Shown: positions 1-64,000 of the stretch, piece after piece | How the letters are laid out: the number at the start of each line of letters is the position of its first letter | Numbering within the stretch: the stretch's first letter is position 1 | From: Oscillospiraceae bacterium | Lineage (GTDB): Bacteria > Bacillota > Clostridia > Oscillospirales > CAG-382 | Assembly (NCBI GenBank): GCA_015065165.1 | Contig: SVQU01000006.1 | Coordinates: forward strand, 19,128-83,127 | Direction of reading: 5' to 3' | Length of the DNA: 64,000 bases | Program-made: the position numbers and the translations under genes | The notes under the pieces: model-generated | Told to the model about the DNA's origin: nothing | Databases searched by the model: none | What the model saw: the letters and a program-made list of their open reading frames with translations, nothing else

Positions 1-412
1 ACTTTAAGGTTGCATAATCACCCAATTTAGGGTTATGTGAATATGCTCCCTCGACGATATAGCAATTGGATTTTGGATATTTATTTCTATGAGATATGCA
101 ACCCTTTGAGCAATCGAATATGCCGATTTCGAAGCCTTTGCGGGACTTTATTCCACACACTGCTTCTTTATAAAAACGTTCTATATCGAAATTACCGTCA
201 AATTGAGAAATAGCAAGATTTCCCTTTTCGTCCCTTGGGCGGCAGAAATCGTCGGTATGGATAACCGAAACGCCCGTTATTTGGGATATTTCCTTAGCAA
301 AGGTAGTTTTTCCCGATGCGGAACGACCGTCGATTGCTATTACTATCGGGTTTGCCTCTGTAGCATTCTCAATTAAATCCAACACAAGGGAAACCGCGTC
401 TTTATATGTCAT
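1..412 (-). CDS. Uridine kinase-like P-loop NTPase, truncated by window edge
   Basis: Minus-strand translation MTYKDAVSLVLDLIENATEANPIVIAIDGRSASGKTTFAKEISQITGVSVIHTDDFCRPRDE has a Walker A motif (GRSASGKTT); start codon overlaps the next ORF's stop (ATGA). Confidence 0.75.
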   Translation of the reverse strand, partial: MTYKDAVSLVLDLIENATEANPIVIAIDGRSASGKTTFAKEISQITGVSVIHTDDFCRPRDEKGNLAISQFDGNFDIERFYKEAVCGIKSRKGFEIGIFDCSKGCISHRNKYPKSNCYIVEGAYSHNPKLGDYATLK

Positions 413-1266
413 TTTAAATTACCTTTTTCGGCAACTATACGTTTTATATTCTCCAAAACGCTATAGGGGATTTGCATATTTCCCTGCCCTATGCCGATTT
501 CTATATGGGGCTTCATTTTTGCGTGATAATCTGTACCGCCGCAAATCTCCAGACCTAAATCAACGGCAAGATTTTGGAAATAATCCTGCATTTCGGGAGT
601 ATATTCGTTATAATAACCCTCTATACCGCAAAGACCGCAACCCTTTAATTGAAGAAGAAAATCTCTTAATTTAGTATCATCAAGCCTTATAAGGTGAGGA
701 TGCGCCACAAAGCTTACACCGCCAAGGTCATTTATAAGCTTTACTGCATCGGCGGCTGTAAGATACTGTGTGCCGTCATAAGCAGGTCTGCCGTTGGCGA
801 GATATTTATCAAAGCCTTCTTTGACGCTTTGGGTATATCCCTTTTCGGCGAGTATTCTTGCGAAATGCGCTCTGCCGATTATACCCGAAGGGGCAATAGC
901 CAGTGCCTCCTCCATAGTAACGTCAAAGCCAAGCTCGCGAAGTTTGTTGCAGGTATTTACGGTACGCTGATAGCGAACCGAATTGATTTGTTCTAAAGCG
1001 TCTTTAATCAACTGACTTTTATGGTCGATATAAAAACCGAGGATGTGTGTTTCGGTTTCGGATTGAACCGAAAACTCTATTGCAGGGACAACCTCTACGC
1101 CAAAGCGTTTTCCCGCCTCCATAGCCTCGTCAATACCCGCGATAGTATCGTGGTCAGACAGGGCGATTGCCGTTAATCCCCTCTCGGCGGCATGGGCGAC
1201 AAGCTCGGAGGGTGTCATCGAGCCGTCGGAACAGTTTGAATGGGTGTGAAGGTCGATTAGCTTCAT
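409..1266 (-). CDS. PHP domain metal-dependent phosphoesterase
   Basis: ORF begins MKLIDLHTHSNCSDGSMTPSELV with HTHSxxSDG, SDHDTIAG and GGTDYHAK motifs typical of PHP phosphoesterases. Confidence 0.9.
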   Translation of the reverse strand: MKLIDLHTHSNCSDGSMTPSELVAHAAERGLTAIALSDHDTIAGIDEAMEAGKRFGVEVVPAIEFSVQSETETHILGFYIDHKSQLIKDALEQINSVRYQRTVNTCNKLRELGFDVTMEEALAIAPSGIIGRAHFARILAEKGYTQSVKEGFDKYLANGRPAYDGTQYLTAADAVKLINDLGGVSFVAHPHLIRLDDTKLRDFLLQLKGCGLCGIEGYYNEYTPEMQDYFQNLAVDLGLEICGGTDYHAKMKPHIEIGIGQGNMQIPYSVLENIKRIVAEKGNLK

Positions 1267-1472
1267 TATTCCTCGTCCTTTCTGACGTAAATACCCTTAA
1301 GACGCATAAAGTGGTTTGTCAAGCGTATTTCTTTTTCTTCATCGCAGGAATCGAAATAATGGCTATAACCCACTGTGTCCTTATAAACCGCGCGAGTTTC
1401 TGTGCGGTCGGACCACCGAATTATAACCTTATCACCCGAATCTAAAACAACTTCACCAACAAGATAGCTCAT
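1266..1472 (-). CDS. Hypothetical small protein
   Basis: 68-aa ORF abutting the PHP gene in the same orientation. Confidence 0.5.
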   Translation of the reverse strand: MSYLVGEVVLDSGDKVIIRWSDRTETRAVYKDTVGYSHYFDSCDEEKEIRLTNHFMRLKGIYVRKDEE

Positions 1473-1495
1473 TAAATATCACCGTATTTTTCAAA

Positions 1496-2947
1496 TTAAA
1501 TGTTAATCTTCGCCCATTTTCCACTTGAAAAGCGCCACGCGGAGAAAGCCAGGCGGAGATATTGGTCAATAAGTAGGCTTATCCAGGCGCCATAGATACC
1601 TATACCTGTAATGAAAGGTATAATTCCGTTAGGGTTGCACAACAAAAATGCAACCAGCGGGCGGAATATGCCGATGGAAATCGCAGAGGTAACGGCAACG
1701 AATTTTGTATCCCCAGCACCGCGCAGTGCGCCGTTATAAATCACCTGAGAAATCTGACCGGGCGAAACGATTGCAATAATATAAGTTAAATTTCTGCCCA
1801 CGTCCATAACGTAGGAATAATTAACGTCATCGGGGTTTGCAAACAGCTCTAAAACAAAGCCGCCGCAGAAAGTGAACAACAGCATTAGGACTGCGGAAAC
1901 CAAAAGTCCCACACGCTGACCCGCCTTTGCGTACAACGCCGCAAGGTCCTCGCGCTGTTTGCCGAGATTTTGACCTATCAGCGCACTTGCGGCAACACTT
2001 AAGCCATCGCCGCCCGCAAAGGAAAGAGTGATAATGCTCATACAGATAGTATGGGTAGCAAATTCGGCTGTGCCAAGGTTTGCAACAATAATCGAATAGA
2101 GTAAGAATCCGACACGCATAAATATCTGCTCGGTACCTGCCCCAAGAGCAACCTTGCCGATAGTTTTGAGCAAAGGAAGCTTCCATTTGAGCATACCAAC
2201 AAAGCTGAAACTTAAGAACTTTCCTTTTGCAAAAAGTGAGCTTAAGCTCATTACAAAGGATGCAATATTACCGATAAGCGTTGCGATCGCCGCGCCCTTA
2301 ACGCCAAGCTCGGGAAAAATCGTTACGCCTCCGAGAACAACGCCGTTTATAAGCAAGGCGTTGAAAACAACGTTAGTTACGTTTGCAACCACGTTGGTTC
2401 GCATTGATATTTTTGTATTACCGCTACCCCTTTGAGCGCCGTTGATTATCATACCGAAGGAGGTAAAGATAAGACCGACCATTGTTATTTGGAAATAAAC
2501 GGTAGCGTCGGCAAGAGTTTCGTCGTTTGCGCCGGACAGCTTAATAAGGAAATCTGCATTTAAAACCGCAAAACCGCAAAGAACAACCGCAAGCACGGCA
2601 ACAAGACCGAGAGATTGCATTAAACAAGCGTTTGCGCCTTCTTTATCCTCCTGCCCCTTTCGGCGTGATACTATGGCTGTAACCGCAATATTAAGGGCAA
2701 AAAACACCGAATAGAAAATCATACGAGGCTGAGTTGTAAGACCAACGGCAGAAACCGCCGCAGTGCCGCAGCTCGAAACCATCATAGTATCCACCATATT
2801 AACGAGGCTCATAAGCATTGACTCTATCATCGCGGGCCAAGCCATCTTTAAAAAGCCTTTGTACAGCGACGAGGTGTTAGGAATTTCACCCTTTATATTA
2901 AGTTTTCGAGACATACCCTCAGAGGAATAAATTTTTTGTAAAAACAT
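1496..2947 (-). CDS. MATE family efflux transporter
   Basis: 483-aa polytopic protein with MATE signatures (MAWPAMIESMLMSLVNMVDTMMVSSCGTAAVSAVG; GAGTEQIFMRVG). Confidence 0.9.
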   Translation of the reverse strand: MFLQKIYSSEGMSRKLNIKGEIPNTSSLYKGFLKMAWPAMIESMLMSLVNMVDTMMVSSCGTAAVSAVGLTTQPRMIFYSVFFALNIAVTAIVSRRKGQEDKEGANACLMQSLGLVAVLAVVLCGFAVLNADFLIKLSGANDETLADATVYFQITMVGLIFTSFGMIINGAQRGSGNTKISMRTNVVANVTNVVFNALLINGVVLGGVTIFPELGVKGAAIATLIGNIASFVMSLSSLFAKGKFLSFSFVGMLKWKLPLLKTIGKVALGAGTEQIFMRVGFLLYSIIVANLGTAEFATHTICMSIITLSFAGGDGLSVAASALIGQNLGKQREDLAALYAKAGQRVGLLVSAVLMLLFTFCGGFVLELFANPDDVNYSYVMDVGRNLTYIIAIVSPGQISQVIYNGALRGAGDTKFVAVTSAISIGIFRPLVAFLLCNPNGIIPFITGIGIYGAWISLLIDQYLRLAFSAWRFSSGKWAKINI

Positions 2948-2958
2948 AAAAATCGGTA

Positions 2959-4443
2959 TTAATTATGGAAAAGTTTTTTAGATTGATATTGAGGCTCGCA
3001 GGTTAGGTTGATACCTAAACGCTTAAGCAGTTTTTCATCAACGTGCGAAAGAATTACCGTAGAATGCATTTCGCTGCCCGCAAGCTTTTTAAGCTGGTCC
3101 AATGCAAGGCGTGCGTTAGGGTCTGTGCTTGCACAAACCGAAAGAGCGATAAGAATTTCATCGGTATGTAATCTGGGGTTTTGGTTACCCAAATGCTGTA
3201 TTTTAAGCTCTTGGATAGGCTCGAATACCTCAGGGGATATAAGATAAATACTTTCATCAATACCCGCAAGCTTCTTTAGCGCATTCAACAGCATCGCACT
3301 GGAAGCGCCCAAAAGCGCGCCTGTTTTACCTGTGATTATAGTTCCGTCGGGTAATTCTATTGCCGCCGCAGGCTCGTTGGTTTCCTTCGACCTATTCTGC
3401 GCCGCCGCAACAACCGCGCGGTCATCAACACTTATATCACACTGATTCATAAGAATTTCAAGCTTACGAACCGCCTCGTCCTCGCCCATTCCCTTACGTT
3501 GCTGACACAAAGCCTCGTAATAACGGCGGATAATTTCCTGCTTTGCGGCATCACGGCACACTTCGTCATCGCAAATGGCGTTGCCTGCCATATTTACGCC
3601 CATATCGGTGGGCGATTTATAAGGAGATTCACCGTAAATACTGTTGAACATAGCGTTCAGCACAGGGAAAATTTCCACGTCGCGGTTATAGTTGACGGTT
3701 TGAACGCCATACGCCGCCAAGTGGTAAGGATCGATACAGTTAGAATCGTCCAAATCGGCAGTAGCTGCCTCGTAAGCAATATTAACGGGGTGATTAAGAG
3801 GCAAATTCCAGATAGGAAAGGTTTCGAACTTTGCATAACCCGCTTTTATACCACGTTTATGGTCATGATAAAGCTGAGAAAGGCAGGTTGCCATTTTGCC
3901 GCTACCGGGACCGGGGGCGGTTATAACAGCCAGTTTACGCTGGGTTTGGATATATTCGTTCTTACCAAAGCCCAAATCGCTTACTATATGCTTTACGTTA
4001 GAGGGATACCCCTCGATATTATAGTGCTTATACGTGGTAATACCAAGCTTTTTAAGCCTTTTCTTAAAGGCAACGACAGAGGGTTGGTTATTATATTGAG
4101 TGAGAACAACGCTTCCCACAAACAAACCGCAGGAACGGAAAGCGTCGATAAGACGCAAAACGTCCTGATCATAGGTTATACCCAAATCGCCGCGAACCTT
4201 GTTCTTTTCGATATCCTTACTGTTAATGACGATAACTATTTCTGCCTCATCCTTAAGTGCAGTAAGCATTTCGATTTTGATGCTCGGTTTGAACCCGGGA
4301 AGAACGCGTGAGGCGTGATAATCGTCAAACAATTTTCCGCCGAATTCAAGATAGAGCTTACCACCAAATTGATGGATACGCTCACGGATATGACGGGTTT
4401 GTAATTCCACGTATTTTTCACAATCAAAGCCTTGTTTTCTCAT
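2959..4443 (-). CDS. DUF1846 domain-containing protein
   Basis: MRKQGFDCEKYVELQTRHIRERIHQFGGKLYLEFGGKLFDDYHASRVLPGF is typical of DUF1846; the ORF track starts at 4572 but MRKQGFD at 4443 is the likely start. Confidence 0.9.
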   Translation of the reverse strand: MRKQGFDCEKYVELQTRHIRERIHQFGGKLYLEFGGKLFDDYHASRVLPGFKPSIKIEMLTALKDEAEIVIVINSKDIEKNKVRGDLGITYDQDVLRLIDAFRSCGLFVGSVVLTQYNNQPSVVAFKKRLKKLGITTYKHYNIEGYPSNVKHIVSDLGFGKNEYIQTQRKLAVITAPGPGSGKMATCLSQLYHDHKRGIKAGYAKFETFPIWNLPLNHPVNIAYEAATADLDDSNCIDPYHLAAYGVQTVNYNRDVEIFPVLNAMFNSIYGESPYKSPTDMGVNMAGNAICDDEVCRDAAKQEIIRRYYEALCQQRKGMGEDEAVRKLEILMNQCDISVDDRAVVAAAQNRSKETNEPAAAIELPDGTIITGKTGALLGASSAMLLNALKKLAGIDESIYLISPEVFEPIQELKIQHLGNQNPRLHTDEILIALSVCASTDPNARLALDQLKKLAGSEMHSTVILSHVDEKLLKRLGINLTCEPQYQSKKLFHN

Positions 4444-4445
4444 AA

Positions 4446-5105
4446 CTACACCCCTGTGGTGGATAAATCCTTTATAATGTATTCCGCAAGTGCCGGAAAG
4501 GAGTTTAATATCTTTCTGCCCGAACTGTTCAAAGCCCTTTCGCTTTGATGTCCCACAGAAAGCAACACGCAATTCGCGCCTACTGCTTCGGCAACCTCGC
4601 TATCGTGGACCATATCGCCTACGAACAAGCATTTTTGCGGAGAAATATTGTTTGTTTTAACGTAATTCAAGGTACGCTCTACCTTACTGCCCACGTGGCA
4701 ATCATCAGAGCCGAGAACCGCCGTGAAATGTCGGGATATGCCCAGTTTTTCCAGATAAGGTCTTATCAAAGCGTTTTTGTTGGAAGAAAATATGTATTGC
4801 TTAACGCCCATTTGGGAAAGCCTTTGAAGCGTTTCCTTTGCACCGTTATTTAACGGAGATTCGCCGAGGTGAAAATCGTAAAAACGATTAAACTCAACGG
4901 ATAAATCATTTATATTTTCTTTAGAAACATCCATAACCTTTTCGTAAAACTTAATTATGGGAATATCTATATAATCACGGTATTGCTCGAAGGTTATTGA
5001 TGGCAGATTTCTTGTTGCCAACATATCTAAAACAGCAAGATAGGACGCGTATGCATCGTCAAGCAACGTGCCGTTCCAATCCCAAAAAACGTGCGTTAAA
5101 TTCAT
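4446..5105 (-). CDS. HAD family hydrolase
   Basis: DWNGTLLDDAY motif and VGDMVHDSEVAEAVGA. Confidence 0.9.
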   Translation of the reverse strand: MNLTHVFWDWNGTLLDDAYASYLAVLDMLATRNLPSITFEQYRDYIDIPIIKFYEKVMDVSKENINDLSVEFNRFYDFHLGESPLNNGAKETLQRLSQMGVKQYIFSSNKNALIRPYLEKLGISRHFTAVLGSDDCHVGSKVERTLNYVKTNNISPQKCLFVGDMVHDSEVAEAVGANCVLLSVGHQSERALNSSGRKILNSFPALAEYIIKDLSTTGV

Positions 5106-5216
5106 ATCAATCTCCTATTCGAGCATTTTAACATATTTTACATATTTTTTCAACACTTTTATGCATTCAAAACACACAATTTTTTAACAAATTTTACCCG
5201 AAAGCTCTGAAAAGTT

Positions 5217-5244
5217 AAAACGTCCTGCAAAAAGCAGGACGTTT
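5217..5244 (-). terminator. Rho-independent terminator
   Basis: AAAACGTCCTGC-AAAAA-GCAGGACGTTT hairpin downstream of the 5260..5547 gene. Confidence 0.7.
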
Positions 5245-5259
5245 CGTTATTACGTTTCT

Positions 5260-5547
5260 TTATTCTTTTTTCAGTGCGCGGTCCAACCAAATTGTACCGA
5301 TATCAAACGCATCGAAGAAACTGCTCTTTTCGCACTGCTTAACTACTTTTTCGTTGAAAGAAATTTCGTCGTCGGTGTTTTGAATCTGAACCAAAACCTT
5401 TGTTGCAACCTCAAGATCGCCGATTTTCTTAGTATCCAGAATATTCATAAACAAAATGAATTTATCATCGGGATTACCATAGAAAACGAAGCGGCCCTGA
5501 CGAACAAGAGGCTTGCCTTTATACATCAGTGTCTTTATTTCACCCAT
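5260..5547 (-). CDS. Hypothetical protein
   Basis: 95-aa ORF in line with ireB and followed by a terminator. Confidence 0.6.
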   Translation of the reverse strand: MGEIKTLMYKGKPLVRQGRFVFYGNPDDKFILFMNILDTKKIGDLEVATKVLVQIQNTDDEISFNEKVVKQCEKSSFFDAFDIGTIWLDRALKKE

Positions 5548-5553
5548 GGGAAA

Positions 5554-5850
5554 TCAACCTTTCTGTTTGCTGTCGACGTGGATGAAATCCTCTACGAGAA
5601 TACGCAGAAGCTCATCGCGGTCGATTTTGGAAATTATTGCGCGAGAGTTGTTGTAGTTTGTGATATACGTAGGATCTTCGGAAATGATATAACCAACAAT
5701 TTGGTTTATGGGGTTATATCCTTTCTCAACAAGGGAATCGTACACCGTTTGAAGCTGTACGCGCAATGACTCCTTATTTTGTTCTTTAACCGAGAACATT
5801 ATAGTTTTTTGCTTTTTATCCACCGGTTTCTTTTTATCCTGCATTTTCAA
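5554..5850 (-). CDS. ireB: IreB family regulatory phosphoprotein
   Basis: LQTVYDSLVEKGYNPINQIVGYIISEDPTYITNYNNSRAIISKIDRDELLRILVEDFI matches the IreB/DUF965 pattern. Confidence 0.88.
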   Translation of the reverse strand: MKMQDKKKPVDKKQKTIMFSVKEQNKESLRVQLQTVYDSLVEKGYNPINQIVGYIISEDPTYITNYNNSRAIISKIDRDELLRILVEDFIHVDSKQKG

Positions 5851-5939
5851 CCCTCCTTAATAGTCTTAACAAAAGTTGTTCTTTTATTATACACCAAACT
5901 TTTGTTCTTTGCAAGAGTTTTTTAACATTTTAAAGCATT

Positions 5940-8324
5940 TTAAGAGCGAAGCACTATTCCCTGCTCTTTTTCGAGCTTTTTCAATATTTTATTTACGCCT
6001 GCATCGGCATCTTCATCGGTCATAGTTTTATCCGCAAGACGGAACACCAATCTTACCGCAACGCTCTTTTTGCCTTCTTCAACGCCCTTACCGCTGTATA
6101 CATCGAAAACAGAAGCGCTTTCGAGAGATTTGTTTGCATAAGAACGAATATCTGCCAAAAGCTTTGCCGCTTCGTGATTTTTATCGCAGATAAGCGCGAT
6201 ATCACGCTCCATAGCGGGATATACGGGAAGCGGGATATAGCTTCTTTCGGTTTTAACCGAACCCAAAAGTGCTTCGGTATAAACCATTGCCGCACACACA
6301 CCGCGAGGTAAATCAAAGTTTTCGCAAACGAGAGGATGGATTTCGCCGATTCTGCCCACAACGGTTTCACCAACAAAAATATCGGCGCAACGACCGGGGT
6401 GGAAGGAAGGATCATCCGAAACAGCAACGTAGTTTCTTGCACAAATATTCAATCTGATAAACAATGCTTCTGCATCGGCTTTGATATCATAAAATCCGCC
6501 GCAATCGGGGGTGAAGGCAAAGCAAAGTGTTTTTGTTTCATCCGAAAGGTCGCCGTTACGACGGTAGATTGTCATAATTTCGGACATACGGCATTTTTCA
6601 ACCTTACGGTTTACGTTGCGAGACAATACCTCCAACATAGAGGGCAACGGATGAGTACGCATTACCGAGGTATCCTCACCGAGAGGATTGATAAGGCGGA
6701 TATAATCGCGAAGGTCGCTATCCTCGGGGAGGTTAATTTTATCAACTGCGTTAGGCGAAACGAAGGAATAGGTACAGCATTCGCAATAGCCCAAGCCCGC
6801 CATTGCATCGTTAATGCGGTAACGGAACGCCTCGTGGGGTGTTCTGCCGCCCAAATCCGCTGCGCCACGGAACATTGTAGGTTCGATATTATCAAAACCG
6901 TACAAACGAACAACCTCTTCGGCAATATCGGCGGTATTGATGATATCGCTTCTGTAAGGAGGTACGGAAAGACCGCCCTTACCGTCGGCGATAAGTTCTA
7001 CCGACGCAAGAATTTTATCCATTTCCTCGTTGGAAATATCAGTACCCAAAAGTGCATTAATCTTTTCGGGGTTATAAGCAACGGTACGTTGGGAAATATC
7101 GGCATAATTAACGTCGATAATACCCTCCACAATTTCACCGCATCCCAAAAGGGTAACCAATTCTGCCGCGCGGTCTACTGCGGGAAGAGTATTGCACGCG
7201 GGCAAGCCCTTTTCAAATTTTGCCGAGCTATCTGTACGCAAGCCGACAGATTTTGAGGTCTTACGGATATTTTCTCTGGCGAAGTTTGCGCTTTCAAACA
7301 CAACGGTGGTTGTATTTTCGGTGATTTCGCTGTTTTCACCGCCCATTACGCCAGCCAAAGCAACTGCACGGCTACCGTCGGCAATAACGAGCATATCCGA
7401 AGTTAAGTTACGTTCAACACCGTCCAACGTAACGATGGTTTCGCCCTCGTTAGCGTTACGAACGTTGATTTCACGGCTCTTGATATATTCATAGTCAAAA
7501 GCGTGCATAGGTTGACCGTATTCCAACATAACGAAGTTGGTGATGTCAACGATATTATTGATAGGTCTTACACCTGCGGCGCGAAGCTTTGCTCTGAGCC
7601 AAAGGGGCGAAGGGCCGATTTTAACGTTTTTAACAACCCTTGCGGTATAGCGGGGGCAAAGCTCTTTGTTATGAATATTTACACTGATATAATCGCTTGC
7701 CTTTTTATCTGACGCAATTTCAGTAACCTTGGGTTGAGGAATATTTACCTTTGTACCAAAGGTTGCCGCAACTTCGCGGGCGATACCTATATAAGAAAGG
7801 CAGTCGGGGCGGTTAAAAGTAAGTTCAAATTCAACAACAGTGTCGTTAATCTTGCATACTTCTTTAATATCGTCGCCCAGATTACATTCTTCCTGAAGGA
7901 CAAAGATACCATCTTCGATTGCATAAGGAAAGTCATTTACGGAAAGACCGAGCTCGCCGAGAGAGCAAAGCATACCCTGAGAGGGAACTCCGCGGAGTTT
8001 ACCGTTTTTAATAGTCTTTCCTCCGGGGAGCTTTGCGCCGTCAAGACAAACGGGAACAACATCCCCTGCCTTTATGTTCTGAGCACCGGTAACTATTTGC
8101 AATTTTTCTTCTTTGCCAACATCAACCTGACAAATTATAAGGTGGTCGGAATCGGGATGAGGTTCGGTTGACATAATTTTACCAACCACAACCTTTTCTA
8201 TATCAGAACCGGTGATGCTATAGCCTTCTACCTTTGTACCTGTCATAGTCATGGCTTCGCAGAACTCTTTTATATCATCAGGCACGTTTACATAATCTTT
8301 TAACCAATTAAGTGATACTTCCAT
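5940..8324 (-). CDS. pheT: Phenylalanine--tRNA ligase subunit beta
   Basis: MEVSLNWLKDYV start, tRNA-binding domain (PHPDSDHLIICQVDVG), B3/B5 and C-terminal FDX-ACB-like domains; adjacent to pheS. Confidence 0.97.
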   Translation of the reverse strand: MEVSLNWLKDYVNVPDDIKEFCEAMTMTGTKVEGYSITGSDIEKVVVGKIMSTEPHPDSDHLIICQVDVGKEEKLQIVTGAQNIKAGDVVPVCLDGAKLPGGKTIKNGKLRGVPSQGMLCSLGELGLSVNDFPYAIEDGIFVLQEECNLGDDIKEVCKINDTVVEFELTFNRPDCLSYIGIAREVAATFGTKVNIPQPKVTEIASDKKASDYISVNIHNKELCPRYTARVVKNVKIGPSPLWLRAKLRAAGVRPINNIVDITNFVMLEYGQPMHAFDYEYIKSREINVRNANEGETIVTLDGVERNLTSDMLVIADGSRAVALAGVMGGENSEITENTTTVVFESANFARENIRKTSKSVGLRTDSSAKFEKGLPACNTLPAVDRAAELVTLLGCGEIVEGIIDVNYADISQRTVAYNPEKINALLGTDISNEEMDKILASVELIADGKGGLSVPPYRSDIINTADIAEEVVRLYGFDNIEPTMFRGAADLGGRTPHEAFRYRINDAMAGLGYCECCTYSFVSPNAVDKINLPEDSDLRDYIRLINPLGEDTSVMRTHPLPSMLEVLSRNVNRKVEKCRMSEIMTIYRRNGDLSDETKTLCFAFTPDCGGFYDIKADAEALFIRLNICARNYVAVSDDPSFHPGRCADIFVGETVVGRIGEIHPLVCENFDLPRGVCAAMVYTEALLGSVKTERSYIPLPVYPAMERDIALICDKNHEAAKLLADIRSYANKSLESASVFDVYSGKGVEEGKKSVAVRLVFRLADKTMTDEDADAGVNKILKKLEKEQGIVLRS

Positions 8325-8345
8325 TTTATTTCTCCTTCCTGATGA

Positions 8346-9359
8346 TTAAAACTGTTTAAGGAAACGGGCATCGTTTTCATACATAAGACGGAGGTCATCG
8401 ATACCCGACATAACCATTGCTACACGTTCTACGCCCATACCGAAGGCGAAGCCTGTGTAAACGTCGGGGTCTATACCGCCTGCGCGCAATACCTCGGGAT
8501 GAACCATACCCGAACCGAGAATTTCCATCCATCCTTCGCCTTTACACAAACGGCAGCCCTTGCCGCCGCAAACAAAGCAGGAAACGTCAACCTCGGCAGA
8601 GGGCTCGGTAAAGGGGAAATTGTGGGGGCGGAAGCGTGTTTTTGTTTCGGGGCCGAACATTGTTTTCGCAAACTGAGAAAGAATACCCTTGAGGTCGCCC
8701 ATTGTAATGCCTTTATCTACAACAAGGCCTTCCAACTGGTGGAACATAGGCGAGTGGGATGCATCTGCAACGTCGCTTCTGTAAACTCTGCCGGGAGAGA
8801 TTATACGTATGGGAGGTGTGGCATTTCTCATAGCGCGAATCTGCACGGGAGAGGTTTGGGTACGAAGCAAAGTGTTTTCGGTGATATAAAAGGTATCCTG
8901 AAAATCACGGGAGGGGTGGTCGGCAGGCGCGTTAAGTGCATCGAAGTTGTTATAAACCGTTTCAACCTCGGGACCTTCGGCAACCGAGAAGCCCATATCT
9001 ATAAAGATTTCTGTCATACGCTCCATAGCGCGAGTTATAGGGTGGATATGTCCCGCTTTGGGGGCGATGGCATCGTAAGTAACGTCGAGCTTTTCTGCCG
9101 CCAAACTGTTGGCGAGAGCGATTTTCTTAAGCTCTGCGCCGCGTTTTTCAAGGGCGGATTCGATGCAATTTCTAACCTCGTTGGCAACTGCACCGATAAC
9201 GGGGCGTTCCTCGGCAGAAAGACTGCCCATACCACGTAAAATCGCGGTAAGCTCGCCTTTTTTACCCAAATATTTTATTCTTATTTCTTCCAAAGAAGTA
9301 TCTGCCGCTTGGATTTCCGCAATTGCGGCAGACCTAATTTGTTCCAACTGCTGTTTCAT
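8346..9359 (-). CDS. pheS: Phenylalanine--tRNA ligase subunit alpha
   Basis: HPITRAMERMTEIFIDMGF, DTFYIT, LLRTQTSPVQIR and FAFGMGVERVAM motifs. Confidence 0.97.
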   Translation of the reverse strand: MKQQLEQIRSAAIAEIQAADTSLEEIRIKYLGKKGELTAILRGMGSLSAEERPVIGAVANEVRNCIESALEKRGAELKKIALANSLAAEKLDVTYDAIAPKAGHIHPITRAMERMTEIFIDMGFSVAEGPEVETVYNNFDALNAPADHPSRDFQDTFYITENTLLRTQTSPVQIRAMRNATPPIRIISPGRVYRSDVADASHSPMFHQLEGLVVDKGITMGDLKGILSQFAKTMFGPETKTRFRPHNFPFTEPSAEVDVSCFVCGGKGCRLCKGEGWMEILGSGMVHPEVLRAGGIDPDVYTGFAFGMGVERVAMVMSGIDDLRLMYENDARFLKQF

Positions 9360-9379
9360 TTATATTTGCCTTTCTTGGA

Positions 9380-10480
9380 TTATTCTAAGTAGTCTTTGAG
9401 CTTTTTGGATCTGCTGGGATGACGAAGCTTGCGCAACGCCTTTGCCTCGATCTGACGGATACGTTCACGGGTGATGTCAAACACCTTACCAACCTCTTCC
9501 AAGGTGCGGGGGCGTCCGTCCTCGAGACCGTAACGCAATTTCAAAACCGCTTCTTCACGGGGAGTAAGGGTGTGAAGAACCTCTAACAAATGCTCACGAA
9601 GCATTTGATAAGATGCGGCATCAGCAGGCGCGGGGGTGTTATCGTCGGCAATAAAATCGCCAAGGTGAGAATCCTCCTCTTCGCCTATAGGCATTTCCAG
9701 AGAAACGGGTTCTTGGGCGATTTTGAGAATATCACGAACCTTATCAACAGGCATATCCATCGCCTTTGCGATTTCTTCATCAAGAGGGTCTCTTCCCTTT
9801 TCCTGAAGCAACTGTCTGGATACGCGGAGAACCTTATTGATAGTTTCAACCATATGAACGGGAATTCTTATTGTTCTTGCCTGATCGGCAATAGCGCGTG
9901 TAATCGCCTGACGAATCCACCAGGTTGCATAAGTAGAAAATTTAAAGCCTTTGCCGTAATCGAACTTTTCGGCAGCCTTCATCAAACCGAGGTTGCCCTC
10001 TTGAATAAGGTCGAGGAAGAACATACCTCTGTTTACGTATCTTTTTGCAATACTTACAACAAGACGAAGGTTTGCTTCTACAAGCTGTTGCTTTGCATAA
10101 AGGTCGCCATGGGACATTCTGTTTGCGAGTTCGAGCTCTTTTTCTGCGGAAAGCAAGGGTACCTTACCGATTTCTTTAAGGTACATTCTAACGGGGTCAT
10201 CGATTGAAACGCCCTCTTGTGTAAGAAGATTATCAACATCCTCGGGGCTTTCCTCAAATTCTTCCTCTATTTCGTCTTCGGGGATATCGAAAACGTCAGG
10301 TTCGGATTCAACGGCAACTTCTATACCGTTTCTTTCCAGTGCATCGCAGGTTTTTTCGAATTGTTCCAACGACAAATCGGTATCCGCCAAAGCGGTGAGT
10401 ATGTCGACAACCTTAATGCTGCCCGACGCTTTAGCTTCTTCAATTTGTTTCTCGGTGAAAGCAGACAAATCCTTATCCAT
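9380..10480 (-). CDS. rpoD: RNA polymerase primary sigma factor (RpoD/SigA)
   Basis: [56 protein letters not shown], regions 2-4 intact. Confidence 0.97.
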
Positions 10481-12284
10481 TATTGTCCTCCTGTGTGTTT
10501 ATATCTTTTTTCTTTTTTACTTTTCCTAAATATTCGTTAAGCGCGGACAGCGGGTCGGATTCGATTTTTTTATCAAACTCGTTACGCTCGCGCAGTTCCT
10601 TGAGGGCTTGTATATGTGAATTTAAAGCCGTTAAGGTTATATCTCCAAGCTGTAATCTCGAAGCACGGCAATTTTCCAAAGCGCCGATTTCACGGGAAGA
10701 AAGAACACCGTCCTTTGACAAAACAACCTCCCGCCCTGCGGCGAAATCGTCCTTAAACAGATTGAAAATCTTTTTGTTCAAAGCGGTGGCAAAATCATCC
10801 TCGGTAAGCTGTTTTACCGCCTCGGGACCGAAATCGCTTCTAACCAAAAGCAAGCCGAGAATTGCCTCCTCGTGGGATGCTTCCGAGGAAAAACGAAGCT
10901 TATCGGCGTTGACGTTCCCGCCGAAGCCGCTTTGCTCGCGCAGGGCATTACGCCCCTGCTCTTTTACCGCTTTACGTTCCTGACGGTTAAATTGCCGTTC
11001 GGCTTCGGTACGAACCGATTCCGCCGTTAAGCCAAGCTTTTCCGCGGCGCGGGATGAATAGACCTCGCGCTCGGGGCGGGATGCAAGGGTTGCTATAAAC
11101 GAAGTGATTTCCGAAACGGCACGAAGCTTGTCCTCGGCAACGGTAATATCATGTCTTGAAATAATTTCATCAATACGGTAATCAATTTGTCCCGAAGAAC
11201 CCGTAAGCTTTGCGCGGAACGCCGCCGCGCCGAATTTTTTTATAAATTCGTCGGGGTCCTTAGCCTCTGTACCCAAATTGATTATTTTTGTATCTACACC
11301 AACTTGATTTAGCAGGTCGATACCCTTTAAAGTAGCACGTCTTCCCGCTTTATCAATATCGTAGGCAAGATAAACCGTGCGGCAATATCTTGCGATTGTA
11401 CGGGCATGCTCGGGGGTTATGGCTGTACCCAGAGTGGCAATAGCGTTATCGAACCCTGCCTGGTGCATCGCTATGGCATCGGGTGCGCCTTCACACAACA
11501 CGAAGGTTGCGGTTTCGGTATTTTTCGCAAAATTAAGACCGAAAAGTATACGGCTTTTTTTGAATATAGGAGTATCCGAAGTGTTTATATACTTACGTTC
11601 CTCCTCGTTATCGCTTAATCGTCTGCCACTGAAAGCCACAACCTCGCCGTTGGCATCGAAAACAGGAAACATTACGCGGTGTCTGAACAAATCGTAAAGT
11701 CTGCCGTTTTTACTTTCCCCACCGAGGAAAGCGGTTTTAATTTCCAAAGGCGTAAAGCCTTTTGACATCAGATATTCGCACAGCGGTGCTTTGCCAAAGG
11801 GAGCGTTGGGGGCATATCCTATGCCGAAACGTTTTATTGTGGTGGAAGTAAACTGACGCTTTTCCAAATAAGAACGGGCAAAGGCGCCCTCTTGAGAAAG
11901 CAGGGATTTATAGAAGAAACGCGCCGCTTCGCGGTTGATTTCAAGCATCCTTTCCCGCCTTACGGTGGGTTCTTTGGATTTGTTTTCGTAGGTTTCTTCT
12001 ATTTTAATACCTGCGCGCTTTGCCAAAAATTCGATAGCTTCGCGGTATTCTAAATTTTCGGTTTGCATAACGAAGGTAACAACGTCGCCCCCTGCGCCGC
12101 AACCGAAGCAATAATAGCTTGAGGTAGCAGGAAACACCGTGAATGATGGGGTGCGTTCGCTATGAAAAGGACAGCGGCCAACAAGGTTCCCCCCTGCGCG
12201 TTTTAAGGTTACGGTTCTGCCGATAACCTCGTCTATACTGTTACGAAGCTTGATTTCTTCTAAAAATTCTCGGGTATACGCCAC
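10473..12284 (-). CDS. dnaG: DNA primase
   Basis: Zinc-finger [36 protein letters not shown] and toprim region; overlaps rpoD by 8 bp. Confidence 0.97.
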
Positions 12285-12329
12285 GGTAATTCCTCCTTTC
12301 GTTATTGTGTGTCATAATTTGTTGAAATT

Positions 12330-13337
12330 TTATTTATATTGCCAAACCTTTGGCACAAAAAGCTCGTTAAAGCAGCCCAGGGCATATCTATCGGTCATAC
12401 CTGCAATAAAATCCGCCGCCGCGACACCGATACCGTCCCTCTCGGCATTTTTCAAATATTCCTTTGGGATGGCTTCGGGATGGGCGGAAAAATGCTCGTA
12501 AAGAAAGGTTATCATATTAAGAACCTTTCCGTCCTCGCTTTTGGCAATCTTGTTCATATAAACTCTGTCAAACATAAAATCTCGCAGTTCGTCCATAGCC
12601 TTTGCGTAAGGCTCTACAAGACCTATACCGTTTTCAACCCCGTGATTTACCGTTGCGGTAACAAGAGAGGTTATACGTTGGCTATGATTATCACCCAAAA
12701 GCTCGCTGATATGCTTTGGTATTTCCTTCACATCAAGGATACCTGCGCGGGAGGCATCGTCGATATCGTGGTTTATGTATGCAATTCTATCGGCGATTTT
12801 AATAATACGCCCCTCCAAAGTAGAAGCGGGCACCTCGCCGGTATGGCACAAAATGGCATCGCGAACCTCGAAGGTAAGATTTAAGCCCTCGCCCTCTTTT
12901 TCGAGATAATCCACCACGCGAAGGCTTTGCTCGTTATGGCGGAAGCCTCCGGGAAGAAGATAGTTAAGTGCCCTCTCGCCCGAATGGCCAAAGGGTGTAT
13001 GCCCCAAATCGTGGCCCAATGCCGATGCCTCGGTAAGGTCCTCGTTAAGCCTTAAAGCGCGGGCAATCGAACGGGCAATTTGTGCAACCTCTAAAGTATG
13101 AGTCAATCGAGTGCGGTAATGGTCCCCCTCGGGAGCGAGGAACACCTGCATTTTATGCATAAGACGGCGGAAGCTTTTTGAATGGATTATGCGATCTCTA
13201 TCCCTTTGGAATTCGGTACGCACATTACATTCCTCAACAGGCTTTAGCCTGCCCTTTGTATCCTTTACGTGAAATGCCTGTTCACAAAGGAAAGCATCCT
13301 CAAACGCCAACGTTCCGTTTTTAATCATTACAACCAC
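12330..13337 (-). CDS. dgt: Deoxyguanosinetriphosphate triphosphohydrolase family (HD domain)
   Basis: RTRLTHTLEVAQIARSIARALRLNEDLTEASALGHDLGHTPFGHSGERAL. Confidence 0.93.
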   Translation of the reverse strand: MVVMIKNGTLAFEDAFLCEQAFHVKDTKGRLKPVEECNVRTEFQRDRDRIIHSKSFRRLMHKMQVFLAPEGDHYRTRLTHTLEVAQIARSIARALRLNEDLTEASALGHDLGHTPFGHSGERALNYLLPGGFRHNEQSLRVVDYLEKEGEGLNLTFEVRDAILCHTGEVPASTLEGRIIKIADRIAYINHDIDDASRAGILDVKEIPKHISELLGDNHSQRITSLVTATVNHGVENGIGLVEPYAKAMDELRDFMFDRVYMNKIAKSEDGKVLNMITFLYEHFSAHPEAIPKEYLKNAERDGIGVAAADFIAGMTDRYALGCFNELFVPKVWQYK

Positions 13338-13521
13338 TCCAAAGCATTAAATTTCGCTTTTACAAACATATATACGCATAAAAAAACCGATTTTCTTTTT
13401 TTATTTCGAAAATTTTTATATTTTTTGTTAAATTTATTATTTGTTTTGGTTAATTGGGTTGTCTTTACGGAAATTTAGTGATATAATGTAACTTGTATTA
13501 TTATGAAATTAGGGAGGCAAT

Positions 13522-14391
13522 ATGTTTGGATATATCCGCCCCGTAAAGGGCGAGCTGTACGTTAAGGACAGTGAATTTTATTCGGCGATTTATTGCGGTC
13601 TTTGCAGGCACGGCGGAAAAAACATATCCCACCTTACCCGTTGGCTTTTAAATTACGATTTCGTTTTATTGGCGTTGCTCAGAATGTCATTATCCGAAGA
13701 ATCTGTATGCGTTGAGAAAAAGCGTTGTCCCTACAAGATAAAAAAATGCAAATGCGCTCGTGCCGACGAAAGCTATTCTTTTGTTTGTTCGGCTTTCGGG
13801 TTGCTTACTTATCACAAGATTCTTGACGATATACGGGACGAAAAGGGATTTAAGCGAGCTTTAAAGAAAACTGTTTTACCTGTTTTTTCAAGAATTGCAC
13901 GAAAATGCGATAGCTTTGTCGGTTTGAAGGAGATAATAGAACGCGGCATGTCCAAAACGTCGGAGGCGGAAAAGGAAAACTGCCCTTCTCCCGACAGGGC
14001 GGCGGACGGGTTTGCCGTTATGATGCGAGAAATTGCCGCCTATGGTGTTTCGGAGGAAAAGAAAGCCGTTGCAGAAAACTGCGGTTATCATATTGGGCGT
14101 TTCATTTATCTTGCAGATGCATTTGACGACCTTGAGCAGGACGAAAAAAGTGGAAACTACAACCCTTTTATCCTGCATTACGGCAGTGCAAAGGATGCGC
14201 TTTTGAAAAACGAAGAAATTAAAACAACGTTGTATGACAGTTTGAACGTATTTTCCAACTGTTATGCCCTTATTGCAAAAACACCCTTAAACGGTATTGA
14301 CAGATTGATTTTCAACATAACCGAATTAGGCGGCAGAGATGCCGTGAGACGCATTTGCGAAAGGAAGACCAAAAATGAACAATCCTTATGA
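13522..14391 (+). CDS. DUF5685 family protein
   Basis: [33 protein letters not shown]-terminus typical of DUF5685. Confidence 0.8.
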
Positions 14392-14995
14392 AGTTCTCGG
14401 CGTTTCGGAAAACGCCACCGACGAAGAAATTAAAAAGGCTTATCGAAATTTAGCCAAGCAATATCACCCCGACAACTACGTTGACAACCCTCTTAAGGAC
14501 CTTGCCGCAGAAAAGATGAAAGCTATTAACGAGGCTTATGACACCATTCAGAAGATGAGGGCGCAGGGCGGAAGCGGTAACAGCGGCAGAACGAATTACA
14601 ATAACAACCAAAACCGCAACAACTATTACGGCGACAGCGGTTATGCAAGAGTGCGCCGTTTGATAAACGAAGGCAGAATCGGCGAAGCCGAAACCCTTTT
14701 GATGGGCATTAGCGACAGAAATGCGGAATGGCACTTTTTGATGAGCCTTATATATTACCGCAAGGGTTGGCTTCAGGATGCAAGAAACGAGATTAACATT
14801 GCTTGTCAGATGGACCCTTACAACAACGAATACCGGATGTTCCAGCAAAGAATGAGCAGCGGCGCGTTTTCCAGCCCTTATGCAGGTATGAACACAAATA
14901 CCGCAGGCTGTACGGGATGCGACGTTTGTCAAGGATTGATTTGCCTTAATTGCTGTTGTGAATGTATGGGCGGCGACTGTATACGCTGTTGCTGA
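14375..14995 (+). CDS. J-domain (DnaJ-like) protein with Cys-rich tail
   Basis: [33 protein letters not shown]-domain with HPD; C-terminus [28 protein letters not shown]. Confidence 0.9.
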
Positions 14996-14996
14996 T

Positions 14997-15512
14997 ATGA
15001 AAAACGCAAGAAAAGTTGCCCTTTCGGGGGTTTTTACCGCCCTTTGCTTTGTATTTCTCTACGTGGGCTCGATTTTTCAGACGATGGATTTGAGTGCTGC
15101 GGCAATTGGAAGCATTATTGTTTTGGTGGCGATGATTGAGCTTGGAAAGAAATGGGCATTGGGTATATACGTATCGGCGGCAATACTTTCGGTTTTATTA
15201 TTGCCCTACAAATCACCTGCCGCGGTATTTGCTTTATTTGCGGGTTATTACCCTATTTTAAAAGCACCCCTTAACAGAATTAAGCCTATCGTATTTTCTT
15301 ATTTAGCAAGACTTTCCTGCTTTAACATTGCTTTTTTGGCTTTGTTTTTTGTGTTTACAAAGCTTTTGAACATTCAAGAAGATTATTTAAATTTAGAGAT
15401 TTTGATTTTCGTTTTGGGAAACGTTACCTTTTTGGTTTACGATTTTGCCTTGGAGCGTATTGCCGCAACCTATTTTACAAGGCTTAAACCAAAGCTTTTC
15501 GGCAAAGGATAG
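14997..15512 (+). CDS. Integral membrane protein, unknown function
   Basis: MKNARKVALSGVFTALCFVFLYVGSIF with several TM segments; start chosen just after the J-protein stop rather than at 14958. Confidence 0.65.
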   Translation: MKNARKVALSGVFTALCFVFLYVGSIFQTMDLSAAAIGSIIVLVAMIELGKKWALGIYVSAAILSVLLLPYKSPAAVFALFAGYYPILKAPLNRIKPIVFSYLARLSCFNIAFLALFFVFTKLLNIQEDYLNLEILIFVLGNVTFLVYDFALERIAATYFTRLKPKLFGKG

Positions 15513-15568
15513 TTGACAAAATATAATACCCGTGATATAATTATATGATATTTTTTCGGAGGACAGCC

Positions 15569-16447
15569 ATGATAAAGAGCATGACAGGCTATGGCAGACA
15601 CCGCGAGGTGATTGACGGCCGTGATATACTTTGCGAAGTCAAATCGGTTAACAGCCGATATCTTGACACAAACATTAAGCTTGGACGCGCATATAACGCC
15701 CTTGAGGACAAGGTTAAGCAATATGCCGCAACCCGTGTTTCCCGCGGGAAGATGGATATTTACATTTCCATCGACCGTATTGCGGGGGACGACAACGGTC
15801 TTTCTGTAAACGAGAAGTTTTTGGAAAGCTACGTTTCGCTTTTGAGAGATATTAAAGAAAGATATGCCTTGGGCGGAGACGTTACCATTCAGACCGTTGC
15901 GGGAAGAAGCGAGGTATTTCAGCTTACCCGTCCCGACGAGGATATGGAGGCAACTGCAGTTGCGCTGGCGCAGGTTATGGAAAAGGCCTTTGACGGCTTT
16001 ACCGCCATGCGCGAAACCGAAGGCGCAAAGCTTGAAGCCGACCTTTTGGGACATTTAGAGGTTCTTGAGGGTTTACGTGAAAAAATCGCGGAAAGAGCAC
16101 CTATTTCGGTTTCGGAAAACAACGAAAAAATGAAAGCCCGTATACGCGAATTGCTTGACGGAGTGGCTTACGACGAAGCAAGACTGCTTACCGAATGTGC
16201 TATTTTTGCGGACAAGGCCGACATAAGCGAGGAAATCGCGAGATTGGGCTCGCATTTTGAGCAGTTCAGGAAGATTTTAAAGGAAAACGTACCCGTTGGC
16301 AGAAAGCTTGATTTTCTTGTTCAGGAAATGAACCGCGAGGTTAACACCATCGGTTCGAAATGTAACGACGGCGAAACTGCAAAAATCGTTATCGATGCAA
16401 AGAGCTACGTAGAAAAAATCCGCGAGCAGATTCAGAACATTGAATAA
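15569..16447 (+). CDS. yicC: YicC family endoribonuclease
   Basis: MIKSMTGYGRHREVIDGRDILCEVKSVNSRYLD; start preceded by CGGAGGA. Confidence 0.93.
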   Translation: MIKSMTGYGRHREVIDGRDILCEVKSVNSRYLDTNIKLGRAYNALEDKVKQYAATRVSRGKMDIYISIDRIAGDDNGLSVNEKFLESYVSLLRDIKERYALGGDVTIQTVAGRSEVFQLTRPDEDMEATAVALAQVMEKAFDGFTAMRETEGAKLEADLLGHLEVLEGLREKIAERAPISVSENNEKMKARIRELLDGVAYDEARLLTECAIFADKADISEEIARLGSHFEQFRKILKENVPVGRKLDFLVQEMNREVNTIGSKCNDGETAKIVIDAKSYVEKIREQIQNIE

Positions 16448-16458
16448 GGAGCTACGAG

Positions 16459-16695
16459 ATGAAATTGATTGATGCAGGCTTCGGCAATTTCGTTAACAGC
16501 GAAAGGTTGATTTCTATCGTGTCCCCCGATTCGTTACCTGTGAGAAGATTGATTCAGGATGCGAAAAACGCGGGCAGACTTATTGATATCAGCTGCGGCA
16601 AAAAGACAAAATCGGTTTTGATTACAGACAGCGACCATATTATCTGTTCTGCGGAAGAACCAGACGTTATTATTAAAACTATCGAAAATAATTAA
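16459..16695 (+). CDS. remA: DUF370/RemA family protein
   Basis: MKLIDAGFGNFVNSERLISIVSPDSLPVRRLIQDAKNAGRLIDISCGKKTKSVLITDSDHII; located after yicC. Confidence 0.88.
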   Translation: MKLIDAGFGNFVNSERLISIVSPDSLPVRRLIQDAKNAGRLIDISCGKKTKSVLITDSDHIICSAEEPDVIIKTIENN

Positions 16696-16721
16696 ACTAT
16701 TATAAAAGAGGTATTTGTATT

Positions 16722-16982
16722 ATGATGCTTTATCCCACCGTTGCGGACCTTACAAACGACAAGGTTAACCGTTACAAATTAGTTATCGCTACCGCTAAAT
16801 GCGCACGTCATATTATTGACAAGGTTAACAGCGAGCAGGAATTGGCAGAACGTATGCGCGTTGACAACGACCGCTTCTCCAAGGACAGCAAAAACGACAA
16901 TCCCCTTCTTACCGAAAAGCCCGTTTCTATCGCTGTTCAGAAGCTTTACGACGGCGATTATACCATTGTTGACAACAAATAA
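16722..16982 (+). CDS. rpoZ: DNA-directed RNA polymerase omega subunit
   Basis: RYKLVIATAKCARHIID motif, small size and position between remA and priA. Confidence 0.85.
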   Translation: MMLYPTVADLTNDKVNRYKLVIATAKCARHIIDKVNSEQELAERMRVDNDRFSKDSKNDNPLLTEKPVSIAVQKLYDGDYTIVDNK

Positions 16983-16985
16983 AAA

Positions 16986-19457
16986 ATGAACAAAGCGTAT
17001 GCCTTCGTACACATAATTGATATTGCCTACGGTATTGACAGGCAATATACTTATGCGGTTCCTTATGATTTGCGAAATGAAATAAAGGTTGGTTCTGTTG
17101 CGGTTGTACCCTTTGGGAACGGAAACAAAAGAATGAGTGCGGTAGTTGTCGGGTTTTCGGACAATTGTGATTATCCGAGAATTAAAAGTATCGACAGCGT
17201 TATGCACTATCCTTTTGACGTGCCTGAGGATTTGGTTCGCGCATGCAGTTTTATGAAGGAACGCTTTTTTTGCACTTTCGGCAGTGCCTTTCGCGCGGTT
17301 ATCCCTCCGGGGGTGAATCTTTCAAGCGAAATTGTTTATTCGATTAATCCCGAAAAGGACCAAAGCCGCTTGAATGACGCCGCGGTTATTATGCTTCGCA
17401 GGATTTCGGAAAAGGAAATTGCCACCGAGCGTGAAATTATCATGGAGTTTGGCGACGAGGGCAAGGTTTTGTTGGATTCTCTTTGCAAATGCGATGCATT
17501 GATTAAAAACAGCCGTGTTGTTGAAAAGATGAACGAAAAAAATCTTTTCACATACAGTCTTACCGTAAACAACGAGGAAGCGCTTGCTTTGGCAGAATGC
17601 GGAGAGGGTTTAACAGAAAAGCAAAGGGGCTTAATTTCCCTGCTTTTGAATTACCCTGCCGCTACTATGCGAGAGATTGAAGAAATAGGCTCTTATTCGT
17701 CGGCAATAGTAAACGCTCTTATAAAAAAGGGCATTGTGGAAAAGCGAGAGACATCGTTTTTCAGAGAGGCTTATTCCTTTGAGGATATTCCGCCCGAAAA
17801 GGAATTTGTGCTTTCGGATGCACAGAAAAATGCCGTAGACGGTTTAAGCGAGCTTGCATTGAGCAACGAACCGAAAGCCGCTTTGCTTTTTGGTGTTACG
17901 GGCAGCGGAAAAACCAGAGTTATCACCGAGGTTGCCAAAAAGGTTATTGAGGACGGACGGCAGGTTATTGTGCTTTTGCCCGAGATTGGCTTGGCTTCGC
18001 AAGCGGTTAAGGCTTATGCCGCCGCCTTTGGAAAAAGGCTTGCGGTTATACATTCCATGCTTTCGGTTGGAGAGCGCACCGACACCTATCGCAGGATTCT
18101 TGCGGGGGACATCGACATAGTTATCGGCACACGAAGCGCGGTTTTTGCACCTTTTATTAAATTAGGTATGATTGCCATTGACGAAGAACAGGCGCACACC
18201 TATAAAAGCGAAATGCAACCCAAATACAATGCGGTTGATATGGCAAGGTTCAGATGTAATGAATCAAAGGCGCTTATGCTTTTGGCTTCTGCCACACCTT
18301 CAATCGAAAGCTTTTACAAGGCCGAAAAAGGCATTTACAAGCTATTTAAACTTGATAACCGTTTTGGCGGTGCAGTTTTGCCCAAGGTTATTATCGAAGA
18401 CCTGCGCGAGGATGCTTCACTTTCAAGCGGAAAGCTTATCGGCAAGCGTTTAAGCACGGAATTGAAGAATTCCAAGGAGAACGGCAGACAGGCTTTACTG
18501 TTTGTAAACCGCAGAGGATATAACTCGCACATTTCCTGCAAGGAATGCGGTTTTGTTTTTACCTGCCCGAATTGCTCGGTTTCGCTTACCCACCACGCTT
18601 ATGAGGGCAGTTTTAAAAGCGCAAGAAGAATGAGCTGTCATTATTGCGGTTACACCGCACAGTTACCCGCCATTTGCCCCGCTTGCGGCGGAAGTAAAAT
18701 TGGATATTCGGGATATGGGACACAAAAGCTTCAGGACGAATTAGAGCAGGATTTCCCTGATTTCAAAATCACCCGAATGGATTCGGACACCACCGGCGGT
18801 AAATTTTCCCACGATAAGATTATCGAAGGCTTTGCAAAGGGCGAAAGCGACGTTTTGATCGGCACACAGATGATTTCCAAGGGGCTGGACTTCCCCGGAG
18901 TTAACGTTGCGGGCGCTGTTTCTATTGACAGCAGTTTATATATGGACGATTTTAGAGCAAGTGAAAGAACCTTTTCGTTGATTACACAGCTTGTGGGCAG
19001 AGCCGGACGCTCGGGGGAAGAATCGAAAGCGATTTTGCAAACCTACAACCCCGAAAACGAAACCTTGCTTTTAGCGGCAACACAGGATTACGAAAGATTT
19101 TACGAAAGCGAAATTTTGCTTAGAAAAGCGGTGGTATTTCCCCCGTTTTGCTCTATGGCAGTTTTCGGTATTTCATCGGCAAACGAAAATGAATGTGAGA
19201 GCTTTGCATATAAGTTCGACACCGAATTACTTTCGCTTTACGACAAAAAATATAAAGACAGAATTAACGTTATAAAATTCGGTCCGTTCAGAAGCGGAAT
19301 TTATAAGGTTATGGGTAAATTCAGGCAGAGAATTATCATAAAATATAAGGACAATTCCCTTGCGCGTGAATTTTTCAAAGAATTACTAACAACGGGTTTG
19401 GATATGGCGCCCAAGGGTGTTAAGCTCGATTTGGACGTAAACCCCAGCATTATCTAA
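16986..19457 (+). CDS. priA: Primosomal protein N' (helicase PriA)
   Basis: LLFGVTGSGKTRVITEVAKKVI, DEEQAHTYKSEMQPKYNAVDMA, Zn-binding CKECGFVFTCPNC...CHYCGY...CPACGG. Confidence 0.96.
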   Translation: MNKAYAFVHIIDIAYGIDRQYTYAVPYDLRNEIKVGSVAVVPFGNGNKRMSAVVVGFSDNCDYPRIKSIDSVMHYPFDVPEDLVRACSFMKERFFCTFGSAFRAVIPPGVNLSSEIVYSINPEKDQSRLNDAAVIMLRRISEKEIATEREIIMEFGDEGKVLLDSLCKCDALIKNSRVVEKMNEKNLFTYSLTVNNEEALALAECGEGLTEKQRGLISLLLNYPAATMREIEEIGSYSSAIVNALIKKGIVEKRETSFFREAYSFEDIPPEKEFVLSDAQKNAVDGLSELALSNEPKAALLFGVTGSGKTRVITEVAKKVIEDGRQVIVLLPEIGLASQAVKAYAAAFGKRLAVIHSMLSVGERTDTYRRILAGDIDIVIGTRSAVFAPFIKLGMIAIDEEQAHTYKSEMQPKYNAVDMARFRCNESKALMLLASATPSIESFYKAEKGIYKLFKLDNRFGGAVLPKVIIEDLREDASLSSGKLIGKRLSTELKNSKENGRQALLFVNRRGYNSHISCKECGFVFTCPNCSVSLTHHAYEGSFKSARRMSCHYCGYTAQLPAICPACGGSKIGYSGYGTQKLQDELEQDFPDFKITRMDSDTTGGKFSHDKIIEGFAKGESDVLIGTQMISKGLDFPGVNVAGAVSIDSSLYMDDFRASERTFSLITQLVGRAGRSGEESKAILQTYNPENETLLLAATQDYERFYESEILLRKAVVFPPFCSMAVFGISSANENECESFAYKFDTELLSLYDKKYKDRINVIKFGPFRSGIYKVMGKFRQRIIIKYKDNSLAREFFKELLTTGLDMAPKGVKLDLDVNPSII

Positions 19458-19485
19458 CCCAAACAATATCTAAGGAGATTTAACT

Positions 19486-19956
19486 ATGGCAATTCTTAAT
19501 ATTTTAAAAGAGGGCGACGAAGCATTACGTAAAAAATGCAGAGAGGTTGAGGAAATTACCCCTCGCATATTACGGTTACTTGACGATATGCACGATACCC
19601 TCGAAAAGGCGCAGGGTGTTGGTCTTGCCGCACCTCAGGTTGGTGTTTTAAGAAGAATTGTTATCGTTGAAATCGACGACAAGAAATATGAAATGATTAA
19701 CCCCGTTATTATCGACAAAAAGGGCAAGCAGGAGGAAATAGAGGCTTGTCTTTCCGTACCTAACAAATACGGCAGCGTGGTTCGTCCCACCTGGGCAAAG
19801 GTTCGCGCTATGAACAGAAACGGCGAGATTTACGAGGTTGAGGGCGAAGGTCTTATGGCAAGATGCTTCTGCCACGAGCTTGACCATCTTGACGGTATTC
19901 TTTATATTGACAAGGCAAAAGAAATGTACGACCCCGAGGATATTGAGGAAGCATAA
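19486..19956 (+). CDS. def: Peptide deformylase
   Basis: GVGLAAPQVGV, EACLSVPN, CHELDHLDGILYID motifs. Confidence 0.97.
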   Translation: MAILNILKEGDEALRKKCREVEEITPRILRLLDDMHDTLEKAQGVGLAAPQVGVLRRIVIVEIDDKKYEMINPVIIDKKGKQEEIEACLSVPNKYGSVVRPTWAKVRAMNRNGEIYEVEGEGLMARCFCHELDHLDGILYIDKAKEMYDPEDIEEA

Positions 19957-20886
19957 ATGAGAATTGTTTTTATGGGCACGCCCGATTTTGCGGTTTCTTC
20001 TTTGGAAGCGCTTTACGAATCGGGACACGAAATTGCATTGGTTGTAAGCCAACCCGACAGACCTAAGGGACGCGGTTATAATCTTACCCCTTCTGCGGTG
20101 AAACAATATGCTTTGGAAAAAGGCACCGAGGTTATTACCCCCGCTTCGCTTAAGGACGAGGATGTTATTGCCAAGCTGAAAAGCGTTAACGCAGATTTAT
20201 TTGTTGTTACGGCTTACGGCAGAATACTTTCGAAAGAAATTTTGGATATACCAAGGCTTGGCTGTGTTAACGTGCACGCTTCCCTTCTTCCCAAATGGAG
20301 AGGCGCTGCCCCCATTAACCGTGCGATTATGTGCGGAGACAAGGTTGGCGGTGTTACCATTATGTATATGGACGTGGGACTTGACACCGGCGATATTATT
20401 ATAAAAAAGGCTATTGATATAAAAGACGATTGGACTGCCGAGGAATATCACGATGCTCTTGCAGAATGCGGAAAAGAGGCATTGAAGGAATTTATCGAAT
20501 GCGCCGAAAAGGGCGACATCCCCCGCCAAAAGCAGGATGACGATTTGGCAACCTACGCCGCGAAAATCGGAAACGAGGATGCATATCTTACCTTTGATGA
20601 GGATGCAATTGACGTCAGAAACAGAATTCGCGGTCTTTCACCCTTCCCCGGTTCCTTCTTCTTCCTTAACGGAAAGAGGTTTAAGGTTAGAAACGCGGTT
20701 CTTTCCGACGGAAACGGAGAAGTCGGCACAGTAATTTCCACTGACAAGGGCGGAATTGAGATTGCTTGTAAAAGCGGAAGTGTTATTATTACAAAATTAT
20801 GTCCCGAAGGCAAAGGCGTTTGTGATGCCGAAAGCTATTTAAGGGGCAACAAAATTGCGATCGGAACGAAGGTAAATGAGCGATAA
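19957..20886 (+). CDS. fmt: Methionyl-tRNA formyltransferase
   Basis: MRIVFMGTPDFAV, NVHASLLPKWRGAAPINRAI. Confidence 0.97.
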   Translation: MRIVFMGTPDFAVSSLEALYESGHEIALVVSQPDRPKGRGYNLTPSAVKQYALEKGTEVITPASLKDEDVIAKLKSVNADLFVVTAYGRILSKEILDIPRLGCVNVHASLLPKWRGAAPINRAIMCGDKVGGVTIMYMDVGLDTGDIIIKKAIDIKDDWTAEEYHDALAECGKEALKEFIECAEKGDIPRQKQDDDLATYAAKIGNEDAYLTFDEDAIDVRNRIRGLSPFPGSFFFLNGKRFKVRNAVLSDGNGEVGTVISTDKGGIEIACKSGSVIITKLCPEGKGVCDAESYLRGNKIAIGTKVNER

Positions 20887-22105
20887 AGCAAGGCTTGCGG
20901 CGTATAACGTCGTTAAAAGAATTTTCGACGGTGCATATTCCAACCTGGTGCTTTCCCACCAGGGTTTAAGCGGTTTGGACAGAGCTTTTGCCGAAAACAT
21001 TGTTTTGGGCACTCTTGAAAGAAAGGTTACTTTAGAGTACGTTCTTTCAAAATTTATAAACCGCCAATGCAGCTCGGAGGTTTCCGCCCTTTTAATTACG
21101 GGCATTTACCAGATCTTATATATGGACAGAGTTCCCGACAGCGCCGCTTGTGATGAAACGGTTAATCTAGCAAAAGAGCTTTTCGGACAAAAGGTTGCAG
21201 GATTTGCAAACGGTGTTTTAAGGAATATTTGTCGAAAAAAGGCAGCGGTTTTAAAGGGTATTGACCGTAGCGAGGGATATATCAAATATTCTGCCGACAA
21301 GGATTTATACAACCTTTTAAAGGGGTATTACCCCGAGAATATCGAAAAGATTTTTAATGCATTTTTTGGCAAGCCAGCCGCGTTTTTAAGGGTGAATACT
21401 CTTAAATCAAATGCAGAAGCGGTTGCCGAAAAGATAAATGGCAAGGTTATGGATTCAACCTGTGTTCAGGTGGAGGACATTTCCGAAGCTGTAAAATTGA
21501 TTTCCCAAGGTGAATTTTATATTCAGGGCAAGGCTTCTCAAGAGGCGGTCAAGCTTTTGGACGCAAAGCCCGACGAGATTATTATTGACGTTTGCGCCTG
21601 TCCCGGCGGAAAAAGTCTTGGCGCGGCAATTGATATGGAAAACAAGGGTAGGATTTATTCGCTGGACTTACACGATAAAAAACTGCCTTTAATTGAAAAA
21701 AGCGCATCACTTTTGGGTATTGACATTATCGAAACCCGCAAAAACGATGCGCGCAAGGCTATTGACGAATTTATAGGAATTGCCCACAAGGTTATTTGCG
21801 ACGTACCCTGCAGCGGTACGGGTGTTATGGGGTCAAAACCCGAAATTAAATACAAATCTCCCGAAGCTTTTAAAGGTCTTTATCCTACTCAGAGGGCGAT
21901 TATACAAGAAGCTTCTCGATATTTAAAGGTTGGCGGTGTTATGGTTTACTCTACTTGTTCCATCAACAAAGCCGAAAATGAAGACATCGTTGCAGACTTT
22001 TTGAAAAACAACTGGGGATTTAAGCTAACTTATGAAAAAACCTGCCTGCCCTTTGAAGCGGAATGCGAAGGGTTTTATATGGCGAAAATTATCAGGGAGT
22101 TATAA
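20876..22105 (+). CDS. rsmB: 16S rRNA (cytosine967-C5)-methyltransferase
   Basis: NusB-like N-terminus, IIDVCACPGGKSLGAAI, DVPCSGTGVMGSKPEIKY. Confidence 0.94.
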   Translation: MSDKARLAAYNVVKRIFDGAYSNLVLSHQGLSGLDRAFAENIVLGTLERKVTLEYVLSKFINRQCSSEVSALLITGIYQILYMDRVPDSAACDETVNLAKELFGQKVAGFANGVLRNICRKKAAVLKGIDRSEGYIKYSADKDLYNLLKGYYPENIEKIFNAFFGKPAAFLRVNTLKSNAEAVAEKINGKVMDSTCVQVEDISEAVKLISQGEFYIQGKASQEAVKLLDAKPDEIIIDVCACPGGKSLGAAIDMENKGRIYSLDLHDKKLPLIEKSASLLGIDIIETRKNDARKAIDEFIGIAHKVICDVPCSGTGVMGSKPEIKYKSPEAFKGLYPTQRAIIQEASRYLKVGGVMVYSTCSINKAENEDIVADFLKNNWGFKLTYEKTCLPFEAECEGFYMAKIIREL

Positions 22106-23137
22106 ATGAGCAAGGCAGATTTGCTTTCTATGTTCCCCGACGAGCTTGGCGAGCTATGTGTTTCGTTGGGACAGCCTAAATACAGAGGTAAACAGATTTT
22201 CGAGGCGTTATATAAAGGCGCGCGGGGATTCGATGGGTTCACTTCCCTGCCAAAAGCTTTTAGAGAAAGGCTTTCAGAGGAAGCGTTTATACCAAACGCA
22301 GAGATTGCCAGAAAGCTGGTTTCTAAAATTGACGGTACTGTTAAATATTTATACCGACTTTACGACGGAGAAACTGTAGAAAGCGTGTTTATGAGATATA
22401 AGCACGGCAATACCATGTGCATTTCTACCCAGGTGGGATGCAGAATGGGTTGTGCCTTTTGCGCCTCTACCAAGGCAGGACTTGTCAGGTCCCTTGCACC
22501 GTCGGAAATGCTTTTGCAGATTCTTGAAGCAGAACGGGATTTGAACGAGCGTGTTTCGAATATCGTGCTTATGGGAATGGGCGAGCCTTTAGATAATTAC
22601 GACAACGTGATTAAATTTTTGAAATTGGTTAATTACGAAAGCGGACTTAACATCGGTTTAAGGCACATTTCCCTTTCAACCTGCGGTCTTGTGGATAAGA
22701 TTGACAGACTTGCCGACGAAGGACTGCCGGTTACGCTTTCTATCTCCTTACACGCCCCAAACGATGAAAAGCGCAAAGAAACCATGCCTATTGCCAACAA
22801 ATACAGCATTTCACAGTTATTAGATGCTTGTAAACGCTTTATTGACAAAACAGGGCGCAGAATTTCTTTTGAATACGCTTTGATTTCGGGGGTTAACGAT
22901 TTACCCGCGGATGCACATCAGTTGGGAAAATTACTTGGCGGTATGCTATGCCACGTGAATTTGATTCCCGTTAACCCTATTAAGGAAAGAAGCTTTCAAA
23001 GCAGCGAAAAAAATGCCATTAAGGCATTTACCGATATACTTGAAACATATAAAATTAACGTAACGGTTCGCCGTAAGCTGGGTGCTGACATCAACGCCTC
23101 TTGCGGACAGTTACGTGCGGAAGAAAATAAAATTTAG
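22106..23137 (+). CDS. rlmN: 23S rRNA (adenine2503-C2)-methyltransferase
   Basis: STQVGCRMGCAFCASTKAGLVRSL radical SAM motif, GMGEPLDNYDNV. Confidence 0.97.
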   Translation: MSKADLLSMFPDELGELCVSLGQPKYRGKQIFEALYKGARGFDGFTSLPKAFRERLSEEAFIPNAEIARKLVSKIDGTVKYLYRLYDGETVESVFMRYKHGNTMCISTQVGCRMGCAFCASTKAGLVRSLAPSEMLLQILEAERDLNERVSNIVLMGMGEPLDNYDNVIKFLKLVNYESGLNIGLRHISLSTCGLVDKIDRLADEGLPVTLSISLHAPNDEKRKETMPIANKYSISQLLDACKRFIDKTGRRISFEYALISGVNDLPADAHQLGKLLGGMLCHVNLIPVNPIKERSFQSSEKNAIKAFTDILETYKINVTVRRKLGADINASCGQLRAEENKI

Positions 23138-23168
23138 TTGAAATTAAGAAGAAAAGGAGGACACGGCT

Positions 23169-23921
23169 TTGAAATACGGCGGAAGAACCGACGTTGGTAT
23201 TAAGCGAAAAAACAATCAGGATAGTTATGCCGTTTTCTCCAAATCGGGATATTTTTGTGCAATAGTTTGCGACGGTATGGGCGGCGCCAACGGCGGTAAC
23301 ATTGCAAGCGGTCTTGCTGTTAAAACCTTTGCTTCTTGTATTAAAAGAGGATTTTCCCTTATGAATCCCGACGATTTTGATGAATTTGAAATTAAGCGTC
23401 TTTTGAAATCGGCGGTTAACGAAACCAATTACACCGTTTATGAAAAATCTCTTTCCTCGCCCGAGCTTGAGGGAATGGGAACGACCTTGGTTGCCGTGAT
23501 CGGTTGTTTATGCGGCACCTTTGCGGTAAACATTGGCGACAGCAGGCTTTATCGTCAGCTGGACGGCATTTTACAGCAGGTTTCCACCGACCATTCCTTT
23601 GTTCAATATCTTATCGACAAAGGAGATTTAAAGCCTGAGGATGCGGCAAACCACCCCAACAAGAACATTATTTTACGCGCTATCGGCGTTAATGAAATGG
23701 TGGAGGGGGATTATTTCAGAATTGACAATTATGACAGACTGTTGCTTTGTACAGACGGTCTTACCAACCACGTAAATGACAAACGGATTGAAAAAATTCT
23801 TTCCGGAGAACATACAGTTAAACCGACCACCCTTAAAATGAGGGCCGATGCGCTTATCAGTGAAGCCAACGACGGCGGCGGTTTTGATAACATCACCGCG
23901 GTTATTGTAGGCGGAGAATGA
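23169..23921 (+). CDS. PP2C-family Ser/Thr phosphatase (Stp)
   Basis: NNQDSYAVF, VCDGMGGANGG, GDSRLYRQ, CTDGLTNHVND. Confidence 0.95.
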   Translation: MKYGGRTDVGIKRKNNQDSYAVFSKSGYFCAIVCDGMGGANGGNIASGLAVKTFASCIKRGFSLMNPDDFDEFEIKRLLKSAVNETNYTVYEKSLSSPELEGMGTTLVAVIGCLCGTFAVNIGDSRLYRQLDGILQQVSTDHSFVQYLIDKGDLKPEDAANHPNKNIILRAIGVNEMVEGDYFRIDNYDRLLLCTDGLTNHVNDKRIEKILSGEHTVKPTTLKMRADALISEANDGGGFDNITAVIVGGE

Positions 23922-23959
23922 TTTGAGTTCGGCTATTCAAACGAAAGGAATGTTTTAGG

Positions 23960-26302
23960 ATGAATAAATACGAAGGCTTTGTAGGAAAAGTCCTTGACGG
24001 AAGATACAAGATATTGGAGCTTGTGGGTTTAGGCGGAATGGCTTGCGTTTTAAAGGCGCAGGACCTTGTTATGAACCGCATTGTTGCAATAAAGATACTT
24101 AACGACGAATATAACGGTAACGAAACTGCGGAAGCAAGATTTATTGACGAATCGAAGGCGGTTGCCATGCTTTCCAACAAAAATATCGTTAGCGTTTATG
24201 ACGTTGCGATTTATCCCGACATTAAGTATATCGTTATGGAATATCTTGACGGTATTACTTTAAGGGAATATTTAGACAACAAGGGCAATATCGATTGGAA
24301 AGAAGCCTGTTTTTACATTTTGCAGATTCTACGCGCTCTTGAGCATGCCCACAGCAAGGGAATTATTCACCGCGACATAAAGCCTCAAAACGTTATGTTG
24401 ATGAAAAACGGTGATATTAAGGTTACCGACTTCGGCATTGCAAAATTGCCCGATTCGGTTGCCGAGGAAAAGGACGAAAAGGCTGTCGGTACGGTTTATT
24501 ATATCTCGCCCGAGCAGGCATGCGGAAAGGATACCGATTATTATTCCGACCTTTATTCCGTTGGTATTATGCTTTACGAAGCAGTTACGGGTACACTTCC
24601 CTTCACTGCCGAAACGCCTATGGAAATCGCGATGATGCAGGTTAACGATACGCCTGTTCATCCCCGTGATATTGTTATTGATATCCCCGTTGGTGTTGCG
24701 CAGATTATTTTGAAGGCTATGGAAAAATCTCCTGAGGAACGCTTCCAATCGGCGCACACAATGGCAAAGGCTATCGAATGGGTTTTGAGATATCCCGACG
24801 TTATTTTTGCTATGACGCCTGCGGGCGAAGAAGAAAACCCCGTTAGCAACAGCAGTGTGGTTTCTATCGATATGATTTCCACCGCAGAGCTTGAACCCTT
24901 TGAAAGTGAAGACCTTGCGGAATCCTTGGGCAAGCCTAAGGACCCTATCCCCACCAAAAAGGAAATTACGGGCAAGAAAAAAGCCAATACAAACAAAAAG
25001 AAGAAAAAGAAAAAGCAAAAGAGAAGCACCTCGATGTTCCCGATTATTTTCGGTATTGTTTCGGCTTTTTTGATTATTTTGGTGTTGGTTGTCTTTACCT
25101 ACATTATGAACCTTCCCGGCGAGGGTTCGTTGATTGACAGATTTGTTAACCATTTCTTCTCACCTGCGAGCAGCAGCAGTAGCGAAGCAGTTTTCCCCAA
25201 TTTGGTTGGTGAAAGCTATACCGTTGACCTTAAGACCAATCTTTTGAACGGTAAAGGCTACGGCGCGAAATTTGTTATTGACGAAAAGATTGTTGAATAC
25301 GTAAGCAACGAGGATTACGAAAACAACGTTATTGTGGAAACCGAGCCAAAATATGGTGATATCGGTAAAATCGGCGCAGACGGCAAGCTTCATTTTACAC
25401 AGGTGCTGGTTAACCGTCTTGACCAGGTTGAGTTGCCTTACCTTGGCGGTTTTTCCAAGAGCGAGGCGAAAACCGCGCTTTTATCACTTGGTTTCCCCAG
25501 TGAAAATATTGTTTTCGTGGAAAGCGGTGATTGCGACAACCCGTTCTATGAAAACGAACAGGTTATAGGCACAGAGCCCAAGCAAGGCACGAAGGTTAAG
25601 GTTAGCGAAACCGTTAACATTATCGTTTTCAACCGTGCCGCAACCGAAACCACCGACTCGATGCCCAACCTTATCGGCAGAACAAAGGAAGATGCTTTGA
25701 AATTTGCCGAGGTTTATGCTAAATTCAAGGTTGTTTTTGAAGAACAGCCTATGGCAGACGGAAACTTTACAGTTATTCAGCAAAGCATTCCCGAGGGCGA
25801 AAAACACCCCTTGGGTACTGAGGTTATCGTTACCATAAGCGTTCCCCCTGCCCTTATGCCCGACTTTATGAATATGACCGCAACCGAGGTTGCCACAACA
25901 ATTAACACGGGCAACGGAAGCAAGCCGTTGAATATTTCGGCTTCGGGGTTGTATTTTAGTATGGACGTATCGATGAAGAGCATTATTGAAAGCGAAATTT
26001 CCAGCGCATCCAATACAAACGACGTTGTTTCGCTTTTGATAATTTACGGCGCAAACCAGTTGATAACCTATGATGAAAACTGCCACGTATATTACCAGAG
26101 CGTTGAACCGCAAACCGAAATTTCTACCGACGGAGTTCAGCCTGTAGACCTTGTATTTATTAAGTTTATCGGCGAAGAATTAAACCCTCCCGAGGGCGAA
26201 GTTCCCGAGGGTGAAACACCCGAAGGCGAAGCACCCGAAGGTGAAGTTCCCGAGGGTGAAACCCCTGACGCAGAAACACCCGTTGACGGAGGCGCGGCTT
26301 GA
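23960..26302 (+). CDS. prkC: PASTA-domain Ser/Thr protein kinase (PrkC/Stk family)
   Basis: Kinase HRDIKPQNVMLMKNGDIKVTDFGIA; Lys-rich juxtamembrane stretch, one TM, extracellular PASTA-like repeats, C-terminal PEGEx repeats. Confidence 0.96.
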   Translation: MNKYEGFVGKVLDGRYKILELVGLGGMACVLKAQDLVMNRIVAIKILNDEYNGNETAEARFIDESKAVAMLSNKNIVSVYDVAIYPDIKYIVMEYLDGITLREYLDNKGNIDWKEACFYILQILRALEHAHSKGIIHRDIKPQNVMLMKNGDIKVTDFGIAKLPDSVAEEKDEKAVGTVYYISPEQACGKDTDYYSDLYSVGIMLYEAVTGTLPFTAETPMEIAMMQVNDTPVHPRDIVIDIPVGVAQIILKAMEKSPEERFQSAHTMAKAIEWVLRYPDVIFAMTPAGEEENPVSNSSVVSIDMISTAELEPFESEDLAESLGKPKDPIPTKKEITGKKKANTNKKKKKKKQKRSTSMFPIIFGIVSAFLIILVLVVFTYIMNLPGEGSLIDRFVNHFFSPASSSSSEAVFPNLVGESYTVDLKTNLLNGKGYGAKFVIDEKIVEYVSNEDYENNVIVETEPKYGDIGKIGADGKLHFTQVLVNRLDQVELPYLGGFSKSEAKTALLSLGFPSENIVFVESGDCDNPFYENEQVIGTEPKQGTKVKVSETVNIIVFNRAATETTDSMPNLIGRTKEDALKFAEVYAKFKVVFEEQPMADGNFTVIQQSIPEGEKHPLGTEVIVTISVPPALMPDFMNMTATEVATTINTGNGSKPLNISASGLYFSMDVSMKSIIESEISSASNTNDVVSLLIIYGANQLITYDENCHVYYQSVEPQTEISTDGVQPVDLVFIKFIGEELNPPEGEVPEGETPEGEAPEGEVPEGETPDAETPVDGGAA
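26189..26278 (+). repeat. 15-bp tandem repeat encoding PEGE(V/T/A), 6 units
   Basis: PEGEV-PEGET-PEGEA-PEGEV-PEGET-PDAET at the C-terminus of the kinase ORF. Confidence 0.9.
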
Positions 26303-27186
26303 GCATTATTGAAAAGGAAGGGCTTGTGCTCTCTGCCTCGAACGGATTTTATAGTTTGGAATGCGACGGAAGCAAATATATTTGCCGTTGCGGAACCAAG
26401 ATTCGCAAAACCGACGGACGGATTCTTGCGGGCGACAGAGTTATTTTTAGAGATAACGGCGACGGAAAGGGTTTTATCGTTTCGTTAGTGCCCCGCAGGA
26501 ATTCACTTGTTCGCCCACCTGTTGCCAACATTGATTTATTGGCGATGGTGGTTGCACCCAAGGACCCGATGCCTTATTTATACAACATCGATTTATTAAC
26601 GGTTATTGCCACAAAATACAACATTGAATGTGCGGTTATTATCACAAAGAGCGACCTTGAGGATTGCTCGGAGATTCGCAGAATTTATGAAAAAACCCCG
26701 TTTAAGGTTGTGGAAACAAGCTCGAGGATGGGTTTGGGGGCAGATAACGTTAAGGAATTGCTTAAGGGCAAGGTTTGTGTTTTGTGCGGTGCTTCGGGGG
26801 TTGGTAAATCCACCTTGATTAACACTGTTTTTCCTCACCTTGACCTTGAAACGGGCGAGCTTTCGGAAAAAATTTCCCGCGGTAAGAACACAACTAGAGT
26901 TACAGAGCTGTTCCCTTTAGGTGATAACACTTATCTTGCGGACACCCCCGGTTTCAGCGCAGTAAACACCGAGCTTTATTGTGCAATTGAACACGGCGAG
27001 CTTTATACCCTATTTCCCGAATTTGCGGAATATACCGCCGATTGCAGGTATACGGATTGCACCCACACCAAGGAAACCGAATGCGGTGTGGCGAAAGCTG
27101 TTGAAAAGGGTTTGATTTCGTCGGAACGGCAGGAAAGCTATAAAAAGCTTTATACCGAATTGAAAAATATAAACAGATATAAATAA
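26299..27186 (+). CDS. rsgA: Ribosome small subunit-dependent GTPase A
   Basis: OB-fold N-terminus, GASGVGKSTLINT, DTPGFSAV, C-terminal Cys/His zinc site; apparent TTG start overlapping the prkC stop. Confidence 0.95.
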   Translation: MSIIEKEGLVLSASNGFYSLECDGSKYICRCGTKIRKTDGRILAGDRVIFRDNGDGKGFIVSLVPRRNSLVRPPVANIDLLAMVVAPKDPMPYLYNIDLLTVIATKYNIECAVIITKSDLEDCSEIRRIYEKTPFKVVETSSRMGLGADNVKELLKGKVCVLCGASGVGKSTLINTVFPHLDLETGELSEKISRGKNTTRVTELFPLGDNTYLADTPGFSAVNTELYCAIEHGELYTLFPEFAEYTADCRYTDCTHTKETECGVAKAVEKGLISSERQESYKKLYTELKNINRYK

Positions 27187-27199
27187 TTAGGAGGACTAT

Positions 27200-27895
27200 A
27201 TGTTTATAGGCTTTTATTCATTAGCCAACAGCATTACTTTGTTCGGCTTGGCTTTATCTCTTACATCTTGTTTTCTTGCGGCAGGCGGTAATTTTAAGTT
27301 TGCCGTATACCTTATGTTTTTAGCGTGTATTTGCGATATGTGCGACGGTACGATTGCAAGAAACAGCAAGGAACGCACAAAGCCCGAAAGTTTTTACGGT
27401 ATTCAGCTTGACAGCCTTTGCGACATTGTAAGCTTTGGCGTTACACCCTGTTTTGTGGCTTATTCCTTTGGTTTTAAAGGCGTTTTGGACGTTATCATTT
27501 ATTTGATTTTCGTTATTTGCGGTGTTACAAGATTGGCTTATTTCAACACGCTTGCCAACTTCAAGCCTCAAAACGGTAAAAAGACCTTTAAGGGCGTGCC
27601 GATTCCTATGTCGGTGTTTGTGGTAACCTTTTTGTTTATGCTTACAACCTTTATTCCCGCAAGTGTTTGCGTTTGGTTGTTCAGGCTTGGTTATCTCGCC
27701 GTTGCGATTTCTTTCGTACTTAACGTAACCGTTAATAAGCCCGACAAGAAAAAGGCTTTGATTTTGATTGCTATTGAAATTATTATGCTGCTTGTTTTGG
27801 TTATTGCGCCTGCTTGCAAGACTCCCGAGAATGCAGTGGTAACCGATGCGGAAACCGAGGTTAGCGAAACGGTTTCGGACGGCGAAAGCGAATAA
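27200..27895 (+). CDS. pssA: CDP-diacylglycerol--serine O-phosphatidyltransferase
   Basis: CDMCDGTIARNSKERTKPESFYGIQLDSLCDIVSFGVTP, CDP-alcohol phosphatidyltransferase motif. Confidence 0.9.
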   Translation: MFIGFYSLANSITLFGLALSLTSCFLAAGGNFKFAVYLMFLACICDMCDGTIARNSKERTKPESFYGIQLDSLCDIVSFGVTPCFVAYSFGFKGVLDVIIYLIFVICGVTRLAYFNTLANFKPQNGKKTFKGVPIPMSVFVVTFLFMLTTFIPASVCVWLFRLGYLAVAISFVLNVTVNKPDKKKALILIAIEIIMLLVLVIAPACKTPENAVVTDAETEVSETVSDGESE

Positions 27896-27902
27896 GGACG
27901 AT

Positions 27903-27933
27903 AAAAACCACGATGAAATTCATCGTGGTTTTT
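27903..27933 (+). terminator. Rho-independent terminator after pssA
   Basis: AAAAACCACGATGAA-A-TTCATCGTGGTTTTT. Confidence 0.8.
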
Positions 27934-27942
27934 CTTATACAC

Positions 27943-28008
27943 GGTGCGTCGGGGACGCCGCACCCTACGAAAATAGAATTGCGGTGCGTCGGGGACGCCG
28001 CACCCTAC
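27943..28008. repeat. Two copies of palindromic unit GGTGCG-TCGGGGACGC-CGCACC-CTAC (27943-27968 and 27983-28008)
   Basis: Identical units 40 bp apart in an intergenic region; same core as units near 60.7-61.1 kb. Confidence 0.9.
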
Positions 28009-28027
28009 GATAGTATGATACAGACGA

Positions 28028-28062
28028 ACAAAACACCGAGGGTTTAACCCTCGGTGTTTTGT
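28028..28062. terminator. Probable bidirectional terminator between convergent pssA and the dockerin gene
   Basis: ACAAAACACCGAGGGTT-T-AACCCTCGGTGTTTTGT perfect inverted repeat. Confidence 0.75.
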
Positions 28063-28143
28063 GTTTTGTTCGTTGTGAAAAGACTGAAAAATGCAATACG
28101 TATTGTCTTTGTTTTTAATGGTTATCAGACAAGTCTTGTAAAT

Positions 28144-28848
28144 TTATTCTTCAACAGTGAAAAGGTCGAAGTAAGCACGCTTCATAAGTGCGCTGTCAAC
28201 AGCATCGATTTCGAGGTTGTTGTTAAGGTCGCCCTTGTTGCAATACATATCTGCTTCGTTATAGGTGCCGAAGTAAGCGCGCTTAACGGTGATATAGTCC
28301 ATTGTGTCGAAAACGTTGTCGAAGTTAACATCGCAGGGGACTTCTTCGATAGTAGCATCAATGCTACCTACTTCTGCAAGGTGAGGATTAAGAATAAAAT
28401 CGTATTCTGCAAATGCCGCTTTTGCTTCGTCAATTGTATAAAAATCGGTGGTTATGATGGTGTAAATTTGATTTTTGGGACCGTTTCTGAGCCATACTTT
28501 AAGCAAATCTTCAGATAAGGTATCTTCGAAGCAGGTGATTCTGAGAATTTCAACGCCGTAGAAATCCTTAGCTTCGCCGATTTTATATGCGGAGATATCA
28601 AGTTTTTCTTCTGTTTCAAATCTAATCATATAAGGAACACATCTGTTGCCGTCGAGATAGCGGTCGGGAACTAACCAGCCATCTTTGAGGCGATATTCAA
28701 GAGTATATCCGTTTTCCTTGGCGGTTTCTTCGTTGAGCATTAATTCAAAACCCTCTTCATCAACAACCATTTGCATTTTAGCATTTGCCGTGATACAGCA
28801 AGCCGTAAGCATAATAAGCGCGCATAATAAAGCAATAATCTTTTTCAT
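28144..28848 (-). CDS. Secreted protein with C-terminal type I dockerin repeats
   Basis: Signal peptide MKKIIALLCALIMLTACCITANA; paired calcium-loop repeats CDVNFDNVFDTMDYITVKRAYFG and GDLNNNLEIDAVDSALMKRAYF. Confidence 0.85.
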   Translation of the reverse strand: MKKIIALLCALIMLTACCITANAKMQMVVDEEGFELMLNEETAKENGYTLEYRLKDGWLVPDRYLDGNRCVPYMIRFETEEKLDISAYKIGEAKDFYGVEILRITCFEDTLSEDLLKVWLRNGPKNQIYTIITTDFYTIDEAKAAFAEYDFILNPHLAEVGSIDATIEEVPCDVNFDNVFDTMDYITVKRAYFGTYNEADMYCNKGDLNNNLEIDAVDSALMKRAYFDLFTVEE

Positions 28849-28964
28849 AATTAAATTCCTTTCTTAATTTGAATTTTTGTTTGGGTGATGCGCTTTTATG
28901 ATTTTCTGCGGGTAAACGCAGTAATCATTTAAAAATGTGTTTTGGGTTTTATTTCCCTGTTCAC

Positions 28965-28998
28965 TATAAATATGTCGTTACAATTGGCATTGTCTATT
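28965..28998 (-). promoter_or_regulatory. Shared 34-bp upstream motif, copy A (dockerin gene)
   Basis: Plus-strand TATAAATATGTCGTTACAATTGGCATTGTCTATT; see copies at 29926 and 30583. Confidence 0.7.
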
Positions 28999-29032
28999 CG
29001 TATTGGGAATTTTTTTAATTTTTTTAATTTTT

Positions 29033-29908
29033 TTAATCTTCAAGCACTTTTAAATTATCAATAATTAAAATTAAATCATCATAATTTCCAGCTTGTATAG
29101 AATAATAATCCCCGTTATAATAACTAAGTGCACGATAACTGTCATTTCTTTGATAAACGTGATATTTTACTCCGTTCACCTCATAAAAATCGTCGTGTTG
29201 CGCCCATTTATCCTCATTTGGGGCATTTCTCTCTATACCTATTTGTATGTCTTTGTCGTTGGTTAATATAAAGATATGATCTGTTCCACGTTCACTTTTA
29301 TCTGATGATATCATATCTATGGTAACATTTTCGGGGAATTTTGTAGGGTATAGAATATCCCAGTTTTTTTCTTCTCTTATTTCTTCTAAAGAAGAATAAT
29401 ATTTAACTTCACTAGCATGATAAAAGGTAAAGCCCTCGATATCTTTTCTTGCGCCGTCTTCCTGCGAGATTATTTTGCGAATTTCTTCGGAGATATTCAC
29501 CCCATAGGCGCTTGCAACGCCAACGGTTGTTGCGGATAAAATTAAAAATACCGCGGCAATTATGGCAATGTGCTTTAGCGAGAAGCGTCTTTGCTTTTGG
29601 GTGTGTTTGGGTTGGGTTTGGTGGGGATTGATAACTTCGACGTGATCTTTAAGAGTTTTATCAACAAGAGAAGCAAAGTCGAGTGTGGTTTTGAGAGTTT
29701 CGGTTTCGTAATTCTCTTTAGCGGTGAGAAGCTCTGAACAACAGGTTATAAGCTCCATATCGCCGCTGCCATGGCAGAGCAATTCGGTTTCGTAAGCCAA
29801 AAGCTGTTCTAACGCGGTGGTGCTTAGAGATTGGAGAGTTAGAACGTTTTTGGTTAACTGCTCTCTAAGTTCTTGGGCGGTCAGATTATCATAATTGATT
29901 TTATCCAC
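29033..29908 (-). CDS. Membrane-anchored anti-sigma-factor-like protein with extracellular DUF4367-like domain
   Basis: Cytosolic N-terminus, single TM (HIAIIAAVFLILSATTVGVASAYG), extracellular C-terminus; immediately downstream of the sigma gene; GTG start after AGGAGG. Confidence 0.7.
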   Translation of the reverse strand: MDKINYDNLTAQELREQLTKNVLTLQSLSTTALEQLLAYETELLCHGSGDMELITCCSELLTAKENYETETLKTTLDFASLVDKTLKDHVEVINPHQTQPKHTQKQRRFSLKHIAIIAAVFLILSATTVGVASAYGVNISEEIRKIISQEDGARKDIEGFTFYHASEVKYYSSLEEIREEKNWDILYPTKFPENVTIDMISSDKSERGTDHIFILTNDKDIQIGIERNAPNEDKWAQHDDFYEVNGVKYHVYQRNDSYRALSYYNGDYYSIQAGNYDDLILIIDNLKVLED

Positions 29909-29925
29909 TTTTTTACCTCCTTCGT

Positions 29926-29959
29926 TATAAATATGTTATAAAAGGTCAACCTGTCTATT
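29926..29959 (-). promoter_or_regulatory. Shared 34-bp upstream motif, copy C (anti-sigma-like gene)
   Basis: Plus-strand TATAAATATGTTATAAAAGGTCAACCTGTCTATT. Confidence 0.65.
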
Positions 29960-29965
29960 TTGATT

Positions 29966-30520
29966 TTAAAAATCACAGGAATTAATTGCGTTTTTTATTT
30001 TATTCTTTAGAGTTATGCTTATTGTTCTAACGGTGCTGGCGCTTATATTTAGTTTTTCGGCGACCTGTTTTGAGGTTAGTTTTTCTATATAAATAAGGTT
30101 ATAAATTTCTCGTTCGTGGGGTGTTAGGATATTTAACAGTTTTTCTATACTGTTATTTTCCAGCCAGACTTTAAAAATAACTTCCTCATAGCCCATTTCT
30201 TCACAAGGCGAATCCGAAACCTCTTGTTCGGCGGTATTATTGGTTTTGGTGGCAATTTTTCTTGCCATATTTATCGCCGCGTTACGGGCGGCAACCACAA
30301 CCCAAGCGTTTGGGTTTTCGTGGGTTTCCAAAACAGCGATTTTTTGGCAGGCGATAAGACAAACGTCGCCAAAACAATCGTCGCCGTGTTGATAATAATT
30401 ATCCTGCAGGACAGATTTTATCTGCGCTTTTATGATAAATTCGTTTTTTATAATTAGGTTTTTGACAAATTCCGCCTGTTGGGGGGTGAGTTTAATTGAA
30501 TTATCATCAACTTTTTTCAA
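29966..30520 (-). CDS. ECF-type sigma-70 family RNA polymerase sigma factor
   Basis: Region 2-like AWVVVAARNAAINMARK and region 4 LLNILTPHEREIYNLIYIEKLTSKQVAEKLNISASTVRTISITLKNKI; TTG start after AGGAGG. Confidence 0.88.
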   Translation of the reverse strand: MKKVDDNSIKLTPQQAEFVKNLIIKNEFIIKAQIKSVLQDNYYQHGDDCFGDVCLIACQKIAVLETHENPNAWVVVAARNAAINMARKIATKTNNTAEQEVSDSPCEEMGYEEVIFKVWLENNSIEKLLNILTPHEREIYNLIYIEKLTSKQVAEKLNISASTVRTISITLKNKIKNAINSCDF

Positions 30521-30582
30521 GGTTTCGCCTCCTTTCTATGGGTTTATAGGTGGGGTTTGGTATAAATTGAAACTTTTTACAT

Positions 30583-30616
30583 ATTATATATGTCGTTAAA
30601 ACGTGTATTGTCTATT
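30583..30616 (-). promoter_or_regulatory. Shared 34-bp upstream motif, copy B (sigma gene)
   Basis: Plus-strand ATTATATATGTCGTTAAAACGTGTATTGTCTATT. Confidence 0.7.
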
Positions 30617-30772
30617 GGGGGTTGAAAATTTTTGCGATTTTTTTATTTTTTGGTTTATTTTTTAATTTTCGTTAGAAAATCCCTCGGTTGGTTTTGCGGT
30701 ACGTCAGGGATGCAATCACACCCCAAAAATCTGCGATTTTCGGGGACCACGTTTGTCGCAGACGGAAATAAA

Positions 30773-30804
30773 AAACCCAAGTTATGCAAAAATAACTTGG
30801 GTTT
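30773..30804 (-). terminator. Rho-independent terminator of the M23 peptidase gene
   Basis: AAACCCAAGTTAT-GCAAAA-ATAACTTGGGTTT adjacent to the stop. Confidence 0.7.
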
Positions 30805-30813
30805 AATTATTAT

Positions 30814-31986
30814 TTATTCGTAATCAACAAACATCAAGGGGTTTACGGGAACGTTATCGATACGAACCTCGAAATGGAGGTGGGGACCGAAGGAATAGCC
30901 TGTGTTACCGATAAGGCCGATTTCTTCGCCTGCTTCAACGATATCGCCGGGTTCTACCAAGCATTGGTTAAGGTGGGCATACAGGGTTGTTATACCGTCG
31001 CCGTGGTCGATAATAACACAATTGCCATAGCCGTTGCGAGAATCCTTGGCGTTGATAACAACACCTGCGCTGGCGGCAACAACAGCATCTTTAAAGCATC
31101 CGCCGTTTCTGCAGATATCAAGGCCGTTATGGTTTGTGCCCCAACGATAGCCGAAATAGGAGGAAATAACCAAGCCGTCCTCGGGATTATAAGGTCTGAC
31201 AAAGTTTGCAAGAGATGCGGTTGTCATACCGTCTGCACTTGTGCCGACACGGACAATTTCTTCTACCGCTTGGGTGGTAACCTCCAAGCAAAGGGGGTTA
31301 CGGCTTATTTCAACACCGTTAAGAGAAGTGATTTCGTAGGTTTGGATACCCTCGCCGTTAAAGCCTTCTTGAACCACCTTGGTGGTACCGTCCTTCATAG
31401 AATCGGTATAAACGGTTTTTGTTTCGTAATCGAGAACTACGTTTTCGCTATAAGTAGAAACAGAAGTAACCGAAAGGTTAACAGGAAGCTGTTCGCCCGA
31501 ATAGTTAAAAACGCTTTCACCCATAAGGGATGCGATATCTTCGACATAGGTTTCGGATGAATAATCACCGAAAATAATTTCAACACTATTGTTGAAGCTG
31601 TTATTTAAAGAAGCATCGATACCAAAGGAAGCAACACGGTTTGCCAAAGAGGCGGCAACAACGTTGTTTGCTTGTTCGGAAGTGTGGGTGGCGGCAACAA
31701 AATAGCCGTCAACATAAATACCGTATCCTGCGAAAATTTCGGGTGATGTTTCCACTTCGTCTGCGATGCTTTCGGTTGATGATATTTCTTGAATTTCGGG
31801 TTCGGCAGTATTACCTGCAAAAGCGAAAACACAAGAAAGAGCAACAACAAAAGCGAGAACAGACAAAACTGTTATTTTATTTTTAAGTATCTTTTGTAAA
31901 TTGACTGATATGTTCGCCAAAAGCGCAACCTCCGCCATATAATTCTTAGGTATTATACAGGATAAATATGAACAGATTGTTAACAC
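30814..31986 (-). CDS. M23 family metallopeptidase (LytM) with G5-like domain
   Basis: SSYFGYRWGTNHNGLDI...GNCVIIDHGDGITTLYAHL...GNTGYSFGPHLHFEVR; true start may be the internal MAEVALLANIS. Confidence 0.9.
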   Translation of the reverse strand: MLTICSYLSCIIPKNYMAEVALLANISVNLQKILKNKITVLSVLAFVVALSCVFAFAGNTAEPEIQEISSTESIADEVETSPEIFAGYGIYVDGYFVAATHTSEQANNVVAASLANRVASFGIDASLNNSFNNSVEIIFGDYSSETYVEDIASLMGESVFNYSGEQLPVNLSVTSVSTYSENVVLDYETKTVYTDSMKDGTTKVVQEGFNGEGIQTYEITSLNGVEISRNPLCLEVTTQAVEEIVRVGTSADGMTTASLANFVRPYNPEDGLVISSYFGYRWGTNHNGLDICRNGGCFKDAVVAASAGVVINAKDSRNGYGNCVIIDHGDGITTLYAHLNQCLVEPGDIVEAGEEIGLIGNTGYSFGPHLHFEVRIDNVPVNPLMFVDYE

Positions 31987-32144
31987 AAATTAAACTTTTT
32001 TCGGTAGAGTTTTGGCGCAGACGCATATATTAGGTAAAATCAAGGGGTTTTATAAGATTTAATTTAACAAAAACTATTGAAAATAAAAATAAAGAGATGT
32101 ATAATGTCAGTTGTAATAAATTGTTTTGAAAGGCTTTTTTAGTT

Positions 32145-33209
32145 ATGGAAATCAAACGTACACTTACTACCGAACCCAAGGCTAAACCCACAGGCGCTTT
32201 AGGTTTCGGCAAAATATTTACCGACCATATGTTTATTATGGACTACTCTACCGAAATGGGTTGGCACGATGCAAGAATCGTTCCCTTTGGTGAAATTTCT
32301 CTTTCCCCTGCGAGCATGGTTTTCCACTATGGTCAGGAAATGTTCGAGGGTATGAAGGCTTACAAGACTAAGGACGGCAGAATACTTTTGTTCCGTCCTG
32401 AGAAGAATATTGAAAGAATGAACAACACCAACGTGAGAATGTGTATTCCCCAGGTTGATATGAAGGACGTTCTTACCGCTATTGAGGAGCTTGTTTTGGT
32501 TGACCAGGATTGGATTCCCACCGAGCCCGGCACTTCTCTTTACATCCGTCCCTTTATTATCGCTACCGACCCCTTCCTTGGTGTTCATCCTTCCCACACT
32601 TATAAGTTTATGATAATCCTCTCCCCCGTTGGTGCATATTATGCGGGCGGTTTGGCTCCCGTTAAGATTTGCGTTGAGGATGAATACGTTCGCGCAGTTA
32701 AGGGCGGTACAGGTTATGCTAAGGTTGGCGGTAACTATGCGGCTTCCTTGAAGGGTCAGGAAAAGGCAGAAGAAAAGGGTTATGCTCAGGTTCTTTGGCT
32801 TGACGGTATCGAGCACAAATACATCGACGAGGTTGGCGCCATGAACGTATTTTTCGTTATCGGCGACAAGGTTGTTACTCCTAAGCTCGAAGGCAACATT
32901 CTTCCCGGTGTTACCAGAGATTCTGTTATTAACTATCTTACCGCAAAGGGTTATTCTGTTGAAGAACGCAGAATTTCCATTGACGAGGTATATGAAGCAG
33001 GTATGAACGGCGAGCTTAAGGAAATGTTCGGTACAGGTACTGCGGCTGTTATCTCCCCTGTTGGTCTTCTTGACTGGCACGGCAAGATTTTGAACATTAA
33101 CAACGGCGAAATCGGTGAAATCGCGCAGATGCTTTATGATGATATCACCGGTATTCAGTTTGGCGAAAAGAAAGATGATTTTGGATGGAGCCACGAAATA
33201 AAGAGATAA
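32145..33209 (+). CDS. ilvE: Branched-chain amino acid aminotransferase
   Basis: FHYGQEMFEGMKAYKTKDGRILLFRPEKN, GGNYAASLKGQEKAEEKGYAQVLWLDG, EMFGTGTAAVISPVG. Confidence 0.95.
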   Translation: MEIKRTLTTEPKAKPTGALGFGKIFTDHMFIMDYSTEMGWHDARIVPFGEISLSPASMVFHYGQEMFEGMKAYKTKDGRILLFRPEKNIERMNNTNVRMCIPQVDMKDVLTAIEELVLVDQDWIPTEPGTSLYIRPFIIATDPFLGVHPSHTYKFMIILSPVGAYYAGGLAPVKICVEDEYVRAVKGGTGYAKVGGNYAASLKGQEKAEEKGYAQVLWLDGIEHKYIDEVGAMNVFFVIGDKVVTPKLEGNILPGVTRDSVINYLTAKGYSVEERRISIDEVYEAGMNGELKEMFGTGTAAVISPVGLLDWHGKILNINNGEIGEIAQMLYDDITGIQFGEKKDDFGWSHEIKR

Positions 33210-34432
33210 TTTCGGAAGAAATTATCGGACCAGACAACTTAATTTCACAAGAAAACGAAAATGCCGCGGCGGATGAACAAACCGCGGCTTTTTGTGATGA
33301 AGAAAACCAAGAAACAGAAAATAAAGCTTCGTTTAAGGATTTCTTCCAAGAATTCTTTACACGGAAATTCAAAATTGTGTGCATTGCATTTTTGTGCGCC
33401 TTGGCGGTATATATTCTTTCGAGATTTATCCCCGCTTTTGCAGAATTTTGGACAAGATATCCCGCCCAAGGAATTCGATTTATTATGGCGAAGCTTACGG
33501 GATGGATTCCCTTTTCGGTGGCGGAATGTTTAATTCTTTCTCTGCCCGTTATTTGCGCGGCGTATATAACTGCATCGATGATTGCCACAAAAAGGGATGA
33601 AAGCAACTATACCTTTTACAAGTGGATTCGTCCTATGGTTTCGTTGGTATTAATTATCTTTACCTTGTTTCTTTCGATGTTCGGTCCCGCTTACGGTAGG
33701 CTTAGGCTTTCGGAAAACCTTGGGATTGAGCAAAAGGACGTTTCGGCAAACGAGCTTGTGGAAACTGCAACCATTATTTCACAAAAGGTTAGCGCAGAGC
33801 TTGAAAGCATCAATTTTGATTACAGCGGGGCTTCGGTTTTGCCCTATGATTATTGGGAATTAAGGGAAAAGATAAACGACGCATTTGACGAATATGCATC
33901 GGGGGTTGATTACGTTTCGCATTTTGATTCCAACCCCAAGCCTATTGCGGTTTCTGAGGTTATGACTTACACCCACATTTCGGGCGTATACACCTTTATG
34001 ACAGGTGAAGCAAACATCAACACCAATTATCCCAACTTCCTTATGCCCTTTACTATGGCCCACGAAATGGCACATCAAAGAGGCATTGCAAGAGAGGACG
34101 AGGCAAATTTCGTTGCGTTTTTGGTTTGTACCGGCAGTGATGACGCTTACATTCGATACAGTGGTTATGCGAATATGCTTAATTATATGTTAACGGCTAT
34201 TGCCAACGCAGACGTTGCGCTTTATGCAGACTTTGCGGTTAACGTTTTGCCCCATGATATTGCAAGAGAGTTTGTGGCATATTCCAGATTCTTCGACAAA
34301 TACCGCGAAAGCGTTGCCAGTGATATCACAGGTGCGGTAAACAACACCTTTTTACAATCGCAAGGTCAAAAGGAAGGCACAAAAAGTTATGGTCTTGTTG
34401 TTGATTTGGCGGTTGCTTATTACAAGCAGTAG
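33185..34432 (+). CDS. DUF3810 domain-containing membrane protein with HExxH
   Basis: N-terminal TM segments and AHEMAHQRGIAREDEANFVAFLVC. Confidence 0.85.
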   Translation: MEPRNKEIISEEIIGPDNLISQENENAAADEQTAAFCDEENQETENKASFKDFFQEFFTRKFKIVCIAFLCALAVYILSRFIPAFAEFWTRYPAQGIRFIMAKLTGWIPFSVAECLILSLPVICAAYITASMIATKRDESNYTFYKWIRPMVSLVLIIFTLFLSMFGPAYGRLRLSENLGIEQKDVSANELVETATIISQKVSAELESINFDYSGASVLPYDYWELREKINDAFDEYASGVDYVSHFDSNPKPIAVSEVMTYTHISGVYTFMTGEANINTNYPNFLMPFTMAHEMAHQRGIAREDEANFVAFLVCTGSDDAYIRYSGYANMLNYMLTAIANADVALYADFAVNVLPHDIAREFVAYSRFFDKYRESVASDITGAVNNTFLQSQGQKEGTKSYGLVVDLAVAYYKQ

Positions 34433-34454
34433 TTAAATTTTCTTTTCATACAGC

Positions 34455-34482
34455 AAAAAACACCGCCGCAGCGGTGTTTTTT
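34455..34482. terminator. Bidirectional terminator between convergent genes
   Basis: AAAAAACACCGC-CGCA-GCGGTGTTTTTT. Confidence 0.8.
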
Positions 34483-36649
34483 ATTGCAATTTTGCATCTA
34501 TAAAAGCGATTTTTCCGTTTTCGTCAAGCTTTAGCTTGGAATCGAACTTCTTGCCTGTTTTACCTGTAAAGCCTTTTATAACTGCGGTTTCTCCGTCTTT
34601 TAAAAGCTTTGTAACTTGATTTTCGGTAAGCTTCTTCCCTGCCACTGTCATAGACATTATAAATTTACAGCCCTCTTTTGATGCAGAGCAGATATATCCC
34701 TTTTCCTCTACGATATTAACGGGTTTTCCGCAAAGGGGGCATTTCACACCGTCTAAAACCGTGCCGTAATTACATTGGGTTAGGGCAACTTTAGAATTAA
34801 TAACACGAACCCAATTTGCCACCGTGGTCTCGAAATCACGGCGGAATGCGGAGGCATCCTCGGTTCCCCTTGCTATATCCGCAAGACGGCGTTCCCATTT
34901 TGCGGTGAGCTCGGCGGATTTAATTTGCTCTAAGGGAAGTTTTTTTATAAGGTCTATTCCCTTTTCGGTTGCGCGCAGAGTTTTCTTTTCGCGGACGATA
35001 TATTCTCGCTGTATCAGAGTTTGAATTATCGCGGCACGTGTTGCCTCGGTACCGATACCGCCGGTTTTAGGGTCGGACATAAGCTTTTTCAGTTCGGCGT
35101 CGTCCAAATCCTTACCTGCGGAAAGCATTGCGGCAAGAATGGTTTTATCTGTATAGCGTTTGGGCGGCTCTGTCATTTTATCACAAAGCTTATAATCGCC
35201 CTTTAGAACCTCGCCAACCTCCATATCGGGGAGGATTTCGGTTTTGGAGGCATCCCCTACAATCATCCAGCCTGCATCGGCAATTATAGAACCGTTGGCT
35301 TTAAAGGTTTCGCCGTTTACGTCGATTGTAACCTTGGTTTGCTCTAAGGTGGCGGGACCGTAAAGCATTTTTATTACCGAACGGCAGATAAGGTCATAAA
35401 CCTTTTTATGCTCGTCGGGCAAGCCCTTTGGAATATTACCCGTGGGAATTATTGCAAAGTGGGATTCCACTTTTTTATTATCAAAATAATGTTTTTTATC
35501 GAAGGTACGCGGTCTGCCGTTGATTAGATTTTGATAAATAGAAACCGTGGCGAGTTTATTCAGAACGTTATTTACCGTGGGTTCCATATCCTCGGTGAGA
35601 TATTGGGAATTGGTACGGGGATAGGTTGTAAAACCGTCGTCATAAAGCTTTTGGACGATTTCAAGGGTTTTATCAAGGGTAAATCCAAATTTGGAGTTAG
35701 CGTCCATTTGCAAAGCCGAAAGACTATAAAGTAAGGGCGGTTCTTTTTTTACCTTTTTCTTCTTTATATCCGAAACCACACCGTCGTGTCCGTTGATTTT
35801 CTCGAACAGTTCTTCTGCCTTGGATTTTTCAAGGATTTTCTCTTGGCTGTGCTTTGCCTTAAAGGATTCGCCCTTTTGGTTAGTGAATTCGGCTTCTATT
35901 GCCCAATAGGGGCTTTTTTTAAATTCGGTTACGGCAATTTCCCTATCTACAAGCATAGCAAGGGTTGGGGTTTGTACTCTGCCGATGCTCATTACACCTG
36001 CGCCGGGGTTTTTAAGAGTCATCGCAACAGTTAGGTTTGCGCCAACAACCCAATCGGCTATACCGCGCATTCTGCCCGCGGATTCGGTATTTTTCATTTC
36101 TTCGCCGTTCTTTATATTTTTAGTGAAGCCTTCTATTATCCCCTCTTTGGTTTGAGAGGTAAAGCAAGCGCGTTTAACGGGCTTATCAACACCCGAAAGC
36201 TCATAGATATATGCAAAGATAACCTCGCCCTCGCGGTCAAAGTCGGTGGCGTTAATTATCATATCGCTTTTTTGGAAAAGGTCCTTAACTATATTAAACT
36301 GCTTTGCAACCTTGGAATCCCAGCTTGAATTATTGCTTGTACGAAGCATAATTTCATATTCGTTAGGGATATAGGGCAAGGGCATTGCGCGCCAATTTTT
36401 ATAGGAAGGAACGTAATCGGCGGCTTGCTTTAGCGAGCATAAATGTCCGAACCCCCAGGTTATATAGCAATCGTGGCCTTTGTATTGGATTTTTAAATAT
36501 CCGTCTTTATTTTGCTGTGATTTAACAGCCTTTTCGTTTGCTTTAAGGGAGGAAAACTCAACGGTTTTGCCGTTTGACAGATATATTTTATCCAACGCGG
36601 CGGCAATTTTATTGCCCACGTCGGGCTTTTCGGCAAGTATTGTAACCAT
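34481..36649 (-). CDS. topB: DNA topoisomerase III
   Basis: AEKPDVGNKIAAAL, INATDFDREGEVIF, SIGRVQTPTLAMLVDRE, TYPRTNSQYL. Confidence 0.95.
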   Translation of the reverse strand: MVTILAEKPDVGNKIAAALDKIYLSNGKTVEFSSLKANEKAVKSQQNKDGYLKIQYKGHDCYITWGFGHLCSLKQAADYVPSYKNWRAMPLPYIPNEYEIMLRTSNNSSWDSKVAKQFNIVKDLFQKSDMIINATDFDREGEVIFAYIYELSGVDKPVKRACFTSQTKEGIIEGFTKNIKNGEEMKNTESAGRMRGIADWVVGANLTVAMTLKNPGAGVMSIGRVQTPTLAMLVDREIAVTEFKKSPYWAIEAEFTNQKGESFKAKHSQEKILEKSKAEELFEKINGHDGVVSDIKKKKVKKEPPLLYSLSALQMDANSKFGFTLDKTLEIVQKLYDDGFTTYPRTNSQYLTEDMEPTVNNVLNKLATVSIYQNLINGRPRTFDKKHYFDNKKVESHFAIIPTGNIPKGLPDEHKKVYDLICRSVIKMLYGPATLEQTKVTIDVNGETFKANGSIIADAGWMIVGDASKTEILPDMEVGEVLKGDYKLCDKMTEPPKRYTDKTILAAMLSAGKDLDDAELKKLMSDPKTGGIGTEATRAAIIQTLIQREYIVREKKTLRATEKGIDLIKKLPLEQIKSAELTAKWERRLADIARGTEDASAFRRDFETTVANWVRVINSKVALTQCNYGTVLDGVKCPLCGKPVNIVEEKGYICSASKEGCKFIMSMTVAGKKLTENQVTKLLKDGETAVIKGFTGKTGKKFDSKLKLDENGKIAFIDAKLQ

Positions 36650-36811
36650 ATATTTCTCCTCTCTTTTTTCGTCATCCTTATGATTTTAACTTAGCTTTAA
36701 TAAATTGTCAAGTTTTTATATAGTTAGTTTTATTTCCTTGACATTTGGAATAAAGTTTAGTATAATTGCGGTTGTGGTGTTTTGGTAATCAATTTAGAGG
36801 ATTTAGATTTC

Positions 36812-37078
36812 ATGAAGATATTTAAAACCATGTTTTTCGTTAGTCTTGTTGTTCTTATCATTCTTCTTATTTTTGTTGCAACTGCAGTTGTTTCTGCTGT
36901 TTCTCTTGAAAACAGTAATACAGAAAGTGTCGCTATAATCGGCGGTGCCGACGGCCCTACCGCAATTTTGATTACCAGTACGCTTATTTTTGATCATCCG
37001 ACGTTTAGATTGCTCATCTTGGTTGCGATTGTGTTTATCGTTTCTTCAGTTGGATGGTTGGTAAGTCGAAAGAAGTAA
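36812..37078 (+). CDS. Small two-TM protein carrying an OadB-like GGADGPTAI motif
   Basis: MKIFKTMFFVSLVVLIILLIFVATAVVSAVSLENSNTESVAIIGGADGPTAILITSTLIFDHPTFRLLILVAIVFIVSSVGWLVSRKK; alternative start at 36782. Confidence 0.6.
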   Translation: MKIFKTMFFVSLVVLIILLIFVATAVVSAVSLENSNTESVAIIGGADGPTAILITSTLIFDHPTFRLLILVAIVFIVSSVGWLVSRKK

Positions 37079-37100
37079 TTTTAGACGGTCAATATTATTT

Positions 37101-37142
37101 CGAGGTGTGGCGCAATGGTAGCGCGCTTGCTTTGGGAGCAAG
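37101..37142 (+). tRNA. 5' half of a disrupted tRNA-Pro(UGG)
   Basis: CGAGGTG-TG-GCGC-AATGGTA-GCGC-G-CTTGC-TTTGGGA-GCAAG: acceptor 5' strand, D arm and anticodon arm present, no T arm follows. Confidence 0.85.
37129..37142. repeat. Left attachment-site-like core GCTTTGGGAGCAAG
   Basis: Exact 14-bp match to 45870..45883. Confidence 0.75.
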
Positions 37143-37242
37143 TGATATTCCCCTACTTCACCAATTGCACAAAAGCCGAAACCCCTTGATTTCACTTGAT
37201 TTTTTGTTGTTTTATTTTTTGTGTTTTTATCAAAAATGTGAT

Positions 37243-37268
37243 TTTGACCACAATTTTGACCACAATTG
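37243..37268. repeat. 26-bp island-end repeat, left copy
   Basis: TTTGACCACAAT-TTTGACCACAAT-TG, identical to 45727..45752. Confidence 0.9.
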
Positions 37269-37324
37269 ATTTACTTATTTATAAGCAATTTTCTACCATT
37301 ATATATTATAATTTAATAATATTT

Positions 37325-37400
37325 CGGGGTGTAGCGCAGTTGGGAGCGCGCGACATTTGGGATGTTGAGGCCGCAGGTTCGAACCCTGTCACTCCGACCA
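37325..37400 (+). tRNA. tRNA-Pro(UGG), intact
   Basis: CGGGGTG-TA-GCGC-AGTTGGGA-GCGC-G-CGACA-TTTGGGA-TGTTG-AGGCC-GCAGG-TTCGAAC-CCTGT-CACTCCG-A-CCA, complete cloverleaf with encoded CCA. Confidence 0.95.
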
Positions 37401-37463
37401 GAATAGCGGTTTTGACCGCATACGAAAGCCGCAAAGTAGGGATACTTTGCGGCTTTTCAAGTC

Positions 37464-38663
37464 TTGGAGGTTTATATGTGCATCTCGAAATATATATTTA
37501 GCAAAATCGGATTTATCATCAAGAAAAAAACTATTCGGAGGAAAATCGTGAAAAAACATAACTGGGTACAAAATATAAATTACAAAAAATTTATTGCACC
37601 ATTTGAAATTAGTTCTGGTAATCAATATCTTTCCGAACTAAAGACTCTATTAGACCTTTTTGTGGACGAACTAATAAATTGCAAAGCAGAAGAAACCATA
37701 GTTTCTGTTGCAAAACTTTACAGAGACAAAATTATTAATTCAATAGAACTGTATTATCAAGGAAATATTATAGATGCCCAAAGCACTATAAATGAACTAA
37801 TTGATGATTTTAGCGATGACTCCATTGCAATTTCGCATATTAATGACAGCATCGCCTTCCCTTCCCCGCGAAAGGGGGTTAAATCTGAGGTTCAATTCTT
37901 TAGAGCAAGACTTACCGAAAATGTAACAGATTTCCCTGCAAAAGATATGTTGCACATTCCATTTTCCAAACGCGATATTGTAAAGGGTGAACGTTTTAGT
38001 ATACCTGGATTACCTTGTTTATATTTGGCTAATTCAACATATACATGTTGGATTGAAATGGGTTGTCCTGCAGATCATAAATTTAATGTATCGCCTGTTG
38101 TGTTAGACAATACTCAAAGAATTTTCAATCTAACTGTATCTATACGCGACCTAATGGATTATACAACTATCGAAAACTCTGAAAACGACAACCATGAAGA
38201 GAGCATCATCGCCTTAATCAAGCTTTTAATGTTGTCGATGGGAACATCTTTCAACGTAGCTTCAGGTAGTGATCGCAACTTCAAGGCTGAATATATACTG
38301 CCACAAATGATCATGTTAGCCTGCAAACATAGGAACCTGGATGGTGTTACATACTATTCTAAGAAAGTTACAGATGATATTTTTGCACATGTTGTAGGTG
38401 TAAATTTAGTTTTGTTTGCATCTTATAACGGTGAAAAAGAACTTTCTAATATTTGCGAACATATTGAAATTAGCGATTCTTTTAATTATTCAATGTTTAA
38501 ACAATTAATGCCGAGTTTGCTTTGCAAATCATACGATCTGCGTATATTAGATTCTCCATATATAACTAATATCGGTTCGTTCGACCGACAGTTCCCTTAT
38601 CGAGAAACACAATTTTTCGCTTTTGATCAGTATTTATTTGCAAACTGGAACCGCGGGCACTAA
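37464..38663 (+). CDS. RES-domain protein (putative NAD+-targeting enzyme)
   Basis: FFRARLTE...GERFSIPGLPCLYLANSTYTCWIEMG...RNLDGVTYYSKK follows the spacing of RES-family R/Y/E/S residues. Confidence 0.7.
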   Translation: MEVYMCISKYIFSKIGFIIKKKTIRRKIVKKHNWVQNINYKKFIAPFEISSGNQYLSELKTLLDLFVDELINCKAEETIVSVAKLYRDKIINSIELYYQGNIIDAQSTINELIDDFSDDSIAISHINDSIAFPSPRKGVKSEVQFFRARLTENVTDFPAKDMLHIPFSKRDIVKGERFSIPGLPCLYLANSTYTCWIEMGCPADHKFNVSPVVLDNTQRIFNLTVSIRDLMDYTTIENSENDNHEESIIALIKLLMLSMGTSFNVASGSDRNFKAEYILPQMIMLACKHRNLDGVTYYSKKVTDDIFAHVVGVNLVLFASYNGEKELSNICEHIEISDSFNYSMFKQLMPSLLCKSYDLRILDSPYITNIGSFDRQFPYRETQFFAFDQYLFANWNRGH

Positions 38664-38680
38664 AAAGGATTGAGAATAGA

Positions 38681-39967
38681 ATGAAAAAAGAAATCAAAAA
38701 ATGTATTAAATACTATTTAAGAAATATCGATTCCGAGGCATTTCGGGAATACGTTAAAAAGTCCGAAGAAAATGGTACGAGAGTGCATCAAGAGTATATA
38801 AAAGAGAAAAAACCTCAATGGGCAAATCGCACTGATTATTTTGAGGAAAGCACTATTGCTCGGATTATCATTGGAGATGTTTTATCTAATGATGGGGTTG
38901 TTAAACTTTTAAAGAAACTTTATGCACTACCCAAAAATAAATTTAAAGTAAAAAACTATTACAAAAAGCCACCTTTAAAAAACAAGTATGATTATATACG
39001 TCTTCAGTATACCCACTCCGGAATAGGTAGATTTGCAGAAATCGAATTTTTAGATGATAAATATATCAAACGTATAGAAATCAGTTGGAGCCAAATCAAT
39101 AATTATTTTGCTTTTATAGAGTATTCTTTTTGGTTCCATAAGTGTTTGGACGAAACACTCTACGGCAATTTCATTTCTGAAAACCTGCCTAAATTGACAA
39201 AAAAAGATTATATTACTTGGTATCACATAAAGAATGACAAAGAAGATAAATACAAGGATAATTATATGGCGTTACAGCAAATGCACACTGAATTTTTCAA
39301 TGTTGTTTGCCAACACTATATAACTACCCTGTTGTATAGTGAGCAAGGATCTACTAATCTTCTATTAAACATTACATTTTTTGTGAGAGAGAAACCCATT
39401 GACATTTCGACCTTGTATATTAGTGATTTTGGGGAAGCGTTTTATAACCGAAAAGGGAATTACATTATAGTTAGTGATTTTCATGGCGATCGTCATTGTC
39501 TTTATTCTGGAAATAATAGGATTCCTAATTTTAATCCATGCGGATATATTTCTAAATACGGAAATGACTTTTACTATAAGTTTTTCGGAGAAAAAGAATT
39601 AAAGAATTTTGAATATGAATTTTCCAAATATACGAACGGAAGAACGAAAGCTAAATACAACAAAAAGATAATAAGACTTCTGAATAAAATTCAGAGTCTC
39701 TCTGATTACGAATATCCCAATTCTTCAAAATTTTACTCTGGTTTCAAAGAGTCTTGGGATTTCTATGTAGGTAACGAAACGGAAGATATCAAGAAATGGC
39801 ATGGTAATAATCTGAAAAAAATCAAAAATATTTTCGAAAAGAACTTTGAATACCTAAAGGTTCTTACCGAAATAAATTATACTCGGAGCAATCATTCGAT
39901 ATCCATTATTGCAGCTGTGATTTCTGTGGTAGCAACGATCATATCATTAGTAGCTATTTTTGTGTGA
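38681..39967 (+). CDS. Hypothetical protein with C-terminal transmembrane anchor
   Basis: 428-aa ORF 17 bp after the RES gene; terminal IIAAVISVVATIISLVAIFV. Confidence 0.65.
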   Translation: MKKEIKKCIKYYLRNIDSEAFREYVKKSEENGTRVHQEYIKEKKPQWANRTDYFEESTIARIIIGDVLSNDGVVKLLKKLYALPKNKFKVKNYYKKPPLKNKYDYIRLQYTHSGIGRFAEIEFLDDKYIKRIEISWSQINNYFAFIEYSFWFHKCLDETLYGNFISENLPKLTKKDYITWYHIKNDKEDKYKDNYMALQQMHTEFFNVVCQHYITTLLYSEQGSTNLLLNITFFVREKPIDISTLYISDFGEAFYNRKGNYIIVSDFHGDRHCLYSGNNRIPNFNPCGYISKYGNDFYYKFFGEKELKNFEYEFSKYTNGRTKAKYNKKIIRLLNKIQSLSDYEYPNSSKFYSGFKESWDFYVGNETEDIKKWHGNNLKKIKNIFEKNFEYLKVLTEINYTRSNHSISIIAAVISVVATIISLVAIFV

Positions 39968-40006
39968 TTTTCAAAATCCTTTTCTTTGTTTACTCCGAAC
40001 TAACCA

Positions 40007-40030
40007 TTGAGGGCGCCTTAATCGGCGCCC
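40007..40030 (+). terminator. Rho-independent terminator of the RES/428-aa gene pair
   Basis: GAGGGCGCC-TTAATC-GGCGCCCTC followed by TTTT; also overlaps the end of the integrase remnant. Confidence 0.75.
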
Positions 40031-40581
40031 TCTTTTAGTTTTGCTTTTTCTTCCTCTATTTCCGCTTTCTTGATTTTTATCATTTCGTCGAGCTTTTGTT
40101 CACATTCTTCAAGCGAATGTGTGTAGACGTTACAAGCAACTCTTTTGCCTTGTGCGTTGGTGGGCGTGTATCTACCTTCCCACAAGTTTTCTCCGATTCT
40201 ATAGATTCCACCAGTTCCGCTTCTTCTTATTTTACCTTTATATGGCTTAAACTCCACTTTCACGGGAGCTTTAGAATCTTCTATTGCCGTTATTTCAATT
40301 TCACTTTCTTCTATTATGGTGTCACTTCTGCACATATGTGCATCAATTTTCATCGCTGCATTATTAAGCATTTCGTTTGTAATGTGGCTATATATATCCA
40401 ACGTTGTTGACGATGACTTATGTCCTATAATTCGGGAGAGTGTTTTTATATCCATACCGTGTTCGAGAGCCATCGTAGCGAAGGTATGACGCAAATCGTG
40501 GAATCGTATTCTCTTGCAATCTGATCTTTCCAATATCTGCTGACATTTTCTATATAAATGATACCAAACAAATACTTCCAA
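40018..40581 (-). pseudogene. Tyrosine recombinase/integrase, 5'-truncated remnant
   Basis: FHDLRHTFATMALEHGMDIKTLSRIIGHKSSSTTLDIYSHIT catalytic C-terminus present, N-terminal domains absent. Confidence 0.85.
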
Positions 40582-40803
40582 TGAATGATAATAGATATAG
40601 CATTAGTTTTAAAGAAAAAGAACATTTTACTAAACTAATCTTTGGGGTTCCCATCAAAGATGTTTGCGAAGGAAAAATTGTTTCCCCAACCATAAGAAAA
40701 TTTAACAAATCATTCGTTTTTAAAGGAAGTAATGCAATTGTTGTTATTAGTAATAACAAATATACCTTCATGCACGACAACATAAGCATCGAATTTGCAT
40801 TAA

Positions 40804-43800
40804 ATGATGTTTTTAAAAAATTATCTAACAACACTATGCTTCAACAACAGCAAATCTCTTGCTGTAGTAAGCGACTTGGATTCTGAAGCTTATGCCTGCC
40901 AAACTATTAACGTGAAGAAAGAAGATTCTACACGCCAAACCTTTACCCTTTCCGGTTGGGCAAAAGGCGAAGGCATCATTGATCGTGAACGCGAAGCGTG
41001 TGAAAAGCCCTCGTTCTGTTTGCGTGCATGTATCAACTACAAATCCGGCGAATGTGAAGAACATATTGCAGAATTTTCGCCTTGCACTGATGGTTGGCAG
41101 TTTGCTTCGGTTGAATTCGCAAAGGAAAAATTCTGCGCTGTCGAGTCGATAAAGGTTTATTGCGACTATAGCAACAACGTCGGTACTGCATACTTTGACA
41201 ATATTCAGCTTGTTTGCAACTCTATCGAAACCGAACTTTTTGCAGACGACTTTACAACCATCAGCGAAGACTACTCCGCAGACGAAGATACCGCAGAAGA
41301 TACTTTCAATCCGGGCTTTAGCACCGAAGCAGAAGAAACTGATAGTGCGCCCGAATTCGAAGAAGCAAGAGATCCTCACGGTAATCCCTTCACCGAAACC
41401 AATTTTGTAGATGGCGAATTCGGTACAATCTATCGCTCGTTTAAATACTACAACGATATGGATCATATCGGCAACGACCTCACTTGCGAAACCGACCCCA
41501 GAGGTAACGAAACCAAATATGATGTAAATACAAATACTTCCAAAAACAACGCTGTTATCGACCGTTGCGGTAATAAAACCGAATACGAATATGACAGATT
41601 CGGTGAAGTATCTAAGGTAACCAGCTTTGAAAAAATCGGCGTAGATGACGAAGGTAATCCCATCTATCATCCCCTCGCAGACGTTTCCTATGCGTATTGC
41701 GAATTCGGTCAATTAGGAATGATCTCCCGTGGCGACGGCATGAAATATAACATCGATTATGACGAATTCAATCAACTTCAGGCGATCGGTATCAAGGGTA
41801 AGCCCGAAAAGCTTGTAAAATATGATTACAAGACCGGTTCCGGCAGACTTAAATCCGTAACCTATGCAAACGGTAACGTTATGTATGCTACCTACAACAG
41901 CATTGGTCAGATGATAAGCGAAACCTGGAAAGATACTGAAGACGGCAACATTATTGCATATTATAAATATGTTTATGACGGCAGCGGTAATATCGTAAGA
42001 AGCCTTGACATAGTTTCGGGAATTGAGTATACTTATACCTACGAGGAAGGCAGAATTGTTCGTGCTACCGAAACTGTTGTTATCTATGACAGCAACTGTA
42101 TCGCGGTTTCCAGAGGAGATACAAACACCATATTCTACAGCTATAATAACGAAGGTCAGCTTGTTAAAAAGCGTGTCGTTACTTCTGATGGTGCTGAACG
42201 TATCACCTACTATGAGCACAACGATGACAACACAATCGTTAAGTTCTCCGCAGGCGGTTTGAATGCCACTGCTCACAGCAAAACTGACGGTTTCGGCAGA
42301 AAGATTTTCGACGAAGTGCAGACCGGCAGAGGCTTTGTTTCCAGACAGTTTAGTTACCACGCAGGTGCTGTAACCGACGCTCACAAAGATTCGGACAAAG
42401 TTAAGTCCTCGCCTACCACACAGCTTGTAAGCCGTATTGAGCTTTCCGACGGCAGATCCCTTTCCTATGAATACGATGCTGAAGAACGCATCACCTCTGT
42501 TGTTGAGTCTTATGCTGTTGACGGTCAGCCTGTTACCAATACCATTCTTTACACTTACGATGCACTTGGTCAGCTTCTTACCGAAACGGTTAACGGTGTT
42601 GTAGTGAATGAAATGACCTATGACAATTACGGCAACATTCTTACCAAAAACGGCAAGATTTACACCTATGGCGATTCTGTTTGGAAGGATAAGCTTACCG
42701 CAATCGATGGTCAGGCTATTACCTATGATGCACAGGGCAACCCTGTTTCTTATCTCGGCCATGATTTGACGTGGGAGAAAGGCAGACAGCTTAAATACTT
42801 TGATGGTGTTTCTTACACCTACAATGCAAACGCCATTCGTACTTCTAAAACCGTCAATGGTGCAAAGCACACCTATATCTTAGACGGCACCAAGATTCTT
42901 CGTGAACATTGGATGGAATGCGCCACACCGCACACTATTACTCCTTTGTATGATAACGAAGACTCTGTTTGCGGTATCGACTACGGTAATCATACCTTCT
43001 ATTTCTTGAAGAACCTTCAGGGCGACGTTATTGCCATCGCAGACATCGAGGGCAATGTTGTTGGTCGTTACTCCTACGATGCTTGGGGCGTACCTACCAT
43101 TACTCAAGATAGCTCCTTCACAGTATGGGAAAAAGGCGTTGAGTTATATTCGTTCAATATTGCAGAAGTTAACCCCTTCCGTTACCGTGGTTATTACTAT
43201 GATAACGAAATTGGTTTGTACTATCTCCAAAGTAGGTATTACAACCCTGTAACTGGTAGGTTTGTGAATGCGGACATTCCTGAAATAATCGTCTTACATG
43301 GTAGATATTCTTTAAATGTAAACATGTATGCATATTGCAATAACGATCCAGTTATTGGCAACGATCCTATGGGAATGCTTGATGCAGCTGGCGCCGCAAG
43401 TTGGCTGAATGCAACTGATGTATTCAACATGTATGCACAAGACCTGTATACAGCTTATGCAGCAACTTTAACTAAAATTGGATTATATATAACAGCGTTT
43501 CTTACTCCTAAAGTAAGCGCAGCTTTTTGGTGGCAACCTTGGCTTATTGCAGGCATAGTGGTCGCAGCTGTTGCAATAGTAATTGCTTCTGTTGCAATTA
43601 TATATAATGCTAAAGTAAAGGAAAGAGAAAGAGAAAGACAAAAGTACCTAACGTCTGATAAAACGCTTTCTGATGTCAAGTTAAAACTGCAGTCCGGCAA
43701 GCATTATCACTTAGCCTATATTAGCAAGCAAGGCGAGTTATATAAAACCGGAAATAAAATGACCTTTGTTCAAGCTTTAATTGCATTAGGTATAACTGGT

Positions 43801-44052
43801 GCTGTTAACAGCATTACACGTAGGTACAAATACGACAAAACCAAATCTTCCACTGCCCAACGAACTCTCGAACATAAAGGTAATAGACAATGGGGCATAT
43901 ACGCTGATACTCAATCGGCTGCAAAAGCATTAGCTGTTGTTTTGGGTTCGTCAGAAAAACCCAAAGTGCATGGTTCGGGATATTATGGCCACTATCATGA
44001 TTTTACACACACTTTCCATATATGGTATGGTGGTAAAATCATATATAAATAA
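40804..44052 (+). CDS. RHS-repeat protein with RHS core and C-terminal toxin-like domain, apparently 5'-truncated
   Basis: Many YD-type repeats (YEYDRFGEV, YKYVYDGSGNIV, YTYDALGQL), core NPFRYRGYYYDNEIGLYYLQSRYYNPVTGRFVNAD, variable C-terminus ending GSGYYGHYHDFTHTFHIWYGGKIIYK; no signal peptide. Confidence 0.88.
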   Translation: MMFLKNYLTTLCFNNSKSLAVVSDLDSEAYACQTINVKKEDSTRQTFTLSGWAKGEGIIDREREACEKPSFCLRACINYKSGECEEHIAEFSPCTDGWQFASVEFAKEKFCAVESIKVYCDYSNNVGTAYFDNIQLVCNSIETELFADDFTTISEDYSADEDTAEDTFNPGFSTEAEETDSAPEFEEARDPHGNPFTETNFVDGEFGTIYRSFKYYNDMDHIGNDLTCETDPRGNETKYDVNTNTSKNNAVIDRCGNKTEYEYDRFGEVSKVTSFEKIGVDDEGNPIYHPLADVSYAYCEFGQLGMISRGDGMKYNIDYDEFNQLQAIGIKGKPEKLVKYDYKTGSGRLKSVTYANGNVMYATYNSIGQMISETWKDTEDGNIIAYYKYVYDGSGNIVRSLDIVSGIEYTYTYEEGRIVRATETVVIYDSNCIAVSRGDTNTIFYSYNNEGQLVKKRVVTSDGAERITYYEHNDDNTIVKFSAGGLNATAHSKTDGFGRKIFDEVQTGRGFVSRQFSYHAGAVTDAHKDSDKVKSSPTTQLVSRIELSDGRSLSYEYDAEERITSVVESYAVDGQPVTNTILYTYDALGQLLTETVNGVVVNEMTYDNYGNILTKNGKIYTYGDSVWKDKLTAIDGQAITYDAQGNPVSYLGHDLTWEKGRQLKYFDGVSYTYNANAIRTSKTVNGAKHTYILDGTKILREHWMECATPHTITPLYDNEDSVCGIDYGNHTFYFLKNLQGDVIAIADIEGNVVGRYSYDAWGVPTITQDSSFTVWEKGVELYSFNIAEVNPFRYRGYYYDNEIGLYYLQSRYYNPVTGRFVNADIPEIIVLHGRYSLNVNMYAYCNNDPVIGNDPMGMLDAAGAASWLNATDVFNMYAQDLYTAYAATLTKIGLYITAFLTPKVSAAFWWQPWLIAGIVVAAVAIVIASVAIIYNAKVKERERERQKYLTSDKTLSDVKLKLQSGKHYHLAYISKQGELYKTGNKMTFVQALIALGITGAVNSITRRYKYDKTKSSTAQRTLEHKGNRQWGIYADTQSAAKALAVVLGSSEKPKVHGSGYYGHYHDFTHTFHIWYGGKIIYK

Positions 44053-44058
44053 TCTCAA

Positions 44059-44475
44059 ATGAGGATAATTCATATGCAATGTTATGAAATGCTTTTACCA
44101 TATTTTAGATATTATAGAGATGAAGAAACATCTGATAACTTTTCGTGGTGGTTCTGTGTTTTAGATGAAAATATATACGAAACCAATGATATATACAAAG
44201 AATTTGGTTACACTTCAATATGCGACATTTGCGATTCGGGCAAATTCATCGAATTATACAAAGTAGATATTATTGAAACCAAAAAAGTATTTTTAAAGCA
44301 GTATCATCCAAAAAGTCAAATTTTGAACATTGAACATGACGGAGAATTCGATATTGCCTTTAACTCATTTATAGAAACCAGTTCCAGTTTAGATACATGG
44401 CAGGAATATGAAAAAGCTGTATTAGAATCAGCTCTATTGAAATGGAGTTCAGATAATAATATCATAATTTATTAA
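44059..44475 (+). CDS. Candidate immunity protein for the RHS toxin
   Basis: 138-aa acidic ORF 6 bp after the RHS stop, same strand. Confidence 0.5.
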   Translation: MRIIHMQCYEMLLPYFRYYRDEETSDNFSWWFCVLDENIYETNDIYKEFGYTSICDICDSGKFIELYKVDIIETKKVFLKQYHPKSQILNIEHDGEFDIAFNSFIETSSSLDTWQEYEKAVLESALLKWSSDNNIIIY

Positions 44476-44602
44476 ATTAATCTATGACACTAATAAGTTT
44501 TTAGTTTTGGTATGGGAATGATATTATGGTCATTTCGAACATTGTATATTAACGAATAATAACTCATTATTTTGACATAATATTTGCAATTTTCATTCCA
44601 AT

Positions 44603-44640
44603 GTGATATAGTGTTTTCATAGTAGAACACACTATATCAC
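44603..44640 (+). promoter_or_regulatory. 12-bp inverted repeat overlapping a probable -10
   Basis: GTGATATAGTGT-N14-ACACTATATCAC; TTGCAA-N17-TATAGT promoter-like spacing. Confidence 0.55.
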
Positions 44641-44655
44641 ATTCGGGGGATTTCT

Positions 44656-45042
44656 ATGAAAATCAAAACTATTGCTTTGTTACTTGTTGCGGTATTATGC
44701 TTTTCTTTAACTGCGTGCGGCGAAAGTGAAGCTAAACGTCCAATTGATTACCCAAACAGCAAATGGTCTTGCGATGTTGCCAGTATCACTTTTTCGGTAT
44801 CGGATGATGGAAAAATCATCGATGCAACTATGGTAGATAAAGACGACAACACGTTGCCGATTTCAATTGTTTTTTCTGATACCGATGAAAACAAGGTAAC
44901 CATAACCAATGCTGATGAAACCGAAACATATCTTTCCGGCACTTTTACATCCAGCAAAGACAAGTTCGTGATAACAGTAACCGATATTTACAATACGAAT
45001 CTTAGTATTTCTTCCAGAAGTTTGATATTCAAACGTTCATAA
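44656..45042 (+). CDS. Small lipoprotein
   Basis: MKIKTIALLLVAVLCFSLTACGESEAK lipobox; RBS-like CGGGGGA upstream. Confidence 0.75.
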   Translation: MKIKTIALLLVAVLCFSLTACGESEAKRPIDYPNSKWSCDVASITFSVSDDGKIIDATMVDKDDNTLPISIVFSDTDENKVTITNADETETYLSGTFTSSKDKFVITVTDIYNTNLSISSRSLIFKRS

Positions 45043-45049
45043 CTCAAAA

Positions 45050-45085
45050 AAGAACCATCTGTTCAATCTCGAACAGATGGTTCTT
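45050..45085 (+). terminator. Rho-independent terminator
   Basis: AAGAACCATCTGTTC-AATCTC-GAACAGATGGTTCTT. Confidence 0.8.
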
Positions 45086-45193
45086 ATTATTTTTACCGCA
45101 TAGTTTTAATATTTGAATGATACTTATTATACTCTTGAAATTTCACAAATAAATGTTATAATATTATAAATCGACGACAATACTGAGGTTCTT

Positions 45194-45682
45194 ATGAAAG
45201 TTTCTGAATTAAGGCTTAATGATATAAAAGAAGTTAACGGTTCTATTAAATCATTAAAAACCAAAGAAATTATCAATAAAATAACGCTGAGTTTTGATAT
45301 TTCTTCAAGAAAGAAACTTGCCAAGTTATTTATTTGCAATATTGTTACACCAGATGTGCAAAATTTGTGTATCGAACAATTATCTATAGAACAATCCGGG
45401 AACGAACTATTAACCAGAGGTCAATCTTCTTATGTCGATACCAAAACAGGATTTGTTTTATTTCCTCAAAGAACTTCCCCGCCCCACTTCGAAGCAACAT
45501 TTCAAGCTAAAACGGCATCAACTACAGATACACAACGCTGTTACGATATAGAAATGAATTTCGGCGATTTTTCATTCGACTTTTCAACCTCAGAAAAAAT
45601 CGAACATGCCGATAAAATAATCTATAAAAATGTAAACTTGCTGATTCACCCTAGCGACAATATAGTAAAGGTTTTGGAATAA
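45194..45682 (+). CDS. Hypothetical protein
   Basis: 162-aa ORF in island; no recognised domain. Confidence 0.55.
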   Translation: MKVSELRLNDIKEVNGSIKSLKTKEIINKITLSFDISSRKKLAKLFICNIVTPDVQNLCIEQLSIEQSGNELLTRGQSSYVDTKTGFVLFPQRTSPPHFEATFQAKTASTTDTQRCYDIEMNFGDFSFDFSTSEKIEHADKIIYKNVNLLIHPSDNIVKVLE

Positions 45683-45726
45683 GTTTCTTAACCATGTGTA
45701 TCCATTATATGTAATTTTGATTTTTG

Positions 45727-45752
45727 TTTGACCACAATTTTGACCACAATTG
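45727..45752. repeat. 26-bp island-end repeat, right copy
   Basis: Identical to 37243..37268. Confidence 0.9.
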
Positions 45753-45869
45753 TAACCCGAACAGAAAAAACAAACGGAATATATGTTTCAAAAATGCGAA
45801 TTTTTGGCTGGAAAACATAACGAAAAGAGCCAAAATAATGCTTTTTTACCCAAAAAATGTTCTCGGAGC

Positions 45870-45916
45870 GCTTTGGGAGCAAGATGCTGCAGGTTCGAGT
45901 CCTGTCACTTCGACCA
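45870..45916 (+). tRNA. 3' half of a disrupted tRNA-Pro(UGG)
   Basis: GCTTTGGGAGCAAG-ATGCT-GCAGG-TTCGAGT-CCTGT-CACTTCG-A-CCA; complements the 37101 half. Confidence 0.85.
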
Positions 45917-46022
45917 AAAAGGCTCAGGAAGTATTGTTTCCGGAGCCTTTTCTATGTTTGACTTTCATACCTACCTATTGCTAAATAGCCGCTGTTGTGA
46001 TATAATTAAATGAGGTGATTAT

Positions 46023-46418
46023 ATGAACAAAACACATAAAATTATGATATTCATCAAATTTGTTTTATTGGAATGTTTAATGTACGTATGCGCATTATTA
46101 AGTATAATATGTTATGCTGGTGGTTTTTATATTGATATATTAAATACTATAATCGCAATAATCCTTGCACATGTAGGATATAAATTCACAACCGGGATTA
46201 TTGATATCACATTTGTGTATATCAATTTATTGTTATCGGTTTATATAGGTTCAAAATATCAAACATTACTGTACTATAATAACATAAGCTCCGATCCACT
46301 AACATTAGTTGCTGGTGATACATTTATGCGCATTGCATTTATTACCACATTTGTATTTGTTATTTTGTTTATGATGATTAGAATTGTAAAGGTAATTAAA
46401 GCAAATAAATGTGTATGA
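46023..46418 (+). CDS. Small membrane protein
   Basis: 131-aa, about four hydrophobic segments. Confidence 0.55.
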   Translation: MNKTHKIMIFIKFVLLECLMYVCALLSIICYAGGFYIDILNTIIAIILAHVGYKFTTGIIDITFVYINLLLSVYIGSKYQTLLYYNNISSDPLTLVAGDTFMRIAFITTFVFVILFMMIRIVKVIKANKCV

Positions 46419-46605
46419 ATTTGATTATTCATCTAATTTTGTTTACACAAACAAGACAAGGCTAAACCTCATATCAACTACTTTAATAATTGATATCTTG
46501 TTGTTATTAGCGATTAACTATCTTGAACTCGTAAATAGTTTTCATAGCGATATGCCTCACAGACAATGCGTTCTTGAAAAAGTTTATTCGTACTTGCAAC
46601 TTTAA
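46411..46605 (+). CDS. Fragment of small membrane protein family ending FHSxMPHRxCVLxKV
   Basis: C-terminus FHSDMPHRQCVLEKV matches the tail of the 48297..48665 reading frame. Confidence 0.45.
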   Translation: MYEFDYSSNFVYTNKTRLNLISTTLIIDILLLLAINYLELVNSFHSDMPHRQCVLEKVYSYLQL

Positions 46606-46639
46606 ATTCCTTTATTACAACAGGAGAATGTAACATCAT

Positions 46640-47491
46640 ATGAAAATTTTCAACATTTTGAAAACTGACAAAAAATATATAAAGTCGATATATGGTTTAC
46701 TAATATTCCAATTGTATATCGCCATACTATATTGGATAGACGATAATCCAAGCAATAGCTATATATATATAATAGTGCATCCAATATTCTCGGCTATTTA
46801 TGGTTGTACGTCTTTTCTTTCTTCCAAAAAAGTAATAGTTCCAAACTTGATTTTGGTAGTATGTACCATTCCTTTTTGTTATATTATCGAGTTGCTCTTT
46901 GATGATAGGATGCCGTTTTTATCTATATTAGGTCCTATCGTTTCTTTAATATTTTCATTGTTAATGAAGCTCGCGGTATATATTTCAAACAAATCAACCC
47001 AATCTCCTCAACCAATACAATCCCAAAAGACGGCGCAATTATATCAAGCACCGCAAATAACACAATCGAACAAACCAACGCAATCCGCAAAACGTGCTAA
47101 ATATCTATTTCTATGTGTATATGCAGTCGCTGTGCTTGTAAGCTACGTTATTTACATTTTTGGCGATGATGTGGGTTCTATAACACGCATTGTATCTATA
47201 ATACGCGTTGTATATTGGGCTCTTTACGTGGTATCAATCTTTCCTTTACTCGCTGTTGGATACGGTATTTTTGCGTATTTACAAACCAAACGGGTTTGGT
47301 TGCCCAATTTGTGCCTATTTGTACTGTTTTTAACCTTGACGATTATTTTAGAAATGACCAATACCTACTATGATATGCCAAATGGGTTCTGGATGTCTGT
47401 TTTACTGTTTATTATATCCACCGTATCTTCGTTAATTACAAAGGTTGTGGTTAAACGTAAAATGCGCAGTGAAGAACAGAGCGATGAATAG
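46640..47491 (+). CDS. Membrane protein with internally duplicated multi-TM domain
   Basis: Two halves joined by a Gln/Pro/Ser-rich linker (NKSTQSPQPIQSQKTAQLYQAPQITQSNKPTQSAKRAK). Confidence 0.6.
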   Translation: MKIFNILKTDKKYIKSIYGLLIFQLYIAILYWIDDNPSNSYIYIIVHPIFSAIYGCTSFLSSKKVIVPNLILVVCTIPFCYIIELLFDDRMPFLSILGPIVSLIFSLLMKLAVYISNKSTQSPQPIQSQKTAQLYQAPQITQSNKPTQSAKRAKYLFLCVYAVAVLVSYVIYIFGDDVGSITRIVSIIRVVYWALYVVSIFPLLAVGYGIFAYLQTKRVWLPNLCLFVLFLTLTIILEMTNTYYDMPNGFWMSVLLFIISTVSSLITKVVVKRKMRSEEQSDE

Positions 47492-47521
47492 GATTTATAA
47501 TAGAATTTTTTATGTTATATC

Positions 47522-47583
47522 TTTCTGTTGTATAGACTTTTAAGTTAGGTACTTCTTTGAGGTATCAAATTGACAGAGGGCTA
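47522..47583. repeat. 62-bp direct repeat, copy 1
   Basis: TTTCTGTTGTATAGACTTTTAAGTTAGGTACTTCTTTGAGGTATCAAATTGACAGAGGGCTA; 2 mismatches to 49204..49265. Confidence 0.9.
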
Positions 47584-47696
47584 TCTACTTTTATCAATAC
47601 CTTAAAAAATACCGCACAACGAATACTTGATTTTGTAAAAGCTTTGATATGGGACAGCATGATCAAAGCCTTTGCGCTCTGTGGTTGAGGAAATAT

Positions 47697-48191
47697 ATGT
47701 ACAATCAATATGAAAATGTGTTACATGGCGTTTTGCGATATGAGCAAACACAAAATTCTATAATTATAATTTCGTCTATACTGATCTTTGCATTAGTTTT
47801 CTTTGTGGCGTTCAAATATACTCCCAAAGCAACTACTAACAAATTAATTATGTATATCGTAATTGCAATTTTAGTTTTATCTTTTATCGGCTATATTATC
47901 TATTATTGGGTTTACACATCTAACATAGAAAAGGATATAGAAGATAAAAATTATGTTGTTTATTCGGGAACATTTACGCATGATAACTTTCAAAAAGATT
48001 CCTTTTATCATAACATTTATATATTCGACGATGATGGACATAAATATAGACTAAATTATCCCGATTACGGAAATCAATATAAAACTTATCGAGAATTTGA
48101 AATATTACCATTCGATACCTTTAACGGAACAATAGTTTATACCAAAAATAGTAGAATCGTTTTAGAATGGTCGATAAGTAATGATGAATAA
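47697..48191 (+). CDS. Two-TM protein with C-terminal soluble domain
   Basis: MYNQYENVLHGVLRYEQTQNS; start chosen after a GAGGAAAT RBS. Confidence 0.55.
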   Translation: MYNQYENVLHGVLRYEQTQNSIIIISSILIFALVFFVAFKYTPKATTNKLIMYIVIAILVLSFIGYIIYYWVYTSNIEKDIEDKNYVVYSGTFTHDNFQKDSFYHNIYIFDDDGHKYRLNYPDYGNQYKTYREFEILPFDTFNGTIVYTKNSRIVLEWSISNDE

Positions 48192-48296
48192 CACATCTTC
48201 ATAATTGATAGAACCACTAATATTATTCATAGAGCAAATTATTGTAACAATGCCACACTAATTCTTGTTTAGCTTGAACATCAAAAGGAGACGAAT

Positions 48297-48665
48297 ATGA
48301 CCAAAACACAGAAAACGGTTATAAATATCATAACAATACTATTGCTTAACGTTGCTTTTTGGATATGTAACGATTATCCGCGCCATCTTTTGGAATTTGG
48401 CGAGGTAACGTCGGGCTTGTCGATTTTTCTTAATCTGTTGTATTTCGCCTTTTTCTATTACTTTGTGATTTTGGCGTTTAAACGCAACGAAACCCTGTTT
48501 TCCAACCGCTTTTGAGACGAAAAAACGGCAATAAAGTTTCTTCCCCTTTTACTTATTATCCAGCTTGTTTTTGATGGCGGAAATGAATATTGGGATCTTT
48601 TTCATTCAAAAATGCCTCACAGAGAATGTGTTCTTTCAAAAGTAATGGAATGTCTATTAATTTAA
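48297..48665 (+). pseudogene. Small membrane protein gene interrupted by in-frame TGA at 48513-48515
   Basis: Same frame continues 49 codons past TGA and ends FHSKMPHRECVLSKVMECLLI, homologous to the 46411..46605 tail. Confidence 0.6.
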
Positions 48666-48692
48666 TATAGTATTTTTACGGAGTACTAACTT

Positions 48693-49145
48693 ATGAGAAA
48701 AAACATAGAAATAATAAACAAAAAATACAAAATGTTCTATATAATCTTTACTTTCATAAATGGTTTAGCATTTGCTGGTATTGCAAGCGGTGGCGACCTA
48801 GGAATGATGCCCATTTTAGTTCTTTTCTGGATTTTTTCCTTTTTGATTGCTATTTTTCATGGGTATATAACTTATGCTAAAATTCATTCGTTTTTTATAC
48901 CACATTTGTGTTTTTACATTTCTTGGGTTGTTTCACTATTGCCACTTATGTTTTTGCTTCCGAAAGAGGATATTGATGACTTAATTGATATTTTCCAGAT
49001 AGCGTCTATTTTCTTGTTGATTTCTTGCATCGGAGCGTTGATAGCTAAAATAGTGATGATAATTAAAAGAACTAATATATCAAAAGTTAGTGAAATCATT
49101 TCTAAGGTTGAAGAAACAACATCAAGCGACACCGATTCAGATTAA
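48693..49145 (+). CDS. Small multi-TM membrane protein
   Basis: 150-aa with about four TM segments; resembles a half of the 46640..47491 protein. Confidence 0.55.
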   Translation: MRKNIEIINKKYKMFYIIFTFINGLAFAGIASGGDLGMMPILVLFWIFSFLIAIFHGYITYAKIHSFFIPHLCFYISWVVSLLPLMFLLPKEDIDDLIDIFQIASIFLLISCIGALIAKIVMIIKRTNISKVSEIISKVEETTSSDTDSD

Positions 49146-49203
49146 ATAGATAGTTAGCAATGTAATCAATTCTAAAATAAATGTTTGTTAGCTTATAGTC
49201 TAT

Positions 49204-49265
49204 TTTCTGTTGTATAAACTTTTAAGTTAGGTACTTATTTGAGGTATCAAATTGACAGAGGGCTA
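49204..49265. repeat. 62-bp direct repeat, copy 2
   Basis: See copy 1 at 47522..47583. Confidence 0.9.
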
Positions 49266-49332
49266 CTGACACCTAATGGGCGCAGTAGCCCCTTGTTGAA
49301 AAGAAATTGAATATTAAAGCAGATAATAACGG

Positions 49333-49566
49333 TTACTTGTAAAAGAACCGTTTTTTCTGTATGCATAGACGTAAAACATTTGAGTTATCTTGACAATTTG
49401 GGCATTTTCGAAGCCATACATCGCAACCGTTTGCCATGTATTTATGTCCGCAATCGAGGCATTCCATTTCAAAAAATTTCTGGTTATTGTGAGTTTCGGA
49501 CATTCCTCTGTATCCGAGATTCTTTTGATTATTTTTGTTTATATATCCTTCGTCTGTTGTTTTCAT
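49333..49566 (-). CDS. Small zinc-ribbon-like protein
   Basis: CLDCGHKYMANGCDVWLRKCPNCQ, two CxxC pairs. Confidence 0.55.
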   Translation of the reverse strand: MKTTDEGYINKNNQKNLGYRGMSETHNNQKFFEMECLDCGHKYMANGCDVWLRKCPNCQDNSNVLRLCIQKKRFFYK

Positions 49567-49587
49567 ATTGTTTTATCTCCTTGTTGC

Positions 49588-50190
49588 TTACATATCCATC
49601 AAAGGCAAGCGGAAAATCATAATTCGTTCTCTACTGTCGTTACCGTCAAAAAGGTCGCCACAGTCTATTTCGTCGTAAAATTCCAGCTCGTTCACCGTGG
49701 TAAGGTAACACATATACTCGCTTGATGGATAATAGAAAAACAAAAACATTTCCCTTGGGGCGGTATAATAGGATTCGATAATTCTTGCCATAACCGAACG
49801 AAGAATCTCCACGGAAAATGGGTTGAAGAAATAGCACCTATTGACATCTTGCGGAACTTCGAATTCTTCTGCACGAGTGGCTACAAAATCTGCCTTTGCT
49901 CTTGCCGTTTTTAGATTTCCTATGGCACGGGCATAAATTCGCTCGTCGTATTCAATTCCTATGGTCTTGGCTTTCGCCTGATACGAGAGGAAAAAGGAGA
50001 CACGACCTTTCCCACAGCCATAGTCCAAAACCACATCGCCCTTACGAATAAATCCACTGTTCGCCAAGCGTTCCAAAACACAGTAGGGCGTTGGCTCGTA
50101 GGGATAACGGTACATGTCAGCATTGCTGTCATCCCGACCGCTTGTTTTTATGTTTAACAGCTTGTCCCATGCATTTTCGTTATCTATCAT
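49588..50190 (-). CDS. Class I SAM-dependent methyltransferase
   Basis: VVLDYGCGKGRVSFFLS motif I, GIEYDERIYARA, FFNPF. Confidence 0.85.
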   Translation of the reverse strand: MIDNENAWDKLLNIKTSGRDDSNADMYRYPYEPTPYCVLERLANSGFIRKGDVVLDYGCGKGRVSFFLSYQAKAKTIGIEYDERIYARAIGNLKTARAKADFVATRAEEFEVPQDVNRCYFFNPFSVEILRSVMARIIESYYTAPREMFLFFYYPSSEYMCYLTTVNELEFYDEIDCGDLFDGNDSRERIMIFRLPLMDM

Positions 50191-50942
50191 TGTTCGCCTC
50201 TGTATTTACGTAAAATCTCCATAATATCACACTCATACATGTTTCCGCCGAGAACGTCGCCGTTTGGTGAGAACGAAACACAATGCACGTCGTGCGAGTC
50301 TTCGATATACGGATTCTTGGGAAGCTCATCCGTAAAATACTCGGCGAGATATTTCAGCGCATTACCCTCGGGGAAAATGATATTTCCCTCTCCCACCGGA
50401 ATCTCCATATCGCCAAAGCTGTTAAGTATTTCTCTCGTTTTGCGGTTGTATGGGTTATCATCAGTCTTGCTTACCAACCACGCAGGTTGAAGGCGCATTG
50501 GAATACCTTTTTTCTTTGCTTCATCGGCAAAAACTTTAACCGCTTCAAGCGGAATAGTTTCCTGATGAAAGGCATCAACAGAAAGAAGCAAATCGTTCAC
50601 GCCACATTGGGCAAGACGCTCTGAAACTTCGCAAATCTGCTCGACATTCTTTGAAAAGTAACCGTTGGTTATTACCTGGCGTTTAGGAATATTCAGTTCC
50701 TTTGCAGCGTTCATAATTTCATAGACGGCATCTGCATACAAAAGCGGTTCTCCGCCGAAAGTCATCACAGTTTTGATGTTATACTCCGCCGCAATTTTTC
50801 GCACCGCATCTGCGGCAATTAGCGGATCGATTCGCTCACCGCAAGAGGTATGATCGCCCTCGGAGCAGTGTTTACACCGACCTGTGCAGGCGTAGGTTAC
50901 GACGAACTCGATTTTGTTTAGGTTTTTAAGGTATTGGTTCAT
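50187..50942 (-). CDS. Radical SAM protein
   Basis: CTGRCKHC (CxxxCxxC), MTFGGEPLLYADAVYEIM; start at MNQYLKNLNK. Confidence 0.9.
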   Translation of the reverse strand: MNQYLKNLNKIEFVVTYACTGRCKHCSEGDHTSCGERIDPLIAADAVRKIAAEYNIKTVMTFGGEPLLYADAVYEIMNAAKELNIPKRQVITNGYFSKNVEQICEVSERLAQCGVNDLLLSVDAFHQETIPLEAVKVFADEAKKKGIPMRLQPAWLVSKTDDNPYNRKTREILNSFGDMEIPVGEGNIIFPEGNALKYLAEYFTDELPKNPYIEDSHDVHCVSFSPNGDVLGGNMYECDIMEILRKYRGEQ

Positions 50943-50943
50943 A

Positions 50944-51315
50944 TTAGTCTTTGATGTAAGTATCGATCGCATCCGCTACAAATTCGGCGGTTCCTTCGCC
51001 GTATTTGTCGATGTTATTCTTGAATCGCTCGTCGGCGGTGTACATCTTACCAAGCCCTGCAAGAATATCATCCGTGCAGGTGTAGTAGTTGGCGGTGATG
51101 TGAGATTGAAGTTTTTTAACAAGCGCCTGTGCTTCGGCAGAATCGGCAGTTACGCCGCTATTTTTGAGCGTTGCAAACTCGGCAAAAATAGCCATCAAAC
51201 CATCGTTTGCTTCCGCCCATTTTTCTTTTGAATAGTTATTTGTTTTCTCGGTATATTCGGTATAGGCGTCGGTATTTCCAAAGCGTTCTTTAGTTTCATT
51301 TGAATAGTTATTCAT
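50944..51315 (-). CDS. Stand-alone TipAS-type antibiotic-recognition domain protein
   Basis: NETKERFGNTDAYTEYTEKTNNYSKEKWAEANDGLMAIFAEFATL...HITANYYTCTDDILAGLGKMYTADERFKNNIDKYGEGTAEFVADAIDTY; no MerR HTH. Confidence 0.85.
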   Translation of the reverse strand: MNNYSNETKERFGNTDAYTEYTEKTNNYSKEKWAEANDGLMAIFAEFATLKNSGVTADSAEAQALVKKLQSHITANYYTCTDDILAGLGKMYTADERFKNNIDKYGEGTAEFVADAIDTYIKD

Positions 51316-51950
51316 TTATTTACCTCCGAAAAATATTTATAGGTCATAACAAGTCCCGAGCTAAGCAGAGCGCCACCGATGATGTCGGTTATCCAATGCA
51401 CCCCCGAAAGAATTCTTGCAACAACCATAAAAGCGGCAAATGAGTTAATCACAAATGAGGCAAAACGCTTTACGATAAGGTTTCTGATTCGGGAGTTTAT
51501 CTGCATTGATGCCGTTGGCATTACGCAAAGGACAAGCATTGTAGTTGACGAGGGATATGATGCTTCGAGATAACCGTCGATAATTATAGGGCGATAATTT
51601 ATAACGACAAATTCGAAAAGAATATACGCCATTATTACAGCGATATAGAAACCACCGAGAGCGAGAATATCGCGGTCTACCTTTAACAAGTTTCTTCTTT
51701 TTATCAACTGTGAAAGCCCGAGAATTGCAAAATCCAGGGCGATAAATATGGGAACAAGACCTAACCAATCGGTTATTGTGTAAAGGCGCATATTAGTTCC
51801 CGTTAGGTTGTGGACAAAGCCGTTTAGTGTGGAAAAACCCACAGAGGTTTCCTTTGGTCCGATTGCTTTCACGTCCACAAAACGCAGGAGCAATGTCCAG
51901 ACGATAAAGGATGCGAACAGGGAGAATGTGAGAATCGGTTTCTTTTTCAT
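51312..51950 (-). CDS. PAP2 family phosphatase
   Basis: Multi-TM, ASYPSSTTMLVLCV and ARILSGVHWITDIIGG. Confidence 0.85.
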   Translation of the reverse strand: MKKKPILTFSLFASFIVWTLLLRFVDVKAIGPKETSVGFSTLNGFVHNLTGTNMRLYTITDWLGLVPIFIALDFAILGLSQLIKRRNLLKVDRDILALGGFYIAVIMAYILFEFVVINYRPIIIDGYLEASYPSSTTMLVLCVMPTASMQINSRIRNLIVKRFASFVINSFAAFMVVARILSGVHWITDIIGGALLSSGLVMTYKYFSEVNK

Positions 51951-52042
51951 TTTGATACCTTCCTTTTTTGTGTTGATTACAGTCTAAAGGAAGTAATTAA
52001 ATTTGCAAGAAACGGGATTTCACATCTACGATACGAATCGTA

Positions 52043-52654
52043 TCAAGGGCGTTTCGCAAGCATTATTGCTTTGATTATAAGCAATGCAAAGGCAAACACG
52101 GCGGCATAGGGTTGTAGGCTTAGGATAAACAAAAGCAATGTGAGGATGCCAAACGTTAAAGAGATTACCGTTTTACTTTTCATCCAAAACACCCCTTGGC
52201 AATTCTGCAAAGCGAGTGTAAGAACACCCACCAAAACCATTCCCACCACAACGGTGAAATATGCGGTTTTTAAGTAGGAACCCACACCGTCCATCGTTAA
52301 AAGAGTGGCTTCGGTAATAACGCCCTCGGCTTTTGTTGCGAACAGCGGAAGAAAAAGGAACAAGGACGCGCAAATATCTAAAAGACCAAACACCAAATCA
52401 CGGAAATGTAAAGTAGTGATCTTTTGATTTTCTTCCGCCAGTGTTAACACCTCATTGGACGAAAGAAGATCATCAACCGTTACCGAGAAGAACTGTGCTA
52501 TAACCTTAAGCGATTCGATATTGGGGTATCCCCTGCCCGATTCCCATTTGGAAATTGCGGTTCGGGACACGTAAAGTTTACTTGCAAGTTCTTCCTGCGT
52601 TAACCCTTTTTGCTTTCTTAGTTCTTGAAGTTTTTCGTTAAATTCCATAGTCAA
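52043..52654 (-). CDS. XRE-family HTH regulator with C-terminal TM segments
   Basis: LQELRKQKGLTQEELASKLYVSRTAISKWESGRGYPNIESL plus hydrophobic helices. Confidence 0.92.
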   Translation of the reverse strand: MTMEFNEKLQELRKQKGLTQEELASKLYVSRTAISKWESGRGYPNIESLKVIAQFFSVTVDDLLSSNEVLTLAEENQKITTLHFRDLVFGLLDICASLFLFLPLFATKAEGVITEATLLTMDGVGSYLKTAYFTVVVGMVLVGVLTLALQNCQGVFWMKSKTVISLTFGILTLLLFILSLQPYAAVFAFALLIIKAIMLAKRP

Positions 52655-52924
52655 TCCTAAAAGATTTATTACCGAATAAACGTAATAATCCTGTATTTTA
52701 ATTGTTTTATAATTACATATTTCACCGATGATGGCCTTTTACGTTATTATGGGTATTATATCATATTTACGCATACTTTTCAATGTGTTTAGATTATTTG
52801 TGTTACATCACGGGGATTGTTTTAGGATATTTTGAAATTCGTCCCTTATTTTTTTGAACAACAATAAACTAAACACCGCAGAGAAATCCTTTTTGATTTT
52901 TCCGCGGTGTTTTATTTGGATTTT

Positions 52925-54247
52925 CTATGGATTGTTGAAGAATTTAACAGACAAGATAAAGCCGATAAGTGATACCGTTGTATCGGTTACGGGATAGGTA
53001 AACCAGAAATAATCAAGCCCGAAGCGAGAGAAAAGGTAGGCTAAAGGGACAAAGAGAAAAACCGTACGTATAATGGTTAGCATAGAGCTTGTAAGACTCT
53101 TCCCTACCGCTTGGAACAGCACGGGATAGGTCAGCGAGATTGCAAGGGGCACGTAGCTTAAGCCTATAATACGAAACGCGGTTATTCCCACGGATATAAC
53201 CTCGGAATCCGAGGAGAAAAAGCGCAGCAACGGTTCGGGAATGATTTCGAAGCAGAGCGTGCCGATTATCATAAGTCCGCCACCGAAAAGGAGCGATGTA
53301 TTAAGCGCTTTTTTGCACCTATCTATCTTTCTTGCGGCGTAATTGTAGCTGATTACGGGGACAACGCAGGTTTGCATTGCGCCGATAGGAATGAAAAAGA
53401 AGGTCTGCCATTTATAATAGAGCCCGAGGACGGTTACCGCCGCATCCGAAAAGGTGGCAAGTATCACGTTAAGACCGAATATGTAAAGTGTATATGCCGA
53501 TTGCATTAGGATATTTGGCACACCCAGACGGAAGATTCTTTTTAGGTAGTGGGGGTATTTTTGAAGTTTAGGCGAAGGGAAAAAGCCTTTTTTCATTACC
53601 ACCAGTGCCGCGGCAAGCTGTCCCAGCACGGTTGCCACTGCCGCACCTGAAATACCCATTTGAGGAAAGCCGAACAGACCGAATATGAGAATAGGGTCTA
53701 AAATTATATTAGTTACCGCGCCGAGGATTTGGGCAACCATGGGGGTCTTCATATCACCACGGGATTGAAGAACCTTTGTCCATATACTTTCGAGGAACAA
53801 GCCGAAGCTGAACACACAGACGATTCGCCCATAGGAGATAACGTCGGCAACAACCTCGGGTGTGTCGGTTTGCAGTCTTGCGTACAAGGGCATAAGCGCA
53901 TAGCAAACTGCCGCGAAAATTGCCCAAAGGGCAATTGCAAGGGGTGTACCCACACCTGCGTAGTCGTTGGCGTCTTTCTCTTTACCTACGCCAAGCTTTG
54001 CCGCCATAGCGGTGTTTATGCCCACACCTGTGCCCACCGCCAAGGCGATCATAAGAAGCTGAAGCGGATAGACGATGGAAAGGGCGGTTAAGCCGGATTG
54101 GGAAAACCTGCCCACAAACAGGCTGTCTATGATATTGTACAATGCTTGAATTAGCTGCGCCAGCATAACGGGTGGCGCCATTTTTAGAATTATTTTTGTG
54201 ATATTTCCTGTACCGAAGCTATCACTTTGATGCTTTATATTTTCCAT
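52925..54247 (-). CDS. MATE family efflux transporter
   Basis: MENIKHQSDSFGTGNITKIILKMAPPVMLAQLIQALYNIIDSLFVG; start at 54247 rather than 54271. Confidence 0.93.
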   Translation of the reverse strand: MENIKHQSDSFGTGNITKIILKMAPPVMLAQLIQALYNIIDSLFVGRFSQSGLTALSIVYPLQLLMIALAVGTGVGINTAMAAKLGVGKEKDANDYAGVGTPLAIALWAIFAAVCYALMPLYARLQTDTPEVVADVISYGRIVCVFSFGLFLESIWTKVLQSRGDMKTPMVAQILGAVTNIILDPILIFGLFGFPQMGISGAAVATVLGQLAAALVVMKKGFFPSPKLQKYPHYLKRIFRLGVPNILMQSAYTLYIFGLNVILATFSDAAVTVLGLYYKWQTFFFIPIGAMQTCVVPVISYNYAARKIDRCKKALNTSLLFGGGLMIIGTLCFEIIPEPLLRFFSSDSEVISVGITAFRIIGLSYVPLAISLTYPVLFQAVGKSLTSSMLTIIRTVFLFVPLAYLFSRFGLDYFWFTYPVTDTTVSLIGFILSVKFFNNP

Positions 54248-54413
54248 AGTAAAAAACACTATATCACACAAAGGTTAGTTTTTCAATAAAATTCAAGTGT
54301 AATGTTTTAAAAATATGTCGCGAATGTAAAAAATGTCAATTCTATTGACAAGAAAAACGCAAACTAATATAATTAACGCAAGAACCGATAATTTTCGACG
54401 GAGGTAACTATTA

Positions 54414-55022
54414 ATGGCTGCTGTAAAATGCAAGAATTGCAAAAGTTTGGTGTCCTCGAACGACGAGCTATGTCCTCATTGCGGTTCAAAGGTTGAATTG
54501 GAAGTTCAGTGTCCCAAATGCGGCAATAAAGATTGCACCTTTAGAAACGAAGGACAAATTGTATATTCTTGCGAAAAATGCAATTTTCATTTCACCGTTA
54601 AAGACGGCATAACAGAAGAATATATCCCACCCCAACCCAAAAATTTCAACCCCATTACCGCTTTTATCAGCATGTGGAAAAACGCTTTGAATTTTAAAGG
54701 GCGCGCACGCAGAAGCGAATATTGGTACGGTATGTTATGGTTCTACCTATTGGAAATTGCTTACATCATTTTTACGATTTTCGGTGTTGTTAATGACACC
54801 TGCGCAATCATTTCTTTGGCTTTAACTGCTATTTTGTTGATTTCTATTCTCCCTATACTTGCTTTAACGGTTAGACGTTTGCACGACACAGGAAAAAGCT
54901 TTGCGTTTTTACTGTTGGGATTGATTCCTACGGTGGGCTCCATACTTATGCTGATTTTCATGATTTTGAACAGTGAAATTGGTGGTAACAAGTACGGCCC
55001 CAACCCAAAGGGCGAAAATTAA
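54414..55022 (+). CDS. Zinc-ribbon plus DUF805 membrane protein
   Basis: CKNCKSLVSSNDELCPHCGS...CPKCGN..., then FKGRARRSEYWYGMLWFYLL and VRRLHDTGKS. Confidence 0.88.
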   Translation: MAAVKCKNCKSLVSSNDELCPHCGSKVELEVQCPKCGNKDCTFRNEGQIVYSCEKCNFHFTVKDGITEEYIPPQPKNFNPITAFISMWKNALNFKGRARRSEYWYGMLWFYLLEIAYIIFTIFGVVNDTCAIISLALTAILLISILPILALTVRRLHDTGKSFAFLLLGLIPTVGSILMLIFMILNSEIGGNKYGPNPKGEN

Positions 55023-55197
55023 ACTAATCATTAGTTTTAGACCTTTATTTCAATACAAATAACAGGGCGCAGTCGTGCCCTGTTTTCTTATACAAAAAGA
55101 CGACTTACGAGAGCCGTCTTTTTAAAAATTATTGTTGTGATATTTCCTTTTCAGAAATTATTGTTTTGATACATTACGTTTTTCATTTTACGGCGTT

Positions 55198-55791
55198 TTA
55201 TCCATTTAAATCCCGCGATCCCAAAACGCAATCGTTAATTATATTCACCACAGAATCTATATCGTCGCAACAATCCCCATCGAGCCATTCCATAACAATG
55301 GCGAATATACCTGTAAGATAAAATTTTATCACATAGGCACGTTTATTTTCGGGAATTTTAAACTTTACAAGGATCGGCTCGAATATAGATTTGAACAGGT
55401 TACCATATACATCATCCATATTCATAACGTGATATTGCTTAATGGCAAGCTTAAAAATACGGCGGTTATCCTTTACAAAGGTGAGATACGGAACCAGATA
55501 ATCACGTGTTACGAATATAAGCTGTTCTCCGCCGTGGTCTAATCGAAAAAGCACGTCCTTTTTATCTACATCATAATAAGAAAAATGCTTATTGAGAATA
55601 TACTCGGTTGTTTCCTTAAGTAAATCTGCCGTATTTTCATAATGAAGATAGAAGGTGGAACGGTTTACGCCCGCTGTGTCGCAAATTTCTTTTACGGTAA
55701 TAAAAGAGAATTCCTTTTTTTCAAGAAGCGATATGAGGGCTTCATCCATTTTTACCGCAGTATTAAAATATTTACTTTCGTTCTTGTTCAT
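55198..55791 (-). CDS. TetR/AcrR family regulator
   Basis: SFITVKEICDTAGVNRSTFYLHYENTADLLKET. Confidence 0.92.
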   Translation of the reverse strand: MNKNESKYFNTAVKMDEALISLLEKKEFSFITVKEICDTAGVNRSTFYLHYENTADLLKETTEYILNKHFSYYDVDKKDVLFRLDHGGEQLIFVTRDYLVPYLTFVKDNRRIFKLAIKQYHVMNMDDVYGNLFKSIFEPILVKFKIPENKRAYVIKFYLTGIFAIVMEWLDGDCCDDIDSVVNIINDCVLGSRDLNG

Positions 55792-55812
55792 AAAAGAAGC
55801 CCTCCTTTTATA

Positions 55813-56166
55813 TTATTTTCCTTCGCTGATTTCTCTTGCCAGCTCGACAATTTCGTAAGCGTATTTCTTTTTTCCGGCTTCAAGCATTTTCTTATAAATG
55901 GGGTAGTTAATTCCTGTGCCTGTAAATCCGATAATTCCTATTACTATTCCCAATGCGGTAAGAAAGGGCGTTCCGCCGATTACCTGCATAGCAAGGCACA
56001 TTCCCAACCCTGCAACCAAGGTTGTGATTATTCCGAAGGTATAGGTAAACACCGTTGCGGGAAGCTTTGCCTTTGCATCAAGCTTGCGAAGGGCAACTAC
56101 CTTTGAATTGTCTTTAGGAGCGTACTCCTTGGCGATGGATTCTGCATAAATTTTGTCTGTGTTCAT
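55813..56166 (-). CDS. Two-TM membrane protein of unknown function
   Basis: 117-aa ORF with two hydrophobic helices, divergent from the pepT region. Confidence 0.65.
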   Translation of the reverse strand: MNTDKIYAESIAKEYAPKDNSKVVALRKLDAKAKLPATVFTYTFGIITTLVAGLGMCLAMQVIGGTPFLTALGIVIGIIGFTGTGINYPIYKKMLEAGKKKYAYEIVELAREISEGK

Positions 56167-56363
56167 TTTTTATCTCCTTTTGATTTTGTGATTTTATTGT
56201 ATCAAGCATCAAAAGAAAAAAGAACAACACGTTTTTGAAAAAACGTTGATTTTTAAAATATTATACAGCAAGGCAATTATTTTTTCAACAAGGCTTTGTA
56301 TTTACAAATGCTTTTTTGTTTGATATAATAAATTAAAGAAAACCTAAAACGAGGAAAATATAA

Positions 56364-57569
56364 ATGACAGTTAGCGAGAGATTTTTGAAATACGTTTCAT
56401 TTGGCACAAACTCTGACGAAAATTCCGAAACCTGCCCTTCTACAAAGAGTCAGCTTATTTTGGGCGAATTTATCGCAGAGGAGCTTACAAGAATAGGGCT
56501 TTGCGACGTTGAGTTTGACAAGGACGGTTACGTTTACGGCGTGATTCCCGCAACAGCAGGGAGAGAAAACGACCCCAAGATTGGGTTTATTGCCCATATG
56601 GACACCAGCAGCGACGTTAAAGGGGACGATATTAAGCCCCAAATTGTTAATTACCACGGCGGCGACATTAAGCTTAACGAAAACGTCAGCATTAGGCTAA
56701 AGGACTTTCCCTTTTTAGAAAAATATAAAGGCTGTGATATTATTACCACAGACGGTACAACTCTTTTAGGCGCAGACGACAAAGCCGGTATCGCCGAAAT
56801 TTTAACCGCTTGTGAATATATTATCGCACACCCCGAAATCAGCCATGGCAGGATTGCTGTGGGAATTACTCCCGACGAGGAAATCGGCAGAGGCGCGGAC
56901 AGGTTTGACGTTAAGAAATTCGGTTGTGATTGGGCATATACCATTGACGGCGGTGAATTGGGCGAGATTGAATTTGAAAACTTCAATGCCGCTTCGGCAA
57001 AAATCACCGTACACGGGGTTAACATTCACCCGGGAAGTGCAAAGAACAAAATGAAAAATGCCAGCCTTTTGGCGGCAGAATTTATTAATATGATGCCCAA
57101 AGCCGAAACACCCGCCCACACCGAGGGTTACGAGGGATTTTATCACCTTGGCGGTATGGAGGGGGACGAAACCTTGGCAAAGCTGAGCTATATCATTCGC
57201 GACCACGATATGGAGAGTTTTTTAAAGCGCAAGGAATTTGTTGAAAACCTTGTTAAATATCTTAACAGCGTTTACGGGGACGGAACCTTTGAGGCGGTTA
57301 TCAAGGACAGTTATTATAATATGCGGGAAAAGATTTTGCCCTTTATGCACATTATCGATAAAGCGGCAGAGGCTATGAAGCAAGCCGAGGTTGAGCCTTT
57401 GATTGTACCTATACGCGGAGGTACGGACGGCGCAAGGCTTTCTTTCGAGGGACTTCCCTGCCCCAACCTTTCCACAGGCGGCGCGAACTTCCACGGTGTT
57501 CACGAATTTATCCCTATTCAATCTATGGAAAAAATGGTTGAAATTATTGTAACATTGATGAAGAATTAA
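56364..57569 (+). CDS. pepT: Peptidase T
   Basis: IGFIAHMDTSSDVKGDDIKPQIV, LLGADDKAGIAEILTA, ITPDEEIGRGAD, GGTDGARLSFEGLPCPNLSTGG. Confidence 0.96.
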   Translation: MTVSERFLKYVSFGTNSDENSETCPSTKSQLILGEFIAEELTRIGLCDVEFDKDGYVYGVIPATAGRENDPKIGFIAHMDTSSDVKGDDIKPQIVNYHGGDIKLNENVSIRLKDFPFLEKYKGCDIITTDGTTLLGADDKAGIAEILTACEYIIAHPEISHGRIAVGITPDEEIGRGADRFDVKKFGCDWAYTIDGGELGEIEFENFNAASAKITVHGVNIHPGSAKNKMKNASLLAAEFINMMPKAETPAHTEGYEGFYHLGGMEGDETLAKLSYIIRDHDMESFLKRKEFVENLVKYLNSVYGDGTFEAVIKDSYYNMREKILPFMHIIDKAAEAMKQAEVEPLIVPIRGGTDGARLSFEGLPCPNLSTGGANFHGVHEFIPIQSMEKMVEIIVTLMKN

Positions 57570-57628
57570 ATACTTTTAAATATATAGGGCGGCTGTTTAG
57601 AGCCGCCCTGTTTTCATATTACTTATAA

Positions 57629-58171
57629 TCACTCCACAAACTTAACAAGCTTTTCTATATCCTTGCGTTTCTTTTGGCGGAGTTTATCGTCATCTTTGGG
57701 GTAGCCAAGGGTTATCACAAGGCGGACAGGTTCGTCAAGGTCGCAAAGTTTGCGTATTTCGCTATCGTCAAGCCAGCCAAGAATACAAGAGCCAACACCT
57801 TGGGCGGTAGCTTCCGCAGTGATGTAGGCGGCAAGGATACCGATATCTATAGAACGGTAGTCGTTCTTCTTAACCTTTGCGCCCATCGCCGCAGTGGCAT
57901 TATAAGGCATTTCGGATATAACCAGCAAAACGGGAGCATCAGGAGCGAATTTGTTAAGCCCCATTCCTTGGGTTGCCTTTGCAACCTTTTTTGCCGTTTC
58001 CCCACGGCAGACGGTTATTTGGTAAGGCTGACCGTTGCAGGCAGAGGGCGAAAGGCGGGCGGCTTGCAGGATGCGGTCTAACTTTTCTTGTTCTATATCG
58101 CGGTTTGGGTTATAGTTACGGCAGGATTGGCGTGTTTCTGCTATTTCTGTGAAGTTCATATATATCTCCAT
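57629..58171 (-). CDS. Nitroreductase family protein
   Basis: ETRQSCRNYNPNRDIEQEKLDRILQAARLSPSACNGQPYQI. Confidence 0.92.
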   Translation of the reverse strand: MEIYMNFTEIAETRQSCRNYNPNRDIEQEKLDRILQAARLSPSACNGQPYQITVCRGETAKKVAKATQGMGLNKFAPDAPVLLVISEMPYNATAAMGAKVKKNDYRSIDIGILAAYITAEATAQGVGSCILGWLDDSEIRKLCDLDEPVRLVITLGYPKDDDKLRQKKRKDIEKLVKFVE

Positions 58172-58282
58172 TTGTGAATTACTTAATTAATTTTATCACA
58201 TAGAGGTAACTATTGCAAGTTTTAAGTATATAACGCTGCGAATATGCATAAAATTCTTACAAATAATTGATGGGTGAAGGTT

Positions 58283-58804
58283 ATGAAGCGGAATTTATCT
58301 TATTGGCAATTGGGCGGGTTTATATTTACGGCAATCGGCGGGGTTTTACTGCATTTTCTTTATGATTGGACGAAGGAAAGTCTTTTAATTGCGCCATTTT
58401 CGGGAGTTAACGAATCTACCTGGGAGCATATGAAGCTTCTATACTTCCCTATTTTAATATTTGCTATTATAGAAAGCAGATTTTTCAAGGAGAAACAGGA
58501 TTTTTGGTGGGTGAAATTAATGGGAATCATCGTGGGACTTTTGACAATACCTATTTTATTTTACACCTACAACGGCGCGTTTGGGAAATCACCCGATTGG
58601 TTTAACATTACCATATTTTTCATTTCGGCGGCGGTAGCTTTTATTTTGGAAACACGGCTTTTCAAGAACAACATCCCTTGCAAGCGGCCTTGGCTTGCAT
58701 TTGGGGCGGTTTGTTTTATAGGGTTGCTGTTTGTTGTGTTTACCTTTATTCCACCGCAAATCCCTTTGTTTCAAGACCCGTTGACGGGTGGTTTTGGGGT
58801 GTGA
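58283..58804 (+). CDS. DUF6512-like membrane protein
   Basis: KRNLSYWQLGGFIFTAIGGVLLHFLYDWTKESLLIAPFSGVNESTWEHMKLLYFP. Confidence 0.75.
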   Translation: MKRNLSYWQLGGFIFTAIGGVLLHFLYDWTKESLLIAPFSGVNESTWEHMKLLYFPILIFAIIESRFFKEKQDFWWVKLMGIIVGLLTIPILFYTYNGAFGKSPDWFNITIFFISAAVAFILETRLFKNNIPCKRPWLAFGAVCFIGLLFVVFTFIPPQIPLFQDPLTGGFGV

Positions 58805-58936
58805 GGGTGTAATGAAATCCTTGTTGAGGTTAAATATAACAACATCATCTATACTATTCTCTTTTCACTCTTATCTTTTATCCGGGAACGACAATTTTAG
58901 AGAAGAGAGAAGAACGAAAAGTGAAAAGAACAAAAA

Positions 58937-58970
58937 GAAACGACAACCTTCTGTCGAAAATTGTCGTTTC
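58937..58970 (-). terminator. Terminator hairpin of tRNA-Leu
   Basis: GAAACGACAA...TTGTCGTTTC with T-run on the minus strand. Confidence 0.75.
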
Positions 58971-58974
58971 TTTT

Positions 58975-59061
58975 TGGTGCCGGTGATCGGGGTCGAACCG
59001 ATACGGTATCGCTACCACTGGATTTTGAGTCCAGCACGTCTGCCAATTCCATCACACCGGC
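58975..59061 (-). tRNA. tRNA-Leu(CAA)
   Basis: Minus strand GCCGGTGTGATGGAATTGGCAGACGTGCTGGACTCAAAATCCAGTGG...GGTTCGACCCCGATCACCGGCACCA; long variable arm and encoded CCA. Confidence 0.95.
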
Positions 59062-59205
59062 AATTATTTAGCGGTTTTCTCACCGCGCAAGGGTTATTAT
59101 ATCACATTATTTTTCGTTTTGCAAGTGTTTTTTTGCAACTTTCCAAAGTTTGACTTAATTATGTTTATATGTTATAATTAATTGACCACCGAAAGGAGCT
59201 TTAAT

Positions 59206-60165
59206 ATGAATTTTTCCATTGACACCACCATGGTTATTGAAGAAGCAAAAGCCACTGTTAAGAAGCGTGGCGCTGTTAGAATAACCGTCAATTTTCTTTT
59301 GGTTTATTTAATGACCATTTTGCTTGGCGCTTTTATTTTGTCAGGAGTATTTATACTTTTGGCCGTTTTTAGTTCTTTAAGCGATAATCCCCAATCCGGC
59401 TTAATGGGTATGATTCTTAATTTTCTGCAAGAGACAAGCGGCATTTTGAACTTTGCCTCTATACTTTCCTGCATTATGTTAATAGCAATACCCATTTATT
59501 ACTGTACCAAGCTTGAAAGACGCCGTTTATTTACAATGGGATTCACGAAGAAGAACGCGGTTTCTGAATATTTAGTTGGTCTGGGCATTGGATTTTTAAT
59601 GTTTGCCCTTTCCTTCGGGGTGATATATATTTTTGGTGGGTATGATTCGCTTTCTTTTAACTCCGACATTTCGGCGGGCATAATTGTTTTGACATTTCTC
59701 GGTTTTGTTATTCAAGGCATGAGCGAAGAGGTATTTGTGCGCGGCTATTATATGGTTTCTTTAGCCACCAACGGTAATATTCCCTTGGCGATTTTTATTA
59801 GTTCTTTTGCCTTTTCCCTTTTACACCTTGGTAACGACGGTTTAAATGCAATTGCGTTAATCAACCTGTTATTGTTTGGCATTTTCGCAGGTTTATATTT
59901 CATTCGCCGCGGAAATATTTGGGGCATCGGCGCATTACATACTATGTGGAACTTCGCCCAGGGCAATATTTTCGGATGTAAGGTTAGCGGGAATTTTGCG
60001 GGTGAATCCATTATTGCAACAAGCCAGACCGACAGATTTAGCTTTATCAACGGCGGAGAATTCGGACCTGAGGGCGGTATTGCCGTTACGGTTATACTTT
60101 TGGCGGGAATCGTTGTTTTATATTTTATAAAAAACAAGGACAGGTTTGCTGAAATTGATTGTTAA
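59206..60165 (+). CDS. CPBP family intramembrane glutamic endopeptidase
   Basis: GMSEEVFVRGYYMV, SFAFSLLHLGNDG, GALHTMWNFAQGN. Confidence 0.92.
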   Translation: MNFSIDTTMVIEEAKATVKKRGAVRITVNFLLVYLMTILLGAFILSGVFILLAVFSSLSDNPQSGLMGMILNFLQETSGILNFASILSCIMLIAIPIYYCTKLERRRLFTMGFTKKNAVSEYLVGLGIGFLMFALSFGVIYIFGGYDSLSFNSDISAGIIVLTFLGFVIQGMSEEVFVRGYYMVSLATNGNIPLAIFISSFAFSLLHLGNDGLNAIALINLLLFGIFAGLYFIRRGNIWGIGALHTMWNFAQGNIFGCKVSGNFAGESIIATSQTDRFSFINGGEFGPEGGIAVTVILLAGIVVLYFIKNKDRFAEIDC

Positions 60166-60274
60166 GGCTTTACAATCTACGTTATAACACAAAGAGGCGA
60201 CGATTTCGTCGTCTCTTTTTTCGTTATAACCACTTATGATATATCTGAATATATTATAAGTGGAGGTGAAAATT

Positions 60275-60682
60275 ATGGCTTTATTTAACTGCAGCTGCAA
60301 ATGCAATTGCACCCTTTGGGCGGTTATTTCTTCTTTGATTATCGGTATTATCACCGCATTTTTGCTGATAACCGGTGTTATCACCGTTGGCAACGCTTTT
60401 CTTTGGGTTGTTTTGGGTATTGCGGTTGTTTATCTTGGGATTTTATTGGTTGCTACCGCCCTTAACGGCGACAAGGACAACTGCGGATGCATTTGCACCG
60501 TTATTAACAGTGTGTTAGCGGGTATACTCGGCAGTGCCCTTTTTGCTGTAATTCTTCTTGCTGTGGGTGTTGTTGCCGCAAGTGTTGTAAGCGCGGTTTT
60601 AGTTGGGTTGCTTTTATTCTTCCTTTCGTTAACCTTAACCTCTACGGCTTGTTTGGTTAAGTGTATTGCAGATTGCGATTGA
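60275..60682 (+). CDS. Cys-rich membrane protein of unknown function
   Basis: MALFNCSCKCNCTLWAVISSLIIGII..., four TM segments, Cys clusters. Confidence 0.65.
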   Translation: MALFNCSCKCNCTLWAVISSLIIGIITAFLLITGVITVGNAFLWVVLGIAVVYLGILLVATALNGDKDNCGCICTVINSVLAGILGSALFAVILLAVGVVAASVVSAVLVGLLLFFLSLTLTSTACLVKCIADCD

Positions 60683-60689
60683 CGTTAGA

Positions 60690-60724
60690 TATCGGCAGAG
60701 GGGTATTCCTCTGCCGATTTTTTG
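60690..60724 (+). terminator. Rho-independent terminator
   Basis: ATCGGCAGAGG...CCTCTGCCGATTTTTT. Confidence 0.8.
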
Positions 60725-60747
60725 TGTAGTTATATGGGAGTGAAAGC

Positions 60748-61108
60748 GGAACGTCGAGGACGCCGTTCCCTACACGGTTATTGGGCGAGAACGGGCGATT
60801 CGTGAATCGCCCCTACGGCTCGGGATGACAGGACGGGGAGGGTTCGCGGATGACCCGTTTTTTTCAAGAATTGTAGGGACAGGCGTCCTCGACTGTCCGT
60901 AAAAACGGCGGGAGTAGAACCCCCGCCCTACGGTGGAATCGGTGTGGTATCGCGTTAAGGTGAGATTTTTACGTATAGGTTACATTACGGGCGGTCGAGG
61001 ATGGCATTCACTACAGGGATGTTGGGTGAAAACGGAACGTCGGGGACGCCGTTCCCTACACGGTTATTAGGCGAGAACGGGCGATTCGTGAATCGCCCCT
61101 ACGGCTCA
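60748..61108. repeat. Cluster of palindromic CTAC-suffix units including an ~80-bp direct duplication
   Basis: 60748-60773 and 61034-61059 GGAACG-TCGRGGACGC-CGTTCC-CTAC, inverted unit 60873-60898, degenerate unit 60989-61014, plus GGGCGATTCGTGAATCGCCCCTAC twice and GGCGGG..CCCGCCCTAC. Confidence 0.9.
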
Positions 61109-61187
61109 TAGCAAAAAACTAAGACCACCGATTTTGCGGTGGTCTTGGTTATTATGAGTGCACAAGAATATTAAATGTAACACCGGA

Positions 61188-62612
61188 TTAAAGATTATAA
61201 TATCTATCGAATTCGGCGGGATGGGGGATTTTGGCAAGCTCGCGGCATTCTTCACGTTTGGTACGGATGAAGTTGGTAATAAGCACCTCGGGGAATACAC
61301 CGCCTGCGGTAAGGTAATCGTGGTCGGCTTCCAATGCGTTAAGCGCTTCGTCAAGAGAAGTGGGAAGATGCTTAAGCTTTGCCTTTTCCTCGTCGCTTAA
61401 GTGATAAAGGTTAACGTCATAGGGGCCCCAGCCGTTGGCGTGAGGGTCGATTTTATTTTTAACACCGTCGAGACCTGCCATAAGGATTGCCGCATAGCAG
61501 AAATAGGGGTTACAGGTCGCATCGGGGTTGCGAAGCTCGAAACGGCGTTTATCGGGGCTTTTTGCATAGGCGGGAATACGGATTACCGCGCTGCGGTTAG
61601 AGGTTGCATAACCCACTGTTACAGGTGCTTCAAAGCCGGGAACGAGACGTTTGAAGGAGTTTGTGCTGGGATTGGTTATTGCACAAAGAGATGCGATATG
61701 CTTAAGCAAACCGCCCATGAAGTAATGTGCAGTTTCGGAAAGGTTGGAATAGCCGTTATCATCGGAGAAAACGGGCACGCCATCCTTAAAGAGAAGCATA
61801 TGAACGTGCATACCGCTACCCGCTTCGCCATAGATGGGCTTGGGCATAAAGGTGGCGGTTTTGCCGTATTTAAGGGCGGTGTTACGGATGATATATTTAA
61901 TCATCATCGTAGCATCTGCCATATGAACAACCTCGCCAAGCTGGGGTTCGATTTCGAACTGACCGGAGGCGGCAACCTCGGGATGATGATAGTTGATATC
62001 TATGCCCATTTCCTTCATAAGAAGGCACATTTCGCTACGGCAATCGTAGGAGGTATCGAAGGGTTTTGCGATATGATAGTTTTTCTGTTTTGCAACCACA
62101 ACGCCCTTACCCTCGGTATCGCTGTTCCAATAGGACTGTTTTGCATCTACGGACGCGCCGATATAGTTACCCTGAACACCCCAGGTTACATCATCGAACA
62201 GATAAAACTCGAATTCGGGAAGAATTTTCATTGTATCTGCCACGCCGCTTTGTTTCATATATTCAACGGCGGCGCGAATGATGTTACGGGGATATTGAGC
62301 AAGAGGACGGTTTTCGGGTTGGTCGATAATCATCGCGTTACCCGTCATAGAAAGAGTGGGAATTTCACAGAATGGGTCGATTAAGGCAGTGTCGGGGTCG
62401 GGTATGAAAACCATATCGCTTTTTTCTACCACGGCGTAGCCATAGTTAGAAGCATCAAACCCTATACCGCTTTTCATCGTTTCCTCGGAAAAGTTATCTG
62501 CGGGGATGCTTACGTGGCGGTATTGACCGTTGATATCAACCATTTTGAAATCAACCATCTTTATACCCTTTTCTTTGATTAAATTAAGTATATCCTGAAT
62601 TGTTTTTGCCAT
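61188..62612 (-). CDS. glnA: Type I glutamine synthetase
   Basis: MVDINGQYRHVSIP, GSGMHVHMLLFKDG, NPSTNSFKRLVPGFEAPVTVGYATSNRSAVIRIP. Confidence 0.96.
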   Translation of the reverse strand: MAKTIQDILNLIKEKGIKMVDFKMVDINGQYRHVSIPADNFSEETMKSGIGFDASNYGYAVVEKSDMVFIPDPDTALIDPFCEIPTLSMTGNAMIIDQPENRPLAQYPRNIIRAAVEYMKQSGVADTMKILPEFEFYLFDDVTWGVQGNYIGASVDAKQSYWNSDTEGKGVVVAKQKNYHIAKPFDTSYDCRSEMCLLMKEMGIDINYHHPEVAASGQFEIEPQLGEVVHMADATMMIKYIIRNTALKYGKTATFMPKPIYGEAGSGMHVHMLLFKDGVPVFSDDNGYSNLSETAHYFMGGLLKHIASLCAITNPSTNSFKRLVPGFEAPVTVGYATSNRSAVIRIPAYAKSPDKRRFELRNPDATCNPYFCYAAILMAGLDGVKNKIDPHANGWGPYDVNLYHLSDEEKAKLKHLPTSLDEALNALEADHDYLTAGGVFPEVLITNFIRTKREECRELAKIPHPAEFDRYYNL

Positions 62613-62681
62613 TTTACTTCTCCTTATTTTTAATTTACTAAATTATAACAGTTTTTAAAGGTTTCGTCAAGTGGAGGAAAT

Positions 62682-63578
62682 TTAGCAATACATTAGTGAT
62701 TGGGTATTATCCTCGGAATATTCGATTTCTTCGGAAATTATGCTTGCCAAAACCGATATTTCCTGCAAGGTTTTTGCCTTTTGATTGCAGATTAGCGAAG
62801 CCAACAGGCTTTCGCAGAACAAACAGAAGGACAGACGGGAGGTAAAATCCTCATTATCAAAGGCTTCTGTACAATGGCGATAAATAAAATATGCCAATGC
62901 TCTCTCTAAATATTCATCTACACCAAAGGGGCATTTTTGGGAAGAATAGGTTAGGAACAAAGCCTTATGAGAATTATCAAGATACTCCAAGGAATCGATT
63001 ATTTTAAGCCAAAAGGTATCGTCATAGGTTTCTATTTTATATTTCTGTTTAATCATTTCGATTTTTGTTTTGTAATCGAAGGATTGGTTTTGCAATATTT
63101 CGTATATTTTCTTACGTTCTTTACGACCGTTAAAATTAATTAATTCATCGGTGGCACTGTCTTCTCCGATTTCTTCCATAACGTCATAGTTTTGAGAAGA
63201 AAGAATGATTCGCGCCGCCTCTCTGCAGGACATGCCCAACCCTATTTCTGCCACGTCTGTAAAATTATAAAATCTCGGATGTTCACGGCAGATATCACAA
63301 AGATAGCCTTCGCCCGCATTGAGGATGATTTTACACAAGCCGTTTTCATCGAGATGAGGACATCTGTCGCGGTCGCAAAGCTTAAAATGAGGTGTTTCTT
63401 CCCAAGAGATGCTTTCTTTTATATTTGAAGCGTAGCCGTTTTGTAGGTTTTGGTATTTATTGAGGGTGGTTTCATCAATATCTATTTCCCAACCGATGCA
63501 ACAGCTATGGTCGCATTTATCGGCAATACATTTGAATTTTTTATAATATGCGGGGGCGTAAAGCTTCATAATTTTCAC
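62682..63578 (-). CDS. FliB-like (flagellin lysine-N-methylase) Cys-rich protein
   Basis: FKCIADKCDHSCCIGWEIDID...CPHLDENGLCKI...CDICREHPRFYN. Confidence 0.8.
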   Translation of the reverse strand: MKIMKLYAPAYYKKFKCIADKCDHSCCIGWEIDIDETTLNKYQNLQNGYASNIKESISWEETPHFKLCDRDRCPHLDENGLCKIILNAGEGYLCDICREHPRFYNFTDVAEIGLGMSCREAARIILSSQNYDVMEEIGEDSATDELINFNGRKERKKIYEILQNQSFDYKTKIEMIKQKYKIETYDDTFWLKIIDSLEYLDNSHKALFLTYSSQKCPFGVDEYLERALAYFIYRHCTEAFDNEDFTSRLSFCLFCESLLASLICNQKAKTLQEISVLASIISEEIEYSEDNTQSLMYC

Positions 63579-63681
63579 CTTGGTTAAACGGAATGTTTTT
63601 TACATTGTACCACAAGGAGTAGAAAAAGTAAATAAAATTAGATTCTCTCTTATCATATATCCGATGACGGCGGATTTAAAT

Positions 63682-63711
63682 AAAAAAGACTTGCATACGC
63701 AAGTCTTTTTT
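63682..63711. terminator. Rho-independent terminator-like hairpin
   Basis: AAAAAAGACTTGC-ATAC-GCAAGTCTTTTTT. Confidence 0.75.
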
Positions 63712-63788
63712 CCGCCTATGGGCTACAAAAAAGATATTTTTGCAGTTTTACGTATGAATTTGAACTCTTGCATATCCGTTCGTTTTTT

Positions 63789-63961
63789 AGTGATATTCCG
63801 ACTTCGTCGGAGTGATATTACTTGCTTTGCTCGTAGTGATATTGCTCCACTTCGTTCCGCAGTGATATTATATTCGCCATTAACTGCCGAAGGCAATATC
63901 ACTCGGCTTTAGCCGAATACCACTGCGAAGCAATATAACTCGCTGTAAGGCGAATATAACT
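63789..63961. repeat. Opposed array: 4 x AGTGATATT then 4 x AATAT(C/A)ACT-like, with intervening mini-hairpins
   Basis: AGTGATATT at 63789, 63811, 63835, 63861; AATATCACT 63895, AATACCACT 63916, AATATAACT 63932 and 63953. Confidence 0.9.
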
Positions 63962-63997
63962 GAAAACGACAAGTTTCTGTCGAAACTTGTCGTTTTC
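63962..63997. terminator. Perfect 16-bp stem hairpin closing the right-edge array
   Basis: GAAAACGACAAGTTTC-TGTC-GAAACTTGTCGTTTTC. Confidence 0.7.
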
Positions 63998-64000
63998 TGG

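Follow-up and report, generated by a model that had tools for sequence, protein, structure and literature searches.

tRNA-dependent lysogeny has been proved experimentally in mycobacteriophages, which use cores of 8–17 bp and require the phage tRNA (Guerrero-Bustamante and Hatfull 2024, mBio; PMC10865867). The principle of integration dependent on a carried tRNA is already known from those actinobacteriophages, the only phages listed in that paper, whose authors also mention a possible example in Lactobacillus, prophage Lj965, and speculate that plasmids might integrate in tandem into a carried tRNA. As far as that paper's account of it goes, the Lactobacillus johnsonii prophage, which likewise comes from a Firmicute, was reported not to rebuild its tRNA and to carry a cognate one. 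Canonical tRNA-gene islands (Islander, PMC4383910) share with the element described here site-specific insertion into a tRNA gene, a direct repeat at both ends and a recombinase gene; however, they restore the target at one junction, whereas neither junction of our element contains a complete tRNA. Tycheposons of Prochlorococcus and Methylophilaceae (PMC10872708) are also cargo islands bordered by a complete tRNA and associated with a tyrosine recombinase; their hosts and tRNAs are different, and the likeness to our element is one of description only. A literature search whose coverage took in the minority of subscription papers found no Clostridia or tRNA-Pro cases of tRNA-dependent integration.

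We analysed a stretch of 64,000 nucleotides from an Oscillospiraceae bacterium (assembly GCA_015065165.1, contig SVQU01000006.1), called the window below, in whose positions all coordinates are given. The first-pass annotation of this DNA had read 37325–37400 as an intact tRNA with a UGG anticodon, carried by an island that had disrupted a host copy and differing from that copy in acceptor, anticodon stem and variable loop; all of this was upheld. The host gene is called A and the carried gene B, and the element, 37129–45869 (~8.74 kb), contains B. The features of the locus are:

37101–37142, + strand: 5′ part of A, to the end of the left core; from the sequence, joins with 45870–45916 into a tRNA identical to that of genome G002
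37129–37142, + strand: attL core, GCTTTGGGAGCAAG, anticodon loop and stem; exact second copy at 45870–45883
37143–37324, + strand: left end of the element between the attL core and B; aligns with 38 other left ends
37243–37268, + strand: candidate arm-type repeat TTTGACCACAATTTTGACCACAATTG, left copy; exact 26-bp copy at the right end
37325–37400, + strand: B, the element-carried tRNA-Pro(UGG); ARAGORN and RF00005; 76/76 bases identical in G092 and G241
37464–38663, + strand: cargo, RES-domain protein (Pfam PF08808, E = 1.5e-5)
38681–39967, + strand: cargo, 428-aa protein; no family match
40018–40581, − strand: tyrosine recombinase remnant, C-terminal part (PF00589, E = 2e-13)
40804–44052, + strand: cargo, RHS-repeat protein with RHS core domain (PF05593, TIGR03696)
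44059–44475, + strand: cargo, 138-aa protein directly after the RHS gene; listed by position, no family match
44656–45042, + strand: cargo, small lipoprotein-like protein, from its sequence
45194–45682, + strand: cargo, 162-aa protein to which family searches assigned no function
45727–45752, + strand: candidate arm-type repeat, right copy; exact copy of 37243–37268
45870–45883, + strand: attR core, GCTTTGGGAGCAAG; exact copy of the left core
45884–45916, + strand: 3′ part of A (variable loop, T arm, acceptor, CCA); from the sequence, completes A when joined

A is another tRNA-Pro(UGG), split in its anticodon loop by insertion of the element into a 5′ part (37101–37142) and a 3′ part (45870–45916), with the 14-bp core repeated exactly at the two junctions. 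When the flanks were joined by script they gave one complete tRNA-Pro(UGG) that matches the intact G002 gene at 75 of 75 bases and differs from the G006 gene at one base. The left copy of A has no T arm and was not called by ARAGORN; RF00005 gave 31.3 bits for 37101–37189 (cut-off 29), from the D and anticodon arms only. By both methods a complete tRNA is absent from attL and from attR alike: a core of 14 bp is too short to rebuild the gene, the 5′ part ends without a T arm, and it is the joined flanks that rebuild A. Genomes G002, a congener, and G006 each have an intact A, one tRNA-Pro(UGG) and no B. Because the same upstream gene, a small gene with a decarboxylase-beta-like domain common to the window, G002, G006 and G020, lies beside their tRNA, these are empty sites of the window locus, and A without B was the arrangement in two of the two empty sites read. 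The first-pass annotation had reasoned that its view would fall if island-free strains had B beside an intact A; this arrangement was looked for and not found in either genome, which are 68% (G002) and 81% (G006) complete. Contig C67 of G020 (L032), where the neighbouring gene upstream is again that of the window, has an intact tRNA-Pro(UGG) and, ~180 bp before it, the 5′ part of a tRNA-Pro that unrelated sequence interrupts.

B starts 182 bp past the end of the left core and was identified as an intact tRNA-Pro with anticodon UGG by ARAGORN and by Rfam RF00005 (61.6 bits, E = 9e-12). Its acceptor (CGGGGTG/CACTCCG v. CGAGGTG/CACTTCG in A), anticodon stem and variable region are all unlike those of A. 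A whole-genome count of tRNA-Pro genes, which the first-pass annotation had recommended, gave one UGG gene, namely B, one CGG and one GGG (RF00005 on the whole genome, and ARAGORN on 30 of its 37 matches, the others being the broken A and six of about 80–88 bases, the size of tRNA genes with a long variable arm). As the assembly is in 42 contigs and 97% complete, an overlooked second UGG copy is unlikely. By established decoding rules a CGG or GGG tRNA is not expected to read CCA, and since the source genome has one tRNA-Pro each of UGG, CGG and GGG, B can be expected to be the only gene found there that reads this codon, which is rare but used (it makes up 12 of 310 proline codons across 15 window ORFs). 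We claim no promoter for B, because a scan upstream of it gave one weak match that was no better than those in shuffled sequence.

Near each end of the element the 26-bp repeat, with two TTTGACCACA motifs inside it, occurs once, and it may be an arm-type recombinase binding site. The left end of the window element aligned with 38 others, 39 in total, and the alignment shows conservation of a TTTGACCACA block and of a GCCGAAA..CCCTT stretch; the TTTGACCACAATTTTGACCACAATTG motif is kept in most element left ends. What the window element retains of its recombinase is a C-terminal remnant of 187 aa, 53% identical over 175 aa to residues 313–487 of the intact integrase of G342, whereas related elements have intact pairs; no close full-length relative of the remnant was found elsewhere in the source genome. 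Because only this remnant is left, the window element is probably fixed, and its own history had to be read from its relatives. Its cargo, judged from predicted domains, is of toxin-like genes; no phage structural genes were recognised among them, and the window element was not classed as a temperate phage. At 40804–44475 the RHS-repeat protein, which has a divergent C-terminus, is followed by a small gene, an arrangement like that of polymorphic toxins and their partners; the 138-aa protein is possibly the partner or immunity protein. Downstream of the element lie two 62-bp direct repeats (47522–47583 and 49204–49265), 97% identical and 1.7 kb apart, and, at 49588–51950 on the − strand, genes for a radical-SAM protein (weakly like a YydG-type peptide epimerase), a methyltransferase-like protein and a membrane phosphatase-like protein, possibly a modified-peptide cluster. 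A reading of 50187–50972 as 'viperin' was rejected; the radical-SAM peptide epimerase model scored better, both being far below cut-off.

In 394 genomes of the order we looked for a tRNA-Pro start lying 139–191 bp after an anticodon-loop core. The pattern matched 75 genomes and the reversed pattern three. Site classes were assigned by eye, as the random control of an automatic 5′-half score was contaminated (short loci full of tRNA). By this assignment a broken 5′ half, ~150–195 bp of intervening DNA and an intact tRNA-Pro(UGG) were present in 45 of the 394 genomes, from 12 families, and a half followed by a second half, that is a stack, at 14 sites in 13 genomes; as the pattern was literal, the counts of 45 and 13 genomes are probably lower bounds. 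Other matches were due to chance, to tandem intact tRNAs of other types, to contig ends, or to a core following non-tRNA sequence, a class that would fit tandem insertion at an existing right junction. The genomes surveyed are mostly draft assemblies from metagenomes, and in G188 and G208 the 5′ half shows partial decay. In one human-faecal contig the stack is three halves deep and is accompanied by an intact tRNA and two recombinases. The 3′ half is complementary to the local 5′ half, both in the acceptor and in the anticodon stem, in G131, G248, G216, G148, G095 and G241; for G182, G233, G162 and G126 the search turned up a 3′ half of a different type, and these mismatches would need extra nested insertions or deletions. 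For tRNA-Pro(CGG) the same layout occurred in none of 147 genomes and on one metagenomic contig only. At locus L313 (MT835887.1, reverse complement, about 2270–2545) a tRNA-Pro(CGG) 5′ half is cut in the anticodon loop at core TTCGGGAGC, and an intact AGG-anticodon tRNA-Pro follows after ~160 bp, along with two recombinase genes; this relative may swap one proline isoacceptor for another.

The first-pass annotation had also asked whether the tRNA always co-occurs with the island, and for the class the answer is given by the 45 genomes, in which the intact tRNA beside the 5′ half is nearly always the sole UGG copy. Searched with a pattern for the intact gene, 41 of these carriers had one tRNA-Pro(UGG) and none had two; the other four gave no match, the T loop of their carried tRNA being a variant outside the reach of the pattern. 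This first pattern misses GATGTGGC-type tRNAs, and a looser one was run on 27 genomes; it found a second intact UGG copy in G190 (contig C42:7503) and two intact copies in G347 (the second at C1:1375127), one of them 20 kb away, and these two genomes are exceptions to the one-copy rule. Carried tRNAs are also shared between families. G092 and G241, in which B is identical, belong to another family and have it beside a broken half, so that one sequence is common to families f1 and f10. The 49 carried tRNAs comprise 23 distinct sequences, one of them shared without change by 11 genomes from 6 families, and their likeness to the broken half of their own genome was hardly greater than to the halves of other genomes (81% v. 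79%; seven were identical).

Near the carried tRNA two adjacent tyrosine recombinase genes were found in G131, G182, G342, G248, G208, G190 and G092; the pair was checked by Pfam in G131 and by PHROGs in G342, and the elements of these two genomes have restriction-modification genes. In the viral contig L255 (IMGVR_UViG_2924261002_000004, IMG/VR) tail and lysis genes stand directly beside a stacked array of core, half and intact tRNA, the last differing from B at one base. The G342 integrase used as a query in viral contigs gave no confirmed locus. Judged by gene content, the family is one of cargo islands as well as phage, not phage alone. We noted that Flavonifractor-type elements (L162, L268, L097 and L089) keep a T-arm-like stretch, GAGGCCGGAGTTCGAGCC, after the core in their left end, as though the element had formerly been able to rebuild the tRNA and had ceased to do so after gaining a complete one.

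We propose that the window element very probably belongs to a family that integrates into the anticodon loop of tRNA-Pro(UGG) and whose carried tRNA takes over and becomes the next target. The recombinases of such elements would catalyse recombination at one specific site, the anticodon loop of a gene usually present as a single copy. Integration would destroy the target, because the shared core is too short to rebuild it, and the complete tRNA-Pro(UGG) about 150–195 bp inside the left end of the element would take over decoding. Because it has the same anticodon loop, the carried tRNA would become the next attachment site, a step to which the stacked halves in 13 genomes point; later elements would insert into it, and 5′ half-tRNAs would stack on the left. 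Precise excision would restore the old tRNA, and loss of the carried tRNA alone should be lethal or harmful, for which reason the element would be self-stabilising. In the source genome the recombinase has decayed and the carried tRNA would now be the resident gene; B is presumably expressed and charged, and essential in that it complements the broken A. With these steps the words 'compensating' and 'self-stabilising', which the first-pass annotation used of the island, would be apt.

The same annotation had allowed that B could be an original tandem host tRNA-Pro, with the element having landed between or inside A and B. A few genomes do have true tandem UGG pairs (in G036, for example, two copies are 240 bp apart), but B lies between attL and attR, so that with one insertion only it is part of the element; in G002 and G006 the shared upstream gene stands beside A and no B; and half and intact tRNA occur together in 45 genomes, with conserved element left ends. 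The island-free congeners, and tRNAs identical to B beside broken halves in another family, contradict a host origin of B, which we dismissed as extremely improbable. No more credible is a living left fragment, in which the element would supply a degenerate 3′ part and A would work without a normal T arm. Its RF00005 score is just above the cut-off, a T-arm-like stretch follows the core in some relatives, and ARAGORN accepts that of G347; yet RF00005 leaves the T-arm region of the window fragment unmatched, with several acceptor pairs broken, ARAGORN makes no call there, and most relatives have no T arm after the core. A working left-hand A was rejected for want of that arm.

The tRNA might instead be a passenger, giving resistance to an anticodon nuclease or serving the element's own translation, with the loss of A tolerated and its codons covered by other proline tRNAs. 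Such roles have precedent in phage tRNAs that evade tRNA-cutting defence, published work as cited in PMC10865867. The scarcity of CCA codons in the window ORFs and the presence of CGG and GGG tRNAs in the source genome would agree with a passenger; however, at the 45 verified sites the carried tRNA is an isoacceptor of the broken gene, lies next to attL and is nearly always the sole intact UGG copy. Neither of the other two tRNAs is expected to read CCA, and we regard the passenger explanation as unlikely. Replacement of the broken gene by the carried one is the reading we retain.

With the tRNA-dependent lysogeny of actinobacteriophages (PMC10865867) the Clostridia elements have in common a tyrosine recombinase, of which the window element has the C-terminal remnant, an attB inside a host tRNA gene, a short core, and a carried tRNA that matches the broken gene, A and B both being tRNA-Pro(UGG), as in the 45 genomes. 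The actinobacteriophages belong to a different phylum and use Lys, Ile and Leu tRNAs, whereas the Clostridia elements use tRNA-Pro(UGG); unlike them, the latter have two adjacent recombinases, a tRNA 150–195 bp from the core, toxin-like or restriction-modification cargo in most cases read, and natural serial stacking. What appears to be new is the Clostridia/tRNA-Pro(UGG) family, the presence in it of both cargo islands and phage, stacking that occurs naturally, and the spread of a probably essential host tRNA.

tRNA-dependent integration would extend from actinobacteriophages to a widespread family of gut Clostridia that moves toxin-like and restriction-modification cargo and also includes phage. 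Island finders that seek a restored tRNA are expected to miss such islands or to place their bounds wrongly. The arrangement is present in two sequenced Flavonifractor genomes (AGMB03687 and An82), which makes it testable. An element that destroys its target and brings a new one would have a self-renewing attachment site. We think it likely, with more reserve than for the mechanism itself, that in many lineages of this gut Clostridia order a probably essential tRNA-Pro(UGG) is now the property of mobile elements, whose copies replace the chromosomal gene, cross families and serve as landing sites, while stacks of 5′ halves record the order of integration; a core translation gene would in this way have been replaced horizontally and repeatedly, leaving a readable record of the events.

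What the first reader, a model, noticed from the sequence alone, without database searches (positions are those of the whole stretch)
63789..63997. Opposed AGTGATATT / AATATCACT array with mini-hairpins: predicted stacked multi-branch cruciform
Four exact AGTGATATT blocks (63789, 63811, 63835, 63861) face AATATCACT, AATACCACT, AATATAACT, AATATAACT (63895, 63916, 63932, 63953). Blocks alternate with small palindromes, e.g. CCGAC-TTC-GTCGG, TGCC-GAA-GGCA, CGGCT-TT-AGCCG, TGC-GAA-GCA. Pairing left blocks with right blocks gives a ladder of ~9-bp stems with side hairpins at each rung, closed externally by a perfect 16-bp hairpin at 63962-63997. Block sequence is conserved while hairpin arms vary, arguing for structure or protein-binding selection. 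I know of no described family with exactly this architecture.
Basis: partly seen in the sequence, partly recalled or inferred. Interest (0 to 1): 0.8.

Follow-up and report, generated by a model that had tools for sequence, protein, structure and literature searches.

The report
Hairpin-array mobile element beside a tRNA
The strange ladder of facing hairpins is a small mobile DNA element: an unexplained 'Gut-1 RNA' is one arm of it, complete copies carry the gene for a mysterious 'ribosomal-intron' protein (S23), and copies settle right behind tRNA genes and in transcription terminators, which suggests what both the orphan RNA and the orphan protein are for.

Summary
In detail: eight 9-nt linkers face each other around mini-hairpins (fold z = -9). 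The 16-bp hairpin does not close the ladder; it is a terminator beside it. The object is not undescribed: its right arm, minus strand, is Rfam RF01706 'Gut-1 RNA' (51 bits), an orphan family previously known only from human-gut metagenomes. Gut-1 is one arm of a larger element: terminator hairpin, A arm (4 hairpins), centre, B arm (3 hairpins). Roughly 20-40 copies occur per genome in many clostridial families. Both the A/B linker pairing and a long-range stem covary strongly. The element is mobile: a copy fused to one family's own tmRNA is 97% identical to a copy in another family, while the tmRNAs are 69% identical. Copies sit immediately 3' of tRNA/tmRNA genes or inside terminator loops. 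Of 40 sampled S23/23S_rRNA_IVP (PF05635, Avd-like) genes, 28 lie directly behind such an array. Solo copies, like the window's, are S23-less deletion derivatives. Elsewhere in the phylum, S23 genes flanked by facing repeats sit in 23S rRNA (classical IVS) and RNase P RNA. No Y1 transposase or reverse transcriptase is found in this genome. Best reading: a non-autonomous S23-family insertion element targeting structured-RNA genes; chemistry unknown.

The parts
63962..63997 (.). Bidirectional terminator-like hairpin GAAAACGACAAGTTTC/GAAACTTGTCGTTTTC, the outer (A) end of the element and directly 3' of a tRNA-Gln(TTG) gene that lies on the next contig (C28, minus strand)
   Evidence: perfect 16-bp inverted repeat; tRNA-Gln at L003 125-200 minus; the same hairpin sequence precedes the array at other tRNAs and in other genomes
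63886..63961 (-). A arm (four mini-hairpins, linkers AGTTATATT, AGTTATATT, AGTGGTATT, AGTGATATT): the Gut-1 RNA match
   Evidence: RF01706 51.3 bits over cut-off 50 at 63891-63962 minus
63949..63957 (-). outer strand of the long-range stem P0 (ATATTCGCC on minus strand); also usable by local hairpin 1
   Evidence: P0 in 30 elements: 99.3% paired, 9 of 10 pairs with double changes, covariation 0.823 vs 0.243 shuffled
63870..63885 (-). centre of the element; 63870-63878 is the inner strand of stem P0 (GGCGAATAT on minus strand)
   Evidence: sequence
63789..63869 (-). B arm: three mini-hairpins and four linkers, AGTGATATT on plus / AATATCACT on minus, facing the A arm
   Evidence: weak Gut-1 match 63771-63847 plus, 27.7 bits
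63712..63788 (-). element tail after the B arm, conserved in other solo copies (GAACGGATATGCAAGAGTTCAAATTCATACG...TAGCCCATAGG)
   Evidence: shared with G000:C22 copy and with copies in genus and other families
63682..63711 (.). second terminator-like hairpin (AAAAAAGACTTGC/GCAAGTCTTTTTT) at the distal end
   Evidence: 13-bp perfect inverted repeat; tandem copies show terminator-element-terminator order
58856..58969 (-). a second, hairpin-less solo element of the same class: terminator plus facing short-repeat array directly behind tRNA-Leu (58978-59061 minus)
   Evidence: sequence; the matching array precedes an S23 gene in L041; terminator 91% like the one at 63962

Best explanation
The feature is a solo, protein-less copy of a mobile insertion element. 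A complete element reads: bidirectional terminator hairpin, A arm (4 mini-hairpins joined by a 7-9 nt linker), centre that pairs back to the outer end, B arm (3 mini-hairpins joined by the complementary linker), promoter, gene for an S23/23S_rRNA_IVP protein (an Avd-like four-helix bundle that forms pentamers), often followed by an accessory gene. SHOWN by computation: array plus S23 gene is a recurrent unit; solo copies are S23-deleted derivatives; the element moves horizontally between families; copies sit immediately 3' of tRNA/tmRNA genes (bringing their own terminator) or in the loop of an intrinsic terminator; linker ladder and long-range stem covary; related S23 elements lie in 23S rRNA and RNase P RNA. 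INFERRED: the ladder forms in supercoiled or single-stranded DNA (or in a transcript); the S23 pentamer recognises the repeated linkers and hairpins of its own element; the complex picks hairpin-forming sites of structured-RNA genes as targets, and host replication/repair enzymes complete the copying. Solo copies would be mobilised in trans by S23 from a complete copy. The self-supplied terminator makes insertion behind a tRNA harmless.
For: Copies: 33 Gut-1 matches in the own genome, many as facing pairs on opposite strands; 42 of 60 relatives carry it and none of 14 control genomes at E<=1e-5. Mobility: the copy directly behind G047's own tmRNA is 97.3% identical to a copy in G005 (another family), while their tmRNAs are 68.6% identical. 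Within the own genus the tmRNA 3' end is occupied in G021 and G022 and empty in G000, G005, G012, G018 and G020, with conserved upstream synteny. Target: 17 elements in G000 and G012 begin within about 60 nt of a tRNA 3' end on the same strand, against about 0.03-0.04 expected. Protein-gene copies lie between the arms of a terminator (L242, L250, L007, L017, L235). S23 partner: 28 of 40 S23 genes, taken by S23 score and not by Gut-1, have the 4+3 array directly upstream; the other 12 mostly show facing short repeats. Facing 7-mers occur in 50% of S23 upstream regions against 3.7% of 2994 control windows. Deletion derivatives: solo L005 and S23-coding L400, same genome, are 99.2% identical over 118 nt of the arms, and the sequence after the S23 stop reappears directly after the promoter in L005; L225 and L405 agree. 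Linker co-change: 27 of 28 elements; 70 exact complementary matches against 7.7 permuted (maximum 23). S23 similarity tracks linker similarity (Mantel r 0.58, permuted maximum 0.25). S23 identity: PF05635, TIGR02436, PDB 2rld. S23 genes inside 23S rRNA (L435, L439, L442, L446) and RNase P RNA (L441, L443).
Against: No target-site duplication or nucleotide-exact empty site was found. No recombinase or polymerase was identified: Y1 and RVT_1 are absent here, other transposase families were not screened, and S23 has no known catalytic activity. All genomes are assemblies of uncultured bacteria, several incomplete, so a missing gene could lie in a gap. Most solo copies have no S23 gene near them. 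Linker co-change could reflect homogenisation or protein binding rather than base pairing. In the window's own copy several rungs mismatch.
Confidence: 0.78

Rival explanations
1. Gut-1 is what Rfam says: a stand-alone host non-coding RNA with three tandem hairpins, acting in trans.
For: RF01706 matches above its cut-off; covarying stems.
Against: Rfam's 77-nt model covers one arm only; both arms plus a long-range stem co-vary. The array follows directly after a strong terminator and before the next promoter, so the Gut-1 strand would hardly be transcribed. 20-40 dispersed copies and 97% identity across families with 69% identical tmRNAs fit mobile DNA.
Confidence: 0.06
2. A REP/BIME-like repeat moved by a RAYT (Y1 HUH) transposase.
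For: Extragenic palindromes in inverted pairs, often behind terminators.
Against: No Y1 transposase in G000 (97% complete) or in G005, G012, G018, G020, G039, G047, G059, which carry 19-42 matches each; no GTAG foot at the hairpins.
Confidence: 0.03
3. A host-useful bidirectional terminator/insulator behind tRNA genes (BIME-like gyrase or supercoil sink), dispersed by recombination and kept for that function.
For: Position between terminator and next promoter, strong tRNA/tmRNA preference, terminator hairpin on the outer end, covarying structure.
Against: Only about half of tRNA units carry it, and the tmRNA site is occupied in some congeners and empty in others; recurrent S23 gene; high cross-family identity. 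Could be a secondary benefit, not the origin.
Confidence: 0.08
4. A retroelement: a structured RNA copied by a reverse transcriptase (DGR- or group IIC-like), with S23 playing the Avd role.
For: S23 is homologous to Avd (PMC10053308); DGR homing needs a DNA hairpin/cruciform, likened there to group IIC targeting (PMC3240598); the terminator target resembles the group IIC preference; solo copies keep a promoter-like sequence in the tail.
Against: RVT_1 is absent from G000 and most rich carriers; no RT gene seen near S23 in the loci inspected.
Confidence: 0.12

Closest known systems
Gut-1 RNA, Rfam RF01706 (Weinberg 2010, PMC2864571)
   Same: The A arm matches the model over its full length above the cut-off; same GUGAAAU-type linkers and tandem hairpins
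   Different: Described as an isolated 77-nt sRNA from human gut only; here it is one half of a two-armed element, found in many ruminant-gut Clostridia, mobile, tRNA-/terminator-targeted and linked to S23
Intervening sequences (IVS) of 23S rRNA with S23p ORF (Coxiella, Leptospira; PMC4990558)
   Same: Same protein family (PF05635), inverted terminal repeats, sporadic/horizontal distribution, insertion in helix loops of a structured RNA gene; the authors call it selfish and cite the idea that the ORF serves mobility
   Different: Insertion 3' of tRNA/tmRNA and in terminators instead of inside 23S rRNA; 4+3 hairpin arrays both upstream of the ORF instead of simple terminal repeats; multicopy with solo derivatives
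Diversity-generating retroelement accessory protein Avd (bAvd)
   Same: S23/Avd fold family; DNA hairpin/cruciform at the target is required (PMC3240598)
   Different: No reverse transcriptase, no template/variable repeat pair here
Group IIC introns
   Same: Target preference for the hairpin of intrinsic terminators (from my own knowledge)
   Different: No reverse transcriptase in this genome and no ribozyme domains; element only about 340 bp
REP/BIME with RAYT
   Same: Multicopy extragenic palindromes in facing pairs
   Different: No Y1 transposase, different foot sequence, much more elaborate array
MITEs
   Same: Solo copies are internally deleted derivatives of a coding element
   Different: No transposase-type terminal repeats or target duplication identified

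Membership tests
Gut-1 RNA (RF01706) | covariance-model score above gathering cut-off 50 bits | tested here: met
   51.3 bits at 63891-63962 minus; 13 matches over cut-off in the genome
Gut-1 RNA (RF01706) | expressed as an independent ncRNA | not testable with these tools
   no RNA-seq available
23S rRNA IVS / S23 element | encodes an S23/IVP protein | tested here: met
   not in the window's solo copy, but in complete relatives: 28 of 40 sampled S23 genes carry the array; PF05635 5e-29
23S rRNA IVS / S23 element | inserted in a loop of 23S rRNA | tested here: not met
   this element is behind tRNA-Gln; other S23 genes of the phylum are in 23S rRNA
23S rRNA IVS / S23 element | inverted repeats forming a stem | tested here: met
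23S rRNA IVS / S23 element | excised from the transcript by RNase III | not testable with these tools
   experiment needed
REP/RAYT | genome encodes Y1 (PF01797) transposase | tested here: not met
   0 matches in G000 and in most rich carriers
REP/RAYT | GTAG-type tetranucleotide at the hairpin foot | tested here: not met
   linkers are AGTGATATT/GTGAAAT and variants
DGR / group II retroelement | reverse transcriptase (PF00078) in the genome | tested here: not met
   0 in G000; present in only 17 of 60 relatives
MITE | internal-deletion derivative of a coding element | tested here: met
   L005 vs L400, L225 vs L405
MITE | target-site duplication | tested here: inconclusive
   terminator arms flank the element, but no clean duplication or empty site was found

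The most novel reading that the evidence does not exclude
S23/IVP proteins define a class of mobile elements without recognised transposase, integrase or reverse transcriptase. They are recognised through facing arrays of short linkers (with or without mini-hairpins), home to hairpins of structured-RNA genes (23S rRNA, RNase P RNA, tRNA, tmRNA, terminators), and carry accessory genes like cassettes. Gut-1 'RNA' is the recognition ladder of this class.
Probability: 0.45. Interest if true: 0.95.

Novelty: new variant of a known kind. Interest (0 to 1): 0.85.

Why it matters
It joins two orphans. Gut-1 RNA has lacked a context since 2010, and the S23/IVP protein family, known since the 1990s from ribosomal intervening sequences and related to the DGR factor Avd, has no assigned function. 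If S23 recognises its own linker array, the long-standing suggestion that IVS ORFs serve mobility becomes testable with defined substrates. It also explains why contigs of these genomes break at tRNA genes, and it points to a tRNA/terminator/RNase P insertion niche that could carry accessory genes between gut bacteria. No held paper mentioning this link was found, but preprints and most subscription papers are not in the library.

Tried and rejected
RAYT/Y1 transposase: absent. Reverse transcriptase: absent from G000 and most carriers. Phages and plasmids as vehicle: one distant phage-record hit, none in plasmids; viral-contig pattern hits were mostly coding repeats or chance. L105, two arrays 2.2 kb apart: no transposase recognised among the ORFs between. 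Bacillus (L088), Rubripirellula (L112) and Prevotella (L101) pattern hits look like unrelated tandem repeats. L004 as a terminator insertion: its apparent 3' arm is shared tail sequence, so it is not counted. Orthologous empty site at tRNA-Ala and tmRNA: sequence downstream of these RNAs is too divergent for a nucleotide-exact empty site. Literature: 10 searches; none linked S23 with Gut-1, tRNA or RNase P.

Full report
WHAT IS THERE. The finding's coordinates are right. Read on the minus strand (A to B), the order is: hairpin 63997-63962; linkers AGTTATATT, AGTTATATT, AGTGGTATT, AGTGATATT alternating with four mini-hairpins; centre TGGCGAATAT; then linkers AATATCACT x4 with three mini-hairpins; a 77-nt tail; and a second terminator-like hairpin at 63711-63682. 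The stretch folds far better than shuffles in RNA and DNA (z about -9). The window ends at a contig end. Its last 127 bases recur exactly at the start of contig C28, which continues into a tRNA-Gln gene, and C22 shares the left part at 92%. I infer that the contig broke because the element is repeated.

A KNOWN NAME FOR HALF OF IT. cmscan gives RF01706 Gut-1 at 63891-63962 minus (51.3 bits, cut-off 50) and weakly the other arm. Gut-1 was proposed in 2010 as a probable non-coding RNA from 'human gut only' (PMC2864571). In the own genome Gut-1 matches come repeatedly as facing pairs on opposite strands, so Rfam's 77-nt model is one arm of a two-armed element. It is frequent in relatives (42 of 60 genomes, up to 42 matches each, several families of the order). 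The linker pattern hits well over 100 contigs in named genomes, mostly gut Clostridia assemblies, many from ruminants.

ANATOMY AND COVARIATION. In 30 elements, including the window's (alignment A1), the linker ladder A2:B3, A3:B2, A4:B1 is 93.2% paired (shuffled 80.0 +/- 1.0), with double changes at 16 of 20 pairs and 87 double-change cells (30.9 +/- 3.7 shuffled); slid versions pair 28-55%. The long-range stem P0 between the outer end and the centre is 99.3% paired (69.9 shuffled), with double changes at 9 of 10 pairs. P0's 5' strand also forms local hairpin 1, so the two exclude each other. RNAalifold's own structure has double changes in 23 of 28 pairs. Linkers within one element are alike, so the register of the ladder cannot be fixed: RNAalifold pairs A3 with B4. 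Elements use different linkers (GTGAAAT, ATGAAAT, GTGATAT, GTTATAT, GTGATGT, GTGAAGT, ATGATGT, GCTAAAT and others), and the facing arm carries the complement in 27 of 28 S23-linked elements; exact matches 70 against 7.7 permuted. I assigned the linkers by eye from the arrays, so this test is partly circular; the alignment counts are not.

IT MOVES. The copy on G047's contig directly behind G047's own tmRNA (L251) is 97.3% identical over 185 nt to a copy in G005 of another family, and 94% to G012, while the tmRNAs of these genomes are only 68.6% identical. Tandem copies occur (243-bp unit, three times behind tRNA-Val in L221). Within the genus the tmRNA 3' end carries an element in G021 and G022 and none in G000, G005, G012, G018 or G020, with conserved synteny upstream and, apart from close pairs, none downstream.

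WHERE IT SITS. In G000 and G012, 17 elements start within about 60 nt downstream of a tRNA, same strand; chance expectation is about 0.03-0.04. Among 60 fetched regions about half start behind a tRNA or tmRNA. The terminator between CCA end and array is shared between copies at different tRNAs in different genomes, for example GAAAACGACAGATTCC... at tRNA-Gln (G012) and tmRNA (G047, G055), so it appears to travel with the element. Copies behind protein genes can lie between the two arms of an intrinsic terminator, such as AAAAGGACGGGAATG [349 bp] CATTCCCGTCCTTTT in L242; also L250, L007, L017, L235.

THE PROTEIN PARTNER. Some arrays are followed by a short gene of family PF05635 (23S_rRNA_IVP, S23; TIGR02436; PDB 2rld). 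I then sampled by S23 score alone: one best locus from each of 20 genomes (L386-L405; 11 of 20 with the 4+3 array directly upstream) and the next 20 in rank (L406-L425; 17 of 20). The 28 of 40 are counted by eye from the printed sequences. The others mostly show facing arrays of 7-9 nt repeats without hairpins. As an automatic measure, facing 7-mers are in 50% of S23 upstream regions against 3.7% of control windows. 16 of 40 lie behind an intact tRNA detected within 420 nt. Solo L005 and S23-coding L400 in the same genome share 118 nt of arms at 99.2%, then L005 lacks the gene and resumes with the sequence that follows the S23 stop (80% over 60 nt); L225 and L405 do the same. The window's copy is such a solo element.

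THE WIDER FAMILY. In a phylum-wide sample S23 genes again often lie between facing repeat arrays. Four are in 23S rRNA, the classical IVS setting, and two are inside RNase P RNA. IVS are regarded as selfish elements whose ORF was proposed to serve mobility (PMC4990558). S23 is homologous to Avd (PMC10053308), and DGR homing needs a hairpin/cruciform in the target DNA (PMC3240598). Common to all sites is a hairpin or a helix end in a structured-RNA gene or terminator.

HOW IT PROBABLY WORKS. Inference: the S23 pentamer binds the repeated linkers of its own element, perhaps on the extruded ladder, and delivers the element to hairpin-forming sites of RNA genes; host enzymes finish the copying. 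Y1 transposase and reverse transcriptase do not seem to be needed in the host genome. S23 similarity tracks linker similarity (Mantel r 0.58), which fits co-travel and possibly recognition. What is not shown: exact ends, target duplication, the enzyme, and any transcript.

LIMITS. Most genomes are assemblies of uncultured bacteria and absence of a gene may be a gap. The identity argument does not rest on binning, because L251 has element and host tmRNA on one contig. The literature library is partial.

Noticed in passing
window 58856-58969 (minus): Second solo element of the same class, hairpin-less: terminator plus facing array TTCTTTTCACTTTTCGTTCTTCTCTC / GATAAGAGTGAAAAGAGAA directly behind tRNA-Leu; its twin in L041 precedes an S23 gene.
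   Followed up: partly
L441 and L443, 1229-2003 (minus): S23 gene between facing repeats inserted in the bacterial class A RNase P RNA (insertion next to the conserved ACAGAAACAAACCGCC, P12 by my reading); I know of no report of S23 elements there.
   Followed up: partly
L238, L239, L230, L281, L283, L289, L290, L297, L394: A different small element at tRNA/tmRNA 3' ends: native terminator, then reverse complement of the tRNA T-arm, about 100 bp with a hairpin, then a duplicated T-arm/acceptor 3' end down to CCA. It has inserted between tRNA and Gut-1 array in several loci.
   Followed up: no
L400, L405, L406, L416, L418, L420 and others, 26-116 nt after the S23 stop: Diverse accessory genes follow S23 co-directionally (GNAT by Pfam; AraC-, phosphatase-, nucleotidyltransferase-like by eye), like cargo of a cassette.
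   Followed up: partly
L006, L021, L024, L225 (inside the element): A short hairpin repeat (CATGGGGTCCCCGCAAAAC..GTTTTGCGGGG) is inserted within the array at hairpin 1 or the centre: a second hairpin-loving repeat family.
   Followed up: no
window 61031-61104: REP-like palindromes GGGCGATTCGTGAATCGCCCCTAC and GGAACGTCGGGGACGCCGTTCCCTAC (GTAG foot on the other strand), also in L029; no Y1 transposase was found in this genome.
   Followed up: no
L068 near 5850-6100: In an Akkermansia (Verrucomicrobiota) assembly an S23 gene is also preceded by a facing hairpin array (linker near GGTTATATC / GATATAACC), so the class may cross phyla.
   Followed up: partly
window 62682-63578 (minus): Neighbour gene matches flagellin lysine-N-methylase FliB (NF038110, 171 bits).
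   Followed up: yes
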